Below are positions 1 to 64,000 of a stretch of DNA of 64,000 bases, one piece after another. A program made the translations under genes and the position numbers. Under the pieces are notes generated by a model, which was not told the DNA's origin, did not search any database, and saw only the letters and a program-made list of their open reading frames with translations. This DNA comes from Prosthecobacter vanneervenii (lineage in GTDB: Bacteria; Verrucomicrobiota; Verrucomicrobiia; Verrucomicrobiales; Verrucomicrobiaceae): NCBI RefSeq assembly GCF_014203095.1, contig NZ_JACHIG010000002.1, positions 487,695-551,694 on the forward strand, written 5' to 3'. The first letter of the stretch is position 1. The number at the start of each line of letters is the position of its first letter.

Positions 1-1300
1 GGTGGCGGTGCAGTTGTCAGCATCCGTAGCCTTCACTGTGAAGGTGTAGCTGCCCAGGCCTGTGGGGGTACCACTCAGCACACCGGCACTGCTCAGGGTC
101 AGCCCCGCAGGCAGAACACCGGAATTCAGGCTCCAGGTGTATGGCGTTGTGCCGCCACCTGCGGAGAGAGTCTGGCTGTAAGCGGCATACTGTGTGCCGG
201 CAGGCAGCGGCACGGGCCCGATGGAGATCGTCGGGCAGGCTATCACGATCTGCAGCGCCCTGGTCGCGGAGCAGCTCACGCCATCGGTGGACTTCACTGT
301 GAAGCTGTAAGTAGCAGGAACAGCCGTTGGCGTTCCGGAGATCAGACCCGCCGTGCTCATGGAGAGCCCGGCAGGCAGCGCGCCAGAGATAATGCTGTAG
401 GTATAGGGAGCGGTGCCACCGCTGGAGCTGAGCTGCTGGCTGGCATAGGCCACATTTTTCAGACCGCTCGGGAATGTTGGCGCACTGATGGTAAACGACG
501 GGCAGTTCACCGTGATGGAGTAGGAGCCGGAACGGGCGCAGCTGTTGGCATCCGTAGCGGTCACGGTAATGTTATAAGTGCCGGGAGCGCTTGTCGGTGT
601 GCCGCTCAGCACACCACCGCTGCTCAGCGTCATGCCCGTGGGCATCGTGCCGGTGAAACTCCATGCATAAGGTGCAGTGCCGTTGCTGGCCGTGAGCGTC
701 TGCGCCGTGTAGGCGGCATACTGCGTGGCAGCAGGCACCGTGGTGGGCGACAGTGAAATCGCCGGACAGGTGATCGTCCAGGTGAAGGAAGTGTCCAGAG
801 AACAGCCGTTGGCATCTGTGCTGCGGATCACAAAGGTGTAGGCGCCTGGTGCACCAGTGATGGTGCCGGAAAGCAGGCCGCTTGAGCTGAGCGTCACCCC
901 CGTGGGCAATGTGCCGCTGGCACGGGTATAGGTGTAGGCGGAGGTGCCCCCGCTGGTGGAGAACTGCTGGCTAAAGGCCGTGTTCTGTGCGGCAGAGTTC
1001 AGTGTGGTGGGGCTCATTGCCAGCGTGGGGCACACCACATTCAGGGTCATCGCCTGTGTGGCAGAGCACACGTAGGCGTCCGCCGCCTTCACCGTGAAGG
1101 TGTAGGTGCCCGGTGTTGCCGTGGGCATGCCGCTCAGCACACCCGAGCTGGAGAGTGTAATGCCGCTTGGCAGGGTGCTACCGGTAGCAAGACTCCAGGT
1201 GTATGGAGAAGTGCCGTTGCTAGCCGTAAAGGTGGCGCTGTAGTTGGACCCCTTCACCGCGTTGCTCAGCGTGGCGGGGGAGATGCTGATCGTCGGGCAG
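1..1300 (-). repeat. About five PIG repeats, running off the window
   Basis: CP boundaries occur near 237, 507, 770, 1030 and 1297. The last visible unit is cut by the window edge after ATDADNC, so the array continues outside. Confidence 0.83.
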
Positions 1301-4300
1301 GAGCGCAGACCAAAGTCGATGGTGCCTTCCGTGTTGGTCGCACCCGTGTTGCCCGGTTCCCCTCCGGGCGTGAGGGTGAAGACCATGCTGTAAACCGGAG
1401 AGCCTGCGCCGCTGGGCTGGCTGCCGTTGTTGTCATTGTTTACGCCATTGTCAGTCGTCACCACGGTGCTGCTGGCCAGCGCATAGGAAGCCGTAGGCGT
1501 GACGCGCACAAAGTAATTGCCGGCAGTATATACCTTGAAGCTATAGGCACCGCTGCTCAGCGTGGTGGTGGACTGCAGCTGCGTGTCCGCGTTGGCCCCG
1601 GTGCCGCCCACTGCATTGTCCGCACCCGGACTCCACAGGTCCAATTGCACACCTGCAATACCAGACTCGCTGGTGTCCTTCAGTCCGTTGTTGTTCAAAT
1701 CATTCCAGACCAAGTCTCCCACGGTGATGCCCGTAAAGAGACCAAAGTCGATCGTGTTGTTTCCGCTGGTGCCGTCTCCATCCACGCTAGAGGGAGGTTC
1801 GGCCCCCACCTGCAGGTCAATGATGGGGCTGTAGATGACGGTGCCAGGTCCGCCCGGTTGCACGCCCTTGTTGTAATTGTCCACTCCGTTGTCCGTCGTG
1901 GCCACCACAGCGCTTGCCGCAGGCACACTGCTGGTGGGAGTCACACGTACGTAATACTTGCCAGGCACCAGATTGGTGAAGGAGTAGGCCCCGCCGCTGC
2001 TCGTCTGCACACTAGCTCCCACCTGCGTATCTGCATTCGAGCCCGTGCCACCGATGGCGTTGTCCGCGCCCGGAGTGAAGAGCTGCACGGTGGCACCGCT
2101 CAGCCCCAGTTCGCCGGTGTCACGCACGCCGTTGTTGTTCACGTCATTCCATACCAAATTGCCCACACTGACCCACGGCGAAACAGAGCAAGGTTCGGTG
2201 GCAATGGTAAAGACGCCTGAGGGATCTGTCACAAAGCTGGCTTCCGTGGTGCCAGACGTGTAGCTAAAGGAGGTCAGTGCACCATTGCTGTCATAGGTCG
2301 GAGCGCTGCTAAGGTCCACCATATGCAGATTCAGGCTGGCGCTGCCACCGGTTTCGATGCCTTCCCAGGTGGCGGAGTTCACTCCCATGGCGCTCCAGTT
2401 GGAGGCGTTGTTCACACGGCTCACGTCGATCACGCACTGGAAGCGCACGCTGCTGCCCGTTTCCGTGACAATCTTCTGCATCACATCGCCAGCAGTGACG
2501 TTGCCACCCACTGTGCTCACCATCAGGTTTGCAGCGGTCTGCCAGCTGTTGTAGCCCAGCGTTGTGTCATACTTGTAGATCGTCACATTCGGGCTGGAGC
2601 GTGTGATGCCGTCGATGTACACGATGGCGTGGTCGCTGCTCGCAGGGTTGGTTCCCGTGCTCATCAGGAACCACACTGCATCCACTTTGGAGGCACCAAG
2701 CTGTGCAAAACTGAAGTCCAGTGCCACACGGCTCACCGAGGCATCGTAGATCATGTTGGCGCTCGTGATCTGAGCCACGCCGTTCGGCGTGTAGTTGAAG
2801 TCGTAGGCCTGCGTTGGCGTCCACTCCGAGGATCCCGTAAACACGCCGTCGCCGTTCGTATCCATAGCCAGGAAGTGATAGCAGCCCGTCGAGGTCGGCC
2901 CGCTGGACTTGAAGCCAAAGTCCACCGTCATGTTGCCATTGCCGTCGTCACTGTCGTCAATGGTGTTGAAGGCCCCGCTCTCCCCGTTGCTGTTGATCGG
3001 CTCGTTGTTGTCTGAGAGGCTGATCAGCGAGCTTACAATGCCGTTCACTGCAGGCTGTGCGTTGTCATTGCCGTCGTCATTGCCCACGATGTTGTCGTCC
3101 ACGTCATTGTCAGTAGAACTGGCGGGGAAGATGGAGATCGTGTTCACCAGCGCCTTGCCGGAGGCAAACTCAGAGGCCGGAATACGCACGTAGTAAGAGC
3201 CCGGCACCACGCTGCTGAACATATACTGGCCTCGCGAGCTGGACAAGGTGCTCGTCGTCGTGTTCTTCACCAGTACTCCGGAGCTGTTCAGCAGGTCCAC
3301 ACGCACACCGCCCACACCTTCGCCGGAATCGTACACACCGTTGTTGTTGGCGTCTTTGTAAACCAGGTTGCCGATGCTGCAGAAGGTCGGGCGCAGGCCG
3401 AAGTCGATCGTGTTGTCCACGTTGGCTCCAAAGGGAGCCACCAGATTGCCCGGCTCCGTTAGAGCGGAGAGGGTGATCATCGGCGAATAGATCGGGGCAC
3501 CGGTGGAAGACTGCGAGACACCGTTGCTGTCGTTATCGATGCCATTGTCAGCATTGCTGCTGGTGCTGCTGCGGCGTGGATGCGTGATCGGCGGAGTGAG
3601 TTTGATGTAGTACTTGCCTGAGGCAAGGCCGCTGAAGCCATACACACCGTCGCTGCCGGTCGTGAAAGTGCTGCCCACTTTCACGTCGTCACTGTTGTTC
3701 ACCGTGGTGTCGGTGGAGGTGTAGAGTTCCACCTGAGCATTGGGCACGCCGATTTCTCCAGAATCGAGCAGGCCGTTGTTGTTGTTGTCAGAGAAGATCT
3801 GGTTGCCAATGCCGAGGGAGGCCGTGAAGCCAAAGTCCACTGTCATGTCCTGATTGCCGCCGCCGCTGGAGAGATTGCCCGGTTCTTTGCCCAGAGCCAG
3901 GTTGATCACCGGGCTGTAAACGAGCGTTCCCGAGCCGCCCGGCTGGATGCCATTGCTGTCATTGTCCACGCCATTATCCAGGTTCACCGCAGGTGTGGAG
4001 GCCAGCGGCCACTGTGAGTCCGGATTGGGCAGCGCCACGTAATAGTTTCCAGCAGCCAGTCCGCTGAAGAGGTAATAGCCATTAGCATCAGTCGTCGTTG
4101 TGGCCAGCAGCGTGTCATCGCCTGTGTTCGGCAGGTTGTCAGCACCGGGGTTGTAAAGCTTCACCGTAAGGTTCTGCAGCCCGGGCTCGCGCGGATTCTT
4201 CACACCGTTGGCATTGGTGTCCGCCCACACGAAATCGCCGATGGCCAGCGTCTGTGGATTCGTAGTGGCTGCGCCCTGCAGGAGGATGTTGTCGATGTTG

Positions 4301-7300
4301 ATGAATCCGGTGCCATCTCCACCCCAGAGATAGATTTCCATGAGGAAGGACTTGCCTGCGAGCTGCGCCCCCGTGGGCACTGCTGTGGCTCCGCCGAGGA
4401 AGCTCGTCCAGCCCATGTTCATCGAGAACCAGGAGCCCACAGTGGGCAGTTGGAAGGTGTCCGTCACAGCCGTGCGCATCGTGGAGCCTTCCAGCCAGGA
4501 GAGCATCACTTTGCCCTGGATCGGCGCGGTGGTGCCCACACGGTAGAGGTCAAATAGGATATTGCCGATGTTCCCGTTGGCCGTCGGATCCATGTCAAAG
4601 CGGATCCACAGGCTGTCAGGGCGCTGCACCAGCGTGGTGGGCGGCGTATCATAGCCCGTGTCATACGAGGCGTCCCAGCTGCGCATCTGGCGGGAGAGCG
4701 CACCACTGCGGATCGGTCCGTTGTTCGTCGGCTCGCTGATGTCCGTCAGGCCGTTCATATCGTCCTCGATCTGAATCTTCGCAGCGTTCACCACGGCAGC
4801 GCTCTTCAGGCTGGGCAGCGCAGGCAGGCCGCCGGTGGAGGTGTTCAGCGTGTATTCAAGAAGGTTCGTCAACGAGGCGGGCACAGCGCGCAGGGCGAAG
4901 TCCACAGTGTTGTCCACATCAGCACCGCCGGTGGTGTTGCCAGGCTCATTGCCCACCGCCAGCGCGATGATTGGGCTGACGATGGCACCACCGACACCGC
5001 CGGTCTGGGTGCCGTTGTTGTCATTGTCCACCCCATTGTCCAGCGCCACCTGCGGGCCGGACGAAAGCGGATACGCCGTGGGCGGCGTGGCCATGCTCAC
5101 GTAGTAGCTACCTGGTGCCAGGCCGGTAAAGCTGTAAGCACCGGTGCCGCTGGTGGTCGTCGTCCCCTGGGACACATCATCACCATTGCCGATCACTGCA
5201 TCCGTCGTGGAGTAGAGCTGCAGTGTCACGCCGCTGATCCCCTGCTCTCCCGTGTCAAAGGTGCCGTTCTGGTTCTGGTCATTCCACACGAGATTGCCGA
5301 GTCCCAGCCCGTTGATGACCAGCACGTAGTTACGAGAGCCTGTGCAGGTGGCGCTGTCCTGGCTGCTCACCGTAAAGCTGTAGCTTCCCGCAGCCGTAGG
5401 CGTGCCAGTGATGGCACCGCTGCTGGTGTTGAGCGTGAGTCCTGGTGGCAGGCTGCCAGCGCTCAGGGAGTAGGTGTAGGGGCTGATGCCACCGCTGGCC
5501 GTCACCGTCTGGCTGAAGGCCACACCACGATAGCCTGAGTTCAGGCTGGTCGGGCTCAGCGCCAGAGTCGGGCACGTGATCGTCATCGAGATCGTGGCGG
5601 TGCCAGGGCAGTTGTAGGCACCGCGTGCGGTCACGCTAAAGCTATAAGTTCCAGGTGCCGTTGGCGTTCCGCTGATCGTGCCCGTCGGGCTCAGCGCCAG
5701 ACCAGCCGGCAGCGTGCTGCCGGTGGGCAGGCTCCATGTATAGGGTGCTGTGGCTCCGGAGGCCGTCAGCGTGGTGGAGTAGCTGCTGGCCACCGTGGCA
5801 TTCGGCACGGTGGTGGGAGTAATGGTGACAGTGGGGCATTGCAGCACCAGCGTGCATGCCAGCGTGCCAGGGCAGCTGTCCTGGTCCATCGCCTGCACCG
5901 TAAAGCTGAAGGTGCCTGCAGTATCTGTGGGTGTGCCGCTGAGCAGACCGGAGGAAGAAAGCGTCATGCCAATGGGCAGGGAGCCCGATTTCACTGTCCA
6001 AGTCTTCGTACCCACACCACCAGTCGCGGTAAACTGCTGCGAGTAGGCCGTGCCCACTGTCGCGGTGCTCAGGCTTGACGGCGTGATCGTGATAGAGGCG
6101 CAACCCACGGCCAGCGTCAGCGCCTGCTGCTGCACACAGCTGTTGAGGTCACTCACCTGCGCTGTGAAGTTGAAGGATCCCACGGCATTGGTGGTGCCGC
6201 TGATGAGACCAGCGGAGGAAAGGGTAATGCCGGAAGGCAGTGAGCCCGAGGCCAGAGACCAGGTATAAGGAGAGGTGCCGCCGCTCACGGCAAGCTGCTG
6301 GCTGTAGGCCACCGTGACTGTGCCTTGCGGCAGTGTCGTCGGCGTAATGCTGATGGCAGGACAGCTAAAAACAATACTGCAGGAGCGTGTGCCTGTGCAG
6401 CTCTGGGCATCGGTGGCCACTACGCTGAAAGTATAGGTGCCGGGAGCTACCGTCGGCGTGCCACTGATAACACCGGCACTGCTCAGGCTCAGCCCTGTGG
6501 GCAGCGTGCTGCCGCTGGCCAGCGCCCAGGTGTAGGGGGAGTTTCCGCCGCTCGCGGTCATCGTCTGGGTGTAGGTCTGGTACTGGCGACCTGCGGTAAG
6601 AGTGGCAGGAGTAACGGTGATGGTGGGGCAGTTCACATGCAGCGTGTAGCTGCTTGTGCCGGAGCAGGAGGCACTGTCTGTAGCCTTGACGGTAAAGGTG
6701 TAGTCTCCCGGAATTGCCGTGGGTGTGCCGCTCAGCAGGCCGGCGCTGCTCAGGCTCATACCGGTGGGAAGTGAGCCGCTCTGAATGCTGAAGGTATAGG
6801 GAGCACTGCCTCCCGTGCCGCCCAGTAGGACCGAGGTGTAGGCTGCGAACTGCTGCGCATTCGACAGGGTGGCAGGAGTGAGGGAGATCACCGGGCAGAC
6901 GACCTTCACGCTCAGCGCCTGGGTGCTCACGCAGTTGTTCGCATCACGTGCACGCACGGTGAAATTGTAGGTGCCAGGTGCGGAGCCCGGGGTACCACTC
7001 AGCACACCTGAGCTGCTCAGGCTCATGCCGGTGGGCAGCGCACCTGTGGTGATGTCCCAGGTGTAGGGTGAGGTGCCGCCGGAGGCACTCATGTTCACCG
7101 CCGTGTAGCTCGAGTACTGCACGGCGTCCGCAAGGGTCTTCGGCGTGATGTTAAGCGCCGGGCAGTTCACCGTCAGCGAGTAGCTGCGCACACCCACACC
7201 ACTGTAAGAATCTGTGGCACGCACGGTGAAGGGATAGGTGGCAGGCACTCCTGTGGGGGTGCCGCTGAGCACTCCCGTCGTGGAGTCCAGCGTCAGGCCT

Positions 7301-10300
7301 GCGGGCATGCCGTTGTTGCCGGTGATGGAGGCCGCATACCGGGCCTGCGCTTCGGCGGAGGTAATTGCACGGCTGTAGATCACCGCCTCATCCAGTGCAC
7401 CATTCCAGCAGGTGCTCGTGGTGCTGCTGCCGCCCAGCACAAGCGGCTGCGTGGAGTGGCTGATTGCCGTGGCGAAGGCCTTCGTGGCGGCCTGCACGCC
7501 GTTGACATAGATGATCAGGTTGGAGCCGTCGTAGGTGGCCGCCACATGGTTCCAAGCGTCCACCGTCAGCGTCGCATCGACAAAGTCAGACACCGAAGCC
7601 ACGCTGGCAGGCGCATTGATAAAGAAGCGCACCGTGCTCGTGCCACTGCGCTGGATCAGCCCGTAGCCGTTTGCCGGCGCGCTGTTGCTGGAGCTCTTTT
7701 CGATGATGATCTTGTCAGCCGTAGGCGCTGAGCTGGCTGGACGCACCCAGGCTTCCAGCGTGATCTGTGTGGGCCGCAGCACGGACTGGTCCGCCACCTG
7801 TGCGTAGTCATTCACACCATCAAAGCTGAAGGCCTTGCCCACCTGCCCTGTCGTAAAGGCCACGCCGTTCATCAGCGCAGCGCTGTTTCCAGCAATGAGT
7901 TCCGCACCGCCAGATTCCCCAGGCCACCAGGCGGCAGCCCCGCTCAGCGCCGAAGGCCCGACACTCCAGACATACGGAGAGGTGCCGCCGGAAGCCGACA
8001 GGTTTTGGGTATAGGCATTGTACTGCGTCGCTGCAGGCAGCGTGCTTGGGCTCACCGTCACCACGGCATTGGCCAGCGTCAGCGTGTAGCTCTGGGTGGC
8101 GGAGCATCCCTGGCTGTCTGTGCTGCTGACAGTAAAGTTGTAGCTGCCTGGGGCGGCGGAAGCGCCCGGCGTGCCGCTGATGATCCCGCCGCTGCTCATT
8201 GTCATGCCGCTGGGCAGGGCACCGCTGCTGATGGCATACACATAGCCGCCGGAGCCACCGGTGGAAGTAAGCGTCAGCGCATTGTAGGCCACATACTGGG
8301 TGGCCACAGCCACCGTGCCAGGACTGATGGTAATGACCGGGCAGGCGCGGAATCCAAAGTCGATCGTGTTTTCAGCATTCGTATTGCCACTGCTGCCGGG
8401 CTCGCCCCCCGCAGTCAGCGTGATGACAGGACTGATCACAGCTGTGTTGATGCCACCGCTCTGAATGCCGTTGCTGTCATTGTCCCTGCCATCGTCCGTG
8501 GCATCCACCACGCTGGAGGCCAGCGGATAAGACGAAGGCGGCGTGGGAATACGGACACGGTAGGTGCCAGGCTGGTAAATGGTGAAACCGTAGACACCTG
8601 CGCTGTTGGTCGTTGTGCTGGTGATCACGGTGTTGGCCGCTCCATCAAGCAGTTCCACCCTGATGCCAGAGCCAGTTCCGCTCTCGGTAGCACTGGTGAA
8701 CGCCCCGTCATTATTAGCATCAACAAAGAGCTGGTTGCCCAGCTGAATGCCGGAGAAGAGGCCGAAGTCGATCGTCAGGTTCGTATCCGGGTTGGTGTCA
8801 CCATCGTTAACCGGCTCCATACCACTGGCCATCGTGATGACCGGGCTGTAGATATAGGTGCCCGGCCCGCCAGGCTGGCTGCCCTTGTTCTCGTTGTTAA
8901 TGCCATCATCTACGGTGATCACGTTGCCGCCAGTTGCCGGCACACTGGCAGGCGGAGTCACGCGCACCACATACTTGCCGGCCGCCAGACCATTAAAGTT
9001 GTAGGCGCCTGCGGAGTTGGTGGTGGTGGTGGCCACCCACAGGTCGTCCGAATCTCCGGCTGTGTTATTGGTGGTGGTGTAAAGATCCACCGTCACGGCA
9101 CTGATGCCCACTTCGGTGGTTGCACCCACATCGCGCAGGCCGTTCTTGTTCGCATCATTCCAGACGAGGTTGCCGATCGAAAGCGTGGCGCTTGTGTTCA
9201 CCTGGCAGAGATAGACAAGGTCGGCCACCACAGCATTGGTGCTGCTGCCACCGGAAAGCGCGATGCTCAGCGTGTCGATCTGCGTGGCGGAGGCGTTGTT
9301 GGCCACACGGAAGTGGTAGGTGAACTGGCGCCATTGCGGCTGCGTTGCATTGGCTGTCGCCTCCGTCCAGCTGTTATAATCGGAGGAACCAAAGGCCGGA
9401 TAAGAGGTGGTGCCGCCACTGTAACCGCAGCACTGGCTCACACCTGCGGCTGTGGCGCTCATTTCCCCCTGTGGCACCGTGTAATATTGATAAAGGCCAG
9501 GTGTGGAGCCGGAGATGATCTGCACGATCTGCGCACTCGCGCCCAGGTTCCACAGGATGGAGGCGGCACCAGAGCTGGCATTTGCCGCCCACACACTCAG
9601 TTCATATTCCTTGCCCGCTTGCAGCACAGAGCTCCAGTTGCCGCCGCCGGCAGCCTGCAGTGTCAGCGAGGAATTGGTTCCCTGCAGCAGCACCATGCGC
9701 TTGCCATGCCGGCTCTTGATGCTTTCCACCCAGGAGAAGGACGAGCCAGTGGTGCTTACGTTCACCTGCGCACGCTGGATCGGTTCGCCCAGGCCGCTGG
9801 TGCCATTGGTGCCGCCCACCCACTGGAAGGCGTTGATGCCCGTGCCCAGATTCGTTCCAGTGCCATTATAGCTCAGCACAGACGCTCCTGCTCCGGTCAC
9901 GTTTGGCTGTCCCTGAAACTCAAAGCTCGGGTTGTCGATCAGGTTGGTGATCTGGCACGGATTTGCGTTCGCAAATCCCACGTCGATCGTGCTGTTCGTG
10001 TCCGTGTCGTCTCCGTCCACACCCACGCCGGGCTCAGAGCCTGGAGAGAGCGTGATCAGCGGCGTCACCACCGGGTTCCCCGAGGCGGACTGGATGCCGT
10101 TGTTGTCGTTGTTTACATTATTGTCCAGGTTCACCTGGCTCGTGCTCACCTGCGGGTAGTATGTCGGCGGTGTTGGGATGCGCACATAGTACACGCCCGG
10201 TGCCAGACCGCTGAAGAGGTACAGGCCGTTGGAGTCCGTGGTGGTGCTGGCGCTCAGCACGTCATCTCCGCCGCCACTTTCCATCGTGCCATTAGCACCC

Positions 10301-13300
10301 GGTGTCCAAAGCTGCACTGGCAGTCCTGGCATGCCGCTCTCTGAGGTGGTGTAGAGGCCGTCATTGTTCATGTCCACCCACACCAGATTGCCCAGGCCCA
10401 TGCCCTTCACGTTAAAGGTCACCGTACCCGAGCTGCTCTGACAGTTGTAGGCGTCCGTGGCCCGCACCGTCACCGTGTAGCTTCCCAGCGTAGTAGGAGT
10501 GCCGCTCACCGTTCCATCTGTTCCGATCACCAGCCCGGGTGGCATGGTTCCGCTGACCAGTGTGTAGGAATAAGGTGCCGTGCCACCAGTGGCTGACAGG
10601 CTCGTCGAGTAGCTCGTCCTCAGGTAGGCATTCGGCGGCGTGCTGCTGCTGAAAGTGATGGTGGGGCACACCGGATTCACCGTGTAGGAGCGCGCCCCCG
10701 CGCAGCCGTTTGCATCCGTCCCCGTGATCGTGAAGGTGGCCGGTGTGCTGCCGGTGGCCGTGCCGCTAAGCACGCCCGTGCTGCTGTTGATGCTCAGCCA
10801 GGCAGGCAGGCCGCTCGCACTCCAGGTGATCGGTGTGGCGCTCGTACCAGAAACGCTCATCGTCTGTGAATACAGGAAGCCGATCGTCGGCGCAGTCAAC
10901 GTGCTGGGATTCACCGTGATGACCGGGCACACACGCAGCGGCGTAGTCACTGTGGCGCTGCATCCCAGGCTGTCAGTGGCGGTGACCACAATATTGTTTG
11001 CTCCAGAAATGGTGGGAGTGCCGCTGAGCACACCACCGCTGGAGAGGCTCATTCCTGCAGGCAGGCTGGCAGCCTGCACCGTCCAGGTGTAGGGCGTGTT
11101 GCCGCCACTGGCCGTCAGCGTCTGATTGTAGGGGCTGCCCACAATAACCGCTGGCAGAGTCGAGGGTGTGATCGTGATCGCCGGGCAGCTTCTCAGACCG
11201 ATGTCGATCGTGTTTTCCACGTTAGTCGTGCCGCTGGATCCGGGTTCGCCGCCGTAGGTCAGAGTAAAGGTGGTGCTGTTCACCACGTGGCCTGCACCGC
11301 CGGGCTGGCTCACCGCATTGTTGTCATTGTCCACCCCATTGTCGGCAGAAACACCGTTCAGCGCCATGAGCTGGGTGGCTCCGGGAGTGACCATCACATA
11401 ATAAACTCCCGACTGGAACACCGTGAAGCCATAGATGCCGCTGGAGTTCGTTGTCGTTGTAGTCACGACCACATCGTCCGAAGTATAGGCCGTATTGTCT
11501 GCACCGCGGGTCACCAGAGCCACGGTCACGCCTGACACGCCGCTGTCCGTGCCGCTCTGATACACGCCATCCGCATTCGCATCGAGGAATACCAGATTCC
11601 CCACGCTGACGCCGGAGAAGAGGCCAAAGTCGATGCTCAGGTCCGTGTTGGGGTCCGTGTCCCCATCATTCACAGGCTCATTGCCAGAGGACAGATTGAT
11701 CACCGGGCTGTAAAGCGGTGTTCCGGGTCCGCCAGGCTGCGCACCGTGGTTCACATTGTTGCCGCCATTGTCCACCGTCACCGGTGTTCCGCCCGTCATC
11801 GGGTTCGAGGCCGGCGGCAGCACCTTCACATAGTAGTAGCCAGGAGTGATGCCCGCAAAAGAGTAGGCCCCGGAAGAGGTCGTAGTGATCGTGCTTCCTA
11901 CCTGGGTGTCCGCTGCGGTGTCTGTGCCGCCGATGGCGTTGTCAGAGCCCGTGCTGAAGAGCTGCACCTGCGCCCCTGCCAGACCGCTCTCGGAGCCATC
12001 CTTCACCCCATTGTTGTTCACGTCATTCCACACCAAGTCACCAATGGTGAGGGAGCTGATGGTCACACTGTAGCTCGCACTCTTCTGGCAGTTTAGGGCA
12101 TCCGTCGCCGTCAGGGTAAAGCTGGCGGTCTGCACAGTGGTGGGCGTCCCCGTGATGGCTCCCGTGCTGCTGTTAAGGCTCAGTCCAGCAGGCAGGCTGC
12201 CGCTGCTCACCGTCCAGGTGTAGGGTGCCGTGCCATTGGTTGCGCTCACGGTCTGGCTGTAGGCCACGGCCACATTCCCACCGGACAGGCTGGATGGAGA
12301 GATGGCGATAGCCGGGCAGGCAGGAGTCAGAGTGTAAGAGGTGGAGCCCGAGCAACCGTAGGCGTCCGTGCTGCGGATCGAGAAAGTGGCGGAGGCCAGC
12401 GCGGTGGGCGTGCCACTGAGGGTGCCGGTGGCGGTGTTCAGCGTCAGGCCTGCCGGCAGGCTGCCGCTGCCCAGCATGAAGGTGTAGGGGCTCGTTCCGC
12501 CCGTAGCACTCAGTGCCTGACTGTAGGCCGAATTCATCACCGGCGTGGGCAGCGTGGCGGGTGTCACCGAGATGGTGGGGCACACCGGTGTCAGCGTGTA
12601 GGTGGCTGTTCCAGAGCACTGATTAGCATCCATCGCTGTGACAGTGAAAGTCACAGTCGCTGTGCTCGTAGGCATGCCGGAAAGCGCTCCGCTGCTCGTG
12701 TTCAATGTCAGCCAGGATGGCAGCCCCTTGGCGCTGTAGGTCACCGGCAGCGCCGTGGTGCCGCTGGCGGAAATCGTCTGCGTGTAAGCCGTGCCCACCA
12801 CAGGTGCGGGCAGCGTCGCCGGGTTCAGGGTGATCACCGGACAAATCTTGATCTGCATGGTCAGGTCACGCACACATGCCTTCGAGTCGATGGCTCGCAC
12901 GGTCACGCTCGTTCCGCTCACGCCGCTGGTCGGCGCGGTCGGTGTGCCGCTGATGTTGCCGCTGCCGTCCAGACTCAGTCCTGCAGGCCAGGTGCCGGCG
13001 GAGGTCGTCCATGTGTAGGGCGGGAATGGGCTGCCAGACGCAGTAAACGCCTGCGTGTAGGCAGTGCCCACCAAGCCGTTGGCTAGCGCCGAGGGCGTGA
13101 TGGCGATGGCTGGGCAGATGCGGAAGCCAAAGTCGATCGTGTTTTCGTAGCTGCTGCTGCCTGACGATCCTGGCTCCGTGCCCACGGCCAGTGTGATCAG
13201 CGGGCTGGTGGATGCCGTACCCGGTCCGCCGTTCTGGATGCCGTTGCTGTCATTGTCCACTCCGTTGTCTGCAGTCACCGCGATCGTGGCGGAGGTATAG

Positions 13301-16300
13301 CTTGCGGGCGGTGTGGGCACGCTCACGTAGTAGGTGCCCGGAGCGCAGCCGCCAAAGAAGTAGCCGCCACTCGCATCCGTAATGGTGCTCAGCAGCAGAT
13401 TTCCGTCGCTGTCCAGAAGCTGCACCGTAATGCCGGAGATTCCTGTTTCTCCTGAGCCTGGCTCATACAATCCGTTGCCATTCGTGTCTGCAAACACGGT
13501 GTCGCCCACGCTCACACCATCCCCCAGCGCAAAGTCTACCGTGAAGTCCGTGTTCGCATTACCGTCTCCATCATTCACTGGCTCAGTACCCGGCACCAGA
13601 GTGATCAGCGGGCTGTAGATCGGCGTGCCTGGGCCGCCGGGCTGCATGCCGTTGTTGTCGTTGTCCACGCCATTGTCCGTCGTCACCACAGGCCCGGAGC
13701 TTGCAGGCAGCGCCGCAGGCGGATTTACCTGCACGTAGTAGGTGCCGGAGGGCACGTTGCTAAACACATACACACCGCTGCTCGTGGTGGTCACAGGTGC
13801 GGAAATCTCATAGTCGGCATTCACTCCGGTGCCGCCGCGCACGCCATCTGCGCCTGGATGGAAAAGATGCACCACAGCCCCGGCTGCTCCCGGCTCACCG
13901 GCATCCTTGATGCCATTGCGGTTGGTGTCCTGCCATACGTTGTTGCCCAGGCAGAGGCGGGAGTCGGCCACCGCCACCCGCTGGAACACCATCGAATCTT
14001 CCTGCCCATAAGGATTGTCTCCAAACACGCCCATCGTTGTGCCGTCCGAGGAGATGCCATTGCCGCCGTTATAGATGTTCCAGTAGGAGTATGAGACGTC
14101 CTTTGACACCTGGCCGTCAGAAACCAGCAGGTCAGAGATGCGGGTGTAGAGATCTACCGGCGTATCCCACATCACTGCAAAGCTGCCTGTTGAACCACTG
14201 CTGTAGATCGTACCAAGCACTCGACCCGTGTCGCTGATGGCCCCCACGATGCCACCCAGGCTGTCCTGCGGCAGAATGCGCGGCAGATTGGTGCGCGTGC
14301 TGGTCTGCGTGTCATAGACAAACGGCACCGGCACACCTGAAATGCGCTGGCTGGCGCCGATGTAGCGGCCATTGGAGCTGATGCGCCCGCTGTTCAGAGA
14401 GCCGCCGGTGAAGCTGACCACCGTCGTAGGATAGCCCCCCGCAGGACTGCCGCTGAGCACCTTGCCCACACCGCTGCTGTCGATCACCAGGATCTTGGTG
14501 CCGTCCGAGGAGGCATCCAGCACCTGCAGCGTACCAGCGATGGCCGTCCAGGAATTGGTGTTGATGTTCCAAAGCCCGCCCTGGGAGAGCACCGGGCCTC
14601 CAGGGCCGTCCGGGTCCACGGTGCCAAAGGCATACGCGCTGTCATTAGTCAGCGCGCATGGCATGGCGCTCAGGCTGGCGTTGGTGTCATACGGAGTCTT
14701 GAGCCTGGTGGTCGTTCCATTCGTAAAATACCACGGCGCAACGTTCAGCTTGGATCCGCTGGTCCACTTGTCGTAGCCCACGGCATTGCCGCTGTCGTTC
14801 ACATCCTGACCCATCGCATAGGTGTGGTCGGAGGCCAGCAGCGGCACATCGGTGTTAGCCCAGCTCAGCGTGTTGATCACGAATCCACGCGAGGTCAGCC
14901 CCACTCGGATGCCCGTGATCCAGCGCCCGTTTGGAGACATGTTGTACAAGCAATTGCCCGTGCCTGTGGCTTCTCCCCCCAGCACATTCAGACCGAGGCG
15001 TGTCACCTGATACGCACCACCCACGCTTTGGCTCAAAGGTGTGGGGCAGTCGGAAAGCGTGGCACCGGAGATGATGATGCTGCGCGTGATGCTGGTTTGG
15101 CAGGTGGTGGCATCTGTCACGCTCAGCCCCAGCGAATACGTGCCGGATGCCGTGGGCGTTCCGCTGATCACTCCCGTGGAGCTGTTCAGGCTCAGCCCGG
15201 CAGGCAGCGCACCGCTGGTGATGGCGTAGGTGTAAGGTGAGGTGCCGCCCGCCGTGGTAAAGGTCTGCGAGTAAGCCGTCCCCACCATTCCCACAGGCAT
15301 CGTGCCGGGGCTCACACTGATCACCGGACACTGCGGTGTGAGCGTGTAGCTCTGCGTTGCTGCGCAGCCATTGGCATCCGTGGCGCTGATGACAAACGTG
15401 CGCGCGGTGGGGCTCGTGGGCTTGCCACTCAGCACTCCTGTGCTCGTGTTAAAGCTCAGGCCCGCAGGCAGCGTGCCGCTGCTGAGCGCCAGCACATAGG
15501 GAGAGGTGCCGCCGCTGGCGCTGATCGTCTGCGAATACGTGGTGCCTATCGTGATCGTGCTGGAGATGGAGGAGAGGCTCACCACCGGGCAGATCTTCAC
15601 ACTCACCACCTGGTCCTTGATACAGCCATTGGCATCTGTAGCACGCACTGTGAAGCTCGTGCTGGTGGGGTAGGCCGTGCTGGGCGTGCCGCTCAGCACC
15701 CCGTTGCTGCTCAGTGTCAGCCCTGCTGGCGCGGTGCCGCTGCTGATGCCATACGTGTAGGGTGAAGTGCCGCCGTTGGATGTCAGAGTCTGCGAGTAGC
15801 TGGTGCCCACCGTGCCCGCTGCCAGCGTGGCCGGACTTACGCTGATGGCCGGGCAAACCTGAACCGTCAGTGCTGTGGAAGCCTGACAGCCGTTTGCATC
15901 AGTCGCGCGCACCGTCACACTCACGCCAGCGGAGTTGGCTGTTGAAGGTGTGCCGGAGATCACTCCTGTGCTGCTGCCTAAAGTAAGACCTGCAGGCAAG
16001 GTGCCGGAAGTAACCGCCCAGGTGTAAGAAGCAGTGCCGCCACTGGCCGTCAGCGTCTGTGAATAGGCAACACCCACGACCGCCTGTGTCAGCGTGGCGG
16101 GTGCGATGCTCAGCGTGGGGCAGACCGGTGCCAGGGTGTAGGCCTGTGTCTTGGCACAGCCATTGGCATCCGTGGCCTTGACCGTAAAGGTGGCTGATGT
16201 CGTGCTGTTTGGCGTGCCGCTGATGCCCCCCGCGCTGCTAAGCGCAGCCCAGGCTGGCAGAGTGCCGCTGACCAGCGTGTAGGTGTAGGGCGAAGTGCCG

Positions 16301-19300
16301 CCGCTCGCAGAGATCGTCTGCGAATACGCCGTGCCCACCGTCGGCGTCGTCAACGTTGCTGGCGCCATCGCAATCACCGGGCAAACTTGCAGCGCCACCG
16401 TCTGTGATCCCTGGCAGCCGTTCGCGTCATTGACGCGCACCGTGATCGAGCCGGCCGGGCTCACTGCAACAGTCGGCGTGCCGCTGATGACACCCGTGCT
16501 GGCATTCAGCGCCAATCCGGTCGGCAGCGTACCACCGGTGATCGTCCACGAACTGTAGGGGGCTGTGCCGCCAGTAGCGCTCAGTGTCTGTGAGTATGCC
16601 GTGCCCACCGTCCCCTGCGTGAGCGTTGTCGGAGAAATGGTGAGAGTCGGACAGCCAGGTGTGATCGTGTAAGAGCGCGTGCTGGCGCAGCCGTTGGCAT
16701 CCGTCGCCTTCACCGTGAAGGTCGCCGCCGTAGTGGTCGTCGGTGTTCCGCTCAGCACTCCGCCGCTGCTCAGCGTCGCCCACGTCGGCAGCGTCCCGCT
16801 GCTCACCGTGTAAGTATATGGCGAAGCACCCCCGCTTGCAGTGATCGTCTGCGAATACGCCGTCCCCACTGTCGGATTTGGCAATGTCGTCGGCGCCACC
16901 GTCACCACCGGGCACACTTGCAGTGTGTAGCTCTTCGTCACCGCGCACACACTGTAGCTGTCCGTAACAGAGATCGTCACGCTCACTCCTCCCGCGTTGC
17001 TCGTCGTCGGCGTCCCGCTGAGCACTCCACCGCTGCTCAGGCTCAGCCCGGCTGGAAGCGTGCCGCTCGTCACCGTCCATGTGTAGGCCGACGCTCCCCC
17101 CGTCGCCGCAAGCGTCTGCGAATACGCACTGCCCACCGTGGCCTGCGGCAGCGTGGCTGTGGCAATGCTCAGCACCGAGCAGCTCGTCGTGAAGGTCATG
17201 CTCTGCGTGCCCACACACCCGTTGGCATCCGTGGCGCGAATCGTCACACTGCCGCTCGACGGAGTCGTCGGCGTGCCGCTCACCACCCCTGTGCTCGTGT
17301 TCAGCGTCAGGCCCGCAGGCAGCGTGCCGCTGGTCACTGCATAGCTGTAGGGGCTCGCACCGCCAGAGGCTGTGATCGTCTGAGAGTAGGCCACGCCCAC
17401 CGTGCCTGCAGTCGGAGTCGTCGGCGCTATGGACACCACCGGGCAGACCTGCAGCGTCACCGCCTGTGTGCCCTGGCAGCCATTGGCATCATTCACTCGC
17501 ACCGTGATCGTGGTGGCAGGACTGGCGGATGCCGTGGGCGTGCCGCTGATCACACCGGTGCTGGAGTTCAGCGTCAGTCCCGCGGGCAGCGTGCCGCCAG
17601 TGATGGTCCACGTGCCGTAGGGGGCGATGCCCCCGCTGGCACTCAGCGTCTGTGAATAAACCGTGCCCACCGTCCCGAGTGCAAGCGATGTCGGGCTGAT
17701 GCTGATGGTCGGACAGACGGGCGTCACTGTGTAGGCCAGCGTGGACGAGCAGCCATTCGCATCCGTGGCCTTGACCGTAAAGGTGGCCGATGTCGTGCTG
17801 TTTGGCGTGCCGCTCAGCACACCGCCACTGCTCAGCGTCGCCCATGTCGGCAGCGTGCCGCTGGCCAGCGTGTAGGTATAGCTGGAGGCACCGCCGCTCG
17901 CCGTCAGCGTCTGTGAATACGCCGTCCCCACCGTCGGCGTTGTCAGCGTGGTCGGAGCCAAGGTGATGACGGGGCATACCTGCATCGTGAAAGTCTTGGT
18001 GCCAGCACAGGAGTTTGCCGTGCTCGTCGCAGCGATGGTAACACTAACTCCGGCACCGTTGCCGGTGGTGGGTGTGCCACTCAGGACACCGCTGGTCGAA
18101 TTAAGAGTCAGTCCGGCAGGCAGCGTTCCGCTCGTCACCGACCATGTATACACCCCAGAACCGCCCGATGCGGTGAACGTCTGTGAGTAGGCTGTCCCCA
18201 CCGAACCCTGCGGCAGCGACGTGTTGGAGATGGTGATCACCGGGCAGCCCATGGCAAACGTCACCGCCTGCGTGCCCTGGCAGCCGTTCGCATCCGTGAC
18301 ACGGAGAGTCACGTTGGCGCTCGTGCTGGATGTCGGGGTTCCGCTCACCACACCCGTGGAGCTGTTCAGAGTAAGCCCAGCCGGCAGCGTGCCGCTGGCC
18401 ACGGCATACGTGTAGGCCGAAGTGCCGCCGGACGCTGTGAACGTCTGTGTGTAGGCCGTCCCCACCGTGCCCGCGGCTGGTGTCGTCGGCGAGATGGCGA
18501 TGATCGGGCAAACTTGCACTGTCACTGCCTGCGTGGCCTGACAGCCATTCGCATCACTCACACGGAAATTGACTGTGTTGGTGGGGCCGGCAGAAGCCGT
18601 CGGTGTGCCGCTGATCACACCCGTGCTGGCATTCAGCGAGAGTCCCGCAGGCAGCGAACCGCTCGTGATTGTCCATGATCCATAAGGTGCCACGCCACCG
18701 CTGGCCACCAGTGTCTGGGAGTAAGCCGTGCCCACCGTGCCTGCCGCCAGCGTTGTCGGCGTGATAGTGAGAGTCGGGCATGCCGGTGTTATTGTATAGG
18801 AGCGCGTGCTGGCGCAGCCGTTGGCATCCGTCGCCTTCACCGTGAAGGTCGCTGCCGTGGTGTTCGTCGGTGTTCCGCTCAGCACTCCGCCGCTGCTCAG
18901 TGTCGCCCACGTCGGCAGCGTCCCGCTGCTCACCGTATAGGTATATGGCGAAGCCCCCCCGCTCGCGGTGATCGTCTGTGAATACGCCGTACCCACAGTC
19001 GGACTGGTCAATGTCGTCGGCGCCACCGTCACCACCGGACACACCTGCAGTGTGTAGCTCTTCGTCACCGCGCACACACTGTAGCTGTCCGTCACAGAGA
19101 TCGTCACGCTCACTCCTCCCGCGTTGCTCGTCGTCGGCGTGCCGCTGAGCACTCCACCGCTGCTCAGGCTCAGCCCGGCTGGAAGCGTGCCGCTCGTCAC
19201 CGTCCATGTGTAGGCCGACGCTCCTCCCGTGGCCGCAAGCGTCTGCGAATACGCACTGCCCGCCGTGGCCTGCGGCAGCGTGGCTGTGGCAATGCTCAGC

Positions 19301-22300
19301 ACCGAGCAGCTCGTCGTGAAGGTCATGCTCTGCGTGCCCACACACCCGTTGGCATCCGTGGCGCGAATCGTCACACTGCCGCTCGACGGAGTCGTCGGCG
19401 TGCCGCTCACCACCCCTGTGCTCGTGTTCAGCGTCAGGCCCGCAGGCAGCGTGCCGCTGGTCACTGCATAGCTGTAGGGGCTCGCACCGCCAGAGGCTGT
19501 GATCGTCTGAGAGTAGGCCACGCCCACCGTGCCTGCAGTCGGAGTCGTCGGCGCTATGGACACCACCGGGCAGACCTGCAGCGTCACCGCCTGCGTGCCC
19601 TGGCAGCCATTGGCATCATTCACTCGCACAGTGATCGTGGTGGCAGGGCTGGCGGATGCCGTGGGCGTGCCGCTGATCACACCGGTGCTGGAGTTCAGCG
19701 TCAGTCCCGCAGGCAGCGTGCCGCCCGTGATCGTCCATGTGCCATAGGGGGCGATGCCCCCGCTGGCGCTCAGAGTCTGCGAGTAAGCCGTGCCCACCGT
19801 CCCGAGTGCAAGCGATGTCGGGCTGATGCTGATGGTCGGACAGACGGGCGTCACCGTGTAGGCCAGCGTGGAGGAGCAGCTATTGGCATCTGTAAAGCGC
19901 AGCGTGAAGATGGACGTGGTGGTGCTGGTCGGCGTGCCGCTCAGCACCCCCGCAGCGGTGAGCGAGGCCCATGTCGGCAGTGTGCCGCTGGCCAGTGTGC
20001 AGGTATAGGGAGAAGTGCCGCCACCAGGCGTAATGGTCTGCGAATAGGCCGTTCCCACCACAGGGGTCGCCAGTGTGGTGGGAGAAAAAGAAATCACAGG
20101 GCAGACCTGCAGCGTGATGGCACGCGATCCCTGGCAGCCATTCGCGTCATTCGCACGCACAGTGATCGAGGTGGCCGGGCTGGCGGAGGCCGTGGGCGTG
20201 CCGCTGATCACACCGGTGCTGGCATTCAGCGTCAGCCCTGCAGGAAGAGCACCGCTGGTGATCGTCCAGGAGCTGTAGGGTGCCGTGCCGCCAGTGGCGC
20301 TCAGCGTCTGCGAATAGGCGCTGCCCACCGTACCTGTGGCCAGCGCGCTTTGGCTGATGATCACCGTCGGACACACGGGCGTAATCGTGTAGCTCTGCGT
20401 GCTGCTGCAGTTGTTGGAGTCCGTGGACTTCACAGTAAACGTTGCGGAAGTCGTGCTGGTGGGCGTGCCGCTCAGCACACCCGCGCTGCTGAGAGTAGCC
20501 CAGGATGGCAGTGCACCGCTGCTCACAGTGTAGGTGTAGGTACCCGAGCCACCGGAGGAAGTGATGCTTTGAGAATAAGCCGTGCCCACTGTGGGCGTTG
20601 GCAGAATGGCTGGAGTGATGGAAACCACCGGGCAGATCTGGAAGGTGACCACCTGGGTGCCCTGGCAGCCATAGTTGTCGTTCACACGTACCGTCACAGA
20701 TGTGGAAGGACTGGCCGAGGCCGTGGGCGTACCGCTGATCACGCCCGTGCTGGCATTCAGCGTCAGCCCTGCAGGCAGCGTCCCGCTTGTTACTGTCCAG
20801 CTGCTGTAAGGAGCTGTGCCACCGCTGGCGCTCAGCGTCTGCGAGTAAGCCGTGCCCACCAGGCCCGCCGCCAGCGTGCTCGGCGTGATGCTGATCGAGG
20901 GGCACACTGGCGTGATGGTGTAGCTCATAGAGCCCGTGCAGCCTGCTGAATCCGTGGCGCGTGCCGTGATGGTAGCGGCCGCGCTGCTCGTGGCCGTGCC
21001 ACTGATGACACCCGTGCTCGTGTTCAGGGAAAGCCCGGTCGGAAGCGTGCCGCTGGTCAGCGCCCAAGTGTAAGGAGAAAGTCCACCTGTAGCAGTCAGC
21101 GTCTGAGTGAAGGAGCTGCCAACCGTAGGCGTGTTAAGCGTGGCTGGAGCAACCGTCACCGCTGGACACGTGGGCGTGATGCTGTAGGCCAGCGTGCCGG
21201 TGCATCCCTTGGCATCGGTCGCTCGCAGTGTGAAGCTCGTGGCGCTGGAACTGGTCACCGTTCCGGAGAGCACTCCCGTGGAGGTGTTCAGCGTCAGCCC
21301 GGCGGGCAGAGTGCCTGTAGCCACAGCAAAGGTGTAAGGAGAGTTTCCACCGCTGGCGCTCACCGTCTGAGAATACGCCGTTCCTACGGTCGGAGTCGGC
21401 AGCGTGCTGGGAGAAACTGTCACCGTGCTGCAAGTGATCGGGATCAGGTAATCTTCCACTTCACCAGGGCCATCCGCCCCCGTGGGTCCGGGATTGCTGA
21501 CCGCAGTAATGCGGAAACGCGCTCCCACACTGCCCACCGCCGCGCTTGCCGGCACATTGAAAGTGTAGGTCTGGTTGGCACCGCTCGTCCCGGTCGGGAT
21601 CGTCACATTGCTGATGATCTGGTCATTCGCATCAGTCAGCGACCCATTGTTGTTAAAGTCGATCCAGCCGTTCAGAAAGGCAGGCGCTCCGGTCGTGTTG
21701 GTCACCTTGACTGTCACCGTCATGCCCGTGGCTCCCTGCACCACGCTGCCGGGCAGCGTCACACCATCTTCGTCATCCAGCCAGGCCAGGTCATCGGCCG
21801 TAGCTGCGGTGTTGAAGGCCGCAGGGATGTCGTAGTCGATCTGCGTCCCCATCAGCAGGGAGGTGTACATCGTGTCACGCGCCACCGGAAAGATGGAGTA
21901 GTCGCCAAAGTCATCCAACACCTGCGTAAACTCATAGCGCATGGCACCACCAGAGACTTGGTTCACACAAGCGTTGGCAGTGATGACGGTGGCGATGCCT
22001 GTGGTTTTATCCAGGGAGTAGTGGGCGGTGCCGGCCTGCGCGTAGAGGGTGCCATAGCCGTCAGTGGAAAGGCCAAAGACGTTGCTGATGGCGGTGCCGC
22101 CGGAGGTTCTGATTTGCCCCACCAGTTGGGTGGCCGTGCCACCAGCAGGCACCTTGTACAAATAGAAGGTGGTGAAGCTGCTGTTTGCCACGGCGTAGTA
22201 GAGCTCGTTCCCGATCCACGCCAGATCTCCGGCGCTGGCCAGCGCCTGCCCGTCCGGCGTTGTGGCGGGAGAGCTGAATATAAGGGTCGGTGTGGTGATG

Positions 22301-23844
22301 GTGCTGGTACTGAGAGAGGAGAGACTGAAGGTGTAGATGTCTCCATCATTGTTGCTTCCCATGTAGGGGGTGCCGCCTGCATCAAAGACGAGGCTGTTAA
22401 AGTTGTTGCTGGTGCCAAAGCTGCCGATCCTGGTGACTGCGCCAGTCGAAGGATTGATGGTGTAGATGCTGGTGAAATCGATGCCGTACAATGTACCTGA
22501 GGGGGACCATGCGAGGTCAGTGAGGTAGCGGGCGCTGGAGTCATTGGTAGGTCCCACCACTGTTTTGGTTCCCGTGGAGACATCGTAGGTCTCAAGATAG
22601 CCGCTGCTGCCATTGCCAGTCGTCATGTAAAGCAGGCTGGAATAGCTTGTTCCAGAGGCTATTGTCATCAGATAGGCCTGCGATGCGGTGCATCCGTTGG
22701 CATCGGTCATCTGAATCGTAAAGCTGTAAGTCCCCTTTGTCGTGGTGGTGCCGCTGAGCACACCCGCGCTGCTCAGGGAAAGGCCCGGCGGCAACGTGCC
22801 GGAAGTCACCGCCCATGTGTAGGGTGCTGAAGCAGTGCCTGAAGTAGCCGTGGCAACCAGTGTTAAATTCACCGCAGCAGCAAGATCCCAGGACCCCATG
22901 GCAAAGGGAGAAATCACGTAGGCCGTGCAAACCGGCGCCAGTGTGTAGCTGCGCGTGCCGTTGCACCCGTTCGCATCCGCAGCCTGCACGGTGAATGTCT
23001 GGCTGGTGCTGGAGGTCGGAGTACCGCTCAGCACACCGGCACTGCTCAGCGCCAGCCCAGCAGGCAGAGATCCAGTGGTAACCGAATACGTGTAGGGAGA
23101 GGTGCCACCGCTCGAGGTGAGCGTCTGCGAATAGGATGCCCCCACCGAAGCGCTCGAAAGACTGGCTGGAGAGACCGTGACCGTTGGGCAGATCAAAACC
23201 ACGTTGTCTTCCACTTCTCCGTTGCCGCTCAAGCCAGTAGAGCCTGGGCTGCTGGTGGACGTCAGGCGCACACGCACACCCACTTTGCCGCTCGTCGCCG
23301 TCGCTGGTACCGTAAAGGTGATCGTCTTGTTGGAGTTGGACGTCCCGGTGGCGATCGTCGTGTTCGTGGCCACCTGCTCTCCAGAGTCCGTAAGCACTCC
23401 ATTGTTATTGTAATCGATCCATGCGTTCAGATAAACAGTCGCGCCACTGGAGTTGCTCACATTCACCGTCATGCTGCCAGAAGTCCCGGTCACCAGGCTG
23501 GCAGGCAGTGTCACCCCATCTTCGTCGTCCGAGCCCGTGATGTCGTCCCCTGTTGCAGTATTATTGGCAGTAATCGCCGTTTCACTGTCCGTCGTGGCCC
23601 CGATTTTGATCGTGCTCACCGTGGTGCTGCTTGCGCTGGTAAAGCCAGAATAGTCACTGAAATCCGTAGCAGTCCAAGCCGTCGTAGTACTGGCCAGAAG
23701 CACGGTCACCAACGCCCAAAATCTGAACCACAAACGCGCATGCCCCCCCTGCCTCCGTGCAGACCTGCGGAGGTGCTCCGCCGCACAATCCTCAGACGTT
23801 TGATACGCAGATGCTTGGCAGCTTTGTCCCGGTGTAAAACCCAT
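1..23844 (-). CDS. Giant multidomain repeat protein (PIG/SdrD B-like/GEVED), C-terminus outside window
   Basis: One frame runs from an ATG at 23844 to base 1 with no stop found. The same frame gave sensible protein wherever I checked it (near 3000, 6000, 10000, 12000, 14400, 18000 and at both ends), so at least 7948 residues are present and the C-terminus is missing. Residues 1-37 are polar, and residues 38-57 (LWFRFWALVTVLLASTTTAW) look like a signal peptide core. The rest is built from PIG (He_PIG) repeats, SdrD B-like modules ending in VDFGL-type motifs, two GEVED domains, and single LamG-like, HAF-like and CBM-like domains. Such proteins are secreted or surface-bound, and adhesion or matrix building is inferred. 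A TTG at 23733 behind a GGAGG stretch is a possible alternative start that would give a short normal signal peptide. The anchoring or secretion domain should lie downstream of the window edge. Confidence 0.93.
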   Translation of the reverse strand, partial: MGFTPGQSCQASAYQTSEDCAAEHLRRSARRQGGHARLWFRFWALVTVLLASTTTAWTATDFSDYSGFTSASSTTVSTIKIGATTDSETAITANNTATGDDITGSDDEDGVTLPASLVTGTSGSMTVNVSNSSGATVYLNAWIDYNNNGVLTDSGEQVATNTTIATGTSNSNKTITFTVPATATSGKVGVRVRLTSTSSPGSTGLSGNGEVEDNVVLICPTVTVSPASLSSASVGASYSQTLTSSGGTSPYTYSVTTGSLPAGLALSSAGVLSGTPTSSTSQTFTVQAADANGCNGTRSYTLAPVCTAYVISPFAMGSWDLAAAVNLTLVATATSGTASAPYTWAVTSGTLPPGLSLSSAGVLSGTTTTKGTYSFTIQMTDANGCTASQAYLMTIASGTSYSSLLYMTTGNGSSGYLETYDVSTGTKTVVGPTNDSSARYLTDLAWSPSGTLYGIDFTSIYTINPSTGAVTRIGSFGTSNNFNSLVFDAGGTPYMGSNNDGDIYTFSLSSLSTSTITTPTLIFSSPATTPDGQALASAGDLAWIGNELYYAVANSSFTTFYLYKVPAGGTATQLVGQIRTSGGTAISNVFGLSTDGYGTLYAQAGTAHYSLDKTTGIATVITANACVNQVSGGAMRYEFTQVLDDFGDYSIFPVARDTMYTSLLMGTQIDYDIPAAFNTAATADDLAWLDDEDGVTLPGSVVQGATGMTVTVKVTNTTGAPAFLNGWIDFNNNGSLTDANDQIISNVTIPTGTSGANQTYTFNVPASAAVGSVGARFRITAVSNPGPTGADGPGEVEDYLIPITCSTVTVSPSTLPTPTVGTAYSQTVSASGGNSPYTFAVATGTLPAGLTLNTSTGVLSGTVTSSSATSFTLRATDAKGCTGTLAYSITPTCPAVTVAPATLNTPTVGSSFTQTLTATGGLSPYTWALTSGTLPTGLSLNTSTGVISGTATSSAAATITARATDSAGCTGSMSYTITPVCPSISITPSTLAAGLVGTAYSQTLSASGGTAPYSSWTVTSGTLPAGLTLNASTGVISGTPTASASPSTSVTVRVNDNYGCQGTQVVTFQICPVVSITPAILPTPTVGTAYSQSITSSGGSGTYTYTVSSGALPSWATLSSAGVLSGTPTSTTSATFTVKSTDSNNCSSTQSYTITPVCPTVIISQSALATGTVGSAYSQTLSATGGTAPYSSWTITSGALPAGLTLNASTGVISGTPTASASPATSITVRANDANGCQGSRAITLQVCPVISFSPTTLATPVVGTAYSQTITPGGGTSPYTCTLASGTLPTWASLTAAGVLSGTPTSTTTSIFTLRFTDANSCSSTLAYTVTPVCPTISISPTSLALGTVGTAYSQTLSASGGIAPYGTWTITGGTLPAGLTLNSSTGVISGTPTASASPATTITVRVNDANGCQGTQAVTLQVCPVVSIAPTTPTAGTVGVAYSQTITASGGASPYSYAVTSGTLPAGLTLNTSTGVVSGTPTTPSSGSVTIRATDANGCVGTQSMTFTTSCSVLSIATATLPQATAGSAYSQTLAATGGASAYTWTVTSGTLPAGLSLSSGGVLSGTPTTSNAGGVSVTISVTDSYSVCAVTKSYTLQVCPVVTVAPTTLTSPTVGTAYSQTITASGGASPYTYTVSSGTLPTWATLSSGGVLSGTPTNTTAATFTVKATDANGCASTRSYTITPACPTLTITPTTLAAGTVGTAYSQTLVASGGVAPYGSWTITSGSLPAGLSLNASTGVISGTPTASAGPTNTVNFRVSDANGCQATQAVTVQVCPIIAISPTTPAAGTVGTAYTQTFTASGGTSAYTYAVASGTLPAGLTLNSSTGVVSGTPTSSTSANVTLRVTDANGCQGTQAVTFAMGCPVITISNTSLPQGSVGTAYSQTFTASGGSGVYTWSVTSGTLPAGLTLNSTSGVLSGTPTTGNGAGVSVTIAATSTANSCAGTKTFTMQVCPVITLAPTTLTTPTVGTAYSQTLTASGGASSYTYTLASGTLPTWATLSSGGVLSGTPNSTTSATFTVKATDANGCSSTLAYTVTPVCPTISISPTSLALGTVGTVYSQTLSASGGIAPYGTWTITGGTLPAGLTLNSSTGVISGTPTASASPATTITVRVNDANGCQGTQAVTLQVCPVVSIAPTTPTAGTVGVAYSQTITASGGASPYSYAVTSGTLPAGLTLNTSTGVVSGTPTTPSSGSVTIRATDANGCVGTQSMTFTTSCSVLSIATATLPQATVGSAYSQTLAATGGASAYTWTVTSGTLPAGLSLSSGGVLSGTPTTSNAGGVSVTISVTDSYSVCAVTKSYTLQVCPVVTVAPTTLPNPTVGTAYSQTITASGGASPYTYTVSSGTLPTWATLSSGGVLSGTPTTTTAATFTVKATDANGCASTRSYTITPGCPTLTISPTTLTQGTVGTAYSQTLSATGGTAPYSSWTITGGTLPTGLALNASTGVISGTPTVAVSPAGSITVRVNDANGCQGSQTVALQVCPVIAMAPATLTTPTVGTAYSQTISASGGTSPYTYTLVSGTLPAWAALSSAGGISGTPNSTTSATFTVKATDANGCAKTQAYTLAPVCPTLSIAPATLTQAVVGVAYSQTLTASGGTASYTWAVTSGTLPAGLTLGSSTGVISGTPSTANSAGVSVTVRATDANGCQASTALTVQVCPAISVSPATLAAGTVGTSYSQTLTSNGGTSPYTYGISSGTAPAGLTLSSNGVLSGTPSTAYPTSTSFTVRATDANGCIKDQVVSVKICPVVSLSSISSTITIGTTYSQTISASGGTSPYVLALSSGTLPAGLSFNTSTGVLSGKPTSPTARTFVISATDANGCAATQSYTLTPQCPVISVSPGTMPVGMVGTAYSQTFTTAGGTSPYTYAITSGALPAGLSLNSSTGVISGTPTASGTYSLGLSVTDATTCQTSITRSIIISGATLSDCPTPLSQSVGGAYQVTRLGLNVLGGEATGTGNCLYNMSPNGRWITGIRVGLTSRGFVINTLSWANTDVPLLASDHTYAMGQDVNDSGNAVGYDKWTSGSKLNVAPWYFTNGTTTRLKTPYDTNASLSAMPCALTNDSAYAFGTVDPDGPGGPVLSQGGLWNINTNSWTAIAGTLQVLDASSDGTKILVIDSSGVGKVLSGSPAGGYPTTVVSFTGGSLNSGRISSNGRYIGASQRISGVPVPFVYDTQTSTRTNLPRILPQDSLGGIVGAISDTGRVLGTIYSSGSTGSFAVMWDTPVDLYTRISDLLVSDGQVSKDVSYSYWNIYNGGNGISSDGTTMGVFGDNPYGQEDSMVFQRVAVADSRLCLGNNVWQDTNRNGIKDAGEPGAAGAVVHLFHPGADGVRGGTGVNADYEISAPVTTTSSGVYVFSNVPSGTYYVQVNPPAALPASSGPVVTTDNGVDNDNNGMQPGGPGTPIYSPLITLVPGTEPVNDGDGNANTDFTVDFALGDGVSVGDTVFADTNGNGLYEPGSGETGISGITVQLLDSDGNLLLSTITDASGGYFFGGCAPGTYYVSVPTPPASYTSATIAVTADNGVDNDSNGIQNGGPGTASTSPLITLAVGTEPGSSGSSSYENTIDFGFRICPAIAITPSALANGLVGTAYTQAFTASGSPFPPYTWTTSAGTWPAGLSLDGSGNISGTPTAPTSGVSGTSVTVRAIDSKACVRDLTMQIKICPVITLNPATLPAPVVGTAYTQTISASGTTALPVTYSAKGLPSWLTLNTSSGALSGMPTSTATVTFTVTAMDANQCSGTATYTLTPVCPTISVTPATLPTPVMNSAYSQALSATGGTSPYTFMLGSGSLPAGLTLNTATGTLSGTPTALASATFSIRSTDAYGCSGSTSYTLTPACPAIAISPSSLSGGNVAVAYSQTVSATNGTAPYTWTVSSGSLPAGLSLNSSTGAITGTPTTVQTASFTLTATDALNCQKSASYSVTISSLTIGDLVWNDVNNNGVKDGSESGLAGAQVQLFSTGSDNAIGGTDTAADTQVGSTITTTSSGAYSFAGITPGYYYVKVLPPASNPMTGGTPVTVDNGGNNVNHGAQPGGPGTPLYSPVINLSSGNEPVNDGDTDPNTDLSIDFGLFSGVSVGNLVFLDANADGVYQSGTDSGVSGVTVALVTRGADNTAYTSDDVVVTTTTTNSSGIYGFTVFQSGVYYVMVTPGATQLMALNGVSADNGVDNDNNAVSQPGGAGHVVNSTTFTLTYGGEPGSSGTTNVENTIDIGLRSCPAITITPSTLPAVIVGSPYNQTLTASGGNTPYTWTVQAASLPAGMSLSSGGVLSGTPTISGANNIVVTATDSLGCSATVTTPLRVCPVITVNPSTLTAPTIGFLYSQTMSVSGTSATPITWSASGLPAWLSINSSTGVLSGTATGSTPATFTITGTDANGCAGARSYTVNPVCPTITFSSSTPPNAYLRTSYSTSLSATGGTAPYSYTLVSGTMPPGLVIGTDGTVSGTPTTLGSYTVTVRATDAYNCQSSSGTVTFNVKGMGLGNLVWVDMNNDGLYTTSESGMPGLPVQLWTPGANGTMESGGGDDVLSASTTTDSNGLYLFSGLAPGVYYVRIPTPPTYYPQVSTSQVNLDNNVNNDNNGIQSASGNPVVTPLITLSPGSEPGVGVDGDDTDTNSTIDVGFANANPCQITNLIDNPSFEFQGQPNVTGAGASVLSYNGTGTNLGTGINAFQWVGGTNGTSGLGEPIQRAQVNVSTTGSSFSWVESIKSRHGKRMVLLQGTNSSLTLQAAGGGNWSSVLQAGKEYELSVWAANASSGAASILWNLGASAQIVQIISGSTPGLYQYYTVPQGEMSATAAGVSQCCGYSGGTTSYPAFGSSDYNSWTEATANATQPQWRQFTYHFRVANNASATQIDTLSIALSGGSSTNAVVADLVYLCQVNTSATLSIGNLVWNDANKNGLRDVGATTEVGISAVTVDLYTTTNNTAGDSDDLWVATTTTNSAGAYNFNGLAAGKYVVRVTPPASVPATGGNVITVDDGINNENKGSQPGGPGTYIYSPVITMASGMEPVNDGDTNPDTNLTIDFGLFSGIQLGNQLFVDANNDGAFTSATESGTGSGIRVELLDGAANTVITSTTTNSAGVYGFTIYQPGTYRVRIPTPPSSYPLASSVVDATDDGRDNDSNGIQSGGINTAVISPVITLTAGGEPGSSGNTNAENTIDFGFRACPVITISPGTVAVATQYVAYNALTLTSTGGSGGYVYAISSGALPSGMTMSSGGIISGTPGASAAPGSYNFTVSSTDSQGCSATQSYTLTLANAVVTVSPSTLPAATQYNAYTQNLSASGGTSPYVWSVGPSALSGAAAWWPGESGGAELIAGNSAALMNGVAFTTGQVGKAFSFDGVNDYAQVADQSVLRPTQITLEAWVRPASSAPTADKIIIEKSSSNSAPANGYGLIQRSGTSTVRFFINAPASVASVSDFVDATLTVDAWNHVAATYDGSNLIIYVNGVQAATKAFATAISHSTQPLVLGGSSTTSTCWNGALDEAVIYSRAITSAEAQARYAASITGNNGMPAGLTLDSTTGVLSGTPTGVPATYPFTVRATDSYSGVGVRSYSLTVNCPALNITPKTLADAVQYSSYTAVNMSASGGTSPYTWDITTGALPTGMSLSSSGVLSGTPGSAPGTYNFTVRARDANNCVSTQALSVKVVCPVISLTPATLSNAQQFAAYTSVLLGGTGGSAPYTFSIQSGSLPTGMSLSSAGLLSGTPTAIPGDYTFTVKATDSASCSGTSSYTLHVNCPTITVTPATLTAGRQYQTYTQTMTASGGNSPYTWALASGSTLPTGLSLSSAGVISGTPTVAPGTYTFSVVATDAQSCTGTRSCSIVFSCPAISITPTTLPQGTVTVAYSQQLAVSGGTSPYTWSLASGSLPSGITLSSAGLISGTTNAVGSFNFTAQVSDLNSCVQQQALTLAVGCASITITPSSLSTATVGTAYSQQFTATGGVGTKTWTVKSGSLPIGMTLSSSGLLSGTPTDTAGTFSFTVQAMDQDSCPGTLACTLVLQCPTVTITPTTVPNATVASSYSTTLTASGATAPYTWSLPTGSTLPAGLALSPTGTISGTPTAPGTYSFSVTARGAYNCPGTATISMTITCPTLALSPTSLNSGYRGVAFSQTVTASGGISPYTYSLSAGSLPPGLTLNTSSGAITGTPTAAGSYSFTVSSQDSATCTGSRNYVLVINGLGLGNLVWNDQNQNGTFDTGEQGISGVTLQLYSTTDAVIGNGDDVSQGTTTTSGTGAYSFTGLAPGSYYVSMATPPTAYPLSSGPQVALDNGVDNDNNGTQTGGVGGAIVSPIIALAVGNEPGNTTGGADVDNTVDFALRAVPASLTNLLEYTLNTSTGGLPALPSLKSAAVVNAAKIQIEDDMNGLTDISEPTNNGPIRSGALSRQMRSWDASYDTGYDTPPTTLVQRPDSLWIRFDMDPTANGNIGNILFDLYRVGTTAPIQGKVMLSWLEGSTMRTAVTDTFQLPTVGSWFSMNMGWTSFLGGATAVPTGAQLAGKSFLMEIYLWGGDGTGFINIDNILLQGAATTNPQTLAIGDFVWADTNANGVKNPREPGLQNLTVKLYNPGADNLPNTGDDTLLATTTTDANGYYLFSGLAAGNYYVALPNPDSQWPLASTPAVNLDNGVDNDSNGIQPGGSGTLVYSPVINLALGKEPGNLSSGGGNQDMTVDFGFTASLGIGNQIFSDNNNNGLLDSGEIGVPNAQVELYTSTDTTVNNSDDVKVGSTFTTGSDGVYGFSGLASGKYYIKLTPPITHPRRSSTSSNADNGIDNDSNGVSQSSTGAPIYSPMITLSALTEPGNLVAPFGANVDNTIDFGLRPTFCSIGNLVYKDANNNGVYDSGEGVGGVRVDLLNSSGVLVKNTTTSTLSSSRGQYMFSSVVPGSYYVRIPASEFASGKALVNTISIFPASSTDNDVDDNIVGNDDGNDNAQPAVNGIVSSLISLSDNNEPINSNGESGAFNTIDDSDDGNGNMTVDFGFKSSGPTSTGCYHFLAMDTNGDGVFTGSSEWTPTQAYDFNYTPNGVAQITSANMIYDASVSRVALDFSFAQLGASKVDAVWFLMSTGTNPASSDHAIVYIDGITRSSPNVTIYKYDTTLGYNSWQTAANLMVSTVGGNVTAGDVMQKIVTETGSSVRFQCVIDVSRVNNASNWSAMGVNSATWEGIETGGSASLNLHMVDLSSAPTYDSNGALTSFSYTSGTTEASFVTDPSGVFTIATEPCSVSPWVSVGNLVWNDVNNNGVRDTGELGLSGATVQLFTPGADNAIGGTGSNADTQVGASVQTSSGGAYSFTNLVPGKYYVRVTPTSSVPAASAVVATTDNGVDNYNKGVQPGGPGTVIYSPIIDLQVGAEPPSSVDGDGTSGNNTIDFGLFTGITVGDLVWNDLNNNGLKDTSESGIAGVQLDLWSPGADNAVGGTGANADTQLQSTTTLSSGAYSFKVYTAGNYFVRVTPTASYALASSTVVTTDNGVNNDNNGSQPSGAGSPVYSMVFTLTPGGEPGNTGATNTEGTIDFGLRSCPTISISPATLSNAVKGSNYSATFTASNGTSPYTWSLATGSTLPSGITLSSSGVLSGMPTATPGTYTFTVKAADAYVCSATQAMTLNVVCPTLAMSPTTLNSAAQNTAFSQQFSTSGGTSAYTYTRASGTLPTGVTLSSSGLLSGTITGAPGAYTFVIRSTDANGCSLDTSFTWTITCPAISLSPTTVPAATQYAAYTAQTLTASNGTAPYAWSFTGTMPTGMTLSSGGVLSGTPTSAPGTYNITVTATDANSCARSGSYSITVNCPSFTISAPTFPSGLKNVAYASQQLSSSGGTAPYTYSIISGALPAGLSMSTAGLISGTPTAVPATYSFTVKSTDGVSCSATRALQIVIACPTISIGPVPLPAGTQYAAYSQTLSAGGGTTPYTWSLNSGVLPAGLTLSSAGVLSGTPTGLGSYTFTVKATDADNCTAT
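1300..2185 (-). repeat. Two SdrD B-like modules
   Basis: Modules start with SVGNLVWNDVNNNGVRD and TVGDLVWNDLNNNGLKD. Both end with a TIDFGL motif. Confidence 0.85.
2190..2900 (-). other. Unrecognised domain of giant protein
   Basis: About 235 residues begin with GCYHFLAMDTNGDGVFTG, an EF-hand-like calcium loop pattern. They continue with VDAVWFLMSTGTNP, AIVYIDGITR and ASNWSAMGVNSATWEG. No family was recognised, though it looks like a lectin-style beta domain. Confidence 0.4.
2905..4250 (-). repeat. Three SdrD B-like modules
   Basis: Three modules in a row end in MTVDFGF, NTIDFGL and MTVDFGF. Each has an Asp/Asn-rich segment such as DNGIDNDSNG before the last strand. Confidence 0.85.
4255..4880 (-). 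other. Unrecognised domain of giant protein
   Basis: About 200 residues between SdrD B-like modules have no family I can name. Visible strands include DSLWIRFDMDPT, ILFDLYRVGTTAP, GSWFSMNMGWTSFLGG and FINIDNILLQG. The pattern suggests a jelly-roll domain of about ten strands. Confidence 0.4.
4885..5315 (-). repeat. SdrD B-like module
   Basis: A single module with GLGNLVWNDQNQNGTFD at its start and the DNTVDFAL end near 4900. Confidence 0.82.
5315..7310 (-). repeat. Seven PIG repeats plus a second half-unit
   Basis: CP boundaries recur near 5576, 5833, 6090, 6357, 6627, 6893 and 7157. Spacing is 255-270 nt. The unit nearest 7310 is the C-terminal half of the repeat split by the LamG-like domain. 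Confidence 0.82.
7315..7930 (-). other. LamG-like domain inserted inside a PIG repeat
   Basis: The segment reads AWWPGESGG, GKAFSFDGVNDYAQVAD, ITLEAWVRP, WNHVAATYDGSNLIIYVNG and GALDEAVIYSRAIT. This is the full strand order of a LamG/concanavalin A-like lectin domain. The PIG half-repeats on its two sides fit together, so the domain appears to sit in a loop of one Ig-like unit. Confidence 0.82.
7935..8345 (-). repeat. One full PIG repeat and the first half of another
   Basis: One full unit lies at about 8080-8345. The next begins at about 8075 but stops after SGGTSPYVWSVGPSALSG. Its second half appears only beyond the LamG-like domain, at about 7157-7310. Confidence 0.75.
8345..9190 (-). repeat. 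Two SdrD B-like modules
   Basis: Modules start with SIGNLVWNDANKNGLRD and QLGNQLFVDANNDGAF and end with LTIDFGLFSG and NTIDFGFRACP respectively. Confidence 0.84.
9190..9960 (-). other. CBM-like domain of giant protein
   Basis: The segment begins with NLIDNPSFEFQG, a start typical of carbohydrate-binding-module-like galactose-binding folds. It continues with GKEYELSVWAANASSG and QWRQFTYHFRV, ending near VADLVYLCQV. It sits between two SdrD B-like modules. Binding to a glycan is inferred from the family style. Confidence 0.5.
9960..10405 (-). repeat. SdrD B-like module
   Basis: One module from GLGNLVWVDMNNDGLYT to STIDVGFANANP, with the usual Asp/Asn-rich segment DNVNNDNNG inside. Confidence 0.82.
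10405..11190 (-). repeat. Three PIG repeats
   Basis: Three Ig-like units recognised by the repeated TLSASGG and SGTPT motifs and CP boundaries near 10665, 10925 and 11185. Confidence 0.8.
11190..12055 (-). repeat. Two SdrD B-like modules
   Basis: Two modules are seen by their IGDLVWNDVNNNGVKDGSE-type starts, the PGYYYVKVLPPAS-type core strands, and IDFGL ends near 11200 and 11620. Confidence 0.85.
12055..13110 (-). repeat. Four PIG repeats
   Basis: Four units of the same Ig-like repeat lie between SdrD B-like blocks. They keep the LPAGLTLNSSTG and SGTPT motifs and a Cys pair, but they are less alike than the units of the 24-repeat array. Confidence 0.82.
13110..13955 (-). repeat. Two SdrD B-like modules
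   Basis: Each module starts with a GNNVWQDTNRNGIKDAGE-type strand, has a GVYVFSNVPSGTYYVQV core, and ends with TDNGVDNDNNG and a VDFALG/IDFGF motif. This is the SdrD B-like (prealbumin-like) fold. The Asp/Asn-rich loops are typical calcium sites in the family. Confidence 0.85.
13960..15050 (-). other. HAF-like segment of giant protein
   Basis: About 360 residues break the PIG array. Motifs such as YAMGQDVNDSGNAVGYDKW, SSDGTKILVIDSSG, ISSNGRYIGASQ and ISDTGRVLGTIY match the style of HAF repeats (probable extracellular repeat, a propeller-like family). The assignment is by motif style only. Confidence 0.55.
16680..17755 (-). repeat. Recent segmental duplication, copy A
   Basis: This stretch of about 1075 bp, four PIG units, is nearly identical to bases 18807-19882. 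The offset is 2127 bp, which equals eight repeat units and keeps the reading frame. Similarity drops sharply on both sides. Only scattered substitutions were seen between the copies. Confidence 0.88.
18807..19882 (-). repeat. Recent segmental duplication, copy B
   Basis: This is the partner of the copy at 16680-17755. Third-position and a few other differences are visible, for example near 18960 and 19260, but most of the block is base-for-base the same. Identical DNA of this length is unusual when neighbouring repeats differ widely. Confidence 0.88.
21430..21945 (-). other. GEVED domain 2 of giant protein
   Basis: A second copy of the GEVED layout is visible: LDDEDGVTLPGSVV, NGWIDFNNNGSLTDAN, and GEVEDYLIPITC at its end. 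It leads directly into the long PIG array. Confidence 0.82.
21950..22640 (-). other. Propeller-like segment of giant protein
   Basis: About 230 residues of short strands with motifs such as LTDLAWSPSGTLYGID, YTINPSTGAVTRIG and DLAWIGNELYYA recur at roughly 40-45 residue spacing. This resembles a beta-propeller of the kind seen in LVIVD/DUF6923-like secreted proteins. Fold assignment is by eye only. Confidence 0.5.
22640..23190 (-). repeat. Two PIG repeats
   Basis: Two Ig-like repeats follow the first GEVED domain. They show the family pattern of ASYSQTLTSSGGTSPYTY, LPAGLALSSAGVLSGTPT and a C-terminal NGC...YTL segment. The second unit is divergent. Confidence 0.8.
23190..23650 (-). other. 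GEVED domain 1 of giant protein
   Basis: The translation shows the order DDEDGVTLP, a WIDYNNNG motif, then GEVEDN just before the first PIG repeat. This is the signature of the GEVED domain found in secreted proteins of Bacteroidota and Verrucomicrobiota. The function of the domain is not known. Confidence 0.8.
23675..23733 (-). other. Signal-peptide-like segment of giant protein
   Basis: Residues 38-57 form one hydrophobic stretch flanked by RR/R residues upstream and a TTAWTA small-residue run downstream that could be a cleavage site. It lies unusually far from the ATG start, behind 37 mostly polar residues. That fits either an extended signal region or a start at the TTG codon at 23733. 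Confidence 0.55.
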
Positions 23845-23865
23845 GTAATTTTGGTGAATAATTCC

Positions 23866-23893
23866 ATCATAACAGCACGGACTATAATTTCAA
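23866..23893 (-). promoter_or_regulatory. Sigma-70-like promoter of the giant gene
   Basis: On the minus strand, TTGAAA (23893-23888) is followed after 16 bases by TATGAT (23871-23866), each one mismatch from the consensus boxes. Transcription would begin only about 14 bases upstream of the ATG at 23844, and no Shine-Dalgarno sequence lies between. A nearly leaderless transcript or use of the downstream TTG start are both possible. Confidence 0.5.
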
Positions 23894-24031
23894 TAAAAAG
23901 CTCCTTTTTATTTAAGCCATCCTAAATAACTCGCTTCTGACCACTCGAACGCTGCAAAAATTAGGTACTCCCGCCCTCGACACTCCGCTGATTTCTCGTA
24001 TCCTCCGCGCCCCTGAAAAGCGGTCATTCTC

Positions 24032-25264
24032 ATGAGCAAAAAAATCGTCCTCGCATACTCCGGCGGCCTAGACACCTCCGTCCTCCTCTCCTGGATCAAG
24101 GAAACCTACAACGCTGAAGTCATTGCTTTCTGCGCTAATGTCGGCCAAGACGACGAACTTAAAGGATTGAACGCCAAGGCTAAAAAGACTGGCGCCTCCA
24201 AGATCTACATCGACGACCTGCAAGAGGAGTTTGCCACAGATTTCATCTATCCGATGATCCAGGCCGGTGCCATCTACGAAGGCCAGTACTTCCTTGGCAC
24301 CAGTATCGCCCGCCCCCTCATCGCCAAGCGCATGGTGGAGATCGCCAAGGCCGAAAAAGCCGGCTTCATCGCCCACGGTGCCACGGGCAAGGGCAACGAC
24401 CAGGTCCGCTTTGAGCTCACCGCCGCCGCCCTCGCCCCTGAGATCGAGACCATCGCCCCTTGGCGCGATGAGCGCTTCCGCACCCAGTTCCCCGGTCGTG
24501 CTGAAATGATCGCCTACTGCGAGGAAAAGAAGATTCCCGTGCAGGCCAGCGCCAAAAAGCCCTTCTCCATGGACCGTAACCTCCTGCACATCAGCTACGA
24601 GGCCGGCATCCTTGAAGATCCTTGGTTCGACGCCAGCGATCCTAAGTATAAAGGCTACTTCAATACCCTCTCCGTCTTCCCAGAGGAGGCACCCGACAAG
24701 GCAGAAACCATCATCCTCGAGTTCGAAAAGGGCAACTGTATTGCCGTCAATGGCAAGCTCCTCTCACCGCTGGGAGTCATGAAGCTCCTCAACAAGCTCG
24801 GCGGCAAACACGGCGTCGGCCGCGTGGACATGGTGGAAAACCGCTTCGTCGGCATGAAGAGCCGCGGCGTCTATGAGACCCCCGGCGGCAGCATCCTGCA
24901 CTTCGCCCACCGCCAGATCGAAAGCCTCACCATGGACCGTGAGGTCATGCACCTGCGCGACAGCCTCATCCCAAAATACGCGACCCTCGTTTACAATGGC
25001 TTCTGGTACGCCCCCGAGCGCCTTGCACTGCAGGCCCTCGTCACCGAAAGCCAGCAGAAAGTCAGCGGCACCGTCCGCCTGAAGCTCTACAAGGGCAACA
25101 TCATCCCTGCCGGACGCAAGAGCATCTACAGCCTCTACAATCCGCAGATCGCCACCATGGAAGCAGACCCCACCAAGGCCTACAACCAGGACGACGCCAC
25201 AGGCTTCATCCGCCTGAATGGCCTCCGCCTCCGCACCGGTGCGCTACGCGATCGCAAAAAGTAA
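24032..25264 (+). CDS. argG: Argininosuccinate synthase
   Basis: The enzyme joins citrulline and aspartate using ATP to give argininosuccinate in arginine biosynthesis, in the cytoplasm. The 410-residue product has the usual family length. The ATP-binding loop [10 protein letters not shown] lies at residues 8-17. Further family motifs are [13 protein letters not shown], which binds citrulline/aspartate, and the C-terminal [10 protein letters not shown]. The ATG at 24032 puts the PP-loop at its normal distance from the N-terminus, although no clear Shine-Dalgarno sequence precedes it. The gene stands alone, divergent from the giant gene, with its own terminator directly downstream. Confidence 0.98.
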
Positions 25265-25276
25265 GTTCCGCTTATT

Positions 25277-25308
25277 AAAATGGGGGCCTTAGGGCCCCCA
25301 TTTTTTAT
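25277..25308 (+). terminator. Rho-independent terminator of argG
   Basis: A TGGGGGCC/GGCCCCCA stem (25281-25288 with 25293-25300) closes on a four-base loop. It is flanked by AAAA before and a run of six T after, starting 17 bases past the argG stop. Confidence 0.92.
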
Positions 25309-25381
25309 AGCCTGTTACGACATTAACAGGCAACGGGCTTGCGCTAAAACGACGATCAAAAAAAGTTACCGCCGATATATC

Positions 25382-25816
25382 TCACCATAGGGTAAAACCT
25401 ACTTCCCCCGCACGGCGGATACGTGAATCAAACAGGATGAAGAGCGTCCCCGTGCAGTAGATCAAATTGGCCAGTCCCAGCCACAGTGGCATGAAGGAAC
25501 GAGGCACCAAAGCCACATGCGGCTCCATGAGATGGGGAAACACCTGATTGAGAAAATACAGGCCGGCGCCAGCAGCAGCTAGAAAGACCAGCGCCAGCAG
25601 CCAGCGGCAGCTCGCGCGCTCGTTCATGAAGCCATACATGACCAGCAGGCTCAGCGCGTACCAAACGATCGAACCCGCGAACCAGCGGAAAACCTCATGG
25701 AAAAGAAACAGCGCGATCACGACCGCCCCTGTAATCATGTGAGACCACATGACCTTGCGGGTGAAGTCGATCTCTTTCAGGTGCCGGGCACCTCGATAAC
25801 GCTGAACATCCAACAT
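25382..25816 (-). CDS. Small integral membrane protein, unknown function
   Basis: The 144-residue product has four likely membrane segments, at about residues 24-45, 48-64, 70-90 and 107-128. It has a basic N-terminus (RYRGARHLKEIDFTRK) and a short cytoplasmic tail. I do not recognise the family. It has no operon partners, since argG ends convergently and the next minus-strand gene lies 200 bases upstream. A TATACT box lies about 20 bases upstream of the start codon but no matching -35 box was found. Confidence 0.75.
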   Translation of the reverse strand: MLDVQRYRGARHLKEIDFTRKVMWSHMITGAVVIALFLFHEVFRWFAGSIVWYALSLLVMYGFMNERASCRWLLALVFLAAAGAGLYFLNQVFPHLMEPHVALVPRSFMPLWLGLANLIYCTGTLFILFDSRIRRAGEVGFTLW

Positions 25817-26024
25817 GCTGGCTGAACGATAGTATAAAATTAAGGGTAAATGATTTCTTTAAATGACCTCCAATATCCTTTATCTAGCACTTGGCTTGGT
25901 AGGCGGGATACACGCTTCTTAGCATAAATACGACCAAAAACCAATTTATCATTCAGATAACAAAGAAACTTTATGATGACCGTTGATCCTTGCGCCACTT
26001 TCCCAAGTTCCCTTTATCTATAAT

Positions 26025-27239
26025 TCACGGTTCATTTTCTTCTAGGTTGTCTTTGATTAAGTTTACTCCTTTGGCCCCAATCGCAAACAAGATCCCCTTG
26101 TCTGCAGAATCCCGTCTGCATCCGATGCACAGATTGGAGGAAATCAGCACCCCCTTCACCTCTCCCGTGCTCCACGCTGCAGGCGTCTTCAGTCCGGAGA
26201 AAGTATTGCCAGTGAGTAGCAATCCATGCACGCCCCCCTCCAACAGCACGCCCGTTCCCATGTCCACGCCCATCGGCGTCTTGGCCTCAGCAGGACGCTT
26301 GTCCATGCCGGCTCCAATGTAGGTGTTGCAGAAGGAGTTCCCGCTGATCGTGTTGCGCTCGCTGTCCTTCCCCACTCTCACAGAGAACTCATGCGCCAGC
26401 ACAAAGGTGTTCGCACTCAGTGTGCAGCCGCAGGCATCCCGCAGGTCAATCCCGCCCTTCAGGTGATGCGCGATCACGTTCGCACTTAGTGTGATTCCGT
26501 AGCAGTCGCGGTCCAGGATCACCGCTGTCCCGTTGCACTCCTCGATCATGTTTCCGCTCAGCACCGAGCCATAGGTGTTCTCGATGATCACGCCGTTCCC
26601 CAGGTGATCGTCCACATTGTTGCCATTCATGCACAGGTTGAAGGAATCGCTGCAGCGCAGCGCATCCTGGTTCTCCTCAAAGTGGTTCGCGTTCACCACG
26701 ATGTCATGCCCGCCCATGATCTCCACCCCGCACTTCTTGTTGTAAGTAATGATGCAGTCCGCCACACGCGGATCTTCCGCACAGTTCACCATATGGATGC
26801 CGCTTCCACCATGGTGGTCGATCGACACGCCCTCAAAGTAAATCTCCTCAATGCACTCCGCAAAGATCCCATCCCCGCTCTTCTCATTGCCGCTCACCCT
26901 CAGGTCCGCCATCTGCACGCGCCATAGGCGCGCTTTTTTGTCGGTGTCGAGTGTCGGCGGGCGCAGAATGAAAGCAGGCGCTCCCTCGGCGTTCTTATTG
27001 ATGATGTGTGTGGCCGCACCACCACCCACGATGCGTGTCTCCGCCGTCTTCACCAGCAGCGGTTGCGTGATCTCATAGTTCCCCGGCGGTATCGTCACCA
27101 GCCCGCCGCTGGCAGGCACAGCATCCAGGGCCGCCTGCAGGCTGGGATATTTCGCCGCATCCACCGCCACAGGCGGCGTGGCAGTTTGCGCATGGATAGC
27201 GGCGGCATGCAGGCAGAGGTAAAAAATCAGTGTTTTCAT
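26025..27239 (-). CDS. Secreted parallel beta-helix (pectate-lyase-like) protein
   Basis: The start at 27239 gives a signal peptide, MKTLIFYLCLHAAAIHAQ. An in-frame start 51 bases upstream would add a polar tail and is less likely. The 404-residue product has AAKYPSLQAALDAVPASGG and VTIPPGNYEI, the typical opening of pectate-lyase-superfamily beta-helices. It then has rungs rich in NxIxxN patterns such as GNGVIIENTYGSVLSGNMI. Members bind or cleave polysaccharides, and no catalytic residues could be fixed here, so the substrate is unknown. It is divergent from the ThuA-like gene across 116 bases. Confidence 0.85.
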   Translation of the reverse strand: MKTLIFYLCLHAAAIHAQTATPPVAVDAAKYPSLQAALDAVPASGGLVTIPPGNYEITQPLLVKTAETRIVGGGAATHIINKNAEGAPAFILRPPTLDTDKKARLWRVQMADLRVSGNEKSGDGIFAECIEEIYFEGVSIDHHGGSGIHMVNCAEDPRVADCIITYNKKCGVEIMGGHDIVVNANHFEENQDALRCSDSFNLCMNGNNVDDHLGNGVIIENTYGSVLSGNMIEECNGTAVILDRDCYGITLSANVIAHHLKGGIDLRDACGCTLSANTFVLAHEFSVRVGKDSERNTISGNSFCNTYIGAGMDKRPAEAKTPMGVDMGTGVLLEGGVHGLLLTGNTFSGLKTPAAWSTGEVKGVLISSNLCIGCRRDSADKGILFAIGAKGVNLIKDNLEENEP

Positions 27240-27355
27240 CCATCCACTTACGCGCCCTGCCTCCACATTTTCTCGCCCCCTCTCGGCCAACTTTCATCTC
27301 GCGCATTTTCCGCCTGCAAAAGCTCCCCGCCGCGCCACGTTTGCTCTTCCCCACC

Positions 27356-28393
27356 ATGATCAAACGCCTCACGCTCCTGTTCGCAGCCGCCCTGTCGCTC
27401 TCCTCCGCTTTCGCGGAGCCCAAGAAGCTCCTCGTCGTCACTGTCACCACAAGCTTCCGCCATTCCTCCATCGAGACCGCCGAGAAAGTCCTCGCCGAAC
27501 TCGGTCAGAAATCCGGTGCCTTTACCGTCGATTACGTCCACCAGCCCGACGGCCAGCCCAAGAACCCCGGCAAGCCTCCCGTGCGCGATGAGAAGAAGGA
27601 CACTGACGAGTCCTTCAAGGCCAAGCAGGATGCCTACAGCAAGGCCCTTGCTGAATTCAACGTGGCCAACAAAATCTGGACCGAGAAAATCGCCGCCTAC
27701 ATGGCCGACAAGATGGCCCTCGACAAAATCAAGGGCTACGACGGCTTCGTCTTTGCCAACACCACCGGCGACCTCCTCCTCCCTGACCGCGAAGGCTTCA
27801 TCAAGCTCATCGAAGGCGGCAAGGCCTTCATCGCCATGCACTCCGGCTCCGACACCTACCACCCCTTCCGTGGCTACATCGACATGCTGGGTGGAGAATT
27901 CGAAACCCACAAGTCTCAGGTCGAAATCCAGCCCATCGTTCATGACCCCGCCCACATCATCACCAAGACCGTTCCCTCCGGCTGGAAAGTCTTCGACGAG
28001 ATCTACATCATCAAGACCTTCGACAAAGCCAAGGTGCATGGCCTCCTCGGTCTGAACACCCATCCCAACCTTGAGCAGATGCTGCAGGAAGCCGCCCAGC
28101 GGAAAGAAAAGAACATCCAAGACCCCAAGAAGGATGCCGACTTGAAGGATGTCGAAGCCCAAAAAGGCCGCTACTACCCCGTCTCCTGGTGCAAGGAACT
28201 CGGCTCCGGCCGTGTGTATTACAACTCCCTCGGCCACCGCGAAGACGTCTGGGATCCCACCTGGAAAGCCGGCACCAAGGACCGCAAGAACAGCCCTGAG
28301 ATCGCCCAGACCTATCAGGACATGATCCTCGCCGGCATCAAGTGGGCCCTCAAGCTCGCCGACGCCCCCTCCCCAGTCGGCAACATTCCTTGA
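27356..28393 (+). CDS. Secreted ThuA-like domain protein
   Basis: The ATG at 27356 begins a clear signal peptide, MIKRLTLLFAAALSLSSAFA. The upstream in-frame ATG at 27230 would only add a basic tail. The 345-residue protein has the ThuA layout: LLVVTVTTSFRHSS, GYDGFVFANTTGDLLLPD, FIAMHSGSDTYH and a terminal VYYNSLGHREDVW. ThuA-like proteins have a glutamine-amidotransferase-like fold and occur with sugar degradation genes in Planctomycetota and Verrucomicrobiota. The biochemical role is not established. A lysine-rich insertion at residues 66-100 is unusual. A terminator follows 28 bases after the stop. Confidence 0.88.
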   Translation: MIKRLTLLFAAALSLSSAFAEPKKLLVVTVTTSFRHSSIETAEKVLAELGQKSGAFTVDYVHQPDGQPKNPGKPPVRDEKKDTDESFKAKQDAYSKALAEFNVANKIWTEKIAAYMADKMALDKIKGYDGFVFANTTGDLLLPDREGFIKLIEGGKAFIAMHSGSDTYHPFRGYIDMLGGEFETHKSQVEIQPIVHDPAHIITKTVPSGWKVFDEIYIIKTFDKAKVHGLLGLNTHPNLEQMLQEAAQRKEKNIQDPKKDADLKDVEAQKGRYYPVSWCKELGSGRVYYNSLGHREDVWDPTWKAGTKDRKNSPEIAQTYQDMILAGIKWALKLADAPSPVGNIP

Positions 28394-28420
28394 GGTAAAC
28401 ATTCCATCATTCAATCCCCG

Positions 28421-28448
28421 GGCGCTGTGGCAACACAGCGCCTTTTTT
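28421..28448 (+). terminator. Rho-independent terminator after the ThuA-like gene
   Basis: A perfect nine-base stem (GGCGCTGTG/CACAGCGCC) closes on a GCAA tetraloop and is followed by six T. Confidence 0.93.
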
Positions 28449-28476
28449 ATTCTCACCTCTGGACGCGAACCGCCCC

Positions 28477-29124
28477 TTACGCCAGCTCAAACCTCACGTG
28501 CTCATAGTCCAGCACTGAAGGACATGCTGCTTCAAAAGAATGTGGCCGCGCAGCAGTGATGGCGATGACGGTGCTTCCAGCTCTTCGCCCGGCTTCGATG
28601 CCCGCCTGGGCATCTTCAAACACGAGACACTGGTCTGCCGTAGTTCCGAGCAGCCTTGCGGCTTTCAGATAGCCTTCTGGCTCAGGCTTGCCCTGAGAAA
28701 CATCCTCGGCGGTGATCATGTTCTTGGGAATCGGCAGGCCAGCAGCCGTGAGTCTGCGCACCGCCAGCTCCCGCCCGGCCGAAGTAACCACCGCCCAGCG
28801 ATGGCTGGGCAGGCGAGCGATTAGCTCTGCCGCTCCGGCAATGGCCACAATGCCCTCCACATCCGCAATCTCCATCGCCTCCACCTTCTTCGCCTCCACC
28901 TCAGCATCGGCTCCAGCAATCGCAAACGCACGCACGGTGTCGATGGTTCGGCGTCCGTGAGACTCCGCCATCACAGGCGCAAAGTCACGCCCGTGCGAGG
29001 CTGCCCAGTCACGCCACACGCGCTCCACCACCGCGCGCGAGTCCAGCAGCGTGCCATCCATGTCAAAAAGGACCGCCTGAAAGGGGCGATCAAGCTGGAG
29101 AATATCCGTTGCAGCAGAAGACAT
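28477..29124 (-). CDS. HAD-superfamily phosphatase
   Basis: The product has the haloacid-dehalogenase motif I FDMDGTLLDS near residue 20, a threonine/serine in VVTSAGRELAV (motif II), K in SQGKPEPEGY (motif III) and FEDAQAGIEAGRRAG (motif IV). It belongs with the DOG/GPP-like sugar- or glycerol-phosphate phosphatases. The ATG at 29124 gives 215 residues, and a GTG at 29133 is the alternative. It follows phoU by 15 bases and is the last gene of a four-gene operon. A role in recovering phosphate from organic esters is inferred. Confidence 0.87.
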   Translation of the reverse strand: MSSAATDILQLDRPFQAVLFDMDGTLLDSRAVVERVWRDWAASHGRDFAPVMAESHGRRTIDTVRAFAIAGADAEVEAKKVEAMEIADVEGIVAIAGAAELIARLPSHRWAVVTSAGRELAVRRLTAAGLPIPKNMITAEDVSQGKPEPEGYLKAARLLGTTADQCLVFEDAQAGIEAGRRAGSTVIAITAARPHSFEAACPSVLDYEHVRFELA

Positions 29125-29139
29125 CGGCAGCACGACTTC

Positions 29140-29853
29140 TCACGGCGCTTCCGTCCCAGAGGCTGCGGCGGCCACTTCCGCGCGCTTGTCTTTGCTGAAG
29201 CGGATATCCTCAGCTCGCTCGATGAAGATGGTATCTTCGCAGATGTTCTTGGCATGGTCTCCCACACGCTCCAGAAAGCGTGCGATGAAAATGAGATGGA
29301 TGTAGCCCTCCAGCTCCACGTGCTGGGACTCCATCACGGCGATGATCTCGCGGTCCAGTGCCTTCTCGGCAGCGTCCAGTTCCTTGTCCAGCAGGCGCGC
29401 AGCAGCAGCAGCTTCGGGGTCCGCATTCAGAAAGGCCTGCAGACTCTGGTCCAGATTGCGGTCACAAAGAGAGTACACCGGCTGGATGAGCTTCACTTCA
29501 GGGTACTCCGGCAGGTTGTTCAGAATCCGTGCACGCTTGGCGATGCTCGACGCCTGGTCGGCAATGCGCTCCAGGTTGTTCGCCACGCGGATCGTTCCCA
29601 TCACCGCCCGCAGGTCATGCGCTGTCGGCTGAAACTTCACCAGGATCTGCATGCCCAGCTTGTCCACACTCTTCTCCAGTTCATTCACATCCTGGTCGGC
29701 AGCTATCGCGGCATTGCACAGGTCAGTGTCACGCTCCAGCAGGCCGCGCATCGCGCTGGCCAGGTTCTTGCGCGCCATGCTGGCCATCGCAAGGACGTCT
29801 CCGCGCAGCTTGTCGAGCGAGTGGGTGTAACTGGAAAGGATATGTTCGTGCAT
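29140..29853 (-). CDS. phoU: PhoU phosphate-signalling regulator
   Basis: The 237-residue product has two PhoU three-helix repeats with the metal-binding pattern NNLERIADQA (first repeat) and RFLERVGDHAKNICED (second repeat). PhoU links the Pst phosphate transporter to the PhoR kinase and keeps the Pho response off when phosphate is plentiful. It starts 30 bases after the phosphoesterase gene. No pst genes are in the window. The PhoB/PhoR-like pair is encoded on the other side of the same intergenic region, which fits a shared phosphate circuit. Confidence 0.95.
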   Translation of the reverse strand: MHEHILSSYTHSLDKLRGDVLAMASMARKNLASAMRGLLERDTDLCNAAIAADQDVNELEKSVDKLGMQILVKFQPTAHDLRAVMGTIRVANNLERIADQASSIAKRARILNNLPEYPEVKLIQPVYSLCDRNLDQSLQAFLNADPEAAAAARLLDKELDAAEKALDREIIAVMESQHVELEGYIHLIFIARFLERVGDHAKNICEDTIFIERAEDIRFSKDKRAEVAAAASGTEAP

Positions 29854-29883
29854 GGTTTAGAATGAACTAATGTGACAAATTCG

Positions 29884-30759
29884 CTACATTGGAATTGCGG
29901 AAGATTCAGATTCTCCCGCTGGCGGGTGCTCCTCTTCCGCCTCGGTCACCGCCCCCTTGGGATCACGATGAGTCAGACGGCAAAAGTCGGCATACCCTAG
30001 GATTTCAAAGCTACCGTCCAGATTTTCCACAATCGCTGTCATGGACTCCACCCAGTCTCCGGAGTTCAGATAGTGCGTGCTGCCCACCATCTTGTTGTCC
30101 ACTTTGTGGATGTGCCCGCAGATGATGCCCTTGCAGCCCCGCTGCCGTGCCAGATTCTGCAGCTGCTCCTCATACTTGCCCACGGCTCCGATGGTGGATT
30201 TCACCTTCTGCTTCACCCAGGCGCTGAAGGAGAATGGCTCCTTACCCCGCAGTCCCCGGTAGGCGTTGTACAGGCGGTTGATCCTCAGAAGAAAGTTGTA
30301 CCCTAGCCCACCCAGCTGCGCTAGCCACGCGTGGTTGGTGCTCACCGCATCAAAGCCGTCTCCGTGCACGACCAAATAGTCTCCTGTGGGCGTGTGGTGG
30401 ATGTGCTCGTCTGTGATGATGAAGTGCTCAAACTGGATCGGGATGAAGCGGTCCAGCACATCGTCGTGGTTTCCACGCAGGTAGATGATCTCCGTGTTCT
30501 CCTTCTCCATCTTGCGCAGCACGGTGCGGATGAAGTTCGTGTGTCCCTTGTTCCACCCGCCCATGCGGCGCAGGTGCCAGGCATCAATGATGTCGCCATT
30601 GAGCACCAGTTTATCGCAGAGGCAGTGCCGCAGAAAATGGGAGGCCTGCGCAGCCTTGCTGTCTGGCATGCCCAGATGCACGTCGGAAATGAAGATGGTC
30701 TTGAACCTCAGCTTCGACTTGCCGGTGGCGGGATTCAGAACTGGTGCTTCGGCGGACAT
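29884..30759 (-). CDS. LpxH-like metallophosphoesterase
   Basis: All calcineurin-type metal motifs are present in order: SDVHLG, GDIID, RGNHDD, VVHGDGFD and GHIHK. The 291-residue protein resembles UDP-2,3-diacylglucosamine diphosphatase family members that pair with GT4 glycosyltransferases. It lacks membrane segments. It begins four bases after the upstream glycosyltransferase, so the two are probably translationally linked. The true substrate may be a lipid-linked nucleotide rather than the lipid A precursor. Assignment to lpxH itself is not secure. Confidence 0.85.
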   Translation of the reverse strand: MSAEAPVLNPATGKSKLRFKTIFISDVHLGMPDSKAAQASHFLRHCLCDKLVLNGDIIDAWHLRRMGGWNKGHTNFIRTVLRKMEKENTEIIYLRGNHDDVLDRFIPIQFEHFIITDEHIHHTPTGDYLVVHGDGFDAVSTNHAWLAQLGGLGYNFLLRINRLYNAYRGLRGKEPFSFSAWVKQKVKSTIGAVGKYEEQLQNLARQRGCKGIICGHIHKVDNKMVGSTHYLNSGDWVESMTAIVENLDGSFEILGYADFCRLTHRDPKGAVTEAEEEHPPAGESESSAIPM

Positions 30760-30763
30760 TTCT

Positions 30764-31885
30764 CTATTTCACGATCTCCTTCCTCTGCATCACAGATGCC
30801 AGTTCGTGCTCAAATTGCTCTATGACCCGCTCCCACCCGAGGTCAAACGCAGACTGCCGCGCAGCAAAGCGCAGTTCCCCATTCTGCCACGCTTCGGCAG
30901 CCACTCGCGCCTGCGCCAGAAAGGCCTCCGTTTCGTTAAAAGGGGCCAGCCAGCCGTTTTCCCCGCTGCGGATGAGCAGCCTGGGCGCAGCGTAGTCATA
31001 CGCCACCACCCCCAGTCCCGCAGCCATCGCCTCCAGCACCACGTTCCCAAAGGTTTCCGTGATGCTCGGAAAGAGAAACACATCGCCCGACGCATAGTGC
31101 GCGGCCAGATCCTCCCCCGTTCGTGCCCCGGCATAGTGAAACTCAGGCCTCTCAGCCTTCAGAGACTCCAGCCGCGGGCCATTGCCCACGATAACCATGC
31201 GCGCCTTGGGCTGCACCTCTTTAAAGACGTCGTAGGCACGCACCACCAGCTCCAGATTTTTTTCGGCCGCCACCCGCCCCACATAGATTGCCACCGGGGT
31301 GCTTTCGTCTGCCCCCCAGCTCCGGCGCAGCACTGCATCCCGGCGGATGGGGTCAAACATCTCCGTGTCCACCCCGCGCCCCAGCACCCCAACATTCTGA
31401 ATGCCCCAGCGCTCCAGCATGGCCGCCGTATCAGCAGAGGGGGTCAGAGTGCGGGCGGTCTGATTGTGAATCGTTCGCAGCACCCCCTGCGCCACCGTCT
31501 CCAGCCCCGGCAGGTGGTAGTCCTCCAGATAGTTTTGGAAGTTGGTATGAAACCCGGACACCACCGGGATGTCCCGCTTCCCCGCCGCGCGGATGGCCGA
31601 AATCCCCATGAGCGTCTCCGTGGCCACGTACAGGACATCCGGCCGGAAAGTGTCAAAAAGCTCCAGCATCTGCCGCGTGGAGGCAAAGCCAAAGCGCAGC
31701 CCGGGATAGCCCGGCAGCGGCATCGAGTGCATCACATGCCTCTGCAGCCCCTCCTGGGACTCCACCGTCGTCACCACCTCCACCACATGCCCGCGCTTCA
31801 CCAGTCCCATGCCCAGCGTATGCAGCGTACGCGCCACGCCATTGATATCCGGCGGATAGGTGTCGGTGACGATGAGTACCCTCAT
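30764..31885 (-). CDS. GT4 family glycosyltransferase, MgtA/SqdX-like
   Basis: The 373-residue product starts with TDTYPPDINGVARTLHTL. It has VSGFHTNFQNYLEDY, typical of the alpha-mannosyltransferase MgtA and SqdX-type lipid glycosyltransferases, then YVGRVAAEKNLELVV and the donor-binding FPSITETFGNVVLEAMA. Members move hexose from a nucleotide sugar to a diacylglycerol-type lipid. As first gene of the operon with phoU and next to PhoB/PhoR, it likely makes a phosphate-free glycolipid during phosphate shortage. That role is an inference. Confidence 0.87.
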   Translation of the reverse strand: MRVLIVTDTYPPDINGVARTLHTLGMGLVKRGHVVEVVTTVESQEGLQRHVMHSMPLPGYPGLRFGFASTRQMLELFDTFRPDVLYVATETLMGISAIRAAGKRDIPVVSGFHTNFQNYLEDYHLPGLETVAQGVLRTIHNQTARTLTPSADTAAMLERWGIQNVGVLGRGVDTEMFDPIRRDAVLRRSWGADESTPVAIYVGRVAAEKNLELVVRAYDVFKEVQPKARMVIVGNGPRLESLKAERPEFHYAGARTGEDLAAHYASGDVFLFPSITETFGNVVLEAMAAGLGVVAYDYAAPRLLIRSGENGWLAPFNETEAFLAQARVAAEAWQNGELRFAARQSAFDLGWERVIEQFEHELASVMQRKEIVK

Positions 31886-31948
31886 GTGTGGAATTTACTT
31901 ATTAACCTGCCTCAGCAAGAAGCGCATCCGCGAATCCACTCCAACTTT

Positions 31949-31971
31949 GTCACCGTGACGAATCCGTCACG
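31949..31971. promoter_or_regulatory. Inverted repeat between the divergent phosphate genes
   Basis: CGTGACG (31954-31960) is followed by AATC and its exact complement CGTCACG (31965-31971). A second overlapping palindrome, GTCACCGTGAC, lies at 31949-31959. The site is in the 184-base region between the glycosyltransferase operon and the PhoB-like gene. Its layout does not match the 11-base-spaced direct repeats of a classical Pho box, so the binding protein is unknown. Confidence 0.5.
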
Positions 31972-32069
31972 CTTCATCTCTGGGAAGCCAGCAAGTCTGT
32001 TGCCATGTGACATCTTCGTTGCCATCATGCCTTTGCCGATGGCGCTCCCACGTCACACAGCCATTCCCT

Positions 32070-32768
32070 ATGAGCAAAATACTAATCGTCGAGGATGAAT
32101 CGGACATCGCAGACCTCATCTCCATGCACCTCACTCGCGAGGGGCACGAGGTGTCCTGCATCGGCAATGGCCTTCAGGTGCTTCCTGCTGCCATCGAGCA
32201 GCAGCCGGAGCTTATCGTGCTGGACCTCATGCTCCCCGGCATGGACGGCATCCAGGTCTTCAAGCGCCTCCGCGCAGACACCCGCACCGCCACCATCCCT
32301 GTCATCATTCTCACCGCCAAAAGCCAGGTCACTGACAAGATCACCGGCCTGGAGCTGGGTGCGGACGACTACCTCACCAAGCCTTTCAGCCCGCGAGAGC
32401 TCTACCTACGCATCAGCGCCATCCTGCGCCGTGTAAAAAAGGTCACCCACGTCTCCGAGATCCAGCGCGGCCGCTTCATGCTCGACCGCAAAAACCTCAA
32501 GCTCTACCTCGACGGCACCCCGCTCGACCTCACCACCATCGAGTTCAAGCTCCTCACCACCCTCATGGAAAACGATTCCGCAGTCCACAGCCGCGCCGAT
32601 CTCCTGCGCGATGTCTGGGGCTACAACAGCGACGTCGCCACCCGCACCCTCGACACCCACATCAAGCGCCTGCGAGAAAAGCTCGGCTCCGCAGGAGATC
32701 ACATCGTCACCATTCGCGGCACCGGCTTCCAGTTCCAGACAGAGCTCGCCGCCTCACAGCCCGCATGA
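32070..32768 (+). CDS. phoB: PhoB-like response regulator
   Basis: The ATG at 32070 gives MSKILIVEDESDIADL at the N-terminus, the normal receiver start. An upstream ATG at 32007 would add non-homologous residues. The receiver has the acidic pair ED, the phosphorylated Asp in VLDLMLPGMDG, and the switch Lys in DDYLTKPF. The C-terminal half is an OmpR/PhoB winged helix with LTTIEFKLLTTLMEN and RTLDTHIKRLREKLG. It overlaps the kinase gene by four bases (ATGA). Phosphate control is inferred from nearby phoU and the kinase type. Confidence 0.9.
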   Translation: MSKILIVEDESDIADLISMHLTREGHEVSCIGNGLQVLPAAIEQQPELIVLDLMLPGMDGIQVFKRLRADTRTATIPVIILTAKSQVTDKITGLELGADDYLTKPFSPRELYLRISAILRRVKKVTHVSEIQRGRFMLDRKNLKLYLDGTPLDLTTIEFKLLTTLMENDSAVHSRADLLRDVWGYNSDVATRTLDTHIKRLREKLGSAGDHIVTIRGTGFQFQTELAASQPA

Positions 32769-34021
32769 CCTCCTTCTCCCTCTTCCTCGTCCTGCTCCTG
32801 GCCGCCACCATCTTCGCCTGGGTGCGCCGCGAGAAATTCTGGACGAAACGCTGGGAGAACACCGCCAAAACCCTCGGCCTCCGCGCCCGGGATGCCGACC
32901 AGCTGCCCGCATACGCCGCCGTCGTGCTCCAGGCACGCCACAAGGCCGAGCACCAGGCGGAGCAGCGCCGCGTCTTTGAGTCACTGCTCGATGAGATCAG
33001 CCAGGGTCTCGTACTGCTGGATGACACCCTCCGCATCCGCTACGCCAACAAGCCCCTCGCCAAGCTCCTGCACCGCAAGGATATCCACGTGGGCCGCCCC
33101 CTCATCGAGGAGGTGCGCGACCACCAGATCTCCGTCCTCGTGCAGGAATCCATCACCGAAAAGCGCCACACCACCCGCCGCATTCAGATGCTGCCCTCAG
33201 ACGTGGGCGCAGGGTCCAATCTCGGCGGCCGCTACTTCATTGTGGAAGCCGCCCCCCTCGGCGCCGATGTAGGCGGCGGTGCCTGGCTCATGCTCCAGGA
33301 CGTGACCGAGGCCGCCATGACCGAGCAGATCCGCCGGGACTTCGTGGCCAATGCCTCCCACGAGCTGCGCACCCCCCTGACGCTCATCAATGGCTACATC
33401 GAGATGCTCCAGGAGGACTCCGCCAAGATGCCCGCCGCCACACGTCGCAGCCTCGACGTGATGGAAAAGCACGGCAAGCGCATCGCCCGCATCATCGAGG
33501 ACATGCTGGCCATCTCCCGCTTGGAGGATGCCAGCAGCTCCCTGAACAAGGAGCCCTTCAATCTCCGCGCCTGCGCCAAGGACGCCGCCGACCACCTCTC
33601 CCCCATGCTGGAGGGGCGGGACGCCCGCATCGTCTTAGACATCCCAAAAGACGGCCAGCTCGTCGGCGACCGCTTTTACTGGGACCAGGTGTTCACCAAC
33701 CTCCTCGAAAACTCCCTCAAGGAGAACTCCAAACCCGGACTCGTCATCCGCGTCTCCGGCGAGTGGCGAGACGGCGAATGCATCGTCAAGGTCAGCGACA
33801 ACGGCATCGGCATCCCTGCACACGACCTGCCCTTTGTCTTCAAGCGCTTCTACCGCGGCAACAAGCACCACTCCTCCACCCAGGTGAAGGGCACCGGCCT
33901 CGGCCTGTCCATCGTCAAGCGCGCCGTGGAGGCCCACGGCGGCAAGATCGAGCTCTCCAGCACGCCAGGTGTCGAGACTACGTTTACCATGCGCCTTCCG
34001 GTACCAGATACGAAAGCTTGA
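32765..34021 (+). CDS. phoR: PhoR-like sensor histidine kinase
   Basis: The 418-residue kinase has one N-terminal membrane segment (residues 4-20), a PAS-like region (about 70-185), a HisKA domain with the phosphorylated His at about 199 in FVANASHELRTPLT, and a HATPase domain. The ATP-binding N box reads NLLENSLKEN and the G boxes are DNGIGIP and GTGLGLSIVK. A single membrane helix without a periplasmic domain is the PhoR layout, which senses the transporter through PhoU. It overlaps the regulator gene by ATGA. moaA starts 36 bases downstream. Confidence 0.9.
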   Translation: MTSFSLFLVLLLAATIFAWVRREKFWTKRWENTAKTLGLRARDADQLPAYAAVVLQARHKAEHQAEQRRVFESLLDEISQGLVLLDDTLRIRYANKPLAKLLHRKDIHVGRPLIEEVRDHQISVLVQESITEKRHTTRRIQMLPSDVGAGSNLGGRYFIVEAAPLGADVGGGAWLMLQDVTEAAMTEQIRRDFVANASHELRTPLTLINGYIEMLQEDSAKMPAATRRSLDVMEKHGKRIARIIEDMLAISRLEDASSSLNKEPFNLRACAKDAADHLSPMLEGRDARIVLDIPKDGQLVGDRFYWDQVFTNLLENSLKENSKPGLVIRVSGEWRDGECIVKVSDNGIGIPAHDLPFVFKRFYRGNKHHSSTQVKGTGLGLSIVKRAVEAHGGKIELSSTPGVETTFTMRLPVPDTKA

Positions 34022-34056
34022 GCCCAGGCCCGGTCTGTGGTTTAAACATACTATCT

Positions 34057-35055
34057 GTGGAAGACCTCTTCGGCCATCGCATCTCCTACCTCCGCGTTTC
34101 CGTCACCGACCGGTGCAACGAACGCTGCCGCTACTGCATGCCCGAGGAGGAGCAGACCTGGTTCGCCAAGGAGGAAACCCTCAGCTATGACGAGCTCCTG
34201 CGCGTCGTCCGCGTGGGCGCCACCCTCGGCATTAAAAAGATCCGCGTCACTGGCGGCGAGCCCCTCACCCGCCCCGGCGTCGCCGGCTTCTGCGCCGAAC
34301 TCTCCCACATCCCCGGCATCGACGAAATCGGCATCTCCACCAACGGCACCCTACTAGCCAAACTGGACGGCGGCATCACCATCGCCGAGCACCTCGTCAA
34401 AGCCGGCGTCCGTACCGCCAACATCTCCCTCGACTCCCTCGACCGCGCCGTCTATCAGCGCACCACCAGCCGCGACCTCCTCCCCCGCGTGCTCGATGGC
34501 ATCGAAGCAGCCCGCGCCGCAGGTTTCCAGTCCATCAAGCTAAACTGCGTCCTCATGAAGGGCCAGACCGAGCGCGAGCTGCCCGACCTCATCGACTTCG
34601 CCCGCCAGAAAGACGCCCTCCTCCGCTTCATCGAGCTCATGCCCGTGAGCACCCAGGAGGTGCTGAGCGACGACACCTTCCTCCCCGTCGCCACCGCCAA
34701 AAAGCTCGTCGAGCAGACCACCGGGCCTCTCATCGAGTCCCCCGATTTCAAGACCAACGGCCCCGCTGTCTATCATCGCGCCCCCGCCACCGGCCAGAAG
34801 ATCGGCTTCATCGGTGCCATGACGAACCTGCACTTCTGCGAGAACTGCAACAAGCTCCGCCTCACCTGCGACGGCAAGCTCCGCCCCTGCCTCGGCTCCT
34901 ACCTTGAGTTCGACCTCCGCACTGTCCTCCGCTCCGGCTGCACCGACTCCGAACTCGCCGCCTTCTTCCAAAACGTCGTCTCTCGCAAACCCAAGGAACA
35001 CGACTTCCGCCACAACTACCAGCCCAACAGGCGCATGATCGCCATCGGCGGTTAA
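34057..35055 (+). CDS. moaA: GTP 3',8-cyclase (molybdenum cofactor)
   Basis: The radical-SAM enzyme starts molybdopterin synthesis by rearranging GTP. The first iron-sulfur site is CNERCRYC (C-x3-C-x2-C). The second is CENCNKLRLTCDGKLRPC (C-x2-C-x13-C). The protein ends in the required Gly-Gly. No ATG lies at the expected place: the GTG at 34057 gives MEDLFGHRISYLRVSVTDRC and 332 residues, the usual length. A TTG at 34018 overlapping the kinase stop is the alternative start. moaC follows on the same strand after 201 bases. Confidence 0.94.
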   Translation: MEDLFGHRISYLRVSVTDRCNERCRYCMPEEEQTWFAKEETLSYDELLRVVRVGATLGIKKIRVTGGEPLTRPGVAGFCAELSHIPGIDEIGISTNGTLLAKLDGGITIAEHLVKAGVRTANISLDSLDRAVYQRTTSRDLLPRVLDGIEAARAAGFQSIKLNCVLMKGQTERELPDLIDFARQKDALLRFIELMPVSTQEVLSDDTFLPVATAKKLVEQTTGPLIESPDFKTNGPAVYHRAPATGQKIGFIGAMTNLHFCENCNKLRLTCDGKLRPCLGSYLEFDLRTVLRSGCTDSELAAFFQNVVSRKPKEHDFRHNYQPNRRMIAIGG

Positions 35056-35085
35056 GCCAACGCGAGCGCGTTAGCGTCTTGGAGT

Positions 35086-35103
35086 GCGGCGCTTCAGCGC
35101 CGC
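35086..35103. repeat. REP-like palindrome in the moaA-moaC gap
   Basis: A seven-base perfect stem, GCGGCGC/GCGCCGC, closes on TTCA. Its surroundings (TCTTGGAGT before, TTTCG after) resemble interspersed palindromic elements common in these genomes. It lacks a following T-run, so it is not a good intrinsic terminator. Only one copy is seen in the window. Confidence 0.45.
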
Positions 35104-35256
35104 TTTCGCAGGCCTTCAAACTCACGCAGACCACAAACTCTCCCCAGGCAGAGGCTTTTCCCCGCACACAGCACCCCTCGAAAACGGCAGCTTCGCGTGC
35201 TACAGTCCAAATTCCCCCACCCCTCATTCGGATTTACTCATTCGTCATTATCCTCC

Positions 35257-35715
35257 ATGCCCGCCCTCACCCATCTCAACCGCAAAGGCGAAGCCGCCAT
35301 GGTCGATGTCTCCGCCAAGCCCCCCGTGCTCCGTGAAGCCGTCGCCGAAGGACGCATCCTGCTTCAGCCCGCCACGCTCGATCTCATCCGCAGCAACCAG
35401 GTCAAAAAAGGCGACGTCCTCAGCATCGCCCGCATCGCCGGCATCCAGGCCGCCAAGCAGACGCAGTACCTCATTCCCCTCTGCCACCAGATCCCGCTGA
35501 GTAAAGTGCAGCTCGACTTTGAGCTTCGCTCCAAGGCCGTCCACATCACCGCCACCGCCATCACCGTCGCCCCCACCGGCGTCGAAATGGAAGCCCTCAC
35601 CGCCGTCTCCGTTGCCGCCCTTACCATCTACGACATGTGCAAAGCCGCCGACAAAAAGATGCGCATCGAAGGCGTGAAACTCGTCAGCAAGACCAAAGGC
35701 ACATCTGCAACCTGA
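35257..35715 (+). CDS. moaC: Cyclic pyranopterin monophosphate synthase
   Basis: The enzyme makes cyclic pyranopterin monophosphate from the MoaA product. The 152-residue protein shows family motifs: [43 protein letters not shown] and [16 protein letters not shown]. The ATG at 35257 gives [19 protein letters not shown], the usual MoaC start; an in-frame codon 60 bases upstream is not needed. Placed after moaA, it supplies the second step of the same pathway. The other moa/moe genes are not in the window. Confidence 0.95.
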
Positions 35716-35744
35716 CAAGGACCAGCAGCAGCCGCAGCCATCCC

Positions 35745-36968
35745 TCAGGAAACCTCCGCCACCACCTGCCTGATCTGCTCACGAAACCGCTGCCAGGAGT
35801 GCTCGCTACTCCAGCTCAAGGCCGCGCTCCTCATTCGCTGAAGCATCGTTTCATCCGCCGCCAGCTGCTTCAGCCGCTCACGAATCGCCTCCGCACTTCG
35901 CACCGGCACGACAAAGCCCTCCTGCCCATCCTGGATCACTCCCTCCAGCCCCGAATGCGGCGTGGTCACCACCGCCAGCCCACAGGCCATCGCCTCCAGC
36001 AGCACCAGCGCCAGTCCTTCGTACAGCGTCGGCAGTACCAGCACATCATGCTGCCTCATCTCCGCCAGCACCTCAGCATGAGATAATCCGGCACGATGCC
36101 GGTGCGCCGCCAGAAAAGCATCCAGCGCCGCACAGGGCTTATCCGCTGTTCGGGAGCCAATAACCGTCAGCTCCGCCACTCCCTCCAGGCCACTCATGGC
36201 CTCCGCCAGATAGCTCAGTCCCTTGCCCTGGTTCAGACTGCCCACATACAGCACACGCAGGCTACATTGGGTCCGGGCTGCAGGAGAAGTCGGCGCACCA
36301 GGCTCAGGACATCCATACGGCACGACATGCACCCTGGCTCTGAAAGACGGAGCCAGCTTCAGGCTCTCACGCACCAGCTCACTTGGCACCACCACCACAT
36401 CCGCCATTTGCAGCTCTCGATCCCGCCTCAGCATCGCCTCGCTGCCATCTTCCATCACAGGCAGGGTCGCCGCCCACTCTGGTTTTAGTCCGGCTTCCTC
36501 CCTCACCACATCCCGGGTAAAGCGCCAGTAGGGCGTCGGCAGCTCATAGATCGTCCGCAGGCCCCTCTCACGCGCTGCCAGAAACGTATGCTCCGCCGCA
36601 TCCATGTAGGCATACACCGCTTGCACACCATGGCTTTGCCTCACAGCACGGCTCACCTCCCCGTCAAACCACCGTACCACCTGATCCAGCCTTCCCAGCC
36701 TGCCAGCCAGCGGCAGTCTCCTCAGCCCCGGCACACTGCGACAGGCCAGCCTCAGCAGCTCCCGTGAGGCATGAGACTTCATGAAAGGCTCCACCACTTC
36801 AGGAAAGGTGCGGCGTGCCCCTGCCCCCGTCAGACGCCTCAGCCACACAGGCACCACGAGAGTCGTGTGAAACGCCTCCAGCGAACCTGCCTCAGCCAGC
36901 GCCTGCGCCACGGCACAGCTGTTCGGATTGCCCGTAAAATGTGAAACCAACACCTGCATGCCCTCCAT
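35745..36968 (-). CDS. GT4 family glycosyltransferase
   Basis: The 407-residue protein has a GT-B layout. The N-terminal half has HFTGNPNSCAVAQALAEAG and AYMDAAEHTFLAARERG. The C-terminal half has LYVGSLNQGKGLSYLAEA and the nucleotide-sugar site PTLYEGLALVLLEAMACG. Two starts are possible, ATG at 36968 and ATG at 36959, with no decisive ribosome-binding site. It has no operon partners: moaC is convergent and the DUF1501 terminator lies behind it. Acceptor and donor are unknown. Confidence 0.85.
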   Translation of the reverse strand: MEGMQVLVSHFTGNPNSCAVAQALAEAGSLEAFHTTLVVPVWLRRLTGAGARRTFPEVVEPFMKSHASRELLRLACRSVPGLRRLPLAGRLGRLDQVVRWFDGEVSRAVRQSHGVQAVYAYMDAAEHTFLAARERGLRTIYELPTPYWRFTRDVVREEAGLKPEWAATLPVMEDGSEAMLRRDRELQMADVVVVPSELVRESLKLAPSFRARVHVVPYGCPEPGAPTSPAARTQCSLRVLYVGSLNQGKGLSYLAEAMSGLEGVAELTVIGSRTADKPCAALDAFLAAHRHRAGLSHAEVLAEMRQHDVLVLPTLYEGLALVLLEAMACGLAVVTTPHSGLEGVIQDGQEGFVVPVRSAEAIRERLKQLAADETMLQRMRSAALSWSSEHSWQRFREQIRQVVAEVS

Positions 36969-37028
36969 CCCTCATCCCTGAAAACAAACAGTCAAACCCC
37001 ATGTTGCCTCCTGCAGGCGCGAGCGCAC

Positions 37029-37062
37029 AAAAAAGCACGCGATGCCTCACAGCATCGCGTGC
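37029..37062 (-). terminator. Rho-independent terminator of the DUF1501 operon
   Basis: On the minus strand an 11-base perfect stem (GCACGCGATGC with GCATCGCGTGC) with a six-base loop is followed by six T. It lies 25 bases beyond the DUF1501 stop codon. Confidence 0.93.
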
Positions 37063-37086
37063 TCCCAAAGATCTCAAAATCTCACT

Positions 37087-38394
37087 TTACGCAAACACGC
37101 CCGTCAGCGGCTGCCCCTTGTCCGCGATGGTGAACGGACGCTTGCTCGGGCTGTAGATCACCTGATCGAGCGGCAGACCCAGGGCGTACGCGATCGTGGC
37201 GTTGAAGTCCATGATCTTGACCTTGTCCTCCACCACCTCACGGCCTTCCTTGTCGGTCTTGCCGTAGGTGAAGCCCTGCTTCACGCCACCGCCAAACATG
37301 ACGCCGGAGAAAGCCTTCGGATAGTGGTCACGTCCGGCATTCTGATTGATGTCAGGTGTGCGGCCAAACTCAGACGTCAGCACGATGAGCGTCTCTTCCA
37401 GCAGACCGCGGTTGTGCAGGTCAGAAACGAGCGTGGCCAGTCCCTTGTCCAGCGTTTCGCAGCGGTCCGGCACCGCCACAAAGTTGGCGTTGTGCGTGTC
37501 CCAGCCACCGAGGGAGACTTCCACAAAGCGCACCCCGCGCTCCACCAGACGGCGGGCCAGCAGGCACCCCTGGCCAAAGGCTTCCTTGCCGTAGGCCGCA
37601 CGGAGTTCGCCGGGCTCTTCGCTCAGATCAAAGGCCTTCAGGTCTTCCGACTTCATCATCGCAATCGCGTCATCATACATGTCGGCATAGGCCTTCACAT
37701 TGCGGTGCGGGAAAGTGCTGCGGAAGTCCTTGTCCAGCTCATCGGCCAGCTTCATGCGCGCCTGGAACTTCTCCTCCGGGCTGCCGTTCTTGATGTTTTT
37801 CAGGCCGTTCTCCGGATTGCTCACAAACAGCGGCGCCTGCGCAGCCGGGAAGAAGCCCGCGCCGGGATGGCGGCTGTCATTGCCAATGAAGACAAAGTTC
37901 GGCAGCGTGCTGTTGCCACCACCTTGGAACACATTGAGCCACGCACCCATGGCAGGATGGCGGATCGTGCCACGCATCTCGTAGCTGGTGTGCATCATGT
38001 AGTTCCCCTGCTCATGCGCACCCTGAGTGGAGGACAGGGAGTTGATCACCGTACCATGGTGCATCTGCTGCGCGGTCAGCGGCAGATACTCAGAAATGCG
38101 CACACCATCCGCACTGGTCTTGATCGGCTTCGTCGGACCGGCGGTCTCCACACCTTCCTTCGGATCCCAGGTGTCCATGTGGGACTGGCCACCGCTCATG
38201 TACAAGTAGATCACGTTCTTGGCCGTGGCCGCCTGCTTCAGCTTTGAGGAGCCCTCAAAAGCCGCGAACGATTTGCTCGTGAGCGACTGGCCCAGCAGGC
38301 CGACGCCGAGGAGAGAGCTGGCGGTTTTCACCGCGAAGTCACGCCGGGAGATTTCTCCCGAGCGGAGGAGTTTGGAGGCGAGTTCCTGTTTCAT
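37087..38394 (-). CDS. DUF1501 protein (sulfatase-fold), Tat-type signal
   Basis: The 435-residue product begins with an ISRRDF twin-arginine-like motif and a hydrophobic ASSLLGVGLLG stretch, typical of Tat-exported DUF1501 proteins. Family motifs follow: NVIYLYMSGGQSHMDTWDPK, GDxxxHPGAGF-like segments, VEVSLGGWDTH, and LIVLTSEFGRTP. DUF1501 has an alkaline-phosphatase-like fold. Its partner is the DUF1549/DUF1553 protein encoded directly upstream, 35 bases away. This pair is almost exclusive to Planctomycetota and Verrucomicrobiota. Its role, possibly in polysaccharide use, is not settled. Confidence 0.94.
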   Translation of the reverse strand: MKQELASKLLRSGEISRRDFAVKTASSLLGVGLLGQSLTSKSFAAFEGSSKLKQAATAKNVIYLYMSGGQSHMDTWDPKEGVETAGPTKPIKTSADGVRISEYLPLTAQQMHHGTVINSLSSTQGAHEQGNYMMHTSYEMRGTIRHPAMGAWLNVFQGGGNSTLPNFVFIGNDSRHPGAGFFPAAQAPLFVSNPENGLKNIKNGSPEEKFQARMKLADELDKDFRSTFPHRNVKAYADMYDDAIAMMKSEDLKAFDLSEEPGELRAAYGKEAFGQGCLLARRLVERGVRFVEVSLGGWDTHNANFVAVPDRCETLDKGLATLVSDLHNRGLLEETLIVLTSEFGRTPDINQNAGRDHYPKAFSGVMFGGGVKQGFTYGKTDKEGREVVEDKVKIMDFNATIAYALGLPLDQVIYSPSKRPFTIADKGQPLTGVFA

Positions 38395-38429
38395 GGAGTG
38401 CGCGCGTTGGGTGTTGGGTGGGTGCTGTC

Positions 38430-40931
38430 TTACTGAATGAAAATAAACTGCTGCGTGTTCAGCAGCGCAAAGACGAGGTCCTCCATGTTGGAAAGGCCGC
38501 CTTCCTGCGCCTTGAGCCAGGCCGCTTTTTCGTTGGCTGTGGGCTTGCGGGTCAGCAGCGTCATGTAGATGGCGTCCACCTTGTCATCCGGATACGGGGC
38601 CTTCTTCACCGTCAGCATCAGCTGGCTGTAGCTGCTGGTGATCTGCGGCAGCAGGCTGCCGTTCATCATCGCCAAAGCCTGCGGTACGCTGGCGTCGCTG
38701 TTCGCGTTTTCGATCGTCTCGCGGTCGCTCTGGCCAAACTCGCGCAGGTAGTGGCCGCGCGGCGCGGGGCTTTCCAGCTCGGCGGCGCGCAGCGTGTCGC
38801 GGCTGATGCGCTCACGGCTGGCGATGTAGCTCTTGCGTTCCTTCTCGTTGGTGATGCCAAAGAAGTCCGCCTCTTCCGCGTAGGCATCTCTGGCCTTCTG
38901 CGCCACAGCCTGCCGCTCCTCCTTGCTCAGCTCCTTGCGGTCATAGCCAGGGATGATGATCTTCTCCATCTTGGCTCCGTTCACCATCATCATCGAGTCA
39001 CCACCGCTCATCATCATGGCAGGCGCGGCATCAGCTCCGCTGCTGGCTCCGGGCTTGCTTGGAGTCAATGAAGCAGTCGCATAAGGCTTGCCGGTCACCT
39101 TCTCATAGAGCTTCTTCTGTCCGGGGGCGACCACTTCCGTGAATGTGACACGGCGGCCTTCGCTCTGAATGCGATTCACCTCGGTGCGGATGGCATCAGC
39201 CTTCTTCTTCAGCTCATCAGCCTTCGCCATGGCCGCCACGCGAGCCGGGCCTTCAGGCATGGCCTCCGCCTCATCCTTGGCAGCCTTGGCGGCGGTGCGT
39301 GCTTCGGCAAAGAGCTTCTGCTGTGCATCCGTGCGCTCGCGGTTCTTGCTGTAGATGTCTGCCGCTCTCTTGAATCCTGCCAGCGCCTCCTCAGGGCTCA
39401 GAGACTCCACCCCGTCTGCGATCTTCTTGGCCTGCAGGATGCGCTGCTCCATGACCTCACGGTTGGCCTCGTTGATCATGTCCGGGCTCGGGTTGATCAG
39501 CGTCACAAAGGAGTCCCACATCTGCTCGGCGCTCATACGGCGCAGCAGCGGTCCGGTAAAGTGGTACACAGTGCCCGGAGCATGCTCCTCACGAGTCACC
39601 TGCGCCTGGTAGGTCTTCGTATTGTAGAGCACACGCAGCACGCCCTTCATGTCATACTTCATGTCCACCACCAGCTTTTCCAGATGCTTCTCCAGTTCCG
39701 GCACCATCGGCACCGTGTTGTCCATCAGCTCATCCAGAGGCTCGATCAGCGCCAGCCCAAAGGCGCGCTTCCACAGGCGGTTGGCAATGACGGTGGTAAA
39801 GCGCGGATTCTCCGGGCTCGTCATCCAGCGTGCATAGGCCTGCAGTGGCGTCTCGCCTGGCTGGGTGATGCACTCATGCCCCATCATCGTGCCGGGCTCC
39901 ACCACGGAATTCGGCTTCGCATCGCTGTACTGGTAGTCATGCGGCAGCGTCGGCTTGCGGTCACGCAGGCTCACCGAGGTGTAGCGCATGGTGTCGCGCA
40001 CATCGTTCATGGCCTCCTGATAGCTGCGCTGTTCCTTGCGCAGCGCCTGGCGCACCTCCTCACGCTTCTTGTTCACCTCCTTCATCTCCGCCTCATAGTT
40101 TTTGTAGGCGGCCAGATAGTCCTTCTGCAGCTTCTCCCGCTCCTCGTTGGACATCTTGCCGTTGATGTTCGGCCGCTGCGGGCGCTTCGGTTCGGCGATG
40201 GCATCGCGGGCAGCCTTCTCTTTCTCACGCAGCAGGTCTGTCACGCCGCTGACGGTGTCGCCACCATAGTCCTGCGTCTGCACGCCGTAGGTAAAGGCGG
40301 CCATCTTGTAAAACTGCATCTGCGTCCACTTGTCGAAGGGGTGGTTGTGGCACTGCGCACACTCGATTCGGGTGCCCAGAAACACGCGCACCGTGTTGGC
40401 CATGTTGTCCAGCGGCATGCCGCGGTCGCGCATGTAGTAGCCGATGGCGCCATCCTCCCAAGCCTTGCCCTGCGCAGCCACCATGTCGCGCACAAACTGG
40501 TCATACGGCTTGTTCTTGCGCAGGCTGTCTTTCACAAAGTTCGCATACGCCGCACCAGTAATCGCACCCGTCTGGTTGCCGTTGCTGGTCACGCGCAAAA
40601 CATCCGCCCAGTAGTTAAAAAAGTGCTGCACGTAGGCTTCCGACGCCAGCAGCTTGTCGATCAGCTTCGCACGCTTGTCAGCCTCCGTGGAGTTCAGAAA
40701 CGCCTCCGCCTCGCGCGTCGTCGGGATGCGCCCGATGATGTCCAGGTAGATGCGGCGCACAAAAGTGTTGTCGTCCGTCTGCGGGTTGCCCTTGAGCTTG
40801 TTCGCAGCCCAGTCTTTGGCCAGAATGGCATCAATCTGCTTTGCAGCCGCAGCCGTATCCTGCGGCCCTGCGGCCTGCATGGAAGTCACCATGGCCGATG
40901 CCATGAGCGGAAAGATGAGGAGCTTCTTCAT
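38430..40931 (-). CDS. DUF1549/DUF1553 secreted protein with CxxCH motif
   Basis: The ATG at 40931 starts a signal peptide, MKKLLIFPLMASAMVTSMQA, giving 833 residues. A GTG 36 bases upstream is the alternative. The DUF1549 half has RRIYLDIIGRIPTTREAEAFL and the CAQCHNHPFDKW motif with a CxxCH heme-type signature. The DUF1553 half has RFTTVIANRLWKRAFGLAL, and the C-terminus is ALLNTQQFIFIQ. A charged, alanine-rich coiled-coil insertion occupies roughly residues 540-620. It forms an operon with the DUF1501 gene. The CxxCH could bind heme, but that has not been shown for most members. Confidence 0.92.
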   Translation of the reverse strand: MKKLLIFPLMASAMVTSMQAAGPQDTAAAAKQIDAILAKDWAANKLKGNPQTDDNTFVRRIYLDIIGRIPTTREAEAFLNSTEADKRAKLIDKLLASEAYVQHFFNYWADVLRVTSNGNQTGAITGAAYANFVKDSLRKNKPYDQFVRDMVAAQGKAWEDGAIGYYMRDRGMPLDNMANTVRVFLGTRIECAQCHNHPFDKWTQMQFYKMAAFTYGVQTQDYGGDTVSGVTDLLREKEKAARDAIAEPKRPQRPNINGKMSNEEREKLQKDYLAAYKNYEAEMKEVNKKREEVRQALRKEQRSYQEAMNDVRDTMRYTSVSLRDRKPTLPHDYQYSDAKPNSVVEPGTMMGHECITQPGETPLQAYARWMTSPENPRFTTVIANRLWKRAFGLALIEPLDELMDNTVPMVPELEKHLEKLVVDMKYDMKGVLRVLYNTKTYQAQVTREEHAPGTVYHFTGPLLRRMSAEQMWDSFVTLINPSPDMINEANREVMEQRILQAKKIADGVESLSPEEALAGFKRAADIYSKNRERTDAQQKLFAEARTAAKAAKDEAEAMPEGPARVAAMAKADELKKKADAIRTEVNRIQSEGRRVTFTEVVAPGQKKLYEKVTGKPYATASLTPSKPGASSGADAAPAMMMSGGDSMMMVNGAKMEKIIIPGYDRKELSKEERQAVAQKARDAYAEEADFFGITNEKERKSYIASRERISRDTLRAAELESPAPRGHYLREFGQSDRETIENANSDASVPQALAMMNGSLLPQITSSYSQLMLTVKKAPYPDDKVDAIYMTLLTRKPTANEKAAWLKAQEGGLSNMEDLVFALLNTQQFIFIQ

Positions 40932-41014
40932 GTGGCGAGAAACGCCAGCAAAAAGCGACTTTATCACAATTAAGGCACATTCCGTGCCAAAAAACTCTGA
41001 AAGATCCCAGCCCC

Positions 41015-41407
41015 TTACCGCGCATGCTCCCGCCGCTTCACGAGCAACTGATGAATCCCTTTGCGCAGGATGCTCACGTTGAAATCCACAATCAGCCCCG
41101 CCTTGAAGCGCCCCAGCTTCACCTTGCTCTCCAGTTCCTGCTGCTGCTGCGGTGTGACCTCCCCCTGCGCTCGCACCAGGAGAAGCAGGACGTCCCCAAT
41201 GACAAAATCCAGCCGCGTGCTCGTCTGCACACGCCGTCCGTGATACTCAAACTCCAGCGGCACCTGCCTCCTGAAATCAAACTCCATGTCTCGCAGCTCG
41301 ATGGCCACGCACTCCTCGTACGCATCTGCTGTGAGACCGGGCCCGAGCGCACGATGCACGTTCATGCACGCACCGATCACGAGATGTGGCAGGTCGGCGG
41401 CATTCAT
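41015..41407 (-). CDS. GxxExxY-family protein with changed motif residues
   Basis: The 130-residue protein matches the GxxExxY family by ACMNVHRALGPG, YEECVAIEL, FDFRRQVPLEFEYHGRRV and GLIVDFNVSILRKGIHQL. The name-giving motif is altered: GLTADAY has Ala where Glu is expected. The nuclease-like E-x-K of the core reads LLVRAQ, so catalytic activity is doubtful. The start codon at 41407 overlaps the stop of the upstream sulfatase-like gene by four bases. Function of the family is not established. Confidence 0.82.
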   Translation of the reverse strand: MNAADLPHLVIGACMNVHRALGPGLTADAYEECVAIELRDMEFDFRRQVPLEFEYHGRRVQTSTRLDFVIGDVLLLLVRAQGEVTPQQQQELESKVKLGRFKAGLIVDFNVSILRKGIHQLLVKRREHAR

Positions 41408-43596
41408 GGCGCGACAGGCTGCAGGGTGTCCTCTCCCAGGATGCCGTAGATCTCCGCCGTGGTGCTCTGCTTGTGCGTCGTCAGCCACTGGTCCATCGCA
41501 GCGGAGAGCCGCGCCTTCACCTCCGGATAGCGCAGCTTCACATCATGCTCGCAGTGCGGATCAGCACGCACATCAAAAAGCCGCTCGATAGAGTGGTGCA
41601 CCCCCGGCGTACGGATGTACTTGAAGCGTTCTGTGCGCACACAGTGCTCCTTCGTTTTCAGCACCGCATCCTGAAACTTGTCCTTCAGCACAAAGTGAAA
41701 GTCGAAGTCCGGATCGATAAACGTCGTCTCATCCATCGGCGGAATGAAAAGCGGCTCCTCCCCCGGGATGGTGCGGCGGAAGAAGAGATAGCTCGTCTCC
41801 CCAAAGTAGGCCAGGTCCAGACTCTGTTTCTCGTCACGAATGAGCGGGGCCAGGCTCGTGCCCTCAAAACGCGGCTGCGGCGGTGCTCCCACCAGGTCCA
41901 GCAGCGTCGGCGCAAAATCCAGCGTGCGCGTCAGCTGCGTATGCCGCTGCGGTTGCTTCAGCCCCGGCACATGCAGAATGGCCGGCACGCGGTTGGCCTG
42001 ATCTCCGCCGTTGAAGGTGGTGCCGTGGCCAAAGGTGCAGTTCGGCTCAAAGAGATCATCGCCATGATCTCCCGTGATCAGGATGATCGTGTCATCCATC
42101 AGCCCCTGCTTCTCCAGCTCCGCCACCACGCGGCCAACCGAATCGTCAAACATCCGCACGCAGCCGTCATACAGCGCCGTGATCTGCTCCACCTCCTCGC
42201 GCGGCAGCTTGCTCCACTTTTCATTGATGTCCGTGCCGCCGATGAACTGGTCCACATTCAGCGCCAGCTCGTGTTTGTGCGGGCCGTCATACTTCGGGTC
42301 CGTCCACAGCTTCGCATAATGCGTGGGCGTCTTGTAAGGCAGGTGCGTGCACGAGTAGTAGCCAAAGAGCAGGAACGGCTTCCGATCCTCCGCGCGCTGC
42401 CGGATTCGGCCGATCACCTGGTCCGTCACCACCTCCGGCGTCATGTAGTTCGCAAAGGACTTCAGCTTCGGGAAGAGCATGTGCCCCACCCGGTTGTCAA
42501 AAAACAGCGGCAGGATCTGGTGATGCAGAAAAACCACCTCGCTCATGTACACCCGGAAGTTGTCAAAATCAGAGACGATGATGTTTTTAAAACCCATCGG
42601 CAGCTCGTTAAAGCTGCACGCACACCAGTCACCGATCACCGTCGTGTCATAGCCCAGCCGCTGCAGCTCCGCACCCAGCGACGGCGCCTCGCGGTTCGCC
42701 CGGTTCACCATCGCACGGTTCGGAAACATATGCCTCACCCCATGCGTGTGCGGATACTGCGAGGAAAACATGCTCGCCAGCGACTCCAGCGTGGAGGCGA
42801 TCGGCGTCAGACAGCGCTCAAAATTCACTCCCTTTGCCGCGATGCGGTCGATGTTGGGAGAAGTCTGCCGCGCGTACCCATTGCACGAGAGATGATCTCC
42901 TCGCAGCGAGTCCGAGCCCAGGATCACGATATTTTTCGGCCTCTTCCTGCCGCCCGCCAGCTCCTCCGCATCCGGCGCACGGCTCACCCCATACCCGCTC
43001 ACTGCCAGCAGCGCCAGGATTCCCGCCACCGCCCCAAAGCTGAAGAGCAGCGGCCGTGCCGTGCGCGCAAACCACCGCCGCAGCTCAAAGAGGTAGAAAA
43101 GCGCCGCCACCACCACCGCAGCCACAGGAAACACCTGCGAGATAAGCGCATGCACCGCATCCTGCACCCGGGTGCCGCACACTCGCCCTAGTGCATCATA
43201 CCAGCCCAGCAGGTAGCTGTAGTCGCCAAAATAGGGTTTCTCCAGCATCAGCCTGAAAATGAAAAAACCGTACAACAGTCCTGCAAACAGCAGCGTGCGC
43301 CACACCACACCACGGCGTGTCGCCGGCCGCACCCGGCCCCACAGCCGTACCAGCGGGTAAATCAGCGCTACATAGCCTGCCGCCACCAGCAGGTAGCCCT
43401 TCAGTACCACCAGATTGCTCCACACCAGGTACCACCAATGGTGCTGTAGCGCCACTTCCGAGAAGCGGTTGTTAAACCCGTACGAGTTCCCCGCAAAGCT
43501 CAGCAACGCGCTCAGATACCACGCCAGCAGCGTCCCCGTCACGGTCAGCACGACGGTCTTCAGAGTATGGCGGCGTGTCAGGTTGGTAGTGGGCAT
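41404..43596 (-). CDS. Membrane-anchored alkaline-phosphatase-superfamily enzyme (sulfatase/LtaS-like)
   Basis: The 730-residue product has about five N-terminal membrane segments (residues 13-35, 55-85, 100-118, 155-172, 185-202) and then a catalytic domain. Metal-site residues appear in LGSDSLRGDHL, ITGDHGDD and FGHGTTF. The position of the sulfatase formylglycine is Thr269, in ASTLESLASMFSSQYPHTHG, and there is no CxPSR. This argues for a phosphotransferase or phosphodiesterase like LtaS/EptA rather than a sulfatase. The domain likely faces the periplasm. The small GxxExxY gene is coupled downstream. Confidence 0.85.
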   Translation of the reverse strand: MPTTNLTRRHTLKTVVLTVTGTLLAWYLSALLSFAGNSYGFNNRFSEVALQHHWWYLVWSNLVVLKGYLLVAAGYVALIYPLVRLWGRVRPATRRGVVWRTLLFAGLLYGFFIFRLMLEKPYFGDYSYLLGWYDALGRVCGTRVQDAVHALISQVFPVAAVVVAALFYLFELRRWFARTARPLLFSFGAVAGILALLAVSGYGVSRAPDAEELAGGRKRPKNIVILGSDSLRGDHLSCNGYARQTSPNIDRIAAKGVNFERCLTPIASTLESLASMFSSQYPHTHGVRHMFPNRAMVNRANREAPSLGAELQRLGYDTTVIGDWCACSFNELPMGFKNIIVSDFDNFRVYMSEVVFLHHQILPLFFDNRVGHMLFPKLKSFANYMTPEVVTDQVIGRIRQRAEDRKPFLLFGYYSCTHLPYKTPTHYAKLWTDPKYDGPHKHELALNVDQFIGGTDINEKWSKLPREEVEQITALYDGCVRMFDDSVGRVVAELEKQGLMDDTIILITGDHGDDLFEPNCTFGHGTTFNGGDQANRVPAILHVPGLKQPQRHTQLTRTLDFAPTLLDLVGAPPQPRFEGTSLAPLIRDEKQSLDLAYFGETSYLFFRRTIPGEEPLFIPPMDETTFIDPDFDFHFVLKDKFQDAVLKTKEHCVRTERFKYIRTPGVHHSIERLFDVRADPHCEHDVKLRYPEVKARLSAAMDQWLTTHKQSTTAEIYGILGEDTLQPVAP

Positions 43597-43656
43597 GCAG
43601 GAGGGCTCAGGTCGGCACCACTATACTACGCCGCTGTCATGCCACATCTCAACCTC

Positions 43657-43857
43657 TCATCTCACTCCATCCTTCTCCCCAGGCATCTTCAGCCCCGTCC
43701 TCCGCTCAGAGGGATAATAGCGCTCACGGTGCGAGCGGCCGTGCCCGATAGGATCGATGGTTCGCCAGAAATCATCCATCTGAGTCCGCATGTGCATACT
43801 GCACGCAGCCAGCAGGCAGAGCCCCAGCGGCAGGATCGATCGAATCATCCAAGACAT
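43657..43857 (-). CDS. Small predicted lipoprotein
   Basis: The 66-residue protein has the signal MSWMIRSILPLGLCLLAACS, with LAAC as a lipobox, so cleavage before Cys19 is predicted. The mature part is short, polar and rich in Arg and His. No family was recognised. It lies 60 bases upstream of the membrane phosphatase-like gene on the same strand and could be cotranscribed with it. Confidence 0.62.
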   Translation of the reverse strand: MSWMIRSILPLGLCLLAACSMHMRTQMDDFWRTIDPIGHGRSHRERYYPSERRTGLKMPGEKDGVR

Positions 43858-43961
43858 CCCCCAGTGTGGGACATGTCACTGACTTCCTCAAGCTTTGCTT
43901 AGGCAAATAGGCGATACAATAGGCCGCGCTTGATAGGCTCCGCCCCTCGAATGGCAGGTTT

Positions 43962-44618
43962 TTAAAACGCCCATCGAAAAGGCGCGTTGGTGTACAGCTT
44001 GCTGCGCGGATAGGCGGAGATCCGCACCTGGTTCTGCGAGTTGCCGCTCAGCAGCCACACATTGTTCGCATCCTGCGCGTGCAGAAAGCCGATGTGCCCG
44101 CTGCTGGCCTGGTCAACCGTCAGCGGTTGCAGGATGCAGATGGCGCCATACGTCGGGGCCACTGGGCGGCCCCAGTTCCACCAGTCAGACACCTTGGCGC
44201 TGCCTCGCGGCTGGTAGCCGGACTGCATCACGCACCAGTTCACAAAGGCCGCACACCACGCCGTCTCATCATGCAGCAGGCTGCCGCTGATCCCGCAGCT
44301 CCGCAGATATTCCAAAATACGCGGATTATCCGCTGCCCCGGCCCATTCACGCACCCCCACCTCCATGATGGCGATCTGCATCCACGGCGGCGGAGCAGCA
44401 AAATCTCCTGGAGCATTGGCAGGCGCTGCAGCTTGAGCAGGCACAGCAGCCGTGTCGTCCGCCACGTTCACCAGCTGCCCGGGGAAGAGCACCTTCCAGT
44501 TTCCCCACTCCACCAAGGTGGGGTTAAGCTGCTGAAACTGCGCCAGCGTCATGCCAAAAGCGCTCGCGATCTTCGAGGGATTGTCTCCGGGTTGGACTGC
44601 GTATTGGGCCATATGCAT
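43962..44618 (-). CDS. LysM plus CHAP-like (TIGR02594-type) cell-wall hydrolase
   Basis: Residues 4-50 are a LysM peptidoglycan-binding domain (YAVQPGDNPSKIASAFGMTLAQFQQLNP). A Pro/Ala-rich linker leads to a TIGR02594/CHAP-like domain from about residue 78, with WMQIAIMEVGVREW and the likely catalytic cysteine in DETAWCAAFVNWC, followed by GHIGFLH. No signal peptide is visible, which is odd for a wall hydrolase; it may be released by lysis or another route. The ATG codons at 44618 and 44612 are both usable. Confidence 0.85.
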   Translation of the reverse strand: MHMAQYAVQPGDNPSKIASAFGMTLAQFQQLNPTLVEWGNWKVLFPGQLVNVADDTAAVPAQAAAPANAPGDFAAPPPWMQIAIMEVGVREWAGAADNPRILEYLRSCGISGSLLHDETAWCAAFVNWCVMQSGYQPRGSAKVSDWWNWGRPVAPTYGAICILQPLTVDQASSGHIGFLHAQDANNVWLLSGNSQNQVRISAYPRSKLYTNAPFRWAF

Positions 44619-44637
44619 GGAATGATGACTCTCCCTG

Positions 44638-44670
44638 CAAAAAATGCCACTGCTGATTTAAAAATCAGCA
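44638..44670 (-). terminator. Possible terminator of the export operon
   Basis: On the minus strand a nine-base inverted repeat (TGCTGATTT/AAATCAGCA, 44651-44670) sits 13 bases after the ABC ATPase stop. Six T follow after a seven-base gap. The gap weakens the call. Confidence 0.45.
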
Positions 44671-44683
44671 CCCCTTAAGCATC

Positions 44684-45433
44684 TTACGCCGCCAGCCCAT
44701 AATGCTGGCCTATCACCTTGCCGCGCAGACGGTCTGCTTTGGCTCCCGCCACATCATGCTCCACCACACCATCCTTCAGGCGGATGATGCGCGTGCAGCG
44801 CTCCACCATGCGCTCGTCATGTGTCACAAAGACCAGCGTCTTCCCCTGCATGTTCAGCTCATCAAAAAGCTCTAAAATCTCCTTACCGGACTTCGAGTCC
44901 AGATTTCCCGTGGCCTCGTCCGCCAGGATCACCAGCGGATTGTTCGAAAGCGCGCGCGCGATCGCCACACGCTGCTGCTGCCCGCCGGAAAGCTCTGTCG
45001 GTTTGTGATGCAGCCGGTGCTCCAGCCCCACCTGCGTGGCCAGCCGCACTCCCGTCTCATACATGTCTGTATCCTTCGCTCCACCGTAGTACATCGGCAC
45101 AGCGATGTTTTCGATCACGCTCAGCTGCTGGATCAGATTGTAGCTTTGGAAAATGAACCCCAGGTTTCGGTTCCGCGCTGCAGAGAGCTCATTGTCCTCC
45201 AGATGCGCCACATTCTGCCCACCGAGGTAGTAGTCCCCCGTCGTTGGCTGGTCCAGGCAGCCCAGCACATTCAGCAGCGTGGACTTCCCACAGCCAGAAG
45301 GCCCCATGATGCAGACGTACTCTCCGGGATAGATCGACAGTGACACCCCCTGCAGCACGCGCTGGAGGGTATCCCCCATCTGGTAGCTCTTGCAGATGTC
45401 CACCAGCTTGATGATGGGCTCGGTGTCCGGCAT
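44684..45433 (-). CDS. ABC transporter ATP-binding protein, MacB/LolD type
   Basis: The 249-residue ATPase has Walker A GPSGCGKST, the Q-loop FIFQSYNLIQQ, signature LSGGQQQRVAIARAL, and Walker B VILADEATGNLD. The LFDELNMQGKTLVFVTHD end is typical of MacB/LolD-class ATPases, which work with an FtsX-like permease. The ATG at 45433 overlaps the adaptor stop by one base (TGATG); a GTG at 45436 is the alternative. No permease gene follows, since the next gene downstream is the LysM protein. Confidence 0.92.
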   Translation of the reverse strand: MPDTEPIIKLVDICKSYQMGDTLQRVLQGVSLSIYPGEYVCIMGPSGCGKSTLLNVLGCLDQPTTGDYYLGGQNVAHLEDNELSAARNRNLGFIFQSYNLIQQLSVIENIAVPMYYGGAKDTDMYETGVRLATQVGLEHRLHHKPTELSGGQQQRVAIARALSNNPLVILADEATGNLDSKSGKEILELFDELNMQGKTLVFVTHDERMVERCTRIIRLKDGVVEHDVAGAKADRLRGKVIGQHYGLAA

Positions 45434-47265
45434 CACGATTTGGTCATGGCCACGTCTTTTTCCTTCGCCTTGGCAGCCTTGCCTTTGCCACCGCCGCCAT
45501 CAGGCTCGTGAGGCTTTGAGCTTGGCTGCTGTCCGCCCATGTCAGTCTCGGCCTTCTTCGGTAGCGCGAGGGCCACGGCTTCACCGCCCTGCAGGCCATT
45601 GCGTACTTCGATAAATTCGTCATTGAAAAGCCCTGTGCTAACCTCCCGCCGCTCCAGCGTGCCATTCTTGTTCACGTAGCAATAGTGGTGGTCCTGCTCC
45701 ACCTCGATGGACTGCACAGGCACATACAGCACGTCTGCCAGTTGGTTCACGATGATCTCCACTTTGGCGTTCATCCCAGGCTTCATCCAGGGGTGGTAGC
45801 CATTGATATGGATGGTGCAGGGATACACCTTCAGGTTGGGGGTGTAGCGGCTGCTGCTGCTGTCAGGCAGCACCGCCAGTTCGGCCACACGGCCGTCCAG
45901 CTCCTTGCCGGGCTCTGCATCCACCCGCACTTTCACCGGCTGACCAATTTTTACCTTCTTGATCTGGGACTCGTGTACATTCACACGCACCCCCATCTGG
46001 CTCATGTCAGGGATCGTCAGCAGCGTCTGGCGAAGCCTCACAGTTGCCCCCTCCTCGATGCTGTTGTTGTAATTATAGGAAGCGCTCGCATTAAGGTCGC
46101 CGTACGCCACCAGCCCCGCCTGAGGTGCCTTGATCACACACGCCTTGAGCTGCTGTTCCAGATTTTCACGACGCGCCAGCTCCATCTCATAGCGACGCTT
46201 GGCCGTGGTGAATCTCGTCTCCGCCTGCGCCATGCGGGAGCGGTTTGCCCGGATCGTGCGTTGCAGCTTGTTCAGCGCCTCGCGATAGGCAGCCAGGAAG
46301 GTGGCGCATTGCTTGCTGAATTCATACTTCTTGTACAGCGCCAGAGCCGTCTCTGAGGTCTTGACCGAAAGCTCCACCTTGTCCAGGCTCACCTCGTCGT
46401 TCTCCAACAGCGTGGCGGTCACAAATTTTTTCGCTGCAAGCCGCTTGGTGGATTCCACCTTCTGCTTTGCCAGCGCCAGCTCGGAGCGGTGCAGCAGCAT
46501 GTCATCCTCCAGCTGCCTCAGCTTCTGCTGCGCCTCACCATCGCTCTCGCCCTTCTGTTCCAGGAAAGGGGAGAAGTCGATCATCTCGCTCGGCGGCATC
46601 GCTGCCAGCGTCTTCTTGACAGCAGGCGCATCATCTTTTTCACCGGCCTCCTTCTCTTTCTTGGCGATCATTGCCTCCGAATTCGGCGTCGAGTTTGCCT
46701 GCGTCTCCAGGGTGTCCGCATATTTCTCAAAAGCCTCCACATCCGCAGGCAGCTTCGCAGCCTTCAGGATGGATGCCGTCACATCGCGCCCAAGATACTT
46801 TTCAAAGTCCATCAGCGCAAACATCGCCACCTGCTTCATGTCACGCACCAGCGTCTGGTTCTCGCTGCGCTGGATCTCGCGGTTCTCATCAGCCTCGATG
46901 TAGCTGGAAACCGTCGTCTGAAACTCGATCTCGTGCGTCTCGATCTTCGACTTCACATCCGTGTTGTCCAGCTCGATCAGCACCTTCCCATCCTTCACAT
47001 CCTCCTCCGTGATCATGTACCCCTCGGGGATCAGATTCAGGATCTTGGTGGGGATTTCGATCTCGCTCTTCACTTCATAGTTCTGCAGCGCGCGGATTTC
47101 ACCGCCCTGCAGCACGTTGATTTCCAGCGGGCCTCTCTGCACGATGAATGTGGGCACCTTTTCCGTCTTGGATCCGCCATCGGACATGCTCCACCAGCCA
47201 GCCACGGCCAGTGCACACACGCCTGCCGTGATGATGATTTTTTTGCTGGGTTTGGCTTTCTTCAT
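45433..47265 (-). CDS. Periplasmic adaptor (HlyD/MacA-like)
   Basis: The 610-residue adaptor has one membrane helix (KKIIITAGVCALAVAGWW), then a beta-barrel start PTFIVQRGPLEINVLQGGEI. It has a long charged coiled-coil hairpin at about residues 140-380, and a C-terminal half with MGVRVNVHESQIKKVKIGQPV and WMKPGMNAKVEI. The tail is Lys/Gly-rich. It is longer than MacA (about 370 residues) because of the helical hairpin and a 100-residue inserted segment. The start at 47265 overlaps the TolC-like stop by ATGA. It bridges the inner-membrane pump and the outer-membrane channel. Confidence 0.88.
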   Translation of the reverse strand: MKKAKPSKKIIITAGVCALAVAGWWSMSDGGSKTEKVPTFIVQRGPLEINVLQGGEIRALQNYEVKSEIEIPTKILNLIPEGYMITEEDVKDGKVLIELDNTDVKSKIETHEIEFQTTVSSYIEADENREIQRSENQTLVRDMKQVAMFALMDFEKYLGRDVTASILKAAKLPADVEAFEKYADTLETQANSTPNSEAMIAKKEKEAGEKDDAPAVKKTLAAMPPSEMIDFSPFLEQKGESDGEAQQKLRQLEDDMLLHRSELALAKQKVESTKRLAAKKFVTATLLENDEVSLDKVELSVKTSETALALYKKYEFSKQCATFLAAYREALNKLQRTIRANRSRMAQAETRFTTAKRRYEMELARRENLEQQLKACVIKAPQAGLVAYGDLNASASYNYNNSIEEGATVRLRQTLLTIPDMSQMGVRVNVHESQIKKVKIGQPVKVRVDAEPGKELDGRVAELAVLPDSSSSRYTPNLKVYPCTIHINGYHPWMKPGMNAKVEIIVNQLADVLYVPVQSIEVEQDHHYCYVNKNGTLERREVSTGLFNDEFIEVRNGLQGGEAVALALPKKAETDMGGQQPSSKPHEPDGGGGKGKAAKAKEKDVAMTKS

Positions 47266-48950
47266 TCTCCTTGAGGTTTCTCCTTGTTCAATACGCTTAT
47301 CCACCCCCCGTCTTTATCAATGAAGAGCACGCCCATGTCCAGATAGAGCTGGAGACGCACCAGGGTGTAGTTGATGGAAGTGGACACCATCAGGTTTCGC
47401 GTGTCGTTCATGTCGCGCTGGGCGTCCACCAGGTTGATCGCTGTGCCCAGTCCCTCGGCATTGAAGGCCTCTTCCACCTCCAGACGCGAGGTGCTCAGCT
47501 CCATCCCCGTCCGCGCCAGCTCATACTGCTTGCGGGCCAGTTGCAGGTTTCGCCAGTCGGCGCGTATGGCGCTGCGCACGGTCTCTTCAGAAAGGTCCAG
47601 CGCACGCCGGGCCTGCTGCTCCGTGATGATCGCGCTTCGCATCACATTTCGCTCCGGCTTCTGGTTCAGGTTCAGGTCCGCGTTGAAGCCCATGCTGTAG
47701 TTGCGGTTCTCCGGCTCCAGACCAAACTGCTTGCGGCCGGGATTATCCAGCACGCTGTAGTTCACCAGCGCGTTCACCGTCGGCAGCACCTGCTGCTTGG
47801 CCACCAGAACCTTGCGGCTGGCGTCCTCCACCTGGTCGCGCAGGTTCCACACATCGAGCCGGTTGCTCAATCCTACGGCGATGGCATCCTCCACAGTGCC
47901 TGGCACCTCGATGATCTTCAGATCCTCCTTGTCCTTGTAATCCAGCACGATCCGCTCCGTCACCGGCAGCCCCAGGTTGATCTTCAGGTTGTCCAGCGCC
48001 GCTTCATACGACTGGATCGCATTGAGCCAGTTGCGGTTGAATACGATTCGGGACTGCACCAGACGAAACACGGAGGACTTCGTGCTGTTCGCGGCGTTCT
48101 CCGCCTGCATCGCCGTCTCTCGCGCCACCACAAAGTCAAACGCCTTGAAGGCCAGATAAGCATTGCGCGCCGTCTCGCGGGATTGAATAGCGCTGTAATA
48201 CTGCTGGGTGATGCTCACCACAAAGGACTTCCGGAACTGCGCAAAGGTGCGGATCGAGTAGATCACATTGCGCTCCGCCTGCGTCAGCGTCTCCGATGCA
48301 GAAAGATAGCCCGTGCCAGCCAGGATCGGCTGCGTCAGCGAGACCCCCAGTTGTGAGAGACCGTTGCTGTTGCCACCCCCGGTCAGGAACTTCACGAAAT
48401 TCGTCGTTAAATTCGTTGCGATCTGCGCCCCCGTACGCGTCAGCGCAGACACCCCCAGATTTCCTGTGGTGGTCTGTGTGGACGTACGCACCAGATTGTT
48501 GACCCCGGACAAGGTCACGTTGCTGCTCTTGGTGCCCGAGCCGCTGCCAGCCAGGATGGGAGAATACTGCTGCCGGGTCAGCGTCAGGCCCAGCGCCGCC
48601 TGATACACCGCCTCCTTCTGAGTCAGGTAGTTTCGATTGCGGTGCACCGCCAGATCCAGTGCCTTGGCCAGATTGATCACCCGCGCCCCCTCTTCCACAA
48701 AGGCACGGTCTCCTAGAAACTCCTCCTTCTTCATGTTCTTCCGCAGTTCCTCCATGCTCACTGGCGGTGGCGGAGTGATGTCCAGAAAGTCCTGCCCGGA
48801 GTTCGGCACCTTGCTCGCCTTCTTGCGCAGGATGCCATAGGTTTCCTTGTCTGCCCATTTCTTGTAAAAGCCCGTGCTGCACGCACTCAACCCTAGGGCC
48901 AGAAGCATGAAGGATGCTACGGCGGGCTGGGAGAGTCGGTTTTTAAGCAT
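47262..48950 (-). CDS. TolC-like outer-membrane efflux lipoprotein
   Basis: The ATG at 48950 starts a lipoprotein signal ending in LALGLSACS. The 562-residue protein has two TolC/OEP halves, visible in LTLTRQQYSPILAGSGSG and QLGVSLTQPIL and later in LVAKQQVLPTVNALVNYS and RLEVEEAFNAEGLGTAINLVDAQRD. It would form the outer-membrane channel of the export system and opens the operon. The adaptor gene overlaps its stop. Confidence 0.92.
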   Translation of the reverse strand: MLKNRLSQPAVASFMLLALGLSACSTGFYKKWADKETYGILRKKASKVPNSGQDFLDITPPPPVSMEELRKNMKKEEFLGDRAFVEEGARVINLAKALDLAVHRNRNYLTQKEAVYQAALGLTLTRQQYSPILAGSGSGTKSSNVTLSGVNNLVRTSTQTTTGNLGVSALTRTGAQIATNLTTNFVKFLTGGGNSNGLSQLGVSLTQPILAGTGYLSASETLTQAERNVIYSIRTFAQFRKSFVVSITQQYYSAIQSRETARNAYLAFKAFDFVVARETAMQAENAANSTKSSVFRLVQSRIVFNRNWLNAIQSYEAALDNLKINLGLPVTERIVLDYKDKEDLKIIEVPGTVEDAIAVGLSNRLDVWNLRDQVEDASRKVLVAKQQVLPTVNALVNYSVLDNPGRKQFGLEPENRNYSMGFNADLNLNQKPERNVMRSAIITEQQARRALDLSEETVRSAIRADWRNLQLARKQYELARTGMELSTSRLEVEEAFNAEGLGTAINLVDAQRDMNDTRNLMVSTSINYTLVRLQLYLDMGVLFIDKDGGWISVLNKEKPQGE

Positions 48951-49095
48951 AGGCAGTCGCACCGGCGTCGAGGTGGTTGAGCCGGAAAGGTTGGTTTTGG
49001 GGGGCCCAAGATACGCACCCCCTTAGGGGAATCTATCGAATCCATGCCAAAACCTCGTTGCCACCCTCCGGCCCGCCGTTACTATTCCTCCCCCC

Positions 49096-49770
49096 ATGTC
49101 CGACATTCCAAACGTCGCAGAAACAGAAGAGCTCCTCAAGGAGACCTCCGGATCCCCCCCGACCCGGAAGACGCTCATCGAAAAACTCGACAACTGGGAC
49201 GACTGGGCCAGCTGGGACGAATTCTACCGCACCTACTCCGGCTTCGTCTTCCACGTCGCTCGCAAGACCGGCCTCAGCGATGATGAGGCCAACGACGTCG
49301 TGCAGGAGACCTTCATCGGTGTGGCCAAGAACCTCCAGAAGAAGAAGTTCGACACCAGTCTCGGCTCCTTCAAATCCTTCCTCCTCAACCAGGCTCGCTG
49401 GCGCATCCTCGATCAGTTCCGCCGCCGCAAGAAACAGCAGAGCCGCGAAGCCAATCTCTACGCGGATGAAACCGACGAGCGCCGCACCGCCCCCATTGAC
49501 CGCTGCGCCGACCCCAATGGCGTCGCCCTCGAAAAACTCTGGGAGAAGGAATGGCAGGACAAGGTCATGGACATCGCCCTGCGCCGTGTCCGCGCCCTCG
49601 TCTCCCCACGCCAATTCCAGATCTTCTCCTGCTACGTCCTCAAAGGCTGGAGCCCCGAGCGCGTAAAAAAGGAGCTCGGCGTCAACGCCGCCCAGGTCTA
49701 TCTCGCCAAGCACCGCGTCGGCCGCATTTTAAAGCGCGAAGCCGCCAAGCTCTCCGAGACGGAGCAGTGA
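49096..49770 (+). CDS. ECF-type RNA polymerase sigma factor
   Basis: The 224-residue protein has sigma region 2 at about residues 48-115 (YSGFVFHVARKTGLSDDEANDVVQE and ILDQFRRRKKQQ). Region 4 is at about 165-215 (SPRQFQIFSCYVLKGW, a helix-turn-helix with ELGVNAAQVYLAKHRVGRI). The 47-residue N-terminal extension contains a DNWDDWASWDEFY tryptophan-rich motif common in PVC-group sigma factors. No anti-sigma factor gene is adjacent. It is divergent from the efflux operon and sits 42 bases before the dimethylformamidase-like gene. Confidence 0.9.
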   Translation: MSDIPNVAETEELLKETSGSPPTRKTLIEKLDNWDDWASWDEFYRTYSGFVFHVARKTGLSDDEANDVVQETFIGVAKNLQKKKFDTSLGSFKSFLLNQARWRILDQFRRRKKQQSREANLYADETDERRTAPIDRCADPNGVALEKLWEKEWQDKVMDIALRRVRALVSPRQFQIFSCYVLKGWSPERVKKELGVNAAQVYLAKHRVGRILKREAAKLSETEQ

Positions 49771-49812
49771 GCCGCTGAAAGCCGCGCCTCATCTGCACCG
49801 TAGGCTCTGATC

Positions 49813-51213
49813 ATGCGCCGCATATTCGCCTCCTTCCTCCTCGTTCTGTCCACCCTGCACGCGGCGGAGCCCGCGCCACTCTTCATTGAAGGCTATGCAG
49901 GTCAGCGCAGCATCGCGCAGGGAGAGGAAATCGGCATCCATGTCAACACCACCGCCGCCAAGTACGAGATCGAAGTCGCGCGCCTCGGTGCCGAACGCAC
50001 GGTCGTGTGGAAAAAATCAGACGTTCCCGGTGCCGCCTATCCAGTGCCCGAGGATGCCTCCGCCAATGGCTGCCGCTGGCCCGAAAGCATCCGCGTGCCC
50101 AGCACCGCCGCGTGGAAGTCCGGCTTCTATGAAGTGACGCTGCGCGCCGCAGATGCTGGCGGCAAATGGACACACCGTGGCAGGCGCACCGCCGAGAGCA
50201 GCGCCTGGTTCATCGTGCGTCAGGCCAAGCCAGGCAGCACCTCCAAAATACTCCTCCAGCTCTGCACCAACACCTACAACGCCTACAACAACTGGGGCGG
50301 CTTCTCCGTGTACGCCTACAGCAGCCTCTCCAACAACCAAGGGCACCGCGTCAGCTTTGAGCGCCCCTGCCCGCCTCAATATTCACGCTGGGAGCTTCCC
50401 TTCGTCCAATGGGCTGAAAAGAACGGCTATGCACTCGAATTCGCCGCCAATGACGATCTCGAGTTCCGTCCCGAGATCCTCTCCAGCTACAAGCTCGTCC
50501 TTAGTGTAGGTCATGACGAATACTGGAGCACGCCCATGCGCGACAACCTCGAAGCCTGGATCGGCAAAGGCGGCAACGTGGCCTTCTTCACAGGCAACAC
50601 CTGCTGCTGGCAGGTCCGCGCCGAGGACGGCGGCCGCGCCTTCACCTGCTGCAAGCAGAACTACCACCTCGACCCCGTCTATCAGGCGCGGCAGTACAAA
50701 ACCGTCAGCACCCTCTGGAGCCACCACCTCCTCCAGCGCCCGGAAAACGAACTCACCGGCGTCGGTTTCCTCTATGGCGGCTACCGCAAAAGCCACGGCC
50801 AGTTCATGAACGACCCCGCCGAGTATGAAGTCCACCGCCCTGACCACTGGATCTTCGAAGGCACCAGCCTCAAGCGCGGCGACAAGTTCGGCGGCAAGGA
50901 CACCATCGTCGGTTACGAGTGCGACGGCTGCGAGCTCACCTGGAAAGACGGCCTCCCCTTCCCCACCTATAAAGACGGCACGCCCAAGACCTACGAAGTT
51001 CTGGCCACCTGCCCTGTGCGCTGGCACCCGGACGACGCCGAGTGGTATGAGAAATGGGAGACCGGCCGCACCGGCGCAGCCTGCCTGGGCGTCTACACAC
51101 GCGGCGGCACCGTCTTCAATGCCGCCACCACCGACTGGGCCCACGGCCTCAAAGGCGAGGACGCCACCGTCATCCGCATCACCAAAAACGTCCTCGACCG
51201 CCTCTCCAAGTAG
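49813..51213 (+). CDS. Secreted N,N-dimethylformamidase beta-subunit-like protein
   Basis: A signal peptide, MRRIFASFLLVLSTLHAA, precedes an immunoglobulin-like strand region (to about residue 135) and a C-terminal domain related to the large subunit of dimethylformamidase. The key segments are LLQLCTNTYNAYNNWGG, LVLSVGHDEYWSTPMRD and GGNVAFFTGNTCCWQVR. The domain also occurs in many secreted proteins with no known substrate. Aromatic and Cys-rich motifs (ECDGCEL) could bind metal. The sigma-factor gene lies 42 bases upstream on the same strand. Confidence 0.84.
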   Translation: MRRIFASFLLVLSTLHAAEPAPLFIEGYAGQRSIAQGEEIGIHVNTTAAKYEIEVARLGAERTVVWKKSDVPGAAYPVPEDASANGCRWPESIRVPSTAAWKSGFYEVTLRAADAGGKWTHRGRRTAESSAWFIVRQAKPGSTSKILLQLCTNTYNAYNNWGGFSVYAYSSLSNNQGHRVSFERPCPPQYSRWELPFVQWAEKNGYALEFAANDDLEFRPEILSSYKLVLSVGHDEYWSTPMRDNLEAWIGKGGNVAFFTGNTCCWQVRAEDGGRAFTCCKQNYHLDPVYQARQYKTVSTLWSHHLLQRPENELTGVGFLYGGYRKSHGQFMNDPAEYEVHRPDHWIFEGTSLKRGDKFGGKDTIVGYECDGCELTWKDGLPFPTYKDGTPKTYEVLATCPVRWHPDDAEWYEKWETGRTGAACLGVYTRGGTVFNAATTDWAHGLKGEDATVIRITKNVLDRLSK

Positions 51214-51288
51214 GCTGCGCATCTTCCATCCACCAATCGCCAAAATGCGCGGAGTTCTGCATCAGCCTTCGCATATCTTCACTCTGCT

Positions 51289-51555
51289 ATGAAGCACACA
51301 CCTCCACCTCACGCTGCAGAGCTCTCCATCCAGCGCACCCTCAGGAGTGTCGAGGACTACGTGCGCGAGCAGCCCACCAAGGCGGTGGCCGCCGCGCTTG
51401 GCGTAGGCTTGGTGCTCAATCTCGCTCCGCCACGCATGCTCGCCCGCATCACCTCCACTCTGGCCTCCCGCCTGCTGCCACCTGCCCTCCTCGGCCTCGG
51501 TGTGCTCAAGGCCTTTGAAATCTGCTGCGAAAAGATCGAGTCCAAATCCCGCTGA
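51289..51555 (+). CDS. Small membrane protein, DUF883-like
   Basis: The 88-residue product has an N-terminal helix with RTLRSVEDYVREQPTKAVA followed by one or two hydrophobic segments (AALGVGLVLNLAPP and LPPALLGLGVLKAFEICC). The SVEDYVREQPTKA pattern is like the end of DUF883/ElaB proteins, ribosome-associated membrane proteins, but the family match is by eye. It lies 75 bases after the dimethylformamidase-like gene. Confidence 0.65.
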   Translation: MKHTPPPHAAELSIQRTLRSVEDYVREQPTKAVAAALGVGLVLNLAPPRMLARITSTLASRLLPPALLGLGVLKAFEICCEKIESKSR

Positions 51556-51641
51556 CACTGCCACCGCATGCCTCGAGATGAGTCGTGCGTCACGCTCATG
51601 CCACCACTGTCGCATTGCAAAAACTCAAGGCCGCAGGACAG

Positions 51642-54176
51642 ATGCCTCGCATGCACATCCACCTGCTCTCCACTGATGCAGCCCTGAGCCAGGTCCGTTC
51701 ACGCAGCACCGGCCTCACAGCGGCAGAGGCTGCCGCCCGCCTGGCAGAATCGCGCACACGCCTGCGAAAAAGCAGCAGCTCCGCCTGGCGTCTGCTGCTC
51801 AATCAATTCCGCAGCCCCCTCGTCATCCTGCTGCTCGTGGCCATGTCCATCTCCGCCTTTCTCGGGGACAAGATGGACGTCCTCATTGTCTCCACCGTCG
51901 TGCTCATGAGCACCTTGCTCGGCTTCTGGCAGGAATACCGCGCCGCCAATGCCGTCGCCGCTCTCCTCGCCATGATCCAGGCACGCGCCACCGTTCTGCG
52001 CGATGGCCAGAAGATCGAAGTCCCTGCCGAGCAGGTCGTGCCGGGAGACGTTGTCCTCCTCAGCGCTGGAGACACCATCCCCGGAGATGCCCTGCTGCTG
52101 GAATCCAAGGACCTCTTTGTCGATGAATCCGCACTCACCGGCGAAAGCTACCCCGCCGAGAAAAAAGCCGGTGCCGTCGCATCAGATGCACGCCAGAGCG
52201 AGCGCACCAATGCCGTCTTTGAAGGCACCCACGTCGTCAGCGGCACCGCGCATGTCCTCATCATGGCCACCGGAGATGACACTGAGTTCGGCGCCATCTC
52301 CGAGCGCCTCCGTCTTCGTGCGCCCGAAACGGAATTCGAGCGCGGTTTGCGCCGCTTTGGCGAAATGCTCATCAAAGTCACGCTGATCTTCGTCATCGCC
52401 ATTTTTGCCATCAATGTCTTCTTCCACCGCCCGGTGCTCGAAGCCTTCATGTTTGCCCTCGCGCTCGCCGTGGGCATGACGCCGGAGCTCCTGCCCGCCA
52501 TCGTCAGCATCACCCTGGCGCGCGGAGCCAAGCGCATGGCGCAGGATCAGGTCATCGTGCGCCGCCTTTCCTCCATCGAAAATTTCGGCAGCATGAATGT
52601 CCTCTGCTCGGACAAAACCGGCACTCTCACCGAGGGCCGCGTACGCCTCCTCGCGGCGAATGATGCGCAGGGGAACGCAAGCGACACCGTTCGCCTGCAC
52701 GGCGTGCTCAATGCCACCTTTGAAAGCGGCTTCACCAATCCCATCGATGCCGCACTGCGTGCCGAAACCGGCCTCGACATCTCCGGCTGGCACAAGTTTG
52801 ACGAGGTGCCCTACGACTTCATCCGCAAGCGCCTCAGCGTCGTGGTGGAGCACGTGAATGGCGGAAAGCGCCATCTCATGATCACCAAGGGCGCTTTTGC
52901 CAATGTGCTCGCTGTCTGCACCAAGGTGGCAGCTTCCGGTGGAGATCAGCCGATCGAGGCATTTCGTGACACCTTGCAGCAGCGCTTTGCAGATTACAGC
53001 CACGCCGGCCACCGCGTGCTCGGCCTCGCCTGCCGGGATGTCACCGACGATCCCGTGATCAATAAAGACGACGAGCAGGACATGACCTTCACCGGTTTCC
53101 TGCTCTTTGACGATCCGCCCAAAGCCGGAGCCGCCGAGGCCATCCAGGAGCTGCGCCAGCTCGGCGTCAGCCTCAAGGTCATCACTGGGGACAACCGCCT
53201 CGTGGCCCAGCGCCTCGGCACGCAGATGGGCATCGCCAGCCCCAAGGTTCTCACCGGAGACGTACTGCACCATATGAACGAGGCCGCACTCATCAGCCGC
53301 GTCAGCGAGGTGGACATCTTTGCCGAGACTGAGCCCAATCAAAAAGAACGCATTCTCATCGCCCTGCGCAAGGCGGGCCACGTCGTAGGATATCTGGGAG
53401 ATGGCATCAATGACGCCTCCGCTCTCCACGCCGCCGATGTGGGCATCTCCGTCGATGGTGCAGTGGATGTGGCCAAGGAAGCCGCTGACATCGTGCTCCT
53501 GCGCCATGACCTCGGCGTGCTCGCACGCGGTGTTCACAATGGCCGCATCACGTTCGCCAATACGCTCAAATACATCTTCATCGCCACCAGTGCCAATTTT
53601 GGCAACATGTTCAGCATGGCCGGAGCCTCTCTCTTCCTGCCCTTCCTCCCCCTGCTGCCCAAGCAGATCCTGCTCAACAACTTCCTCTCCGACCTTCCCG
53701 CACTCACCATCGCCACGGATTCCGTCGATCCAGAGCAGGTGCAGAAGCCACGCCGCTGGGATCAGAAATTCATCCGCCGTTTCATGGTCGCCTTTGGCCT
53801 TGTCAGCTCTGTGTTTGACTACCTTACCTTCGGCGCGCTGCTTCTTCTGCTGCATGCCACCGAAAGTCAGTTTCAGACCGGATGGTTCATTGAGTCCGTG
53901 CTGACACAGATGTTCATCGTCATGGTCATTCGAACGCACCGTTCCATTTTTAAAAGCCGTCCCGGCCGCATTCTTGCCGCTGCCACGCTCACCGTCGCGG
54001 GCAGCGTCATTCTCCTGCCCTACACACCGCTCGGAGCACTCTTCGGCCTCGTGCCCCCGCCTTGGTATTTCATGCTCACCCTCGCCGGCATCACCCTCCT
54101 CTACCTCCTCACCAGCGAACTCATGAAACGTGTCATGTTCTCCCGTCTGGAGCAGGCGCAGCCAGCCCCGCGCTAA
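51642..54176 (+). CDS. mgtA: Magnesium-importing P-type ATPase
   Basis: The 845-residue pump has TGES in the actuator domain, MTPELLPAIV in the transport segment (typical of MgtA/MgtB type IIIB ATPases), the phosphorylated Asp in CSDKTGTLTEG (about residue 324), and GDGINDASAL. About ten membrane segments are visible, with the last four in the C-terminal 250 residues. It moves Mg2+ into the cytoplasm with ATP. The start at 51642 has an AGGAC six bases upstream; an in-frame GTG at 51585 lacks one. The stop at 54176 is two bases from the end of the convergent membrane protein. Confidence 0.9.
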   Translation: MPRMHIHLLSTDAALSQVRSRSTGLTAAEAAARLAESRTRLRKSSSSAWRLLLNQFRSPLVILLLVAMSISAFLGDKMDVLIVSTVVLMSTLLGFWQEYRAANAVAALLAMIQARATVLRDGQKIEVPAEQVVPGDVVLLSAGDTIPGDALLLESKDLFVDESALTGESYPAEKKAGAVASDARQSERTNAVFEGTHVVSGTAHVLIMATGDDTEFGAISERLRLRAPETEFERGLRRFGEMLIKVTLIFVIAIFAINVFFHRPVLEAFMFALALAVGMTPELLPAIVSITLARGAKRMAQDQVIVRRLSSIENFGSMNVLCSDKTGTLTEGRVRLLAANDAQGNASDTVRLHGVLNATFESGFTNPIDAALRAETGLDISGWHKFDEVPYDFIRKRLSVVVEHVNGGKRHLMITKGAFANVLAVCTKVAASGGDQPIEAFRDTLQQRFADYSHAGHRVLGLACRDVTDDPVINKDDEQDMTFTGFLLFDDPPKAGAAEAIQELRQLGVSLKVITGDNRLVAQRLGTQMGIASPKVLTGDVLHHMNEAALISRVSEVDIFAETEPNQKERILIALRKAGHVVGYLGDGINDASALHAADVGISVDGAVDVAKEAADIVLLRHDLGVLARGVHNGRITFANTLKYIFIATSANFGNMFSMAGASLFLPFLPLLPKQILLNNFLSDLPALTIATDSVDPEQVQKPRRWDQKFIRRFMVAFGLVSSVFDYLTFGALLLLLHATESQFQTGWFIESVLTQMFIVMVIRTHRSIFKSRPGRILAAATLTVAGSVILLPYTPLGALFGLVPPPWYFMLTLAGITLLYLLTSELMKRVMFSRLEQAQPAPR

Positions 54177-54178
54177 CC

Positions 54179-55183
54179 TTACCTCTTCAGCATCCGCTTC
54201 GCGCACACCAGCCCGGGCACCATCGGCAGCCAGAAGCTCAGCCCACGGAAAAGCAGTGTCGCAGACAGTCCTAAAGACAAAGGCAGCCCGATGCTCTTCA
54301 GAGACATCACCGACGCTGTCTCAAAGGTGCCCAGTCCACCCGGAATGATGCCGATCGTGCGGAAGAGCGTGGACACCATGAAGCTGGAAAACACACCACC
54401 AGGGGACGCCGTCACACCCAGCGCACGCGCCGCCACCCAGATCGTCGTGGCATCCAGCAGAAAATTCACCACATGCAGCGCAAAGGCCGTCAGCAGCACC
54501 CGCTTGTTTTTCACCGAGGCCGGATGCGCATGGTCCAGCCAATCCACCAGCTTCGCCAGTTTGGCAAAGCGTCGCAGCCGGGGCTTCAGCCAGCGCATGC
54601 CGCCATTCGGCAGCGAGAGCTGCACCCAGCACATCGCGGCCCCAGCCAGCACAAAGCCCAGCATCGCCACATCTACCCACGTCGGCAGGTAGGCGTTGTA
54701 CAGCGCCACCGCCATGCATGCTGCATAGGCCAGATAATACATCCCGTTGTCCACCAGCACGGCCGAGGCCACCACCGCACGTGGCATGCCCATGCGTGAG
54801 AGCGCACCGGACACCACCGCCACACCGCTGATGCCAGCCGAGGGCAGCGCCTGATCCACAAACAGCATCGCCAGACTGATCTGATACGATTTTCCCAAAG
54901 GCAGTGCATGCCCTGCGGCCCCCGTGGCCACACGCCACACGATGCCCTGCAGCAGGTAGGTGCAGGCCTGCAGCCCCAGCGCCAGCACCAGCCAGCGCAC
55001 ATCCATCTGCTTCAGCAGGCTCAAAAATTCCTCTTCTTCCGTCAGATGCGTCACCACCAGGATCAGCGCCGCACACGCCGCCGCCCCCGTGAGCCACACC
55101 ATCCACGACATCGGAGGCAACCTGCCCTGCGGATTCTTCATCAAAAGATCCGTTTCTTCATCGGTGTTCCTCTCCTCGGGCAT
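54179..55183 (-). CDS. Flippase-like membrane protein (LPG synthase TM-domain family)
   Basis: The 334-residue protein has about eight membrane segments, with the DQALPSAGISGVAVVSGAL motif in the middle and IGIIPGGLGTFETASVMSL near the C-terminus. Both are hallmarks of the lysylphosphatidylglycerol synthase transmembrane (DUF2156-less, UPF0104) family. These act as lipid flippases in several bacteria and archaea. No transferase domain is present. It is alone on its strand and convergent with mgtA. Confidence 0.85.
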   Translation of the reverse strand: MPEERNTDEETDLLMKNPQGRLPPMSWMVWLTGAAACAALILVVTHLTEEEEFLSLLKQMDVRWLVLALGLQACTYLLQGIVWRVATGAAGHALPLGKSYQISLAMLFVDQALPSAGISGVAVVSGALSRMGMPRAVVASAVLVDNGMYYLAYAACMAVALYNAYLPTWVDVAMLGFVLAGAAMCWVQLSLPNGGMRWLKPRLRRFAKLAKLVDWLDHAHPASVKNKRVLLTAFALHVVNFLLDATTIWVAARALGVTASPGGVFSSFMVSTLFRTIGIIPGGLGTFETASVMSLKSIGLPLSLGLSATLLFRGLSFWLPMVPGLVCAKRMLKR

Positions 55184-55244
55184 GGCTCTTTGTGGGATTT
55201 CCTCAGTTTGAAGTCAATCGGGAACCCATCAGCCACCGCGCTGA

Positions 55245-56510
55245 TCACTTCTCTTTCCCCACCGCAGGCAACACCCGGCTGAAGATCTCCTGGGTGAGCA
55301 GTTGGTAGGCCGGTGTCTGCCAGTGGTAGTTGTCACCTGAGGCAAGATCGAGGTGCGAGGCGAGCAGGGCATACGCGTCGATCACTTCGATGCCTTCTTG
55401 TTTCATGACCTGCGCGGAAAGGGTGTTGAGGCGCAGCACCACGTCATTTTTGTCGCCGAATGCAGTGACAGGCTTGTCCGGGGCTGGACGTGCCGCCGTG
55501 TGCGGTGTGGTCATGAGGTAGAAGATTTTGGCCTGAGGCGCGCCATTCTTGAAGCAGCGTGTCAGCTTCTGCATCCGCTCCAACACCACCGCATCTGAAA
55601 CCTGGGCTGGCGTCCAGTGCAGGGAATGCAGGCCGTTGTTGAAAACAATCGCGTCAAACTTGTATCGGCCCGCCATTTCGCTCAGAGCCTGCTCAGGCAC
55701 GTCTCCACCCACGAAGTGAACGCAATGAAAGGTATAAACGTTCTTTTTGAGCATCTCTGGAATGAAGGAGCCGCTGTAGCCCATGGAGATGGAGTCGCCG
55801 TAGATGAGCACCTGGGGCCACTCGGGATGCTCGATCTTTGGCACGTCCAGCGCCCAGCCTTTCCCGGCCACCGCGCCGCGCGGGTAGGGTCCTGCGCTCT
55901 CTTTCTTTGAAACGTAGTTATAAGCAGGTCCAAAGACCTTCACGCTGTGCACCGTCACGGGCATGGTCTTGGACTTCGGATTGTCGTTGCGCCCGATCCA
56001 CATCGGCTCGCTGTTGGGCACGAGCTCCATGAAGCACTTCTTGATGGGAGCGTCATCGATGTAAAAGGTCGCCAGGCCATTGCGCACGGCCAGCGTGAAG
56101 GTGCAGGGTTTGTTGATTTCCGGCTCGTTGCGCCCATTCAGCGCACCACCGGTCATCAAAATCTTGTTCACGACGGAGTTTACCTGACGCGCATAATACG
56201 GCTTGTCCTTGTAGTTGAAGAACATGGCAAAGCCGTCGTCCTTTCCGCCGCTTTGCTTGTTCATCACGGTAAAGACCGCATCCTGCACCAGAGCGTCTAA
56301 AGAGAGCGTGACCTGCACAGTGAAGTTCTTCTGATCAGGAAACGCCTCTGCAGGAACGGCGAATGATGCGCCATCGTGCAGCTTTATGGCACCTCCTGCC
56401 TTCTCCACCGCCGGGATGTCGTTTTTGGCGAGATCCCAGAGAGGGGATTCATCGGCAGTGGCCAAGCCTGAGAAAGCGAGCGCAAACAGGAGCGTCGTGA
56501 GTCTTTTCAT
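55245..56510 (-). CDS. Secreted SGNH hydrolase with N-terminal LamG-like domain
   Basis: The signal peptide MKRLTTLLFALAFSGLATA is followed by a beta-sandwich region (residues 40-200, with FTVQVTLSLDALVQDAVFTV and FTLAVRNGLATFYIDDA). The C-terminal half is an SGNH esterase with block I GDSISMGYSGSF, the FNNGLHSLHW segment, and the Asp/His pair DNYHW near the end. Such enzymes remove acyl or acetyl groups from polysaccharides. It ends an operon with the dehydrogenase-like and PPIase genes, starting 12 bases after the former. Confidence 0.86.
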   Translation of the reverse strand: MKRLTTLLFALAFSGLATADESPLWDLAKNDIPAVEKAGGAIKLHDGASFAVPAEAFPDQKNFTVQVTLSLDALVQDAVFTVMNKQSGGKDDGFAMFFNYKDKPYYARQVNSVVNKILMTGGALNGRNEPEINKPCTFTLAVRNGLATFYIDDAPIKKCFMELVPNSEPMWIGRNDNPKSKTMPVTVHSVKVFGPAYNYVSKKESAGPYPRGAVAGKGWALDVPKIEHPEWPQVLIYGDSISMGYSGSFIPEMLKKNVYTFHCVHFVGGDVPEQALSEMAGRYKFDAIVFNNGLHSLHWTPAQVSDAVVLERMQKLTRCFKNGAPQAKIFYLMTTPHTAARPAPDKPVTAFGDKNDVVLRLNTLSAQVMKQEGIEVIDAYALLASHLDLASGDNYHWQTPAYQLLTQEIFSRVLPAVGKEK

Positions 56511-56522
56511 GGAATGCAGAGT

Positions 56523-57350
56523 TTAGCGCTGCCCGATCACGCTGAAGTCGAGATCGCCCTTTCCGGCATCCACACCTGCGCGCATGGCGGCGGCGGTGCA
56601 GTCCAGTGCAGGGGTGTGCAGCTTGGCCTCGGCGGCGAGTTCGCGGGCAAAGTCGGCGTCCTTCAGCATGTTGCGCAGGGCGAAGTGCGGCTCGTAGTCG
56701 CTCTTGATGATGGCGGGCAGCTTCATGCCGATGAGCGTGGAGTAGTTGGCGTTGCTCTCCAGGGCCTCGTGCAGCTTTTCCAAGGGAATCCCGTTGGCCT
56801 TGGTGATGTCTGCTGCCTCGGCCACCGCCTCGACGATCACAGCGGAGACGAGATTGGTCACGATCTTGAGCACCATGGCGTCTCCCACTTCCCCGAGCGG
56901 CAGGATTTTGGCAGCGCTGGCCTCCAGCACGGGGCGGGCGCGCTCCAGCAGCAGGTCGCTGCCGCCGATGTAGTAGCAAAGCTTGCCGTTTTGAGCGGCC
57001 ATCTTGCTGCCGGTGAAGGGGGCGTCCAGGTAAGCTGCGCCTGCGGCCTCCACCAGTCTGCCCGCCTCCAGTGCGGCGGCCTTGCTCACGGTGGCGTGGT
57101 TCATGATGAGGTGCCCGGCTTTGAGGGCTGGCTTCATGTCTTCGATGGCCTCGATCAGCGCCTTGCTGTCACGCACAAAAATTTGAATGATGCCGGCGGC
57201 CTCCGCCACCTCATGCGGGGAGGAGAGGAAGTTGGGCACCGGGCGCGCGCTCCTGCTCCAGACAAACACTTCATGTCCTGCCTTGCGCAGATTTTCCGCC
57301 ACACGACTGCCGATGATGCCGAGTCCGAGAATGCCAACGTTGGGTTTCAT
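56523..57350 (-). CDS. NAD(P)-dependent beta-hydroxyacid dehydrogenase family oxidoreductase
   Basis: The 275-residue protein has a Rossmann motif, VGILGLGIIGSRVAENL, then YLDAPFTGSK in place of the usual substrate-binding APVSG, and the catalytic Lys in LKIVTNLVSAVIVEAVAEA. This is the 3-hydroxyisobutyrate/glyoxylate reductase (GLYR) family, which reduces short keto- or aldehyde acids. The ATG at 57350 is preferred over a GTG 21 bases upstream. It lies 39 bases after the PPIase gene. Confidence 0.88.
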   Translation of the reverse strand: MKPNVGILGLGIIGSRVAENLRKAGHEVFVWSRSARPVPNFLSSPHEVAEAAGIIQIFVRDSKALIEAIEDMKPALKAGHLIMNHATVSKAAALEAGRLVEAAGAAYLDAPFTGSKMAAQNGKLCYYIGGSDLLLERARPVLEASAAKILPLGEVGDAMVLKIVTNLVSAVIVEAVAEAADITKANGIPLEKLHEALESNANYSTLIGMKLPAIIKSDYEPHFALRNMLKDADFARELAAEAKLHTPALDCTAAAMRAGVDAGKGDLDFSVIGQR

Positions 57351-57389
57351 GCCCACGCCCTTAGCGCGCATTTCACGCGGTGCAAATCC

Positions 57390-58499
57390 TCACCGTGCAG
57401 GCTCGGTGGCGCTGACGACTTCGGCATGAGTCACCACCTGCACACGCTTGCTCAGGGCTGCCAGCAGTTGCTTCACGGCCGACTCGCGGCGCTGACTGGT
57501 GAGCATGGCGGTGATTTCCTCCCGCACCTCTTCGAAAGCCGGCAGGCATGAGGCGCGCTGCTCCTTCAGCAGGATGAGGTGCCAGCCGACGCGGGTGCGC
57601 ACCGGAGCGCTCACCTGCCCTACCCGCAGGCTGCGCACCGCCGCGATGAAATCCGCCGGCATGCGCTCGTGCGTAAACCAGCCCAAATCTCCGCCCAGCC
57701 TCTTGCTGCGCTCGTCTTCTGAATGAGCTGCCACAAGCTGCGCGAAGGTGCTCTTTCCTGCCAGCATCTGCTGCTGCAGGCCGCGGATCTCGGCCTCGCG
57801 GTCCGGCTTTCCAGGAGTTGCCTGCGCCAGGAAAAGATGGGCTGCATGCCAGGCCTGCGGAATGCGCAGTTTTTCCCGGTGGCCCTGATACCATGCCTGA
57901 ACCACCTGCGGAGTGATCTTGGCCACTTCAGGCTGAATTTGTGCGGCGATCCAGGCCTCATCGCGCAGAGATTCCTCGATCTGCGCCGCGAGAGTCTTAG
58001 GGGTGAGATGCTGCGCGGCCATGCGGCGGGGTGCCTCTTCAGCCTCCGCAAACTGCCGCTGCATCATGTCGGCCTCCTGCCGGGCCGCCGGACTGGGAGC
58101 GGTGCTGACGGGGGCGTCTTTGAGGCGAAAGGCTCGGATCAGTCGGGCATCGATCAGCCGATCCAGCACCTCGAGGCGCAATTTCTGACGTGCCTCGGGG
58201 TTCAAAAAGGCCCATTTGGCATCCTGTTTCCACAATTCCTCACGGAGTGCATCGGCAAGCTCACGACGGGATATGGGCTGGCCAGCAACCTCTGCCACCA
58301 CTCCGCCGCGCAGCCAGCGGTCCACCGGACCGTGGTAGTAGTAGAGGTCAGCGGCCACGTAACAGCCCGCCACCACCAAAAAGAGGATGGTCCACCACCC
58401 CAGCAGGCCCTGGAAAATACGCGACATTAAGGCCTGAAGCCTAGGAGACGCTCTGCGAGGTGCAAGCCCAAGCCCCTCTTTTGCGGAGTTGCCCGTCAT
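57390..58499 (-). CDS. Membrane-anchored parvulin-type peptidyl-prolyl isomerase (SurA/PrsA-like)
   Basis: The 369-residue protein has a membrane segment (GWWTILFLVVAGCYVAADLYYY), a SurA-like N-terminal helical region with AEVAGQPISRRELADALREEL, and a parvulin domain (about residues 210-310) showing AAHLFLAQ, GGDLGWFTHERMPADF and VRTRVGWHLILL. It helps fold exported proteins in the periplasm. The ATG at 58499 follows an AAGGCGG eight bases upstream; a GTG at 58520 is the alternative. It opens the operon with the dehydrogenase and SGNH genes. Confidence 0.9.
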   Translation of the reverse strand: MTGNSAKEGLGLAPRRASPRLQALMSRIFQGLLGWWTILFLVVAGCYVAADLYYYHGPVDRWLRGGVVAEVAGQPISRRELADALREELWKQDAKWAFLNPEARQKLRLEVLDRLIDARLIRAFRLKDAPVSTAPSPAARQEADMMQRQFAEAEEAPRRMAAQHLTPKTLAAQIEESLRDEAWIAAQIQPEVAKITPQVVQAWYQGHREKLRIPQAWHAAHLFLAQATPGKPDREAEIRGLQQQMLAGKSTFAQLVAAHSEDERSKRLGGDLGWFTHERMPADFIAAVRSLRVGQVSAPVRTRVGWHLILLKEQRASCLPAFEEVREEITAMLTSQRRESAVKQLLAALSKRVQVVTHAEVVSATEPAR

Positions 58500-58577
58500 C
58501 AAGTCCGCCTTATTTTTCACAAATTTAATAAAATAAACCTCGATTTATCTCGCCGTTACCATAAATTTCATAACATC

Positions 58578-59363
58578 ATGACATTCCCTCGGTTCTTTTC
58601 CCTGCTCTTTGCGGCTTGGACCGTCACAGCCTCCGCTGCGACGGTTTCCGTGACTGGTTTGGATAATAACGGCGACGTGATCGGGCAGTATGTCATTGGT
58701 GGTCAGACCTATTGGTGGATGTGCATTGAACCGGGACCGCCAGCCATCAGCAATCAGACCATCACCGCCAACAGCCTCTCTTTTACCGATGGCTGGACGG
58801 TGCAAAACACTGAACGCTATGTGAATACGTATGGGGCCGACCCGAGTTTCTACGCCAGCATCGTGCCGAAGCAGATCGCGGTGATGGAGTATGTGCTGGA
58901 TACCTACCTGCCCTGGAACACGCTGGCCGGTGCCTCTGGGCGCTTTTTGGAGCAAAGCGGCGACTTTAACAATTTCACGAACAACGACAGCTTCTACAAC
59001 GCGATGTTTGCGGTGCAGAACTTCCTAGCGCAAACGGAGGGCAAGCCGCCGAAGTCGGACTTTACCGACATGAGCGACTACCTGGACTACTACGCCGGTC
59101 ATGGGAATGCCACGGATGACGCGCGCTCCGCGATCTTCCAGAGCATGCTCAGCGATGTGGCCGCGAAGGACGGTGCGGGCTTTTTCGCCACCTACACTCC
59201 CGTGCACGATTATTCCACGATCAACACCTACGCTCCAGAGGCTGATCCAAGCAACTGGCAGGACGGGCTGGTGATCGGCATGGCAGCGGTGCCAGAACCG
59301 GGCAGCGCCATCCTCGTGGCCAGTGTTGGGCTGGCCTGGATCATCCGCCGTCGGCGTCGGTAA
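58578..59363 (+). CDS. PEP-CTERM sorting protein
   Basis: The 261-residue protein has a signal peptide (MTFPRFFSLLFAAWTVTASA), a body rich in Asn and Tyr, and the C-terminal tag VPEPGSAILVASVGLAWIIRRRRR. This has the PEP motif, a membrane helix and an arginine cluster. PEP-CTERM proteins are sorted by exosortase with exopolysaccharide production. The body matches no family I know. It is divergent from the PPIase operon and ends seven bases before a convergent small gene. Confidence 0.92.
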   Translation: MTFPRFFSLLFAAWTVTASAATVSVTGLDNNGDVIGQYVIGGQTYWWMCIEPGPPAISNQTITANSLSFTDGWTVQNTERYVNTYGADPSFYASIVPKQIAVMEYVLDTYLPWNTLAGASGRFLEQSGDFNNFTNNDSFYNAMFAVQNFLAQTEGKPPKSDFTDMSDYLDYYAGHGNATDDARSAIFQSMLSDVAAKDGAGFFATYTPVHDYSTINTYAPEADPSNWQDGLVIGMAAVPEPGSAILVASVGLAWIIRRRRR

Positions 59364-59370
59364 AAGCTCC

Positions 59371-59547
59371 CTATTCGGAACGAAGCGCCTCAAAATGAGC
59401 GCGAGTCAACTGGGGATCCAGTTTGGTATAGAAGTCGATCACCAGCTCCGCCTTTTCGCGCATTTTGGGAAACTGCTGCATGGCTGTGCGCAATGCTGCA
59501 TCGCCCATCATAAGGCGTGAAGCGATGGAATTGAAGTCCTCCTCCAT
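59371..59547 (-). CDS. Small helical protein; probable frameshifted secreted protein
   Basis: The ATG at 59547 gives a 58-residue protein starting MEEDFNSIASRLMMGDAALR and ending FEALRSE, with a normal amphipathic make-up. Upstream in the same frame lies SSAYAQAS, the tail of a signal peptide. Its hydrophobic start, MIRALLLSFF, occurs in another frame from 59596. One extra base within the CTCCTTCTTCT run near 59570 would explain the split. It may be a secreted protein broken by a frameshift or sequencing error, or just a shorter cytoplasmic protein. No family was recognised. Confidence 0.5.
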   Translation of the reverse strand: MEEDFNSIASRLMMGDAALRTAMQQFPKMREKAELVIDFYTKLDPQLTRAHFEALRSE

Positions 59548-59637
59548 GCTGGCCTGCGCATAGGCAGAAGAAGGAGAGCAACAGAGCGCGAATCATGAGG
59601 CAAGAGGTGAAGCGAGGTTACCAAGCTCGCAGCTCGA

Positions 59638-59670
59638 TCTTACAAAGACCTGACTTGTGACTTATGTTAA
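59638..59670 (+). promoter_or_regulatory. Candidate promoter of the copper oxidase operon
   Basis: TTACAA near 59640 is followed after 17 bases by TATGTT. Both are moderate matches to sigma-70 boxes. A TATAGA also lies nearby. It precedes the inverted repeat at 59683-59717. Confidence 0.35.
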
Positions 59671-59682
59671 TTATAGAAACGT

Positions 59683-59717
59683 GGCGCATAAACGATAAAA
59701 ACCGTCATTTATGCGCC
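59683..59717 (+). promoter_or_regulatory. Inverted repeat over the start of the diheme fusion gene
   Basis: GGCGCATAAA (59683-59692) is matched by its exact complement TTTATGCGCC (59708-59717), separated by 15 bases. The second arm contains the ATG at 59711. It could be an operator or an mRNA stem that hides the start codon. If the downstream ATG at 59741 is used, it lies in the leader. Confidence 0.55.
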
Positions 59718-61495
59718 TCAATTCCACGAGAAGCTTGCTTATGCAGGCGCTGAAAACACCCCGTTTGCGGGGTCTGGTGGTGGGGATGGTGATGATGGGG
59801 ACGGGGGTGGTGGCGCAGGAGATGAGGCTGGAAATCAATTCGATGGCAGGTGGTAAGGCTTTGAGGATGAATGAGCCAGTCTCGGCTCAACAAAAGGCGA
59901 GGATCACGAGGCTGGACTTTCTGCTCTCGGGGCTGGCGCTGCGGAGGAAGGATGGGACGTGGGTGGAATCGAAGGACTGGTTTGCGTATCTGAGCGCAGG
60001 TGCTGGAAGGATGACGGCGAAGGGATCGGGCATTCCGGCGGGTGAGTACACGGGGATCCGTTTCCAGATTGGGGTGGATGATGCCACCAATCGTGCTGAT
60101 CCGCACCGATATGCCGCAGATCATGCGCTGAACCCACAGGTGAACGGTCTGCACTGGGGATGGATGGGAGGATATATCTTTCTGGCGCTGGAGGGAAGAT
60201 TCCAGAACGAGGGAAAAGAGGACGGGTTCTCCTACCACATCGCGAACATGCCGCAGCTCATGAAGGTGGATCTGCCGGTGGAATTTCGGGGCGGGAGGCC
60301 GCTGACTTTGACGCTGGATTTTGACCTCGAAAAGGTGCTTTCTTGTGTCGGATTCAGCAAAGACGGCACCTCGACCCACTCGCGGGAGGGCGATGAGCTG
60401 GCGATGCGGATCAAGAGCCGGATCGAGCAGTCGTTCCGGGTGCGGGGGCTTAGCTATGATGTGTATCAGACCCCGGCGTATGCCAGCCCCCCTGCCCCGC
60501 TGCCGGCCGGGACGCATGCCTACAAGCCAGCGGTGACGCAGCGCTTTCCGCAGGTGCGGCTGCCGACGGACAATCCGCTTACGGAGGAGGGGGTGGAGCT
60601 GGGGAGGAGGCTGTTTCAGGACAAGCGGCTATCGGTGAACCAGACGCAGGCGTGCGCGTCGTGCCATGATCAGGGGCATGCGTTTGCGGATGTGCGGCGC
60701 TTCAGCCTGGGGGCGGAGCAGCAGGTGGGTAAGAGGAATGCGATGCCGCTTTTCAATCTGGCGTGGCAGCCTGCCTTCTTCTGGGATGGGCGCGCGGCGA
60801 CGCTGAGGGAGCAGGTGCTGATGCCGATCCAGGATGCGCATGAGATGAACGAGACGCTGCCGAAGGTGGTGGCGAAGCTGAGTGCGGATGCGGAATGTGT
60901 GGAGGCGTTTCGCGCGGCGTATGGGGTGAGTGAGATCACGGCGGATGGGATTGCCAAGGCGCTGGAGCAATATCTTCTCACTTTGGTTTCGCAGGAGTCG
61001 CGGTTTGACCGTGCGGCGAGGAAGGTGGCGGAGCTGACGGAAAGTGAGAAGCGGGGGTTGAGGCTGTTTGTGACGGAGTTTGACCCGAAGCGCGGACTGC
61101 GCGGGGCGGACTGCTTTCACTGTCATGGGGGGACGCTGTTTATGAGCCAGGCGTTTGCCAACAACGGGCTGGCGCTGGCGGAGGATGACATCGGACGGAT
61201 GGCGGTGACGAAGGACGAGGCGGACCGGGGCAAGTTTAAAACACCGAGCCTGCGGAACATCGCACGCACCGCGCCATACATGCATGACGGTCGCTTTGCC
61301 ACGCTGGAGGAGGTGGTGGAGCACTACAGCAGCGGCGTGCGCAACAGCCCGACGCTGGACCCGAATCTGGCGAAGCATCCGGCAGGAGGAATCCAACTGA
61401 CGGCGGAGGAGAAGGCAGATCTGGTGGCCTTTCTGAAGACGCTGACGGATGAGAGCTTCACCGGTGGAGAAGAGGCCACCACTGCTGCGCGATGA
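59711..61495 (+). CDS. Fusion of MbnP-like copper-binding domain and MauG/MbnH-type diheme peroxidase
   Basis: The 594-residue protein begins with a signal region (LVVGMVMMGTGVVAQ, residues 22-36). Residues 37-250 match MbnP-like copper proteins: ITRLDFLLSGLAL, GIRFQIGVDDATNRADPH and the signature GLHWGWMGGYIFLALEG (Trp149 and Trp151). Residues 285-580 are a diheme cytochrome c peroxidase/MauG domain with CASCH (315-319), CFHCH (468-472) and APYMHDGRFATLEEVV. In methanotrophs, separate MbnH oxidises a Trp of MbnP to kynurenine, needed for copper binding. Here both are one chain. The start may be ATG 59711 or ATG 59741. The stop overlaps the copper radical oxidase start by four bases, so the two proteins should be made together. 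Confidence 0.9.
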   Translation: MRLNSTRSLLMQALKTPRLRGLVVGMVMMGTGVVAQEMRLEINSMAGGKALRMNEPVSAQQKARITRLDFLLSGLALRRKDGTWVESKDWFAYLSAGAGRMTAKGSGIPAGEYTGIRFQIGVDDATNRADPHRYAADHALNPQVNGLHWGWMGGYIFLALEGRFQNEGKEDGFSYHIANMPQLMKVDLPVEFRGGRPLTLTLDFDLEKVLSCVGFSKDGTSTHSREGDELAMRIKSRIEQSFRVRGLSYDVYQTPAYASPPAPLPAGTHAYKPAVTQRFPQVRLPTDNPLTEEGVELGRRLFQDKRLSVNQTQACASCHDQGHAFADVRRFSLGAEQQVGKRNAMPLFNLAWQPAFFWDGRAATLREQVLMPIQDAHEMNETLPKVVAKLSADAECVEAFRAAYGVSEITADGIAKALEQYLLTLVSQESRFDRAARKVAELTESEKRGLRLFVTEFDPKRGLRGADCFHCHGGTLFMSQAFANNGLALAEDDIGRMAVTKDEADRGKFKTPSLRNIARTAPYMHDGRFATLEEVVEHYSSGVRNSPTLDPNLAKHPAGGIQLTAEEKADLVAFLKTLTDESFTGGEEATTAAR

Positions 61496-64000
61496 AACGT
61501 CTATCGCTGATCCTAGCGCTGATGATGGCTGCGAACTCCGCGAATGCGGACGGGGTGACGCATGAGCAGGATGATGCGCTGGCCGCCGAAGCGGCGCTGC
61601 TGGCACCACCTGCCGAGCTGCCGCAGGTGCAGACGCCCTCCCCCGTGCAGTATGCGACGCTGGGAAAGTGGAGCGCAGTGATCCCGTGGACGCCGCACAT
61701 CCCGGTGACGTGTGCGATGCTGCCGGATGGAAGGCTGCTGACCTTTGCGTCGAGCCAGCCGACCACGTTTCCGATGGGGACTTCCACGTATGCGGCGACG
61801 TGGGACTGCCGCACGGGGGAGTTCAAGGTGGTGAACAACCCCTACCACGACATGTTTTGCGGTGGTGTAGCGATGCTGCCAGACGGACGGCTGCTGGTGA
61901 ACGGGGGCAACAACACGATCCGTGACAGCAGCGTGTTTGACTGGCGCACGAACACCTGGAGCAAGACCGCTGACATGCAGGACCCGCGCTGGTACAACAC
62001 GAGCGTGGCACTTCCGGACGGGAGCGTCTTCACCGCGCTCGGCTCCGGAGGGAGCAGCAGCTCCGAGCGCTGGACGGAGAGCAAGGGCTGGACGCGCTAC
62101 ACGGGGATCGACTGGACGCAGGCCACGAGCGAGAACGACATGGAGTCGATCTGGCACCCCTTTCTGCATGTGGCACCGAACGGGAAGATAGCCCACACCG
62201 GCCCCACCAAGACGATGCACTGGGTGGACCCGAGCGGGAACGGGCAGATCATCAACACGAGCGCGTGCGTGCAGGGCTACTACTACCCGAAGGACGGAGC
62301 GATGGTGATGTTTGCACCGGGGAAGCTGCTGCAAGGAGCGGGGCGCACGGTGGGTGGTGGTGCGACAAACCAAGCGTGGGTGGTGGACATCAACGGGAGC
62401 ACGCCCACGGTGACCCAGACGGGCAGCCTGAAGTATGCGCGCACTTTTGCCAATGGCGTGATCCTGCCGACGGGCGAGGTGATGGCGATCGGGGGGAACA
62501 CATCGCAGATCAAATTCAGTGATCTGGGCAGCGTGATGACGCCGGAAATCTGGAACCCGACGACCGGAACGTGGCGCACGGCAGCGGACATGCAGGTGCC
62601 GAGGAACTACCACTCCGTGGCGATGCTGCTGCCCGATGGGCGTGTGTGGTCCGGAGGTGGCGGACTGAGCGGTGATGCAGCGGACCATCAGGATGCGCAG
62701 GTCTTCACACCGCCGGTGCTTTTCAATCCGGATGGCACGGCGGCGGTGCGGCCGGAGATCACGGAAACGCCGGAAGTGATCGGGCCGGGGCTGGCCTTCA
62801 CGGTGCGCGCCACGGCGGGGATGAAGCGCTTTACGATGATCAAGTCGGCATCGCTGACGCATTCGGTGACGAGCGACCTGCGATTTGTGGAGCTGGTCTT
62901 TAATGAGGTGGCACCGGGCGCGTATGCGCTGCAGGCACCGGCGAATGTGAATGTGCTGACGCCGGGGTACTGGATGCTGTTTGGCATCTCGGCGAGCGGG
63001 CCGTATTCGGAGTCGAAGATGCTGCTTGTAGATGCGACGCTGACGAGTTCGATCAGCCATCCGGACGCTCAGTTTACGACGGTGGGGAAAAGCGTGGTGC
63101 CGGTGACGGTGAGGTCGTATGGGTACAGTGCATCGACGCGAGCCTACAGCGCCGACAATCTGCCGCCGGGCGTGACGCTGGATGCGGTGAGCGGGCTCAT
63201 CTCCGGCACGCCAACGACCACAGGCCGCTGGAATGTGAGCGTGACGGTGAGCGACGGACTGCTGGAGGCAGCGACGGCAAGCTTTTTGTGGACGGTGCAC
63301 TCTGACCTGCAAGTGGAGCCGCTGGCGAACGCGCCGGTGCAGGCGGGTGATGCTTTAAACTTTAACGTGGCCACAAGTGGAAGCAGCGCGCCGGAGTTTC
63401 AGTGGGACTTTGGCGACGGCACCGGGGTGACGGATTTCAGCAGCAGCGCGAGCTTTGCCAAAACCTACGCCAAGCCGGGGCGCTATCTGGTGACGCTGAC
63501 GGTGCGGGATGACACGGGAAGCGTGGTGACGACGAGCTTTCACCAAGCCGTGCACGCGCCGCTGACGGCGAAGAGGCCGAGTGTTTCAAGCAGTCTGGCG
63601 TATCAGGTGCGCAGCGGAGCGAACGCGAGGCTGTGGGTGGTGAACCCGGACCAGGACAGCGTGACGGTCTTTGATGCAGTGACGCGAGCACGCGGCGGAA
63701 TCATCGGCACCGGCAAGGGACCACGCAGTGTGGCGACAGCGCCGGATGGAAGAGCGTGGGTGGTGAACAGCGAGAGCGGAAGCATCAGCGTCATCGGGGC
63801 GAATTTGAGCGTGGTGCAGACGGTGTCGCTGGCTCTGGGATCGCGCCCGTATGCGGTGGTGTTTGATCCTGCGGGGAGTGCTGCGTATGTGTCGCTGCAG
63901 GACAGCGGCGTGGTACTGAAGCTGGATCCAACGAATCCGGCCAAGGTGCTGGGATCGGCCCAGGTGGGAACGAGCGTGAGGCACCTGTCTGTGAGCGCGG
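61492..64000 (+). CDS. Galactose-oxidase-like copper radical oxidase, C-terminus outside window
   Basis: At least 836 residues are present. A signal peptide (MKRLSLILALMMAANSANA) precedes a kelch-type propeller and an early-set domain ending with NVLTPGYWMLFGISASG. All galactose oxidase active-site residues align: Cys123 in HDMFCGG, Tyr168 in DPRWYNTS (the Cys-Tyr crosslink pair), Tyr373 and His374 in RNYHSVAMLLPDG, and His457 in SLTHSVTSD. After about residue 515 come a PIG-type repeat (LPPGVTLDAVSGLISGTPT), a PKD domain (WDFGDGTG) and YVTN-like propeller blades that run off the window. It should oxidise a primary alcohol or aldehyde to aldehyde or acid and make H2O2, outside the cell. It overlaps the MbnP-diheme fusion by ATGA. 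Confidence 0.93.
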   Translation, partial: MKRLSLILALMMAANSANADGVTHEQDDALAAEAALLAPPAELPQVQTPSPVQYATLGKWSAVIPWTPHIPVTCAMLPDGRLLTFASSQPTTFPMGTSTYAATWDCRTGEFKVVNNPYHDMFCGGVAMLPDGRLLVNGGNNTIRDSSVFDWRTNTWSKTADMQDPRWYNTSVALPDGSVFTALGSGGSSSSERWTESKGWTRYTGIDWTQATSENDMESIWHPFLHVAPNGKIAHTGPTKTMHWVDPSGNGQIINTSACVQGYYYPKDGAMVMFAPGKLLQGAGRTVGGGATNQAWVVDINGSTPTVTQTGSLKYARTFANGVILPTGEVMAIGGNTSQIKFSDLGSVMTPEIWNPTTGTWRTAADMQVPRNYHSVAMLLPDGRVWSGGGGLSGDAADHQDAQVFTPPVLFNPDGTAAVRPEITETPEVIGPGLAFTVRATAGMKRFTMIKSASLTHSVTSDLRFVELVFNEVAPGAYALQAPANVNVLTPGYWMLFGISASGPYSESKMLLVDATLTSSISHPDAQFTTVGKSVVPVTVRSYGYSASTRAYSADNLPPGVTLDAVSGLISGTPTTTGRWNVSVTVSDGLLEAATASFLWTVHSDLQVEPLANAPVQAGDALNFNVATSGSSAPEFQWDFGDGTGVTDFSSSASFAKTYAKPGRYLVTLTVRDDTGSVVTTSFHQAVHAPLTAKRPSVSSSLAYQVRSGANARLWVVNPDQDSVTVFDAVTRARGGIIGTGKGPRSVATAPDGRAWVVNSESGSISVIGANLSVVQTVSLALGSRPYAVVFDPAGSAAYVSLQDSGVVLKLDPTNPAKVLGSAQVGTSVRHLSVSA

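Follow-up and report, generated by a model that had tools for sequence, protein, structure and literature searches.

The window, a stretch of 64,000 nucleotides of the Prosthecobacter vanneervenii genome, ends in two overlapping genes on the forward strand that encode a fusion of MbnP-type and MbnH-type domains and a giant copper radical oxidase (CRO). A functional link between the two proteins is well supported. There is about an even chance that the fusion is exported and serves as a dedicated partner in the maturation of the CRO, and the likeliest step at which it would act is the loading of copper. The features of this locus, with their positions in the window, are as follows.

59711-61495, + strand: gene 1, MbnP-MbnH fusion of 594 amino acids (open reading frame, family matches, predicted fold of both halves)
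59816-60367, + strand: MbnP copper-binding-type domain, residues 36-219 (Pfam PF20243)
60155-60163, + strand: WxW motif W149-G-W151, with the candidate kynurenine tryptophan (alignment with 7l6g)
60533-61465, + strand: MbnH/MauG-type diheme domain, approximately residues 275-585 (PF03150 and structure match)
60653-60667, + strand: first haem motif CASCH, residues 315-319 (Cys and His in 30/30 paired fusions)
61112-61126, + strand: second haem motif CFHCH, residues 468-472 (Cys and His in 30/30 paired fusions)
61325-61327, + strand: Tyr539, opposite a Tyr of 6e1c in the alignment (30/30 paired fusions)
61492-61495, + strand: ATGA overlap of stop and start codons
61492-64000, + strand: gene 2, 5′ part, giant CRO (open reading frame and family matches)
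61663-63030, + strand: CRO domain, residues 58-513 (PDB galactose oxidases, PF09118, PF07250)
61858-61860, + strand: Cys123, predicted crosslink Cys (Cys in every paired row that covers the column)
61993-61995, + strand: Tyr168, predicted crosslink Tyr and copper ligand (CRO alignment)
62608-62613, + strand: Tyr373-His374, predicted copper ligands (CRO alignment)
62860-62862, + strand: His457, predicted copper ligand (CRO alignment)
63559-64000, + strand: start of a module of YVTN propeller and diheme cytochrome that spans residues 690 to about 1325, the remainder of which lies outside the window

The original prediction, made from the DNA letters, described gene 1 as an MbnP domain joined to a peroxidase-like diheme domain, and this description holds: the fusion scores 112 bits against the Pfam MbnP profile (PF20243; cut-off 27) and 185.7 bits against CCP_MauG (PF03150; cut-off 25.6), and it contains two CxxCH motifs. 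Its N-terminus, judged by eye, resembles a signal peptide. Residues 34-248 of the predicted model resemble the solved MbnP structure 7l6g (Z 17.9, rmsd 3.1, 204 residues aligned), with W149-G-W151 aligned to the WNW of that structure; W149 is kept in 30 of 30 paired fusions and W151 in 28 of 30. The four-cysteine motif of MbnP (named in the molecule name of 7l6g) is absent from the MbnP parts of the 30 fusions, which contain zero to three cysteines, and the score against NCBIfam TIGR04052 (33.1 bits) is below the equivalog cut-off of 140, so that the domain should be regarded as an MbnP-fold domain and not as a TIGR04052 equivalog. Identification of the domain as MopE/CorA was considered and is unsupported: searched against PDB sequences to an E-value of 1, the MbnP profile matched 7l6g and nothing else. 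The VIA comparison likewise gave 7l6g as the only strong match to the MbnP part, the lack of other structures there carrying no evidential weight.

The predicted diheme half is closest to 6e1c (Z 30.0, rmsd 2.3, 304 residues aligned), which we take to be MbnH (PDB title: MauG-like protein associated with microbial copper homeostasis). Both Foldseek and VIA ranked 6e1c at the top, with MauG entries at Z of about 26; the score against NCBIfam TIGR04039 is 252.5 bits, below the cut-off of 362.85. In typical bacterial peroxidases, Met stands at the position equivalent to Tyr539. His148, Trp149, His176, His223, Trp358, Gln368, Pro372, Glu378 and Tyr539 are each present in 30 of 30 paired fusions, and five of these (Trp358, Gln368, Pro372, Glu378 and Tyr539) presumably occupy pocket and bridging positions of the peroxidase/MauG family.

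Gene 2 runs past the end of the window, and its 2370-residue product was read from the contig (L003:4187-11299). The prediction that it encodes a copper radical oxidase with a Cys-Tyr site agrees with the presence of Cys123, Tyr168, Tyr373, His374 and His457: as far as alignment can tell, the CRO keeps an intact predicted Cys-Tyr/Cu site with every catalytic residue. It matches PDB galactose oxidases with a best E-value of 1.2e-83 (residues 58-506) and the E-set profile PF09118 at 54.3 bits (cut-off 25), and it falls below the cut-off of the GlxA equivalog NF052501 (148.2 bits against 800). Substitutions in the site were found only in unpaired oxidases, Cys to Ala in L132, L138 and L167 and one Tyr to His in L165. 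The propeller, E-set domain and Cys/Tyr/Tyr/His/His site are common to galactose and glyoxal oxidases (AA5), but here the CRO is fused to a YVTN propeller and diheme cytochrome module, and the full-length protein also has PKD, Big_12 and PA14 parts. This module, which gives the oxidase its own two haems beyond the window end, retains the two CxxCH motifs in all 68 full rows of the CRO family and is present in several phyla; no description of it was found in those parts of the searched literature that were available. An oxidase residue specific to paired copies, as a target site for the partner, was sought and rejected: W208 is kept in paired and unpaired CROs of Verrucomicrobiota alike and in 2 of 15 others, so it follows phylogeny and gives no evidence for a target site.

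The two genes were originally predicted to overlap by ATGA on the same strand, and they do (stop TGA 61493-61495, start ATG 61492-61494). It had also been stated that a pairing seen in this genome alone would speak against a functional unit; the pair was found in 40 plus 2 of the 90 CRO loci examined, among the matches listed, the CRO loci coming from one genome-contig scan (the best 80 of 88 matches) that is biased to sequences like the query. After removal of four duplicates by shared sequence, at least 38 non-redundant paired loci remain, all in Verrucomicrobiota; L111 of Brevifollis gellanilyticus and L139 of Roseibacillus persicicus are among the loci with the pair. The MbnP and MbnH parts lie in one open reading frame in 40 of 40 paired loci, and in L092 the MbnH part is split between two frames. 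The spacing from fusion to CRO is -4 in 25 of 38 paired loci and between -4 and +29 bp in 37 of 38, as computed by a script that picked the in-frame start nearest the stop and therefore favours short gaps. The comparisons left out the four duplicate loci and rows shorter than 300 amino acids, and one set also left out L126 and L096; no further pair was 99% identical over 1500 bases among L003, L050, L051, L053 and L086-L165.

In a sample of 387 genomes of the phylum, 19 match the CRO profile in some way, ten of them by weak partial matches (best E-value 1e-11). The nine genomes with strong matches comprise eight with an intact CRO and one, G285, with a fragment at a contig edge that lacks the catalytic Cys; the G285 genome has no MbnP match. 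MbnP is present in all eight intact-CRO genomes, and in each a fusion adjoins a CRO. Co-occurrence of CRO and MbnP is significant by genome with the G285 fragment counted (Fisher p 2e-10) and by genus, MbnP being present in 5 of 5 genera with an intact CRO (p 1e-6; 5 of 6 genera if that of G285 is counted). Conversely, 14 of the 22 genomes with MbnP in this sample have no strong CRO match. Chance adjacency of the two genes was rejected on these genome and genus statistics together with the scant recurrence of other neighbours, and synteny alone was rejected as the cause of the pairing: no other neighbour family was shared by more than 4 of the 36 loci (up to four open reading frames per side, many loci being cut), or by more than 5 when counted less strictly.

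Several observations speak against a strict dependence of the CRO on MbnP. Any MbnP is encoded in only 6 of 23 CRO genomes outside Verrucomicrobiota, among the matches listed and with the phylum split made by hand, from which it follows that CROs can work without MbnP. Unlinked paralogues exist, including a second CRO in the genome of the window that has no adjoining partner, and four loci retain the fusion and the same flanks without the CRO. In a tree built without rows shorter than 380 amino acids, L096 and L168-L187, the 36 CRO-linked fusion rows (35 loci, as L101 and L197 share sequence) fall inside one group of 45 (SH-aLRT 85) together with nine unlinked copies, which entered the tree because their genomes carry an unlinked CRO; 17 rows linked to a YHYH gene lie outside this CRO-type group.

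In 9 of 20 gammaproteobacterial loci, a CRO of the same architecture lies next to a YtkA domain and a MauG-type diheme protein, frequently as a fusion of the two; no partner of this kind was seen at the other 11, some of which end at a contig edge. The 20 loci are seven from the scan with room to look and 13 of 14 that were fetched (L239, cut after the CRO start, was omitted), and they include the end-cut L240, L242 and L244 as well as L247 and L248, in which the CRO is weak. L132, L138, L151 and L161, which are short or cut, were also scanned and showed no partner. Pfam profiles detect YtkA and the diheme domain in L236 and L238, the diheme domain in L237 and YtkA in L143, and a custom profile detects YtkA in L237 (84 bits). 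YtkA/CtaK has been implicated in CuA assembly (PMC13344008). The arrangement looks convergent with the fusion of Verrucomicrobiota. It may tentatively be proposed, with somewhat less confidence than the maturation role itself, that a copper domain joined to a modifying MauG-type enzyme constitutes a self-activating copper-loading module dedicated to CROs that evolved at least twice from unrelated domains, with Verrucomicrobiota recruiting MbnP and Gammaproteobacteria recruiting YtkA.

Known systems offer partial precedents. The MbnP/MbnH pair of Methylosinus and others (TIGR04052/TIGR04039) has both folds, the WxW motif and two c-haem motifs in common with the fusion, whereas here there is one fused protein with no four-cysteine motif, scores below the NCBIfam cut-offs and a CRO as its partner. 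The six MbnP matches in 200 Pseudomonadota genomes lie in open reading frames of 254-435 amino acids, too short for the fusion. The kynurenine-containing copper proteins of methanotrophs (CorA/CorB, MopE/SACCP) are co-transcribed with a diheme peroxidase-like protein, but they are copper-repressed surface proteins, and the accessible portion of the source does not mention an oxidase partner (PMC3912023). The mtoX operon unites a secreted copper oxidase (methanethiol oxidase) with adjoining SCO1/senC and mauG genes, whose copper-chaperone domain and diheme protein of MauG type are fused at times (PMC5739008); it differs in having an SBP56-type oxidase and a SCO1 domain in place of a CRO and MbnP. 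In Streptomyces, maturation of the CRO GlxA at low copper requires the copper chaperone Sco and the haem peroxidase DtpA (PMC4736821), a DyP-type enzyme and a Sco protein in contrast to the fused MbnP-diheme protein. In fungi, a haem peroxidase gene adjoins that of the CRO alcohol oxidase it activates (PMC9770985), but the peroxidase is of class II, the genes are head to head, and no copper-binding domain is described in the part of that source consulted.

The fungal tandem lends plausibility to a different role, less probable than maturation, in which the diheme half with H2O2 would perform a one-electron oxidation of the resting Cu(II) oxidase to the tyrosyl radical, and the copper of MbnP would serve only for docking or local supply. 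The fungal peroxidase is secreted, and EPR evidence supports one-electron oxidation of its neighbour (PMC9770985); the occurrence of Gln368, Pro372, Glu378, Trp358 and Tyr539 of the diheme half in 30 of 30 paired fusions would also suit such chemistry. However, this role leaves unexplained the fusion to a copper domain, and YtkA in the gammaproteobacterial version; a diheme module is already built into the oxidase; and DtpA was no better than horseradish peroxidase on GlxA (PMC4736821).

A little less probable again is participation of both proteins in one extracellular task (polymer oxidation, copper handling or peroxide use) with no direct action of the fusion on the oxidase. PA14 and PKD, both present in the oxidase, are domain types often seen in polymer-binding proteins. 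That the fusion is found where an adjoining CRO is missing, and that other MbnP loci have a nearby YHYH gene instead (16 of 27), would be expected of such a task, but a closer relation is suggested by the contact between the genes and by the fusions of CRO type forming a group apart, and the design of copper domain plus MauG is found again next to other CROs, there built on an unrelated copper-assembly domain. Common descent contributes to the pairing, since the paired loci all belong to one phylum, yet it is very improbable that the two genes are neighbours through descent alone with no functional tie: the unit is kept at approximately 47-59% protein identity while other neighbours change, and none of the five sampled genera with an intact CRO lacks MbnP.

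The maturation role can be set out as a series of steps. The diheme half, supplied with H2O2, would oxidize a tryptophan of its own MbnP half (W149 or W151) to kynurenine, which would create a tight copper site; the loaded MbnP domain would then pass copper to the newly secreted oxidase, and the oxidase, once given copper, would finish the Cys123-Tyr168 crosslink. H2O2 produced by the oxidase could sustain the activity of the partner, and the partner may also serve, in trans, oxidase paralogues encoded elsewhere. The chemistry originally proposed, copper loading or activation with use of the H2O2 of the oxidase, is consistent with the conserved sites in the two sequences.

No report of MbnP together with galactose oxidase, or of galactose oxidase and cytochrome c peroxidase in Verrucomicrobia, was found in the literature searched, and the accessible portions of PMC6405878 and PMC11267884 contain no mention of the fusion-CRO pairing. 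MbnP and MbnH have been termed "mysterious partners" of unclear role (PMC3621798). The conserved two-gene unit offers a specific candidate client for MbnP/MbnH, and it makes the acquisition of copper and of the Cys-Tyr cofactor by extracellular bacterial CROs directly testable by co-expression.

Gene 1, whose product the original prediction described as MbnP joined to a diheme domain, is followed by a copper radical oxidase (CRO) gene, gene 2. The sequence confirms the overlap noted there: the four bases ATGA hold the gene 1 stop codon as well as the gene 2 start codon.

Window 59711-61495, + strand: gene 1, 594-aa ORF (ORF call)
Gene 1 residues 36-219: MbnP domain (Pfam MbnP, 112 bits, cut-off 27)
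Gene 1 residues 293-438: CCP_MauG domain (Pfam, 185.7 bits)
Gene 2 residues 58-513: CRO domain (galactose oxidases as best match, E 1.2e-83)

NCBIfam assigns the second half of gene 1 to the MbnH family of di-heme enzymes, but at 252.5, below the cut-off of 362.85, and the first half is MbnP-like at 33.1, below the cut-off of 140. In an AlphaFold model (30-row alignment, pLDDT 83.9), residues 270-587 match 6e1c, which we take to be MbnH, with Z 30.0, and residues 34-248 match MbnP 7l6g with Z 17.9. Together the Pfam and model matches identify the product, by predicted fold, as an MbnP-MbnH fusion. Its sequence nevertheless places the MbnP part outside the four-Cys MbnP equivalog: across the 30 paired fusions compared, this part holds 0 to 3 Cys, and the four-Cys motif is absent. 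Judged by eye, the N-terminus resembles a signal peptide. A 261-aa protein encoded at window 58578-59363 (+) has a PEP-CTERM-like C-terminal tail (by eye) and no Pfam match.

Gene 2 extends past the window to a full length of 2370 aa in the contig. All five residues of the predicted catalytic site are present (Cys123, Tyr168, Tyr373, His374, His457), which with the galactose oxidase match supports the predicted CRO with a Cys-Tyr site. That prediction captured the CRO part; the propeller-diheme part lies mostly beyond the window and was not visible to it. The CRO domain is followed by He_PIG and PKD domains, a YVTN-type propeller, a cytochrome region (CxxCH at 1094 and 1224), and Big_12 and PA14 domains. 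In a model of the propeller-diheme module of a close homologue (L086, pLDDT 91.2), the propeller scores Z 37.8 against an archaeal YVTN protein and Z 37.4 against hydrazine synthase beta, ahead of unrelated propellers (Z about 31-34). Both CxxCH motifs are present in 68/68 full rows across phyla (duplicates counted). The combination of CRO, YVTN propeller and diheme module (L003:6257-8161 at the window's own CRO locus, and homologues) occurs in Verrucomicrobiota, Gammaproteobacteria, Chloroflexi, Acidobacteriota, Myxococcota and others. The catalytic residues are intact in every row covering those columns from a paired locus, i.e., one with the fusion gene alongside. The crosslink Cys is Ala in L132 and L138 (Thiotrichaceae; remaining copper-site residues intact) and in L167, and L165 has His for one catalytic Tyr; none of these loci is paired.

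In a sample of 387 Verrucomicrobiota genomes, MbnP (PF20243) was found in 22 and CRO profile matches in 19, of which 10 were weak and partial and nine strong. One of the nine (G285) has a contig-edge fragment with Ala at the catalytic Cys position and no MbnP; the genomes with an intact CRO all have MbnP (8/8), with the fusion immediately upstream of a CRO that also carries the propeller-diheme module. Fisher p values for co-occurrence, 2.4e-10 by genome and 1.3e-6 by genus (5/5 intact-CRO genera among 15 MbnP genera of 197), are guides only because the genomes are related. Conversely, a strong CRO match is lacking in 14 of the 22 genomes with MbnP. Pooling the best 80 of 88 matches in named genomes with the eight loci of the phylum sample and two more gave 90 CRO loci. 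At 40 of these a paired fusion shows both its MbnP and its MbnH part, two are paired but show MbnH alone before the contig ends, 38 are unpaired and 10 are cut. No unpaired locus has an MbnP match among the matches listed. Four paired loci are duplicates by shared sequence, leaving at least 38, so the pairing on which the original prediction turned is not confined to one genome. Among the matches listed, the spacing is exactly -4 in 25/38, between -4 and +29 in 37/38, and +353 in L141; gaps are if anything understated, because they were measured to the in-frame start nearest the stop. Other gene families recur around the pair in at most 4/36 loci, or 5/36 by a laxer recount (among the matches listed).

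Of the 80 rows in the CRO tree, 35 are paired, 37 unpaired and 8 cut. All the paired ones fall inside a single Verrucomicrobiota group with 56 members, of which 18 are unpaired and 3 cut besides the 35. Among the matches listed, 35/35 paired rows are from Verrucomicrobiota or the window's own genus, and three paired fragments outside the tree are likewise labelled Verrucomicrobiota. The unpaired CROs of the group form two branches plus L135; nine rows of the 14-row branch adjoin a gyrase/topoisomerase A-like gene (eight by sequence cluster, plus L166; Pfam check in L103 and L166), and four of the 5-row branch adjoin an isocitrate/isopropylmalate dehydrogenase gene (Pfam check in L099). The pairing looks ancestral in this group and would have been lost later in some members. 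A fusion tree made by a quick method (65 rows) unites 36/36 CRO-linked rows with nine unlinked ones, selected from genomes that hold an unlinked CRO, in one group (SH-aLRT 85), outside which are 17 YHYH-linked rows and three others.

Several observations stand against strict dependence. Among the matches listed, 42 genomes have a CRO that is unpaired or cut, and MbnP is present in 23 of them (Verrucomicrobiota 17/19, others 6/23, by our own phylum split based on record titles). At L188, L190, L191 and L192, the fusion and flanking genes match loci L086 and L128, and no CRO gene or remnant was found between the flanks; these genomes hold other CROs, and because of tree placement the CRO was probably lost there rather than never present. 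The window's genome also has a second CRO without an adjoining partner and a second fusion without an adjoining CRO. In the 19 kb around the latter (G000:C8, L004:8529-10415, -), no CRO and no YHYH gene was found.

CROs of the same architecture adjoin a MauG-type diheme and a YtkA-like domain in 9/20 gammaproteobacterial loci (strand relative to the CRO):

L148:2978-4621, upstream: fused YtkA-diheme
L235:14547-16136, same strand, downstream: fused YtkA-diheme
L236:2219-3889, same strand, downstream: fused YtkA-diheme
L237, same strand, downstream: fused YtkA-diheme (YtkA by our own profile)
L238:14340-16016, same strand, downstream: fused YtkA-diheme
L143, same strand, upstream: YtkA and diheme as separate neighbour genes
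L241:10788-14080, same strand, upstream: YtkA and diheme as separate neighbour genes
L131:17445-19542, opposite strand, downstream: YtkA (below Pfam cut-off) and diheme as separate neighbour genes
L242: partial diheme at contig edge

Pfam supports YtkA and CCP_MauG in L148, L235, L236, L238, L143 and L241; L131, L143 and L148 are not independent because the search profiles were built from them. Such a partner was not seen at the other 11 of the 20 loci (L136, L142, L144, L146, L240, L243-L248). With the MbnH profile these dihemes score weakly (53-86 bits for those shown), which at the sequence level assigns them to another branch than MbnH; the YtkA and MauG-type pair looks like a convergent partner. 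CtaK, a YtkA family protein, is implicated in Bacillus CuA assembly (PMC13344008). L241:10788-13250 (-) encodes an 820-aa tandem diheme protein with two CCP_MauG stretches, adjoining the YtkA gene and the CRO.

Of the 27 MbnP loci examined in the phylum sample, eight adjoin a CRO, 16 lie within some 4 kb of a YHYH (PF14240) gene and three have neither. YHYH occurs in 48/387 genomes with 1 to 5 matches each, a density at which about 0.5% of loci would have one nearby by chance (rough estimate, assuming 2.2 per 5 Mb). YHYH proteins are a possible second client family of MbnP-type proteins. Most MbnP loci near YHYH genes are MbnP-MbnH fusions (L031-L055, e.g., L031:1648-4941, L045:14570-17608), and 5/8 YHYH proteins scanned also have a sulfatase domain.

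The conserved gene pair, the conserved residues and the predicted folds are the observed base of the proposed mechanism. MbnH reportedly converts a Trp of MbnP to kynurenine. The diheme half of the fusion, using H2O2, would likewise convert a Trp of the WxW motif to kynurenine; copper bound there would pass to the oxidase, which would then form its Cys-Tyr cofactor. PMC3912023 suggests kynurenine formation from Trp via a diheme partner for MopE/CorA, and reports that growth was possible after knock-out of one such diheme gene, which leaves the need for that enzyme open there. The main rival is that the diheme half activates the CRO by redox chemistry, for which a fungal peroxidase-alcohol oxidase pair is a precedent (PMC9770985). 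Maturation of Streptomyces GlxA at low copper requires Sco and the peroxidase DtpA and is rescued by extra copper; in the same study, GlxA activity with DtpA was not above that with horseradish peroxidase, and a strong complex was not seen (PMC4736821). Copper methanethiol oxidase genes accompany SCO1 and MauG genes, in some cases fused (PMC5739008). Secreted copper oxidases served by a copper-chaperone domain plus a diheme of the MauG type, as in mtoX-SCO1-MauG, are a known kind of design, of which the version with MbnP and a CRO appears to be new: as in the original prediction, no description of the pairing was found in the literature searched. By analogy, Trp oxidation followed by copper hand-over and Cys-Tyr formation in the CRO is the most likely course.
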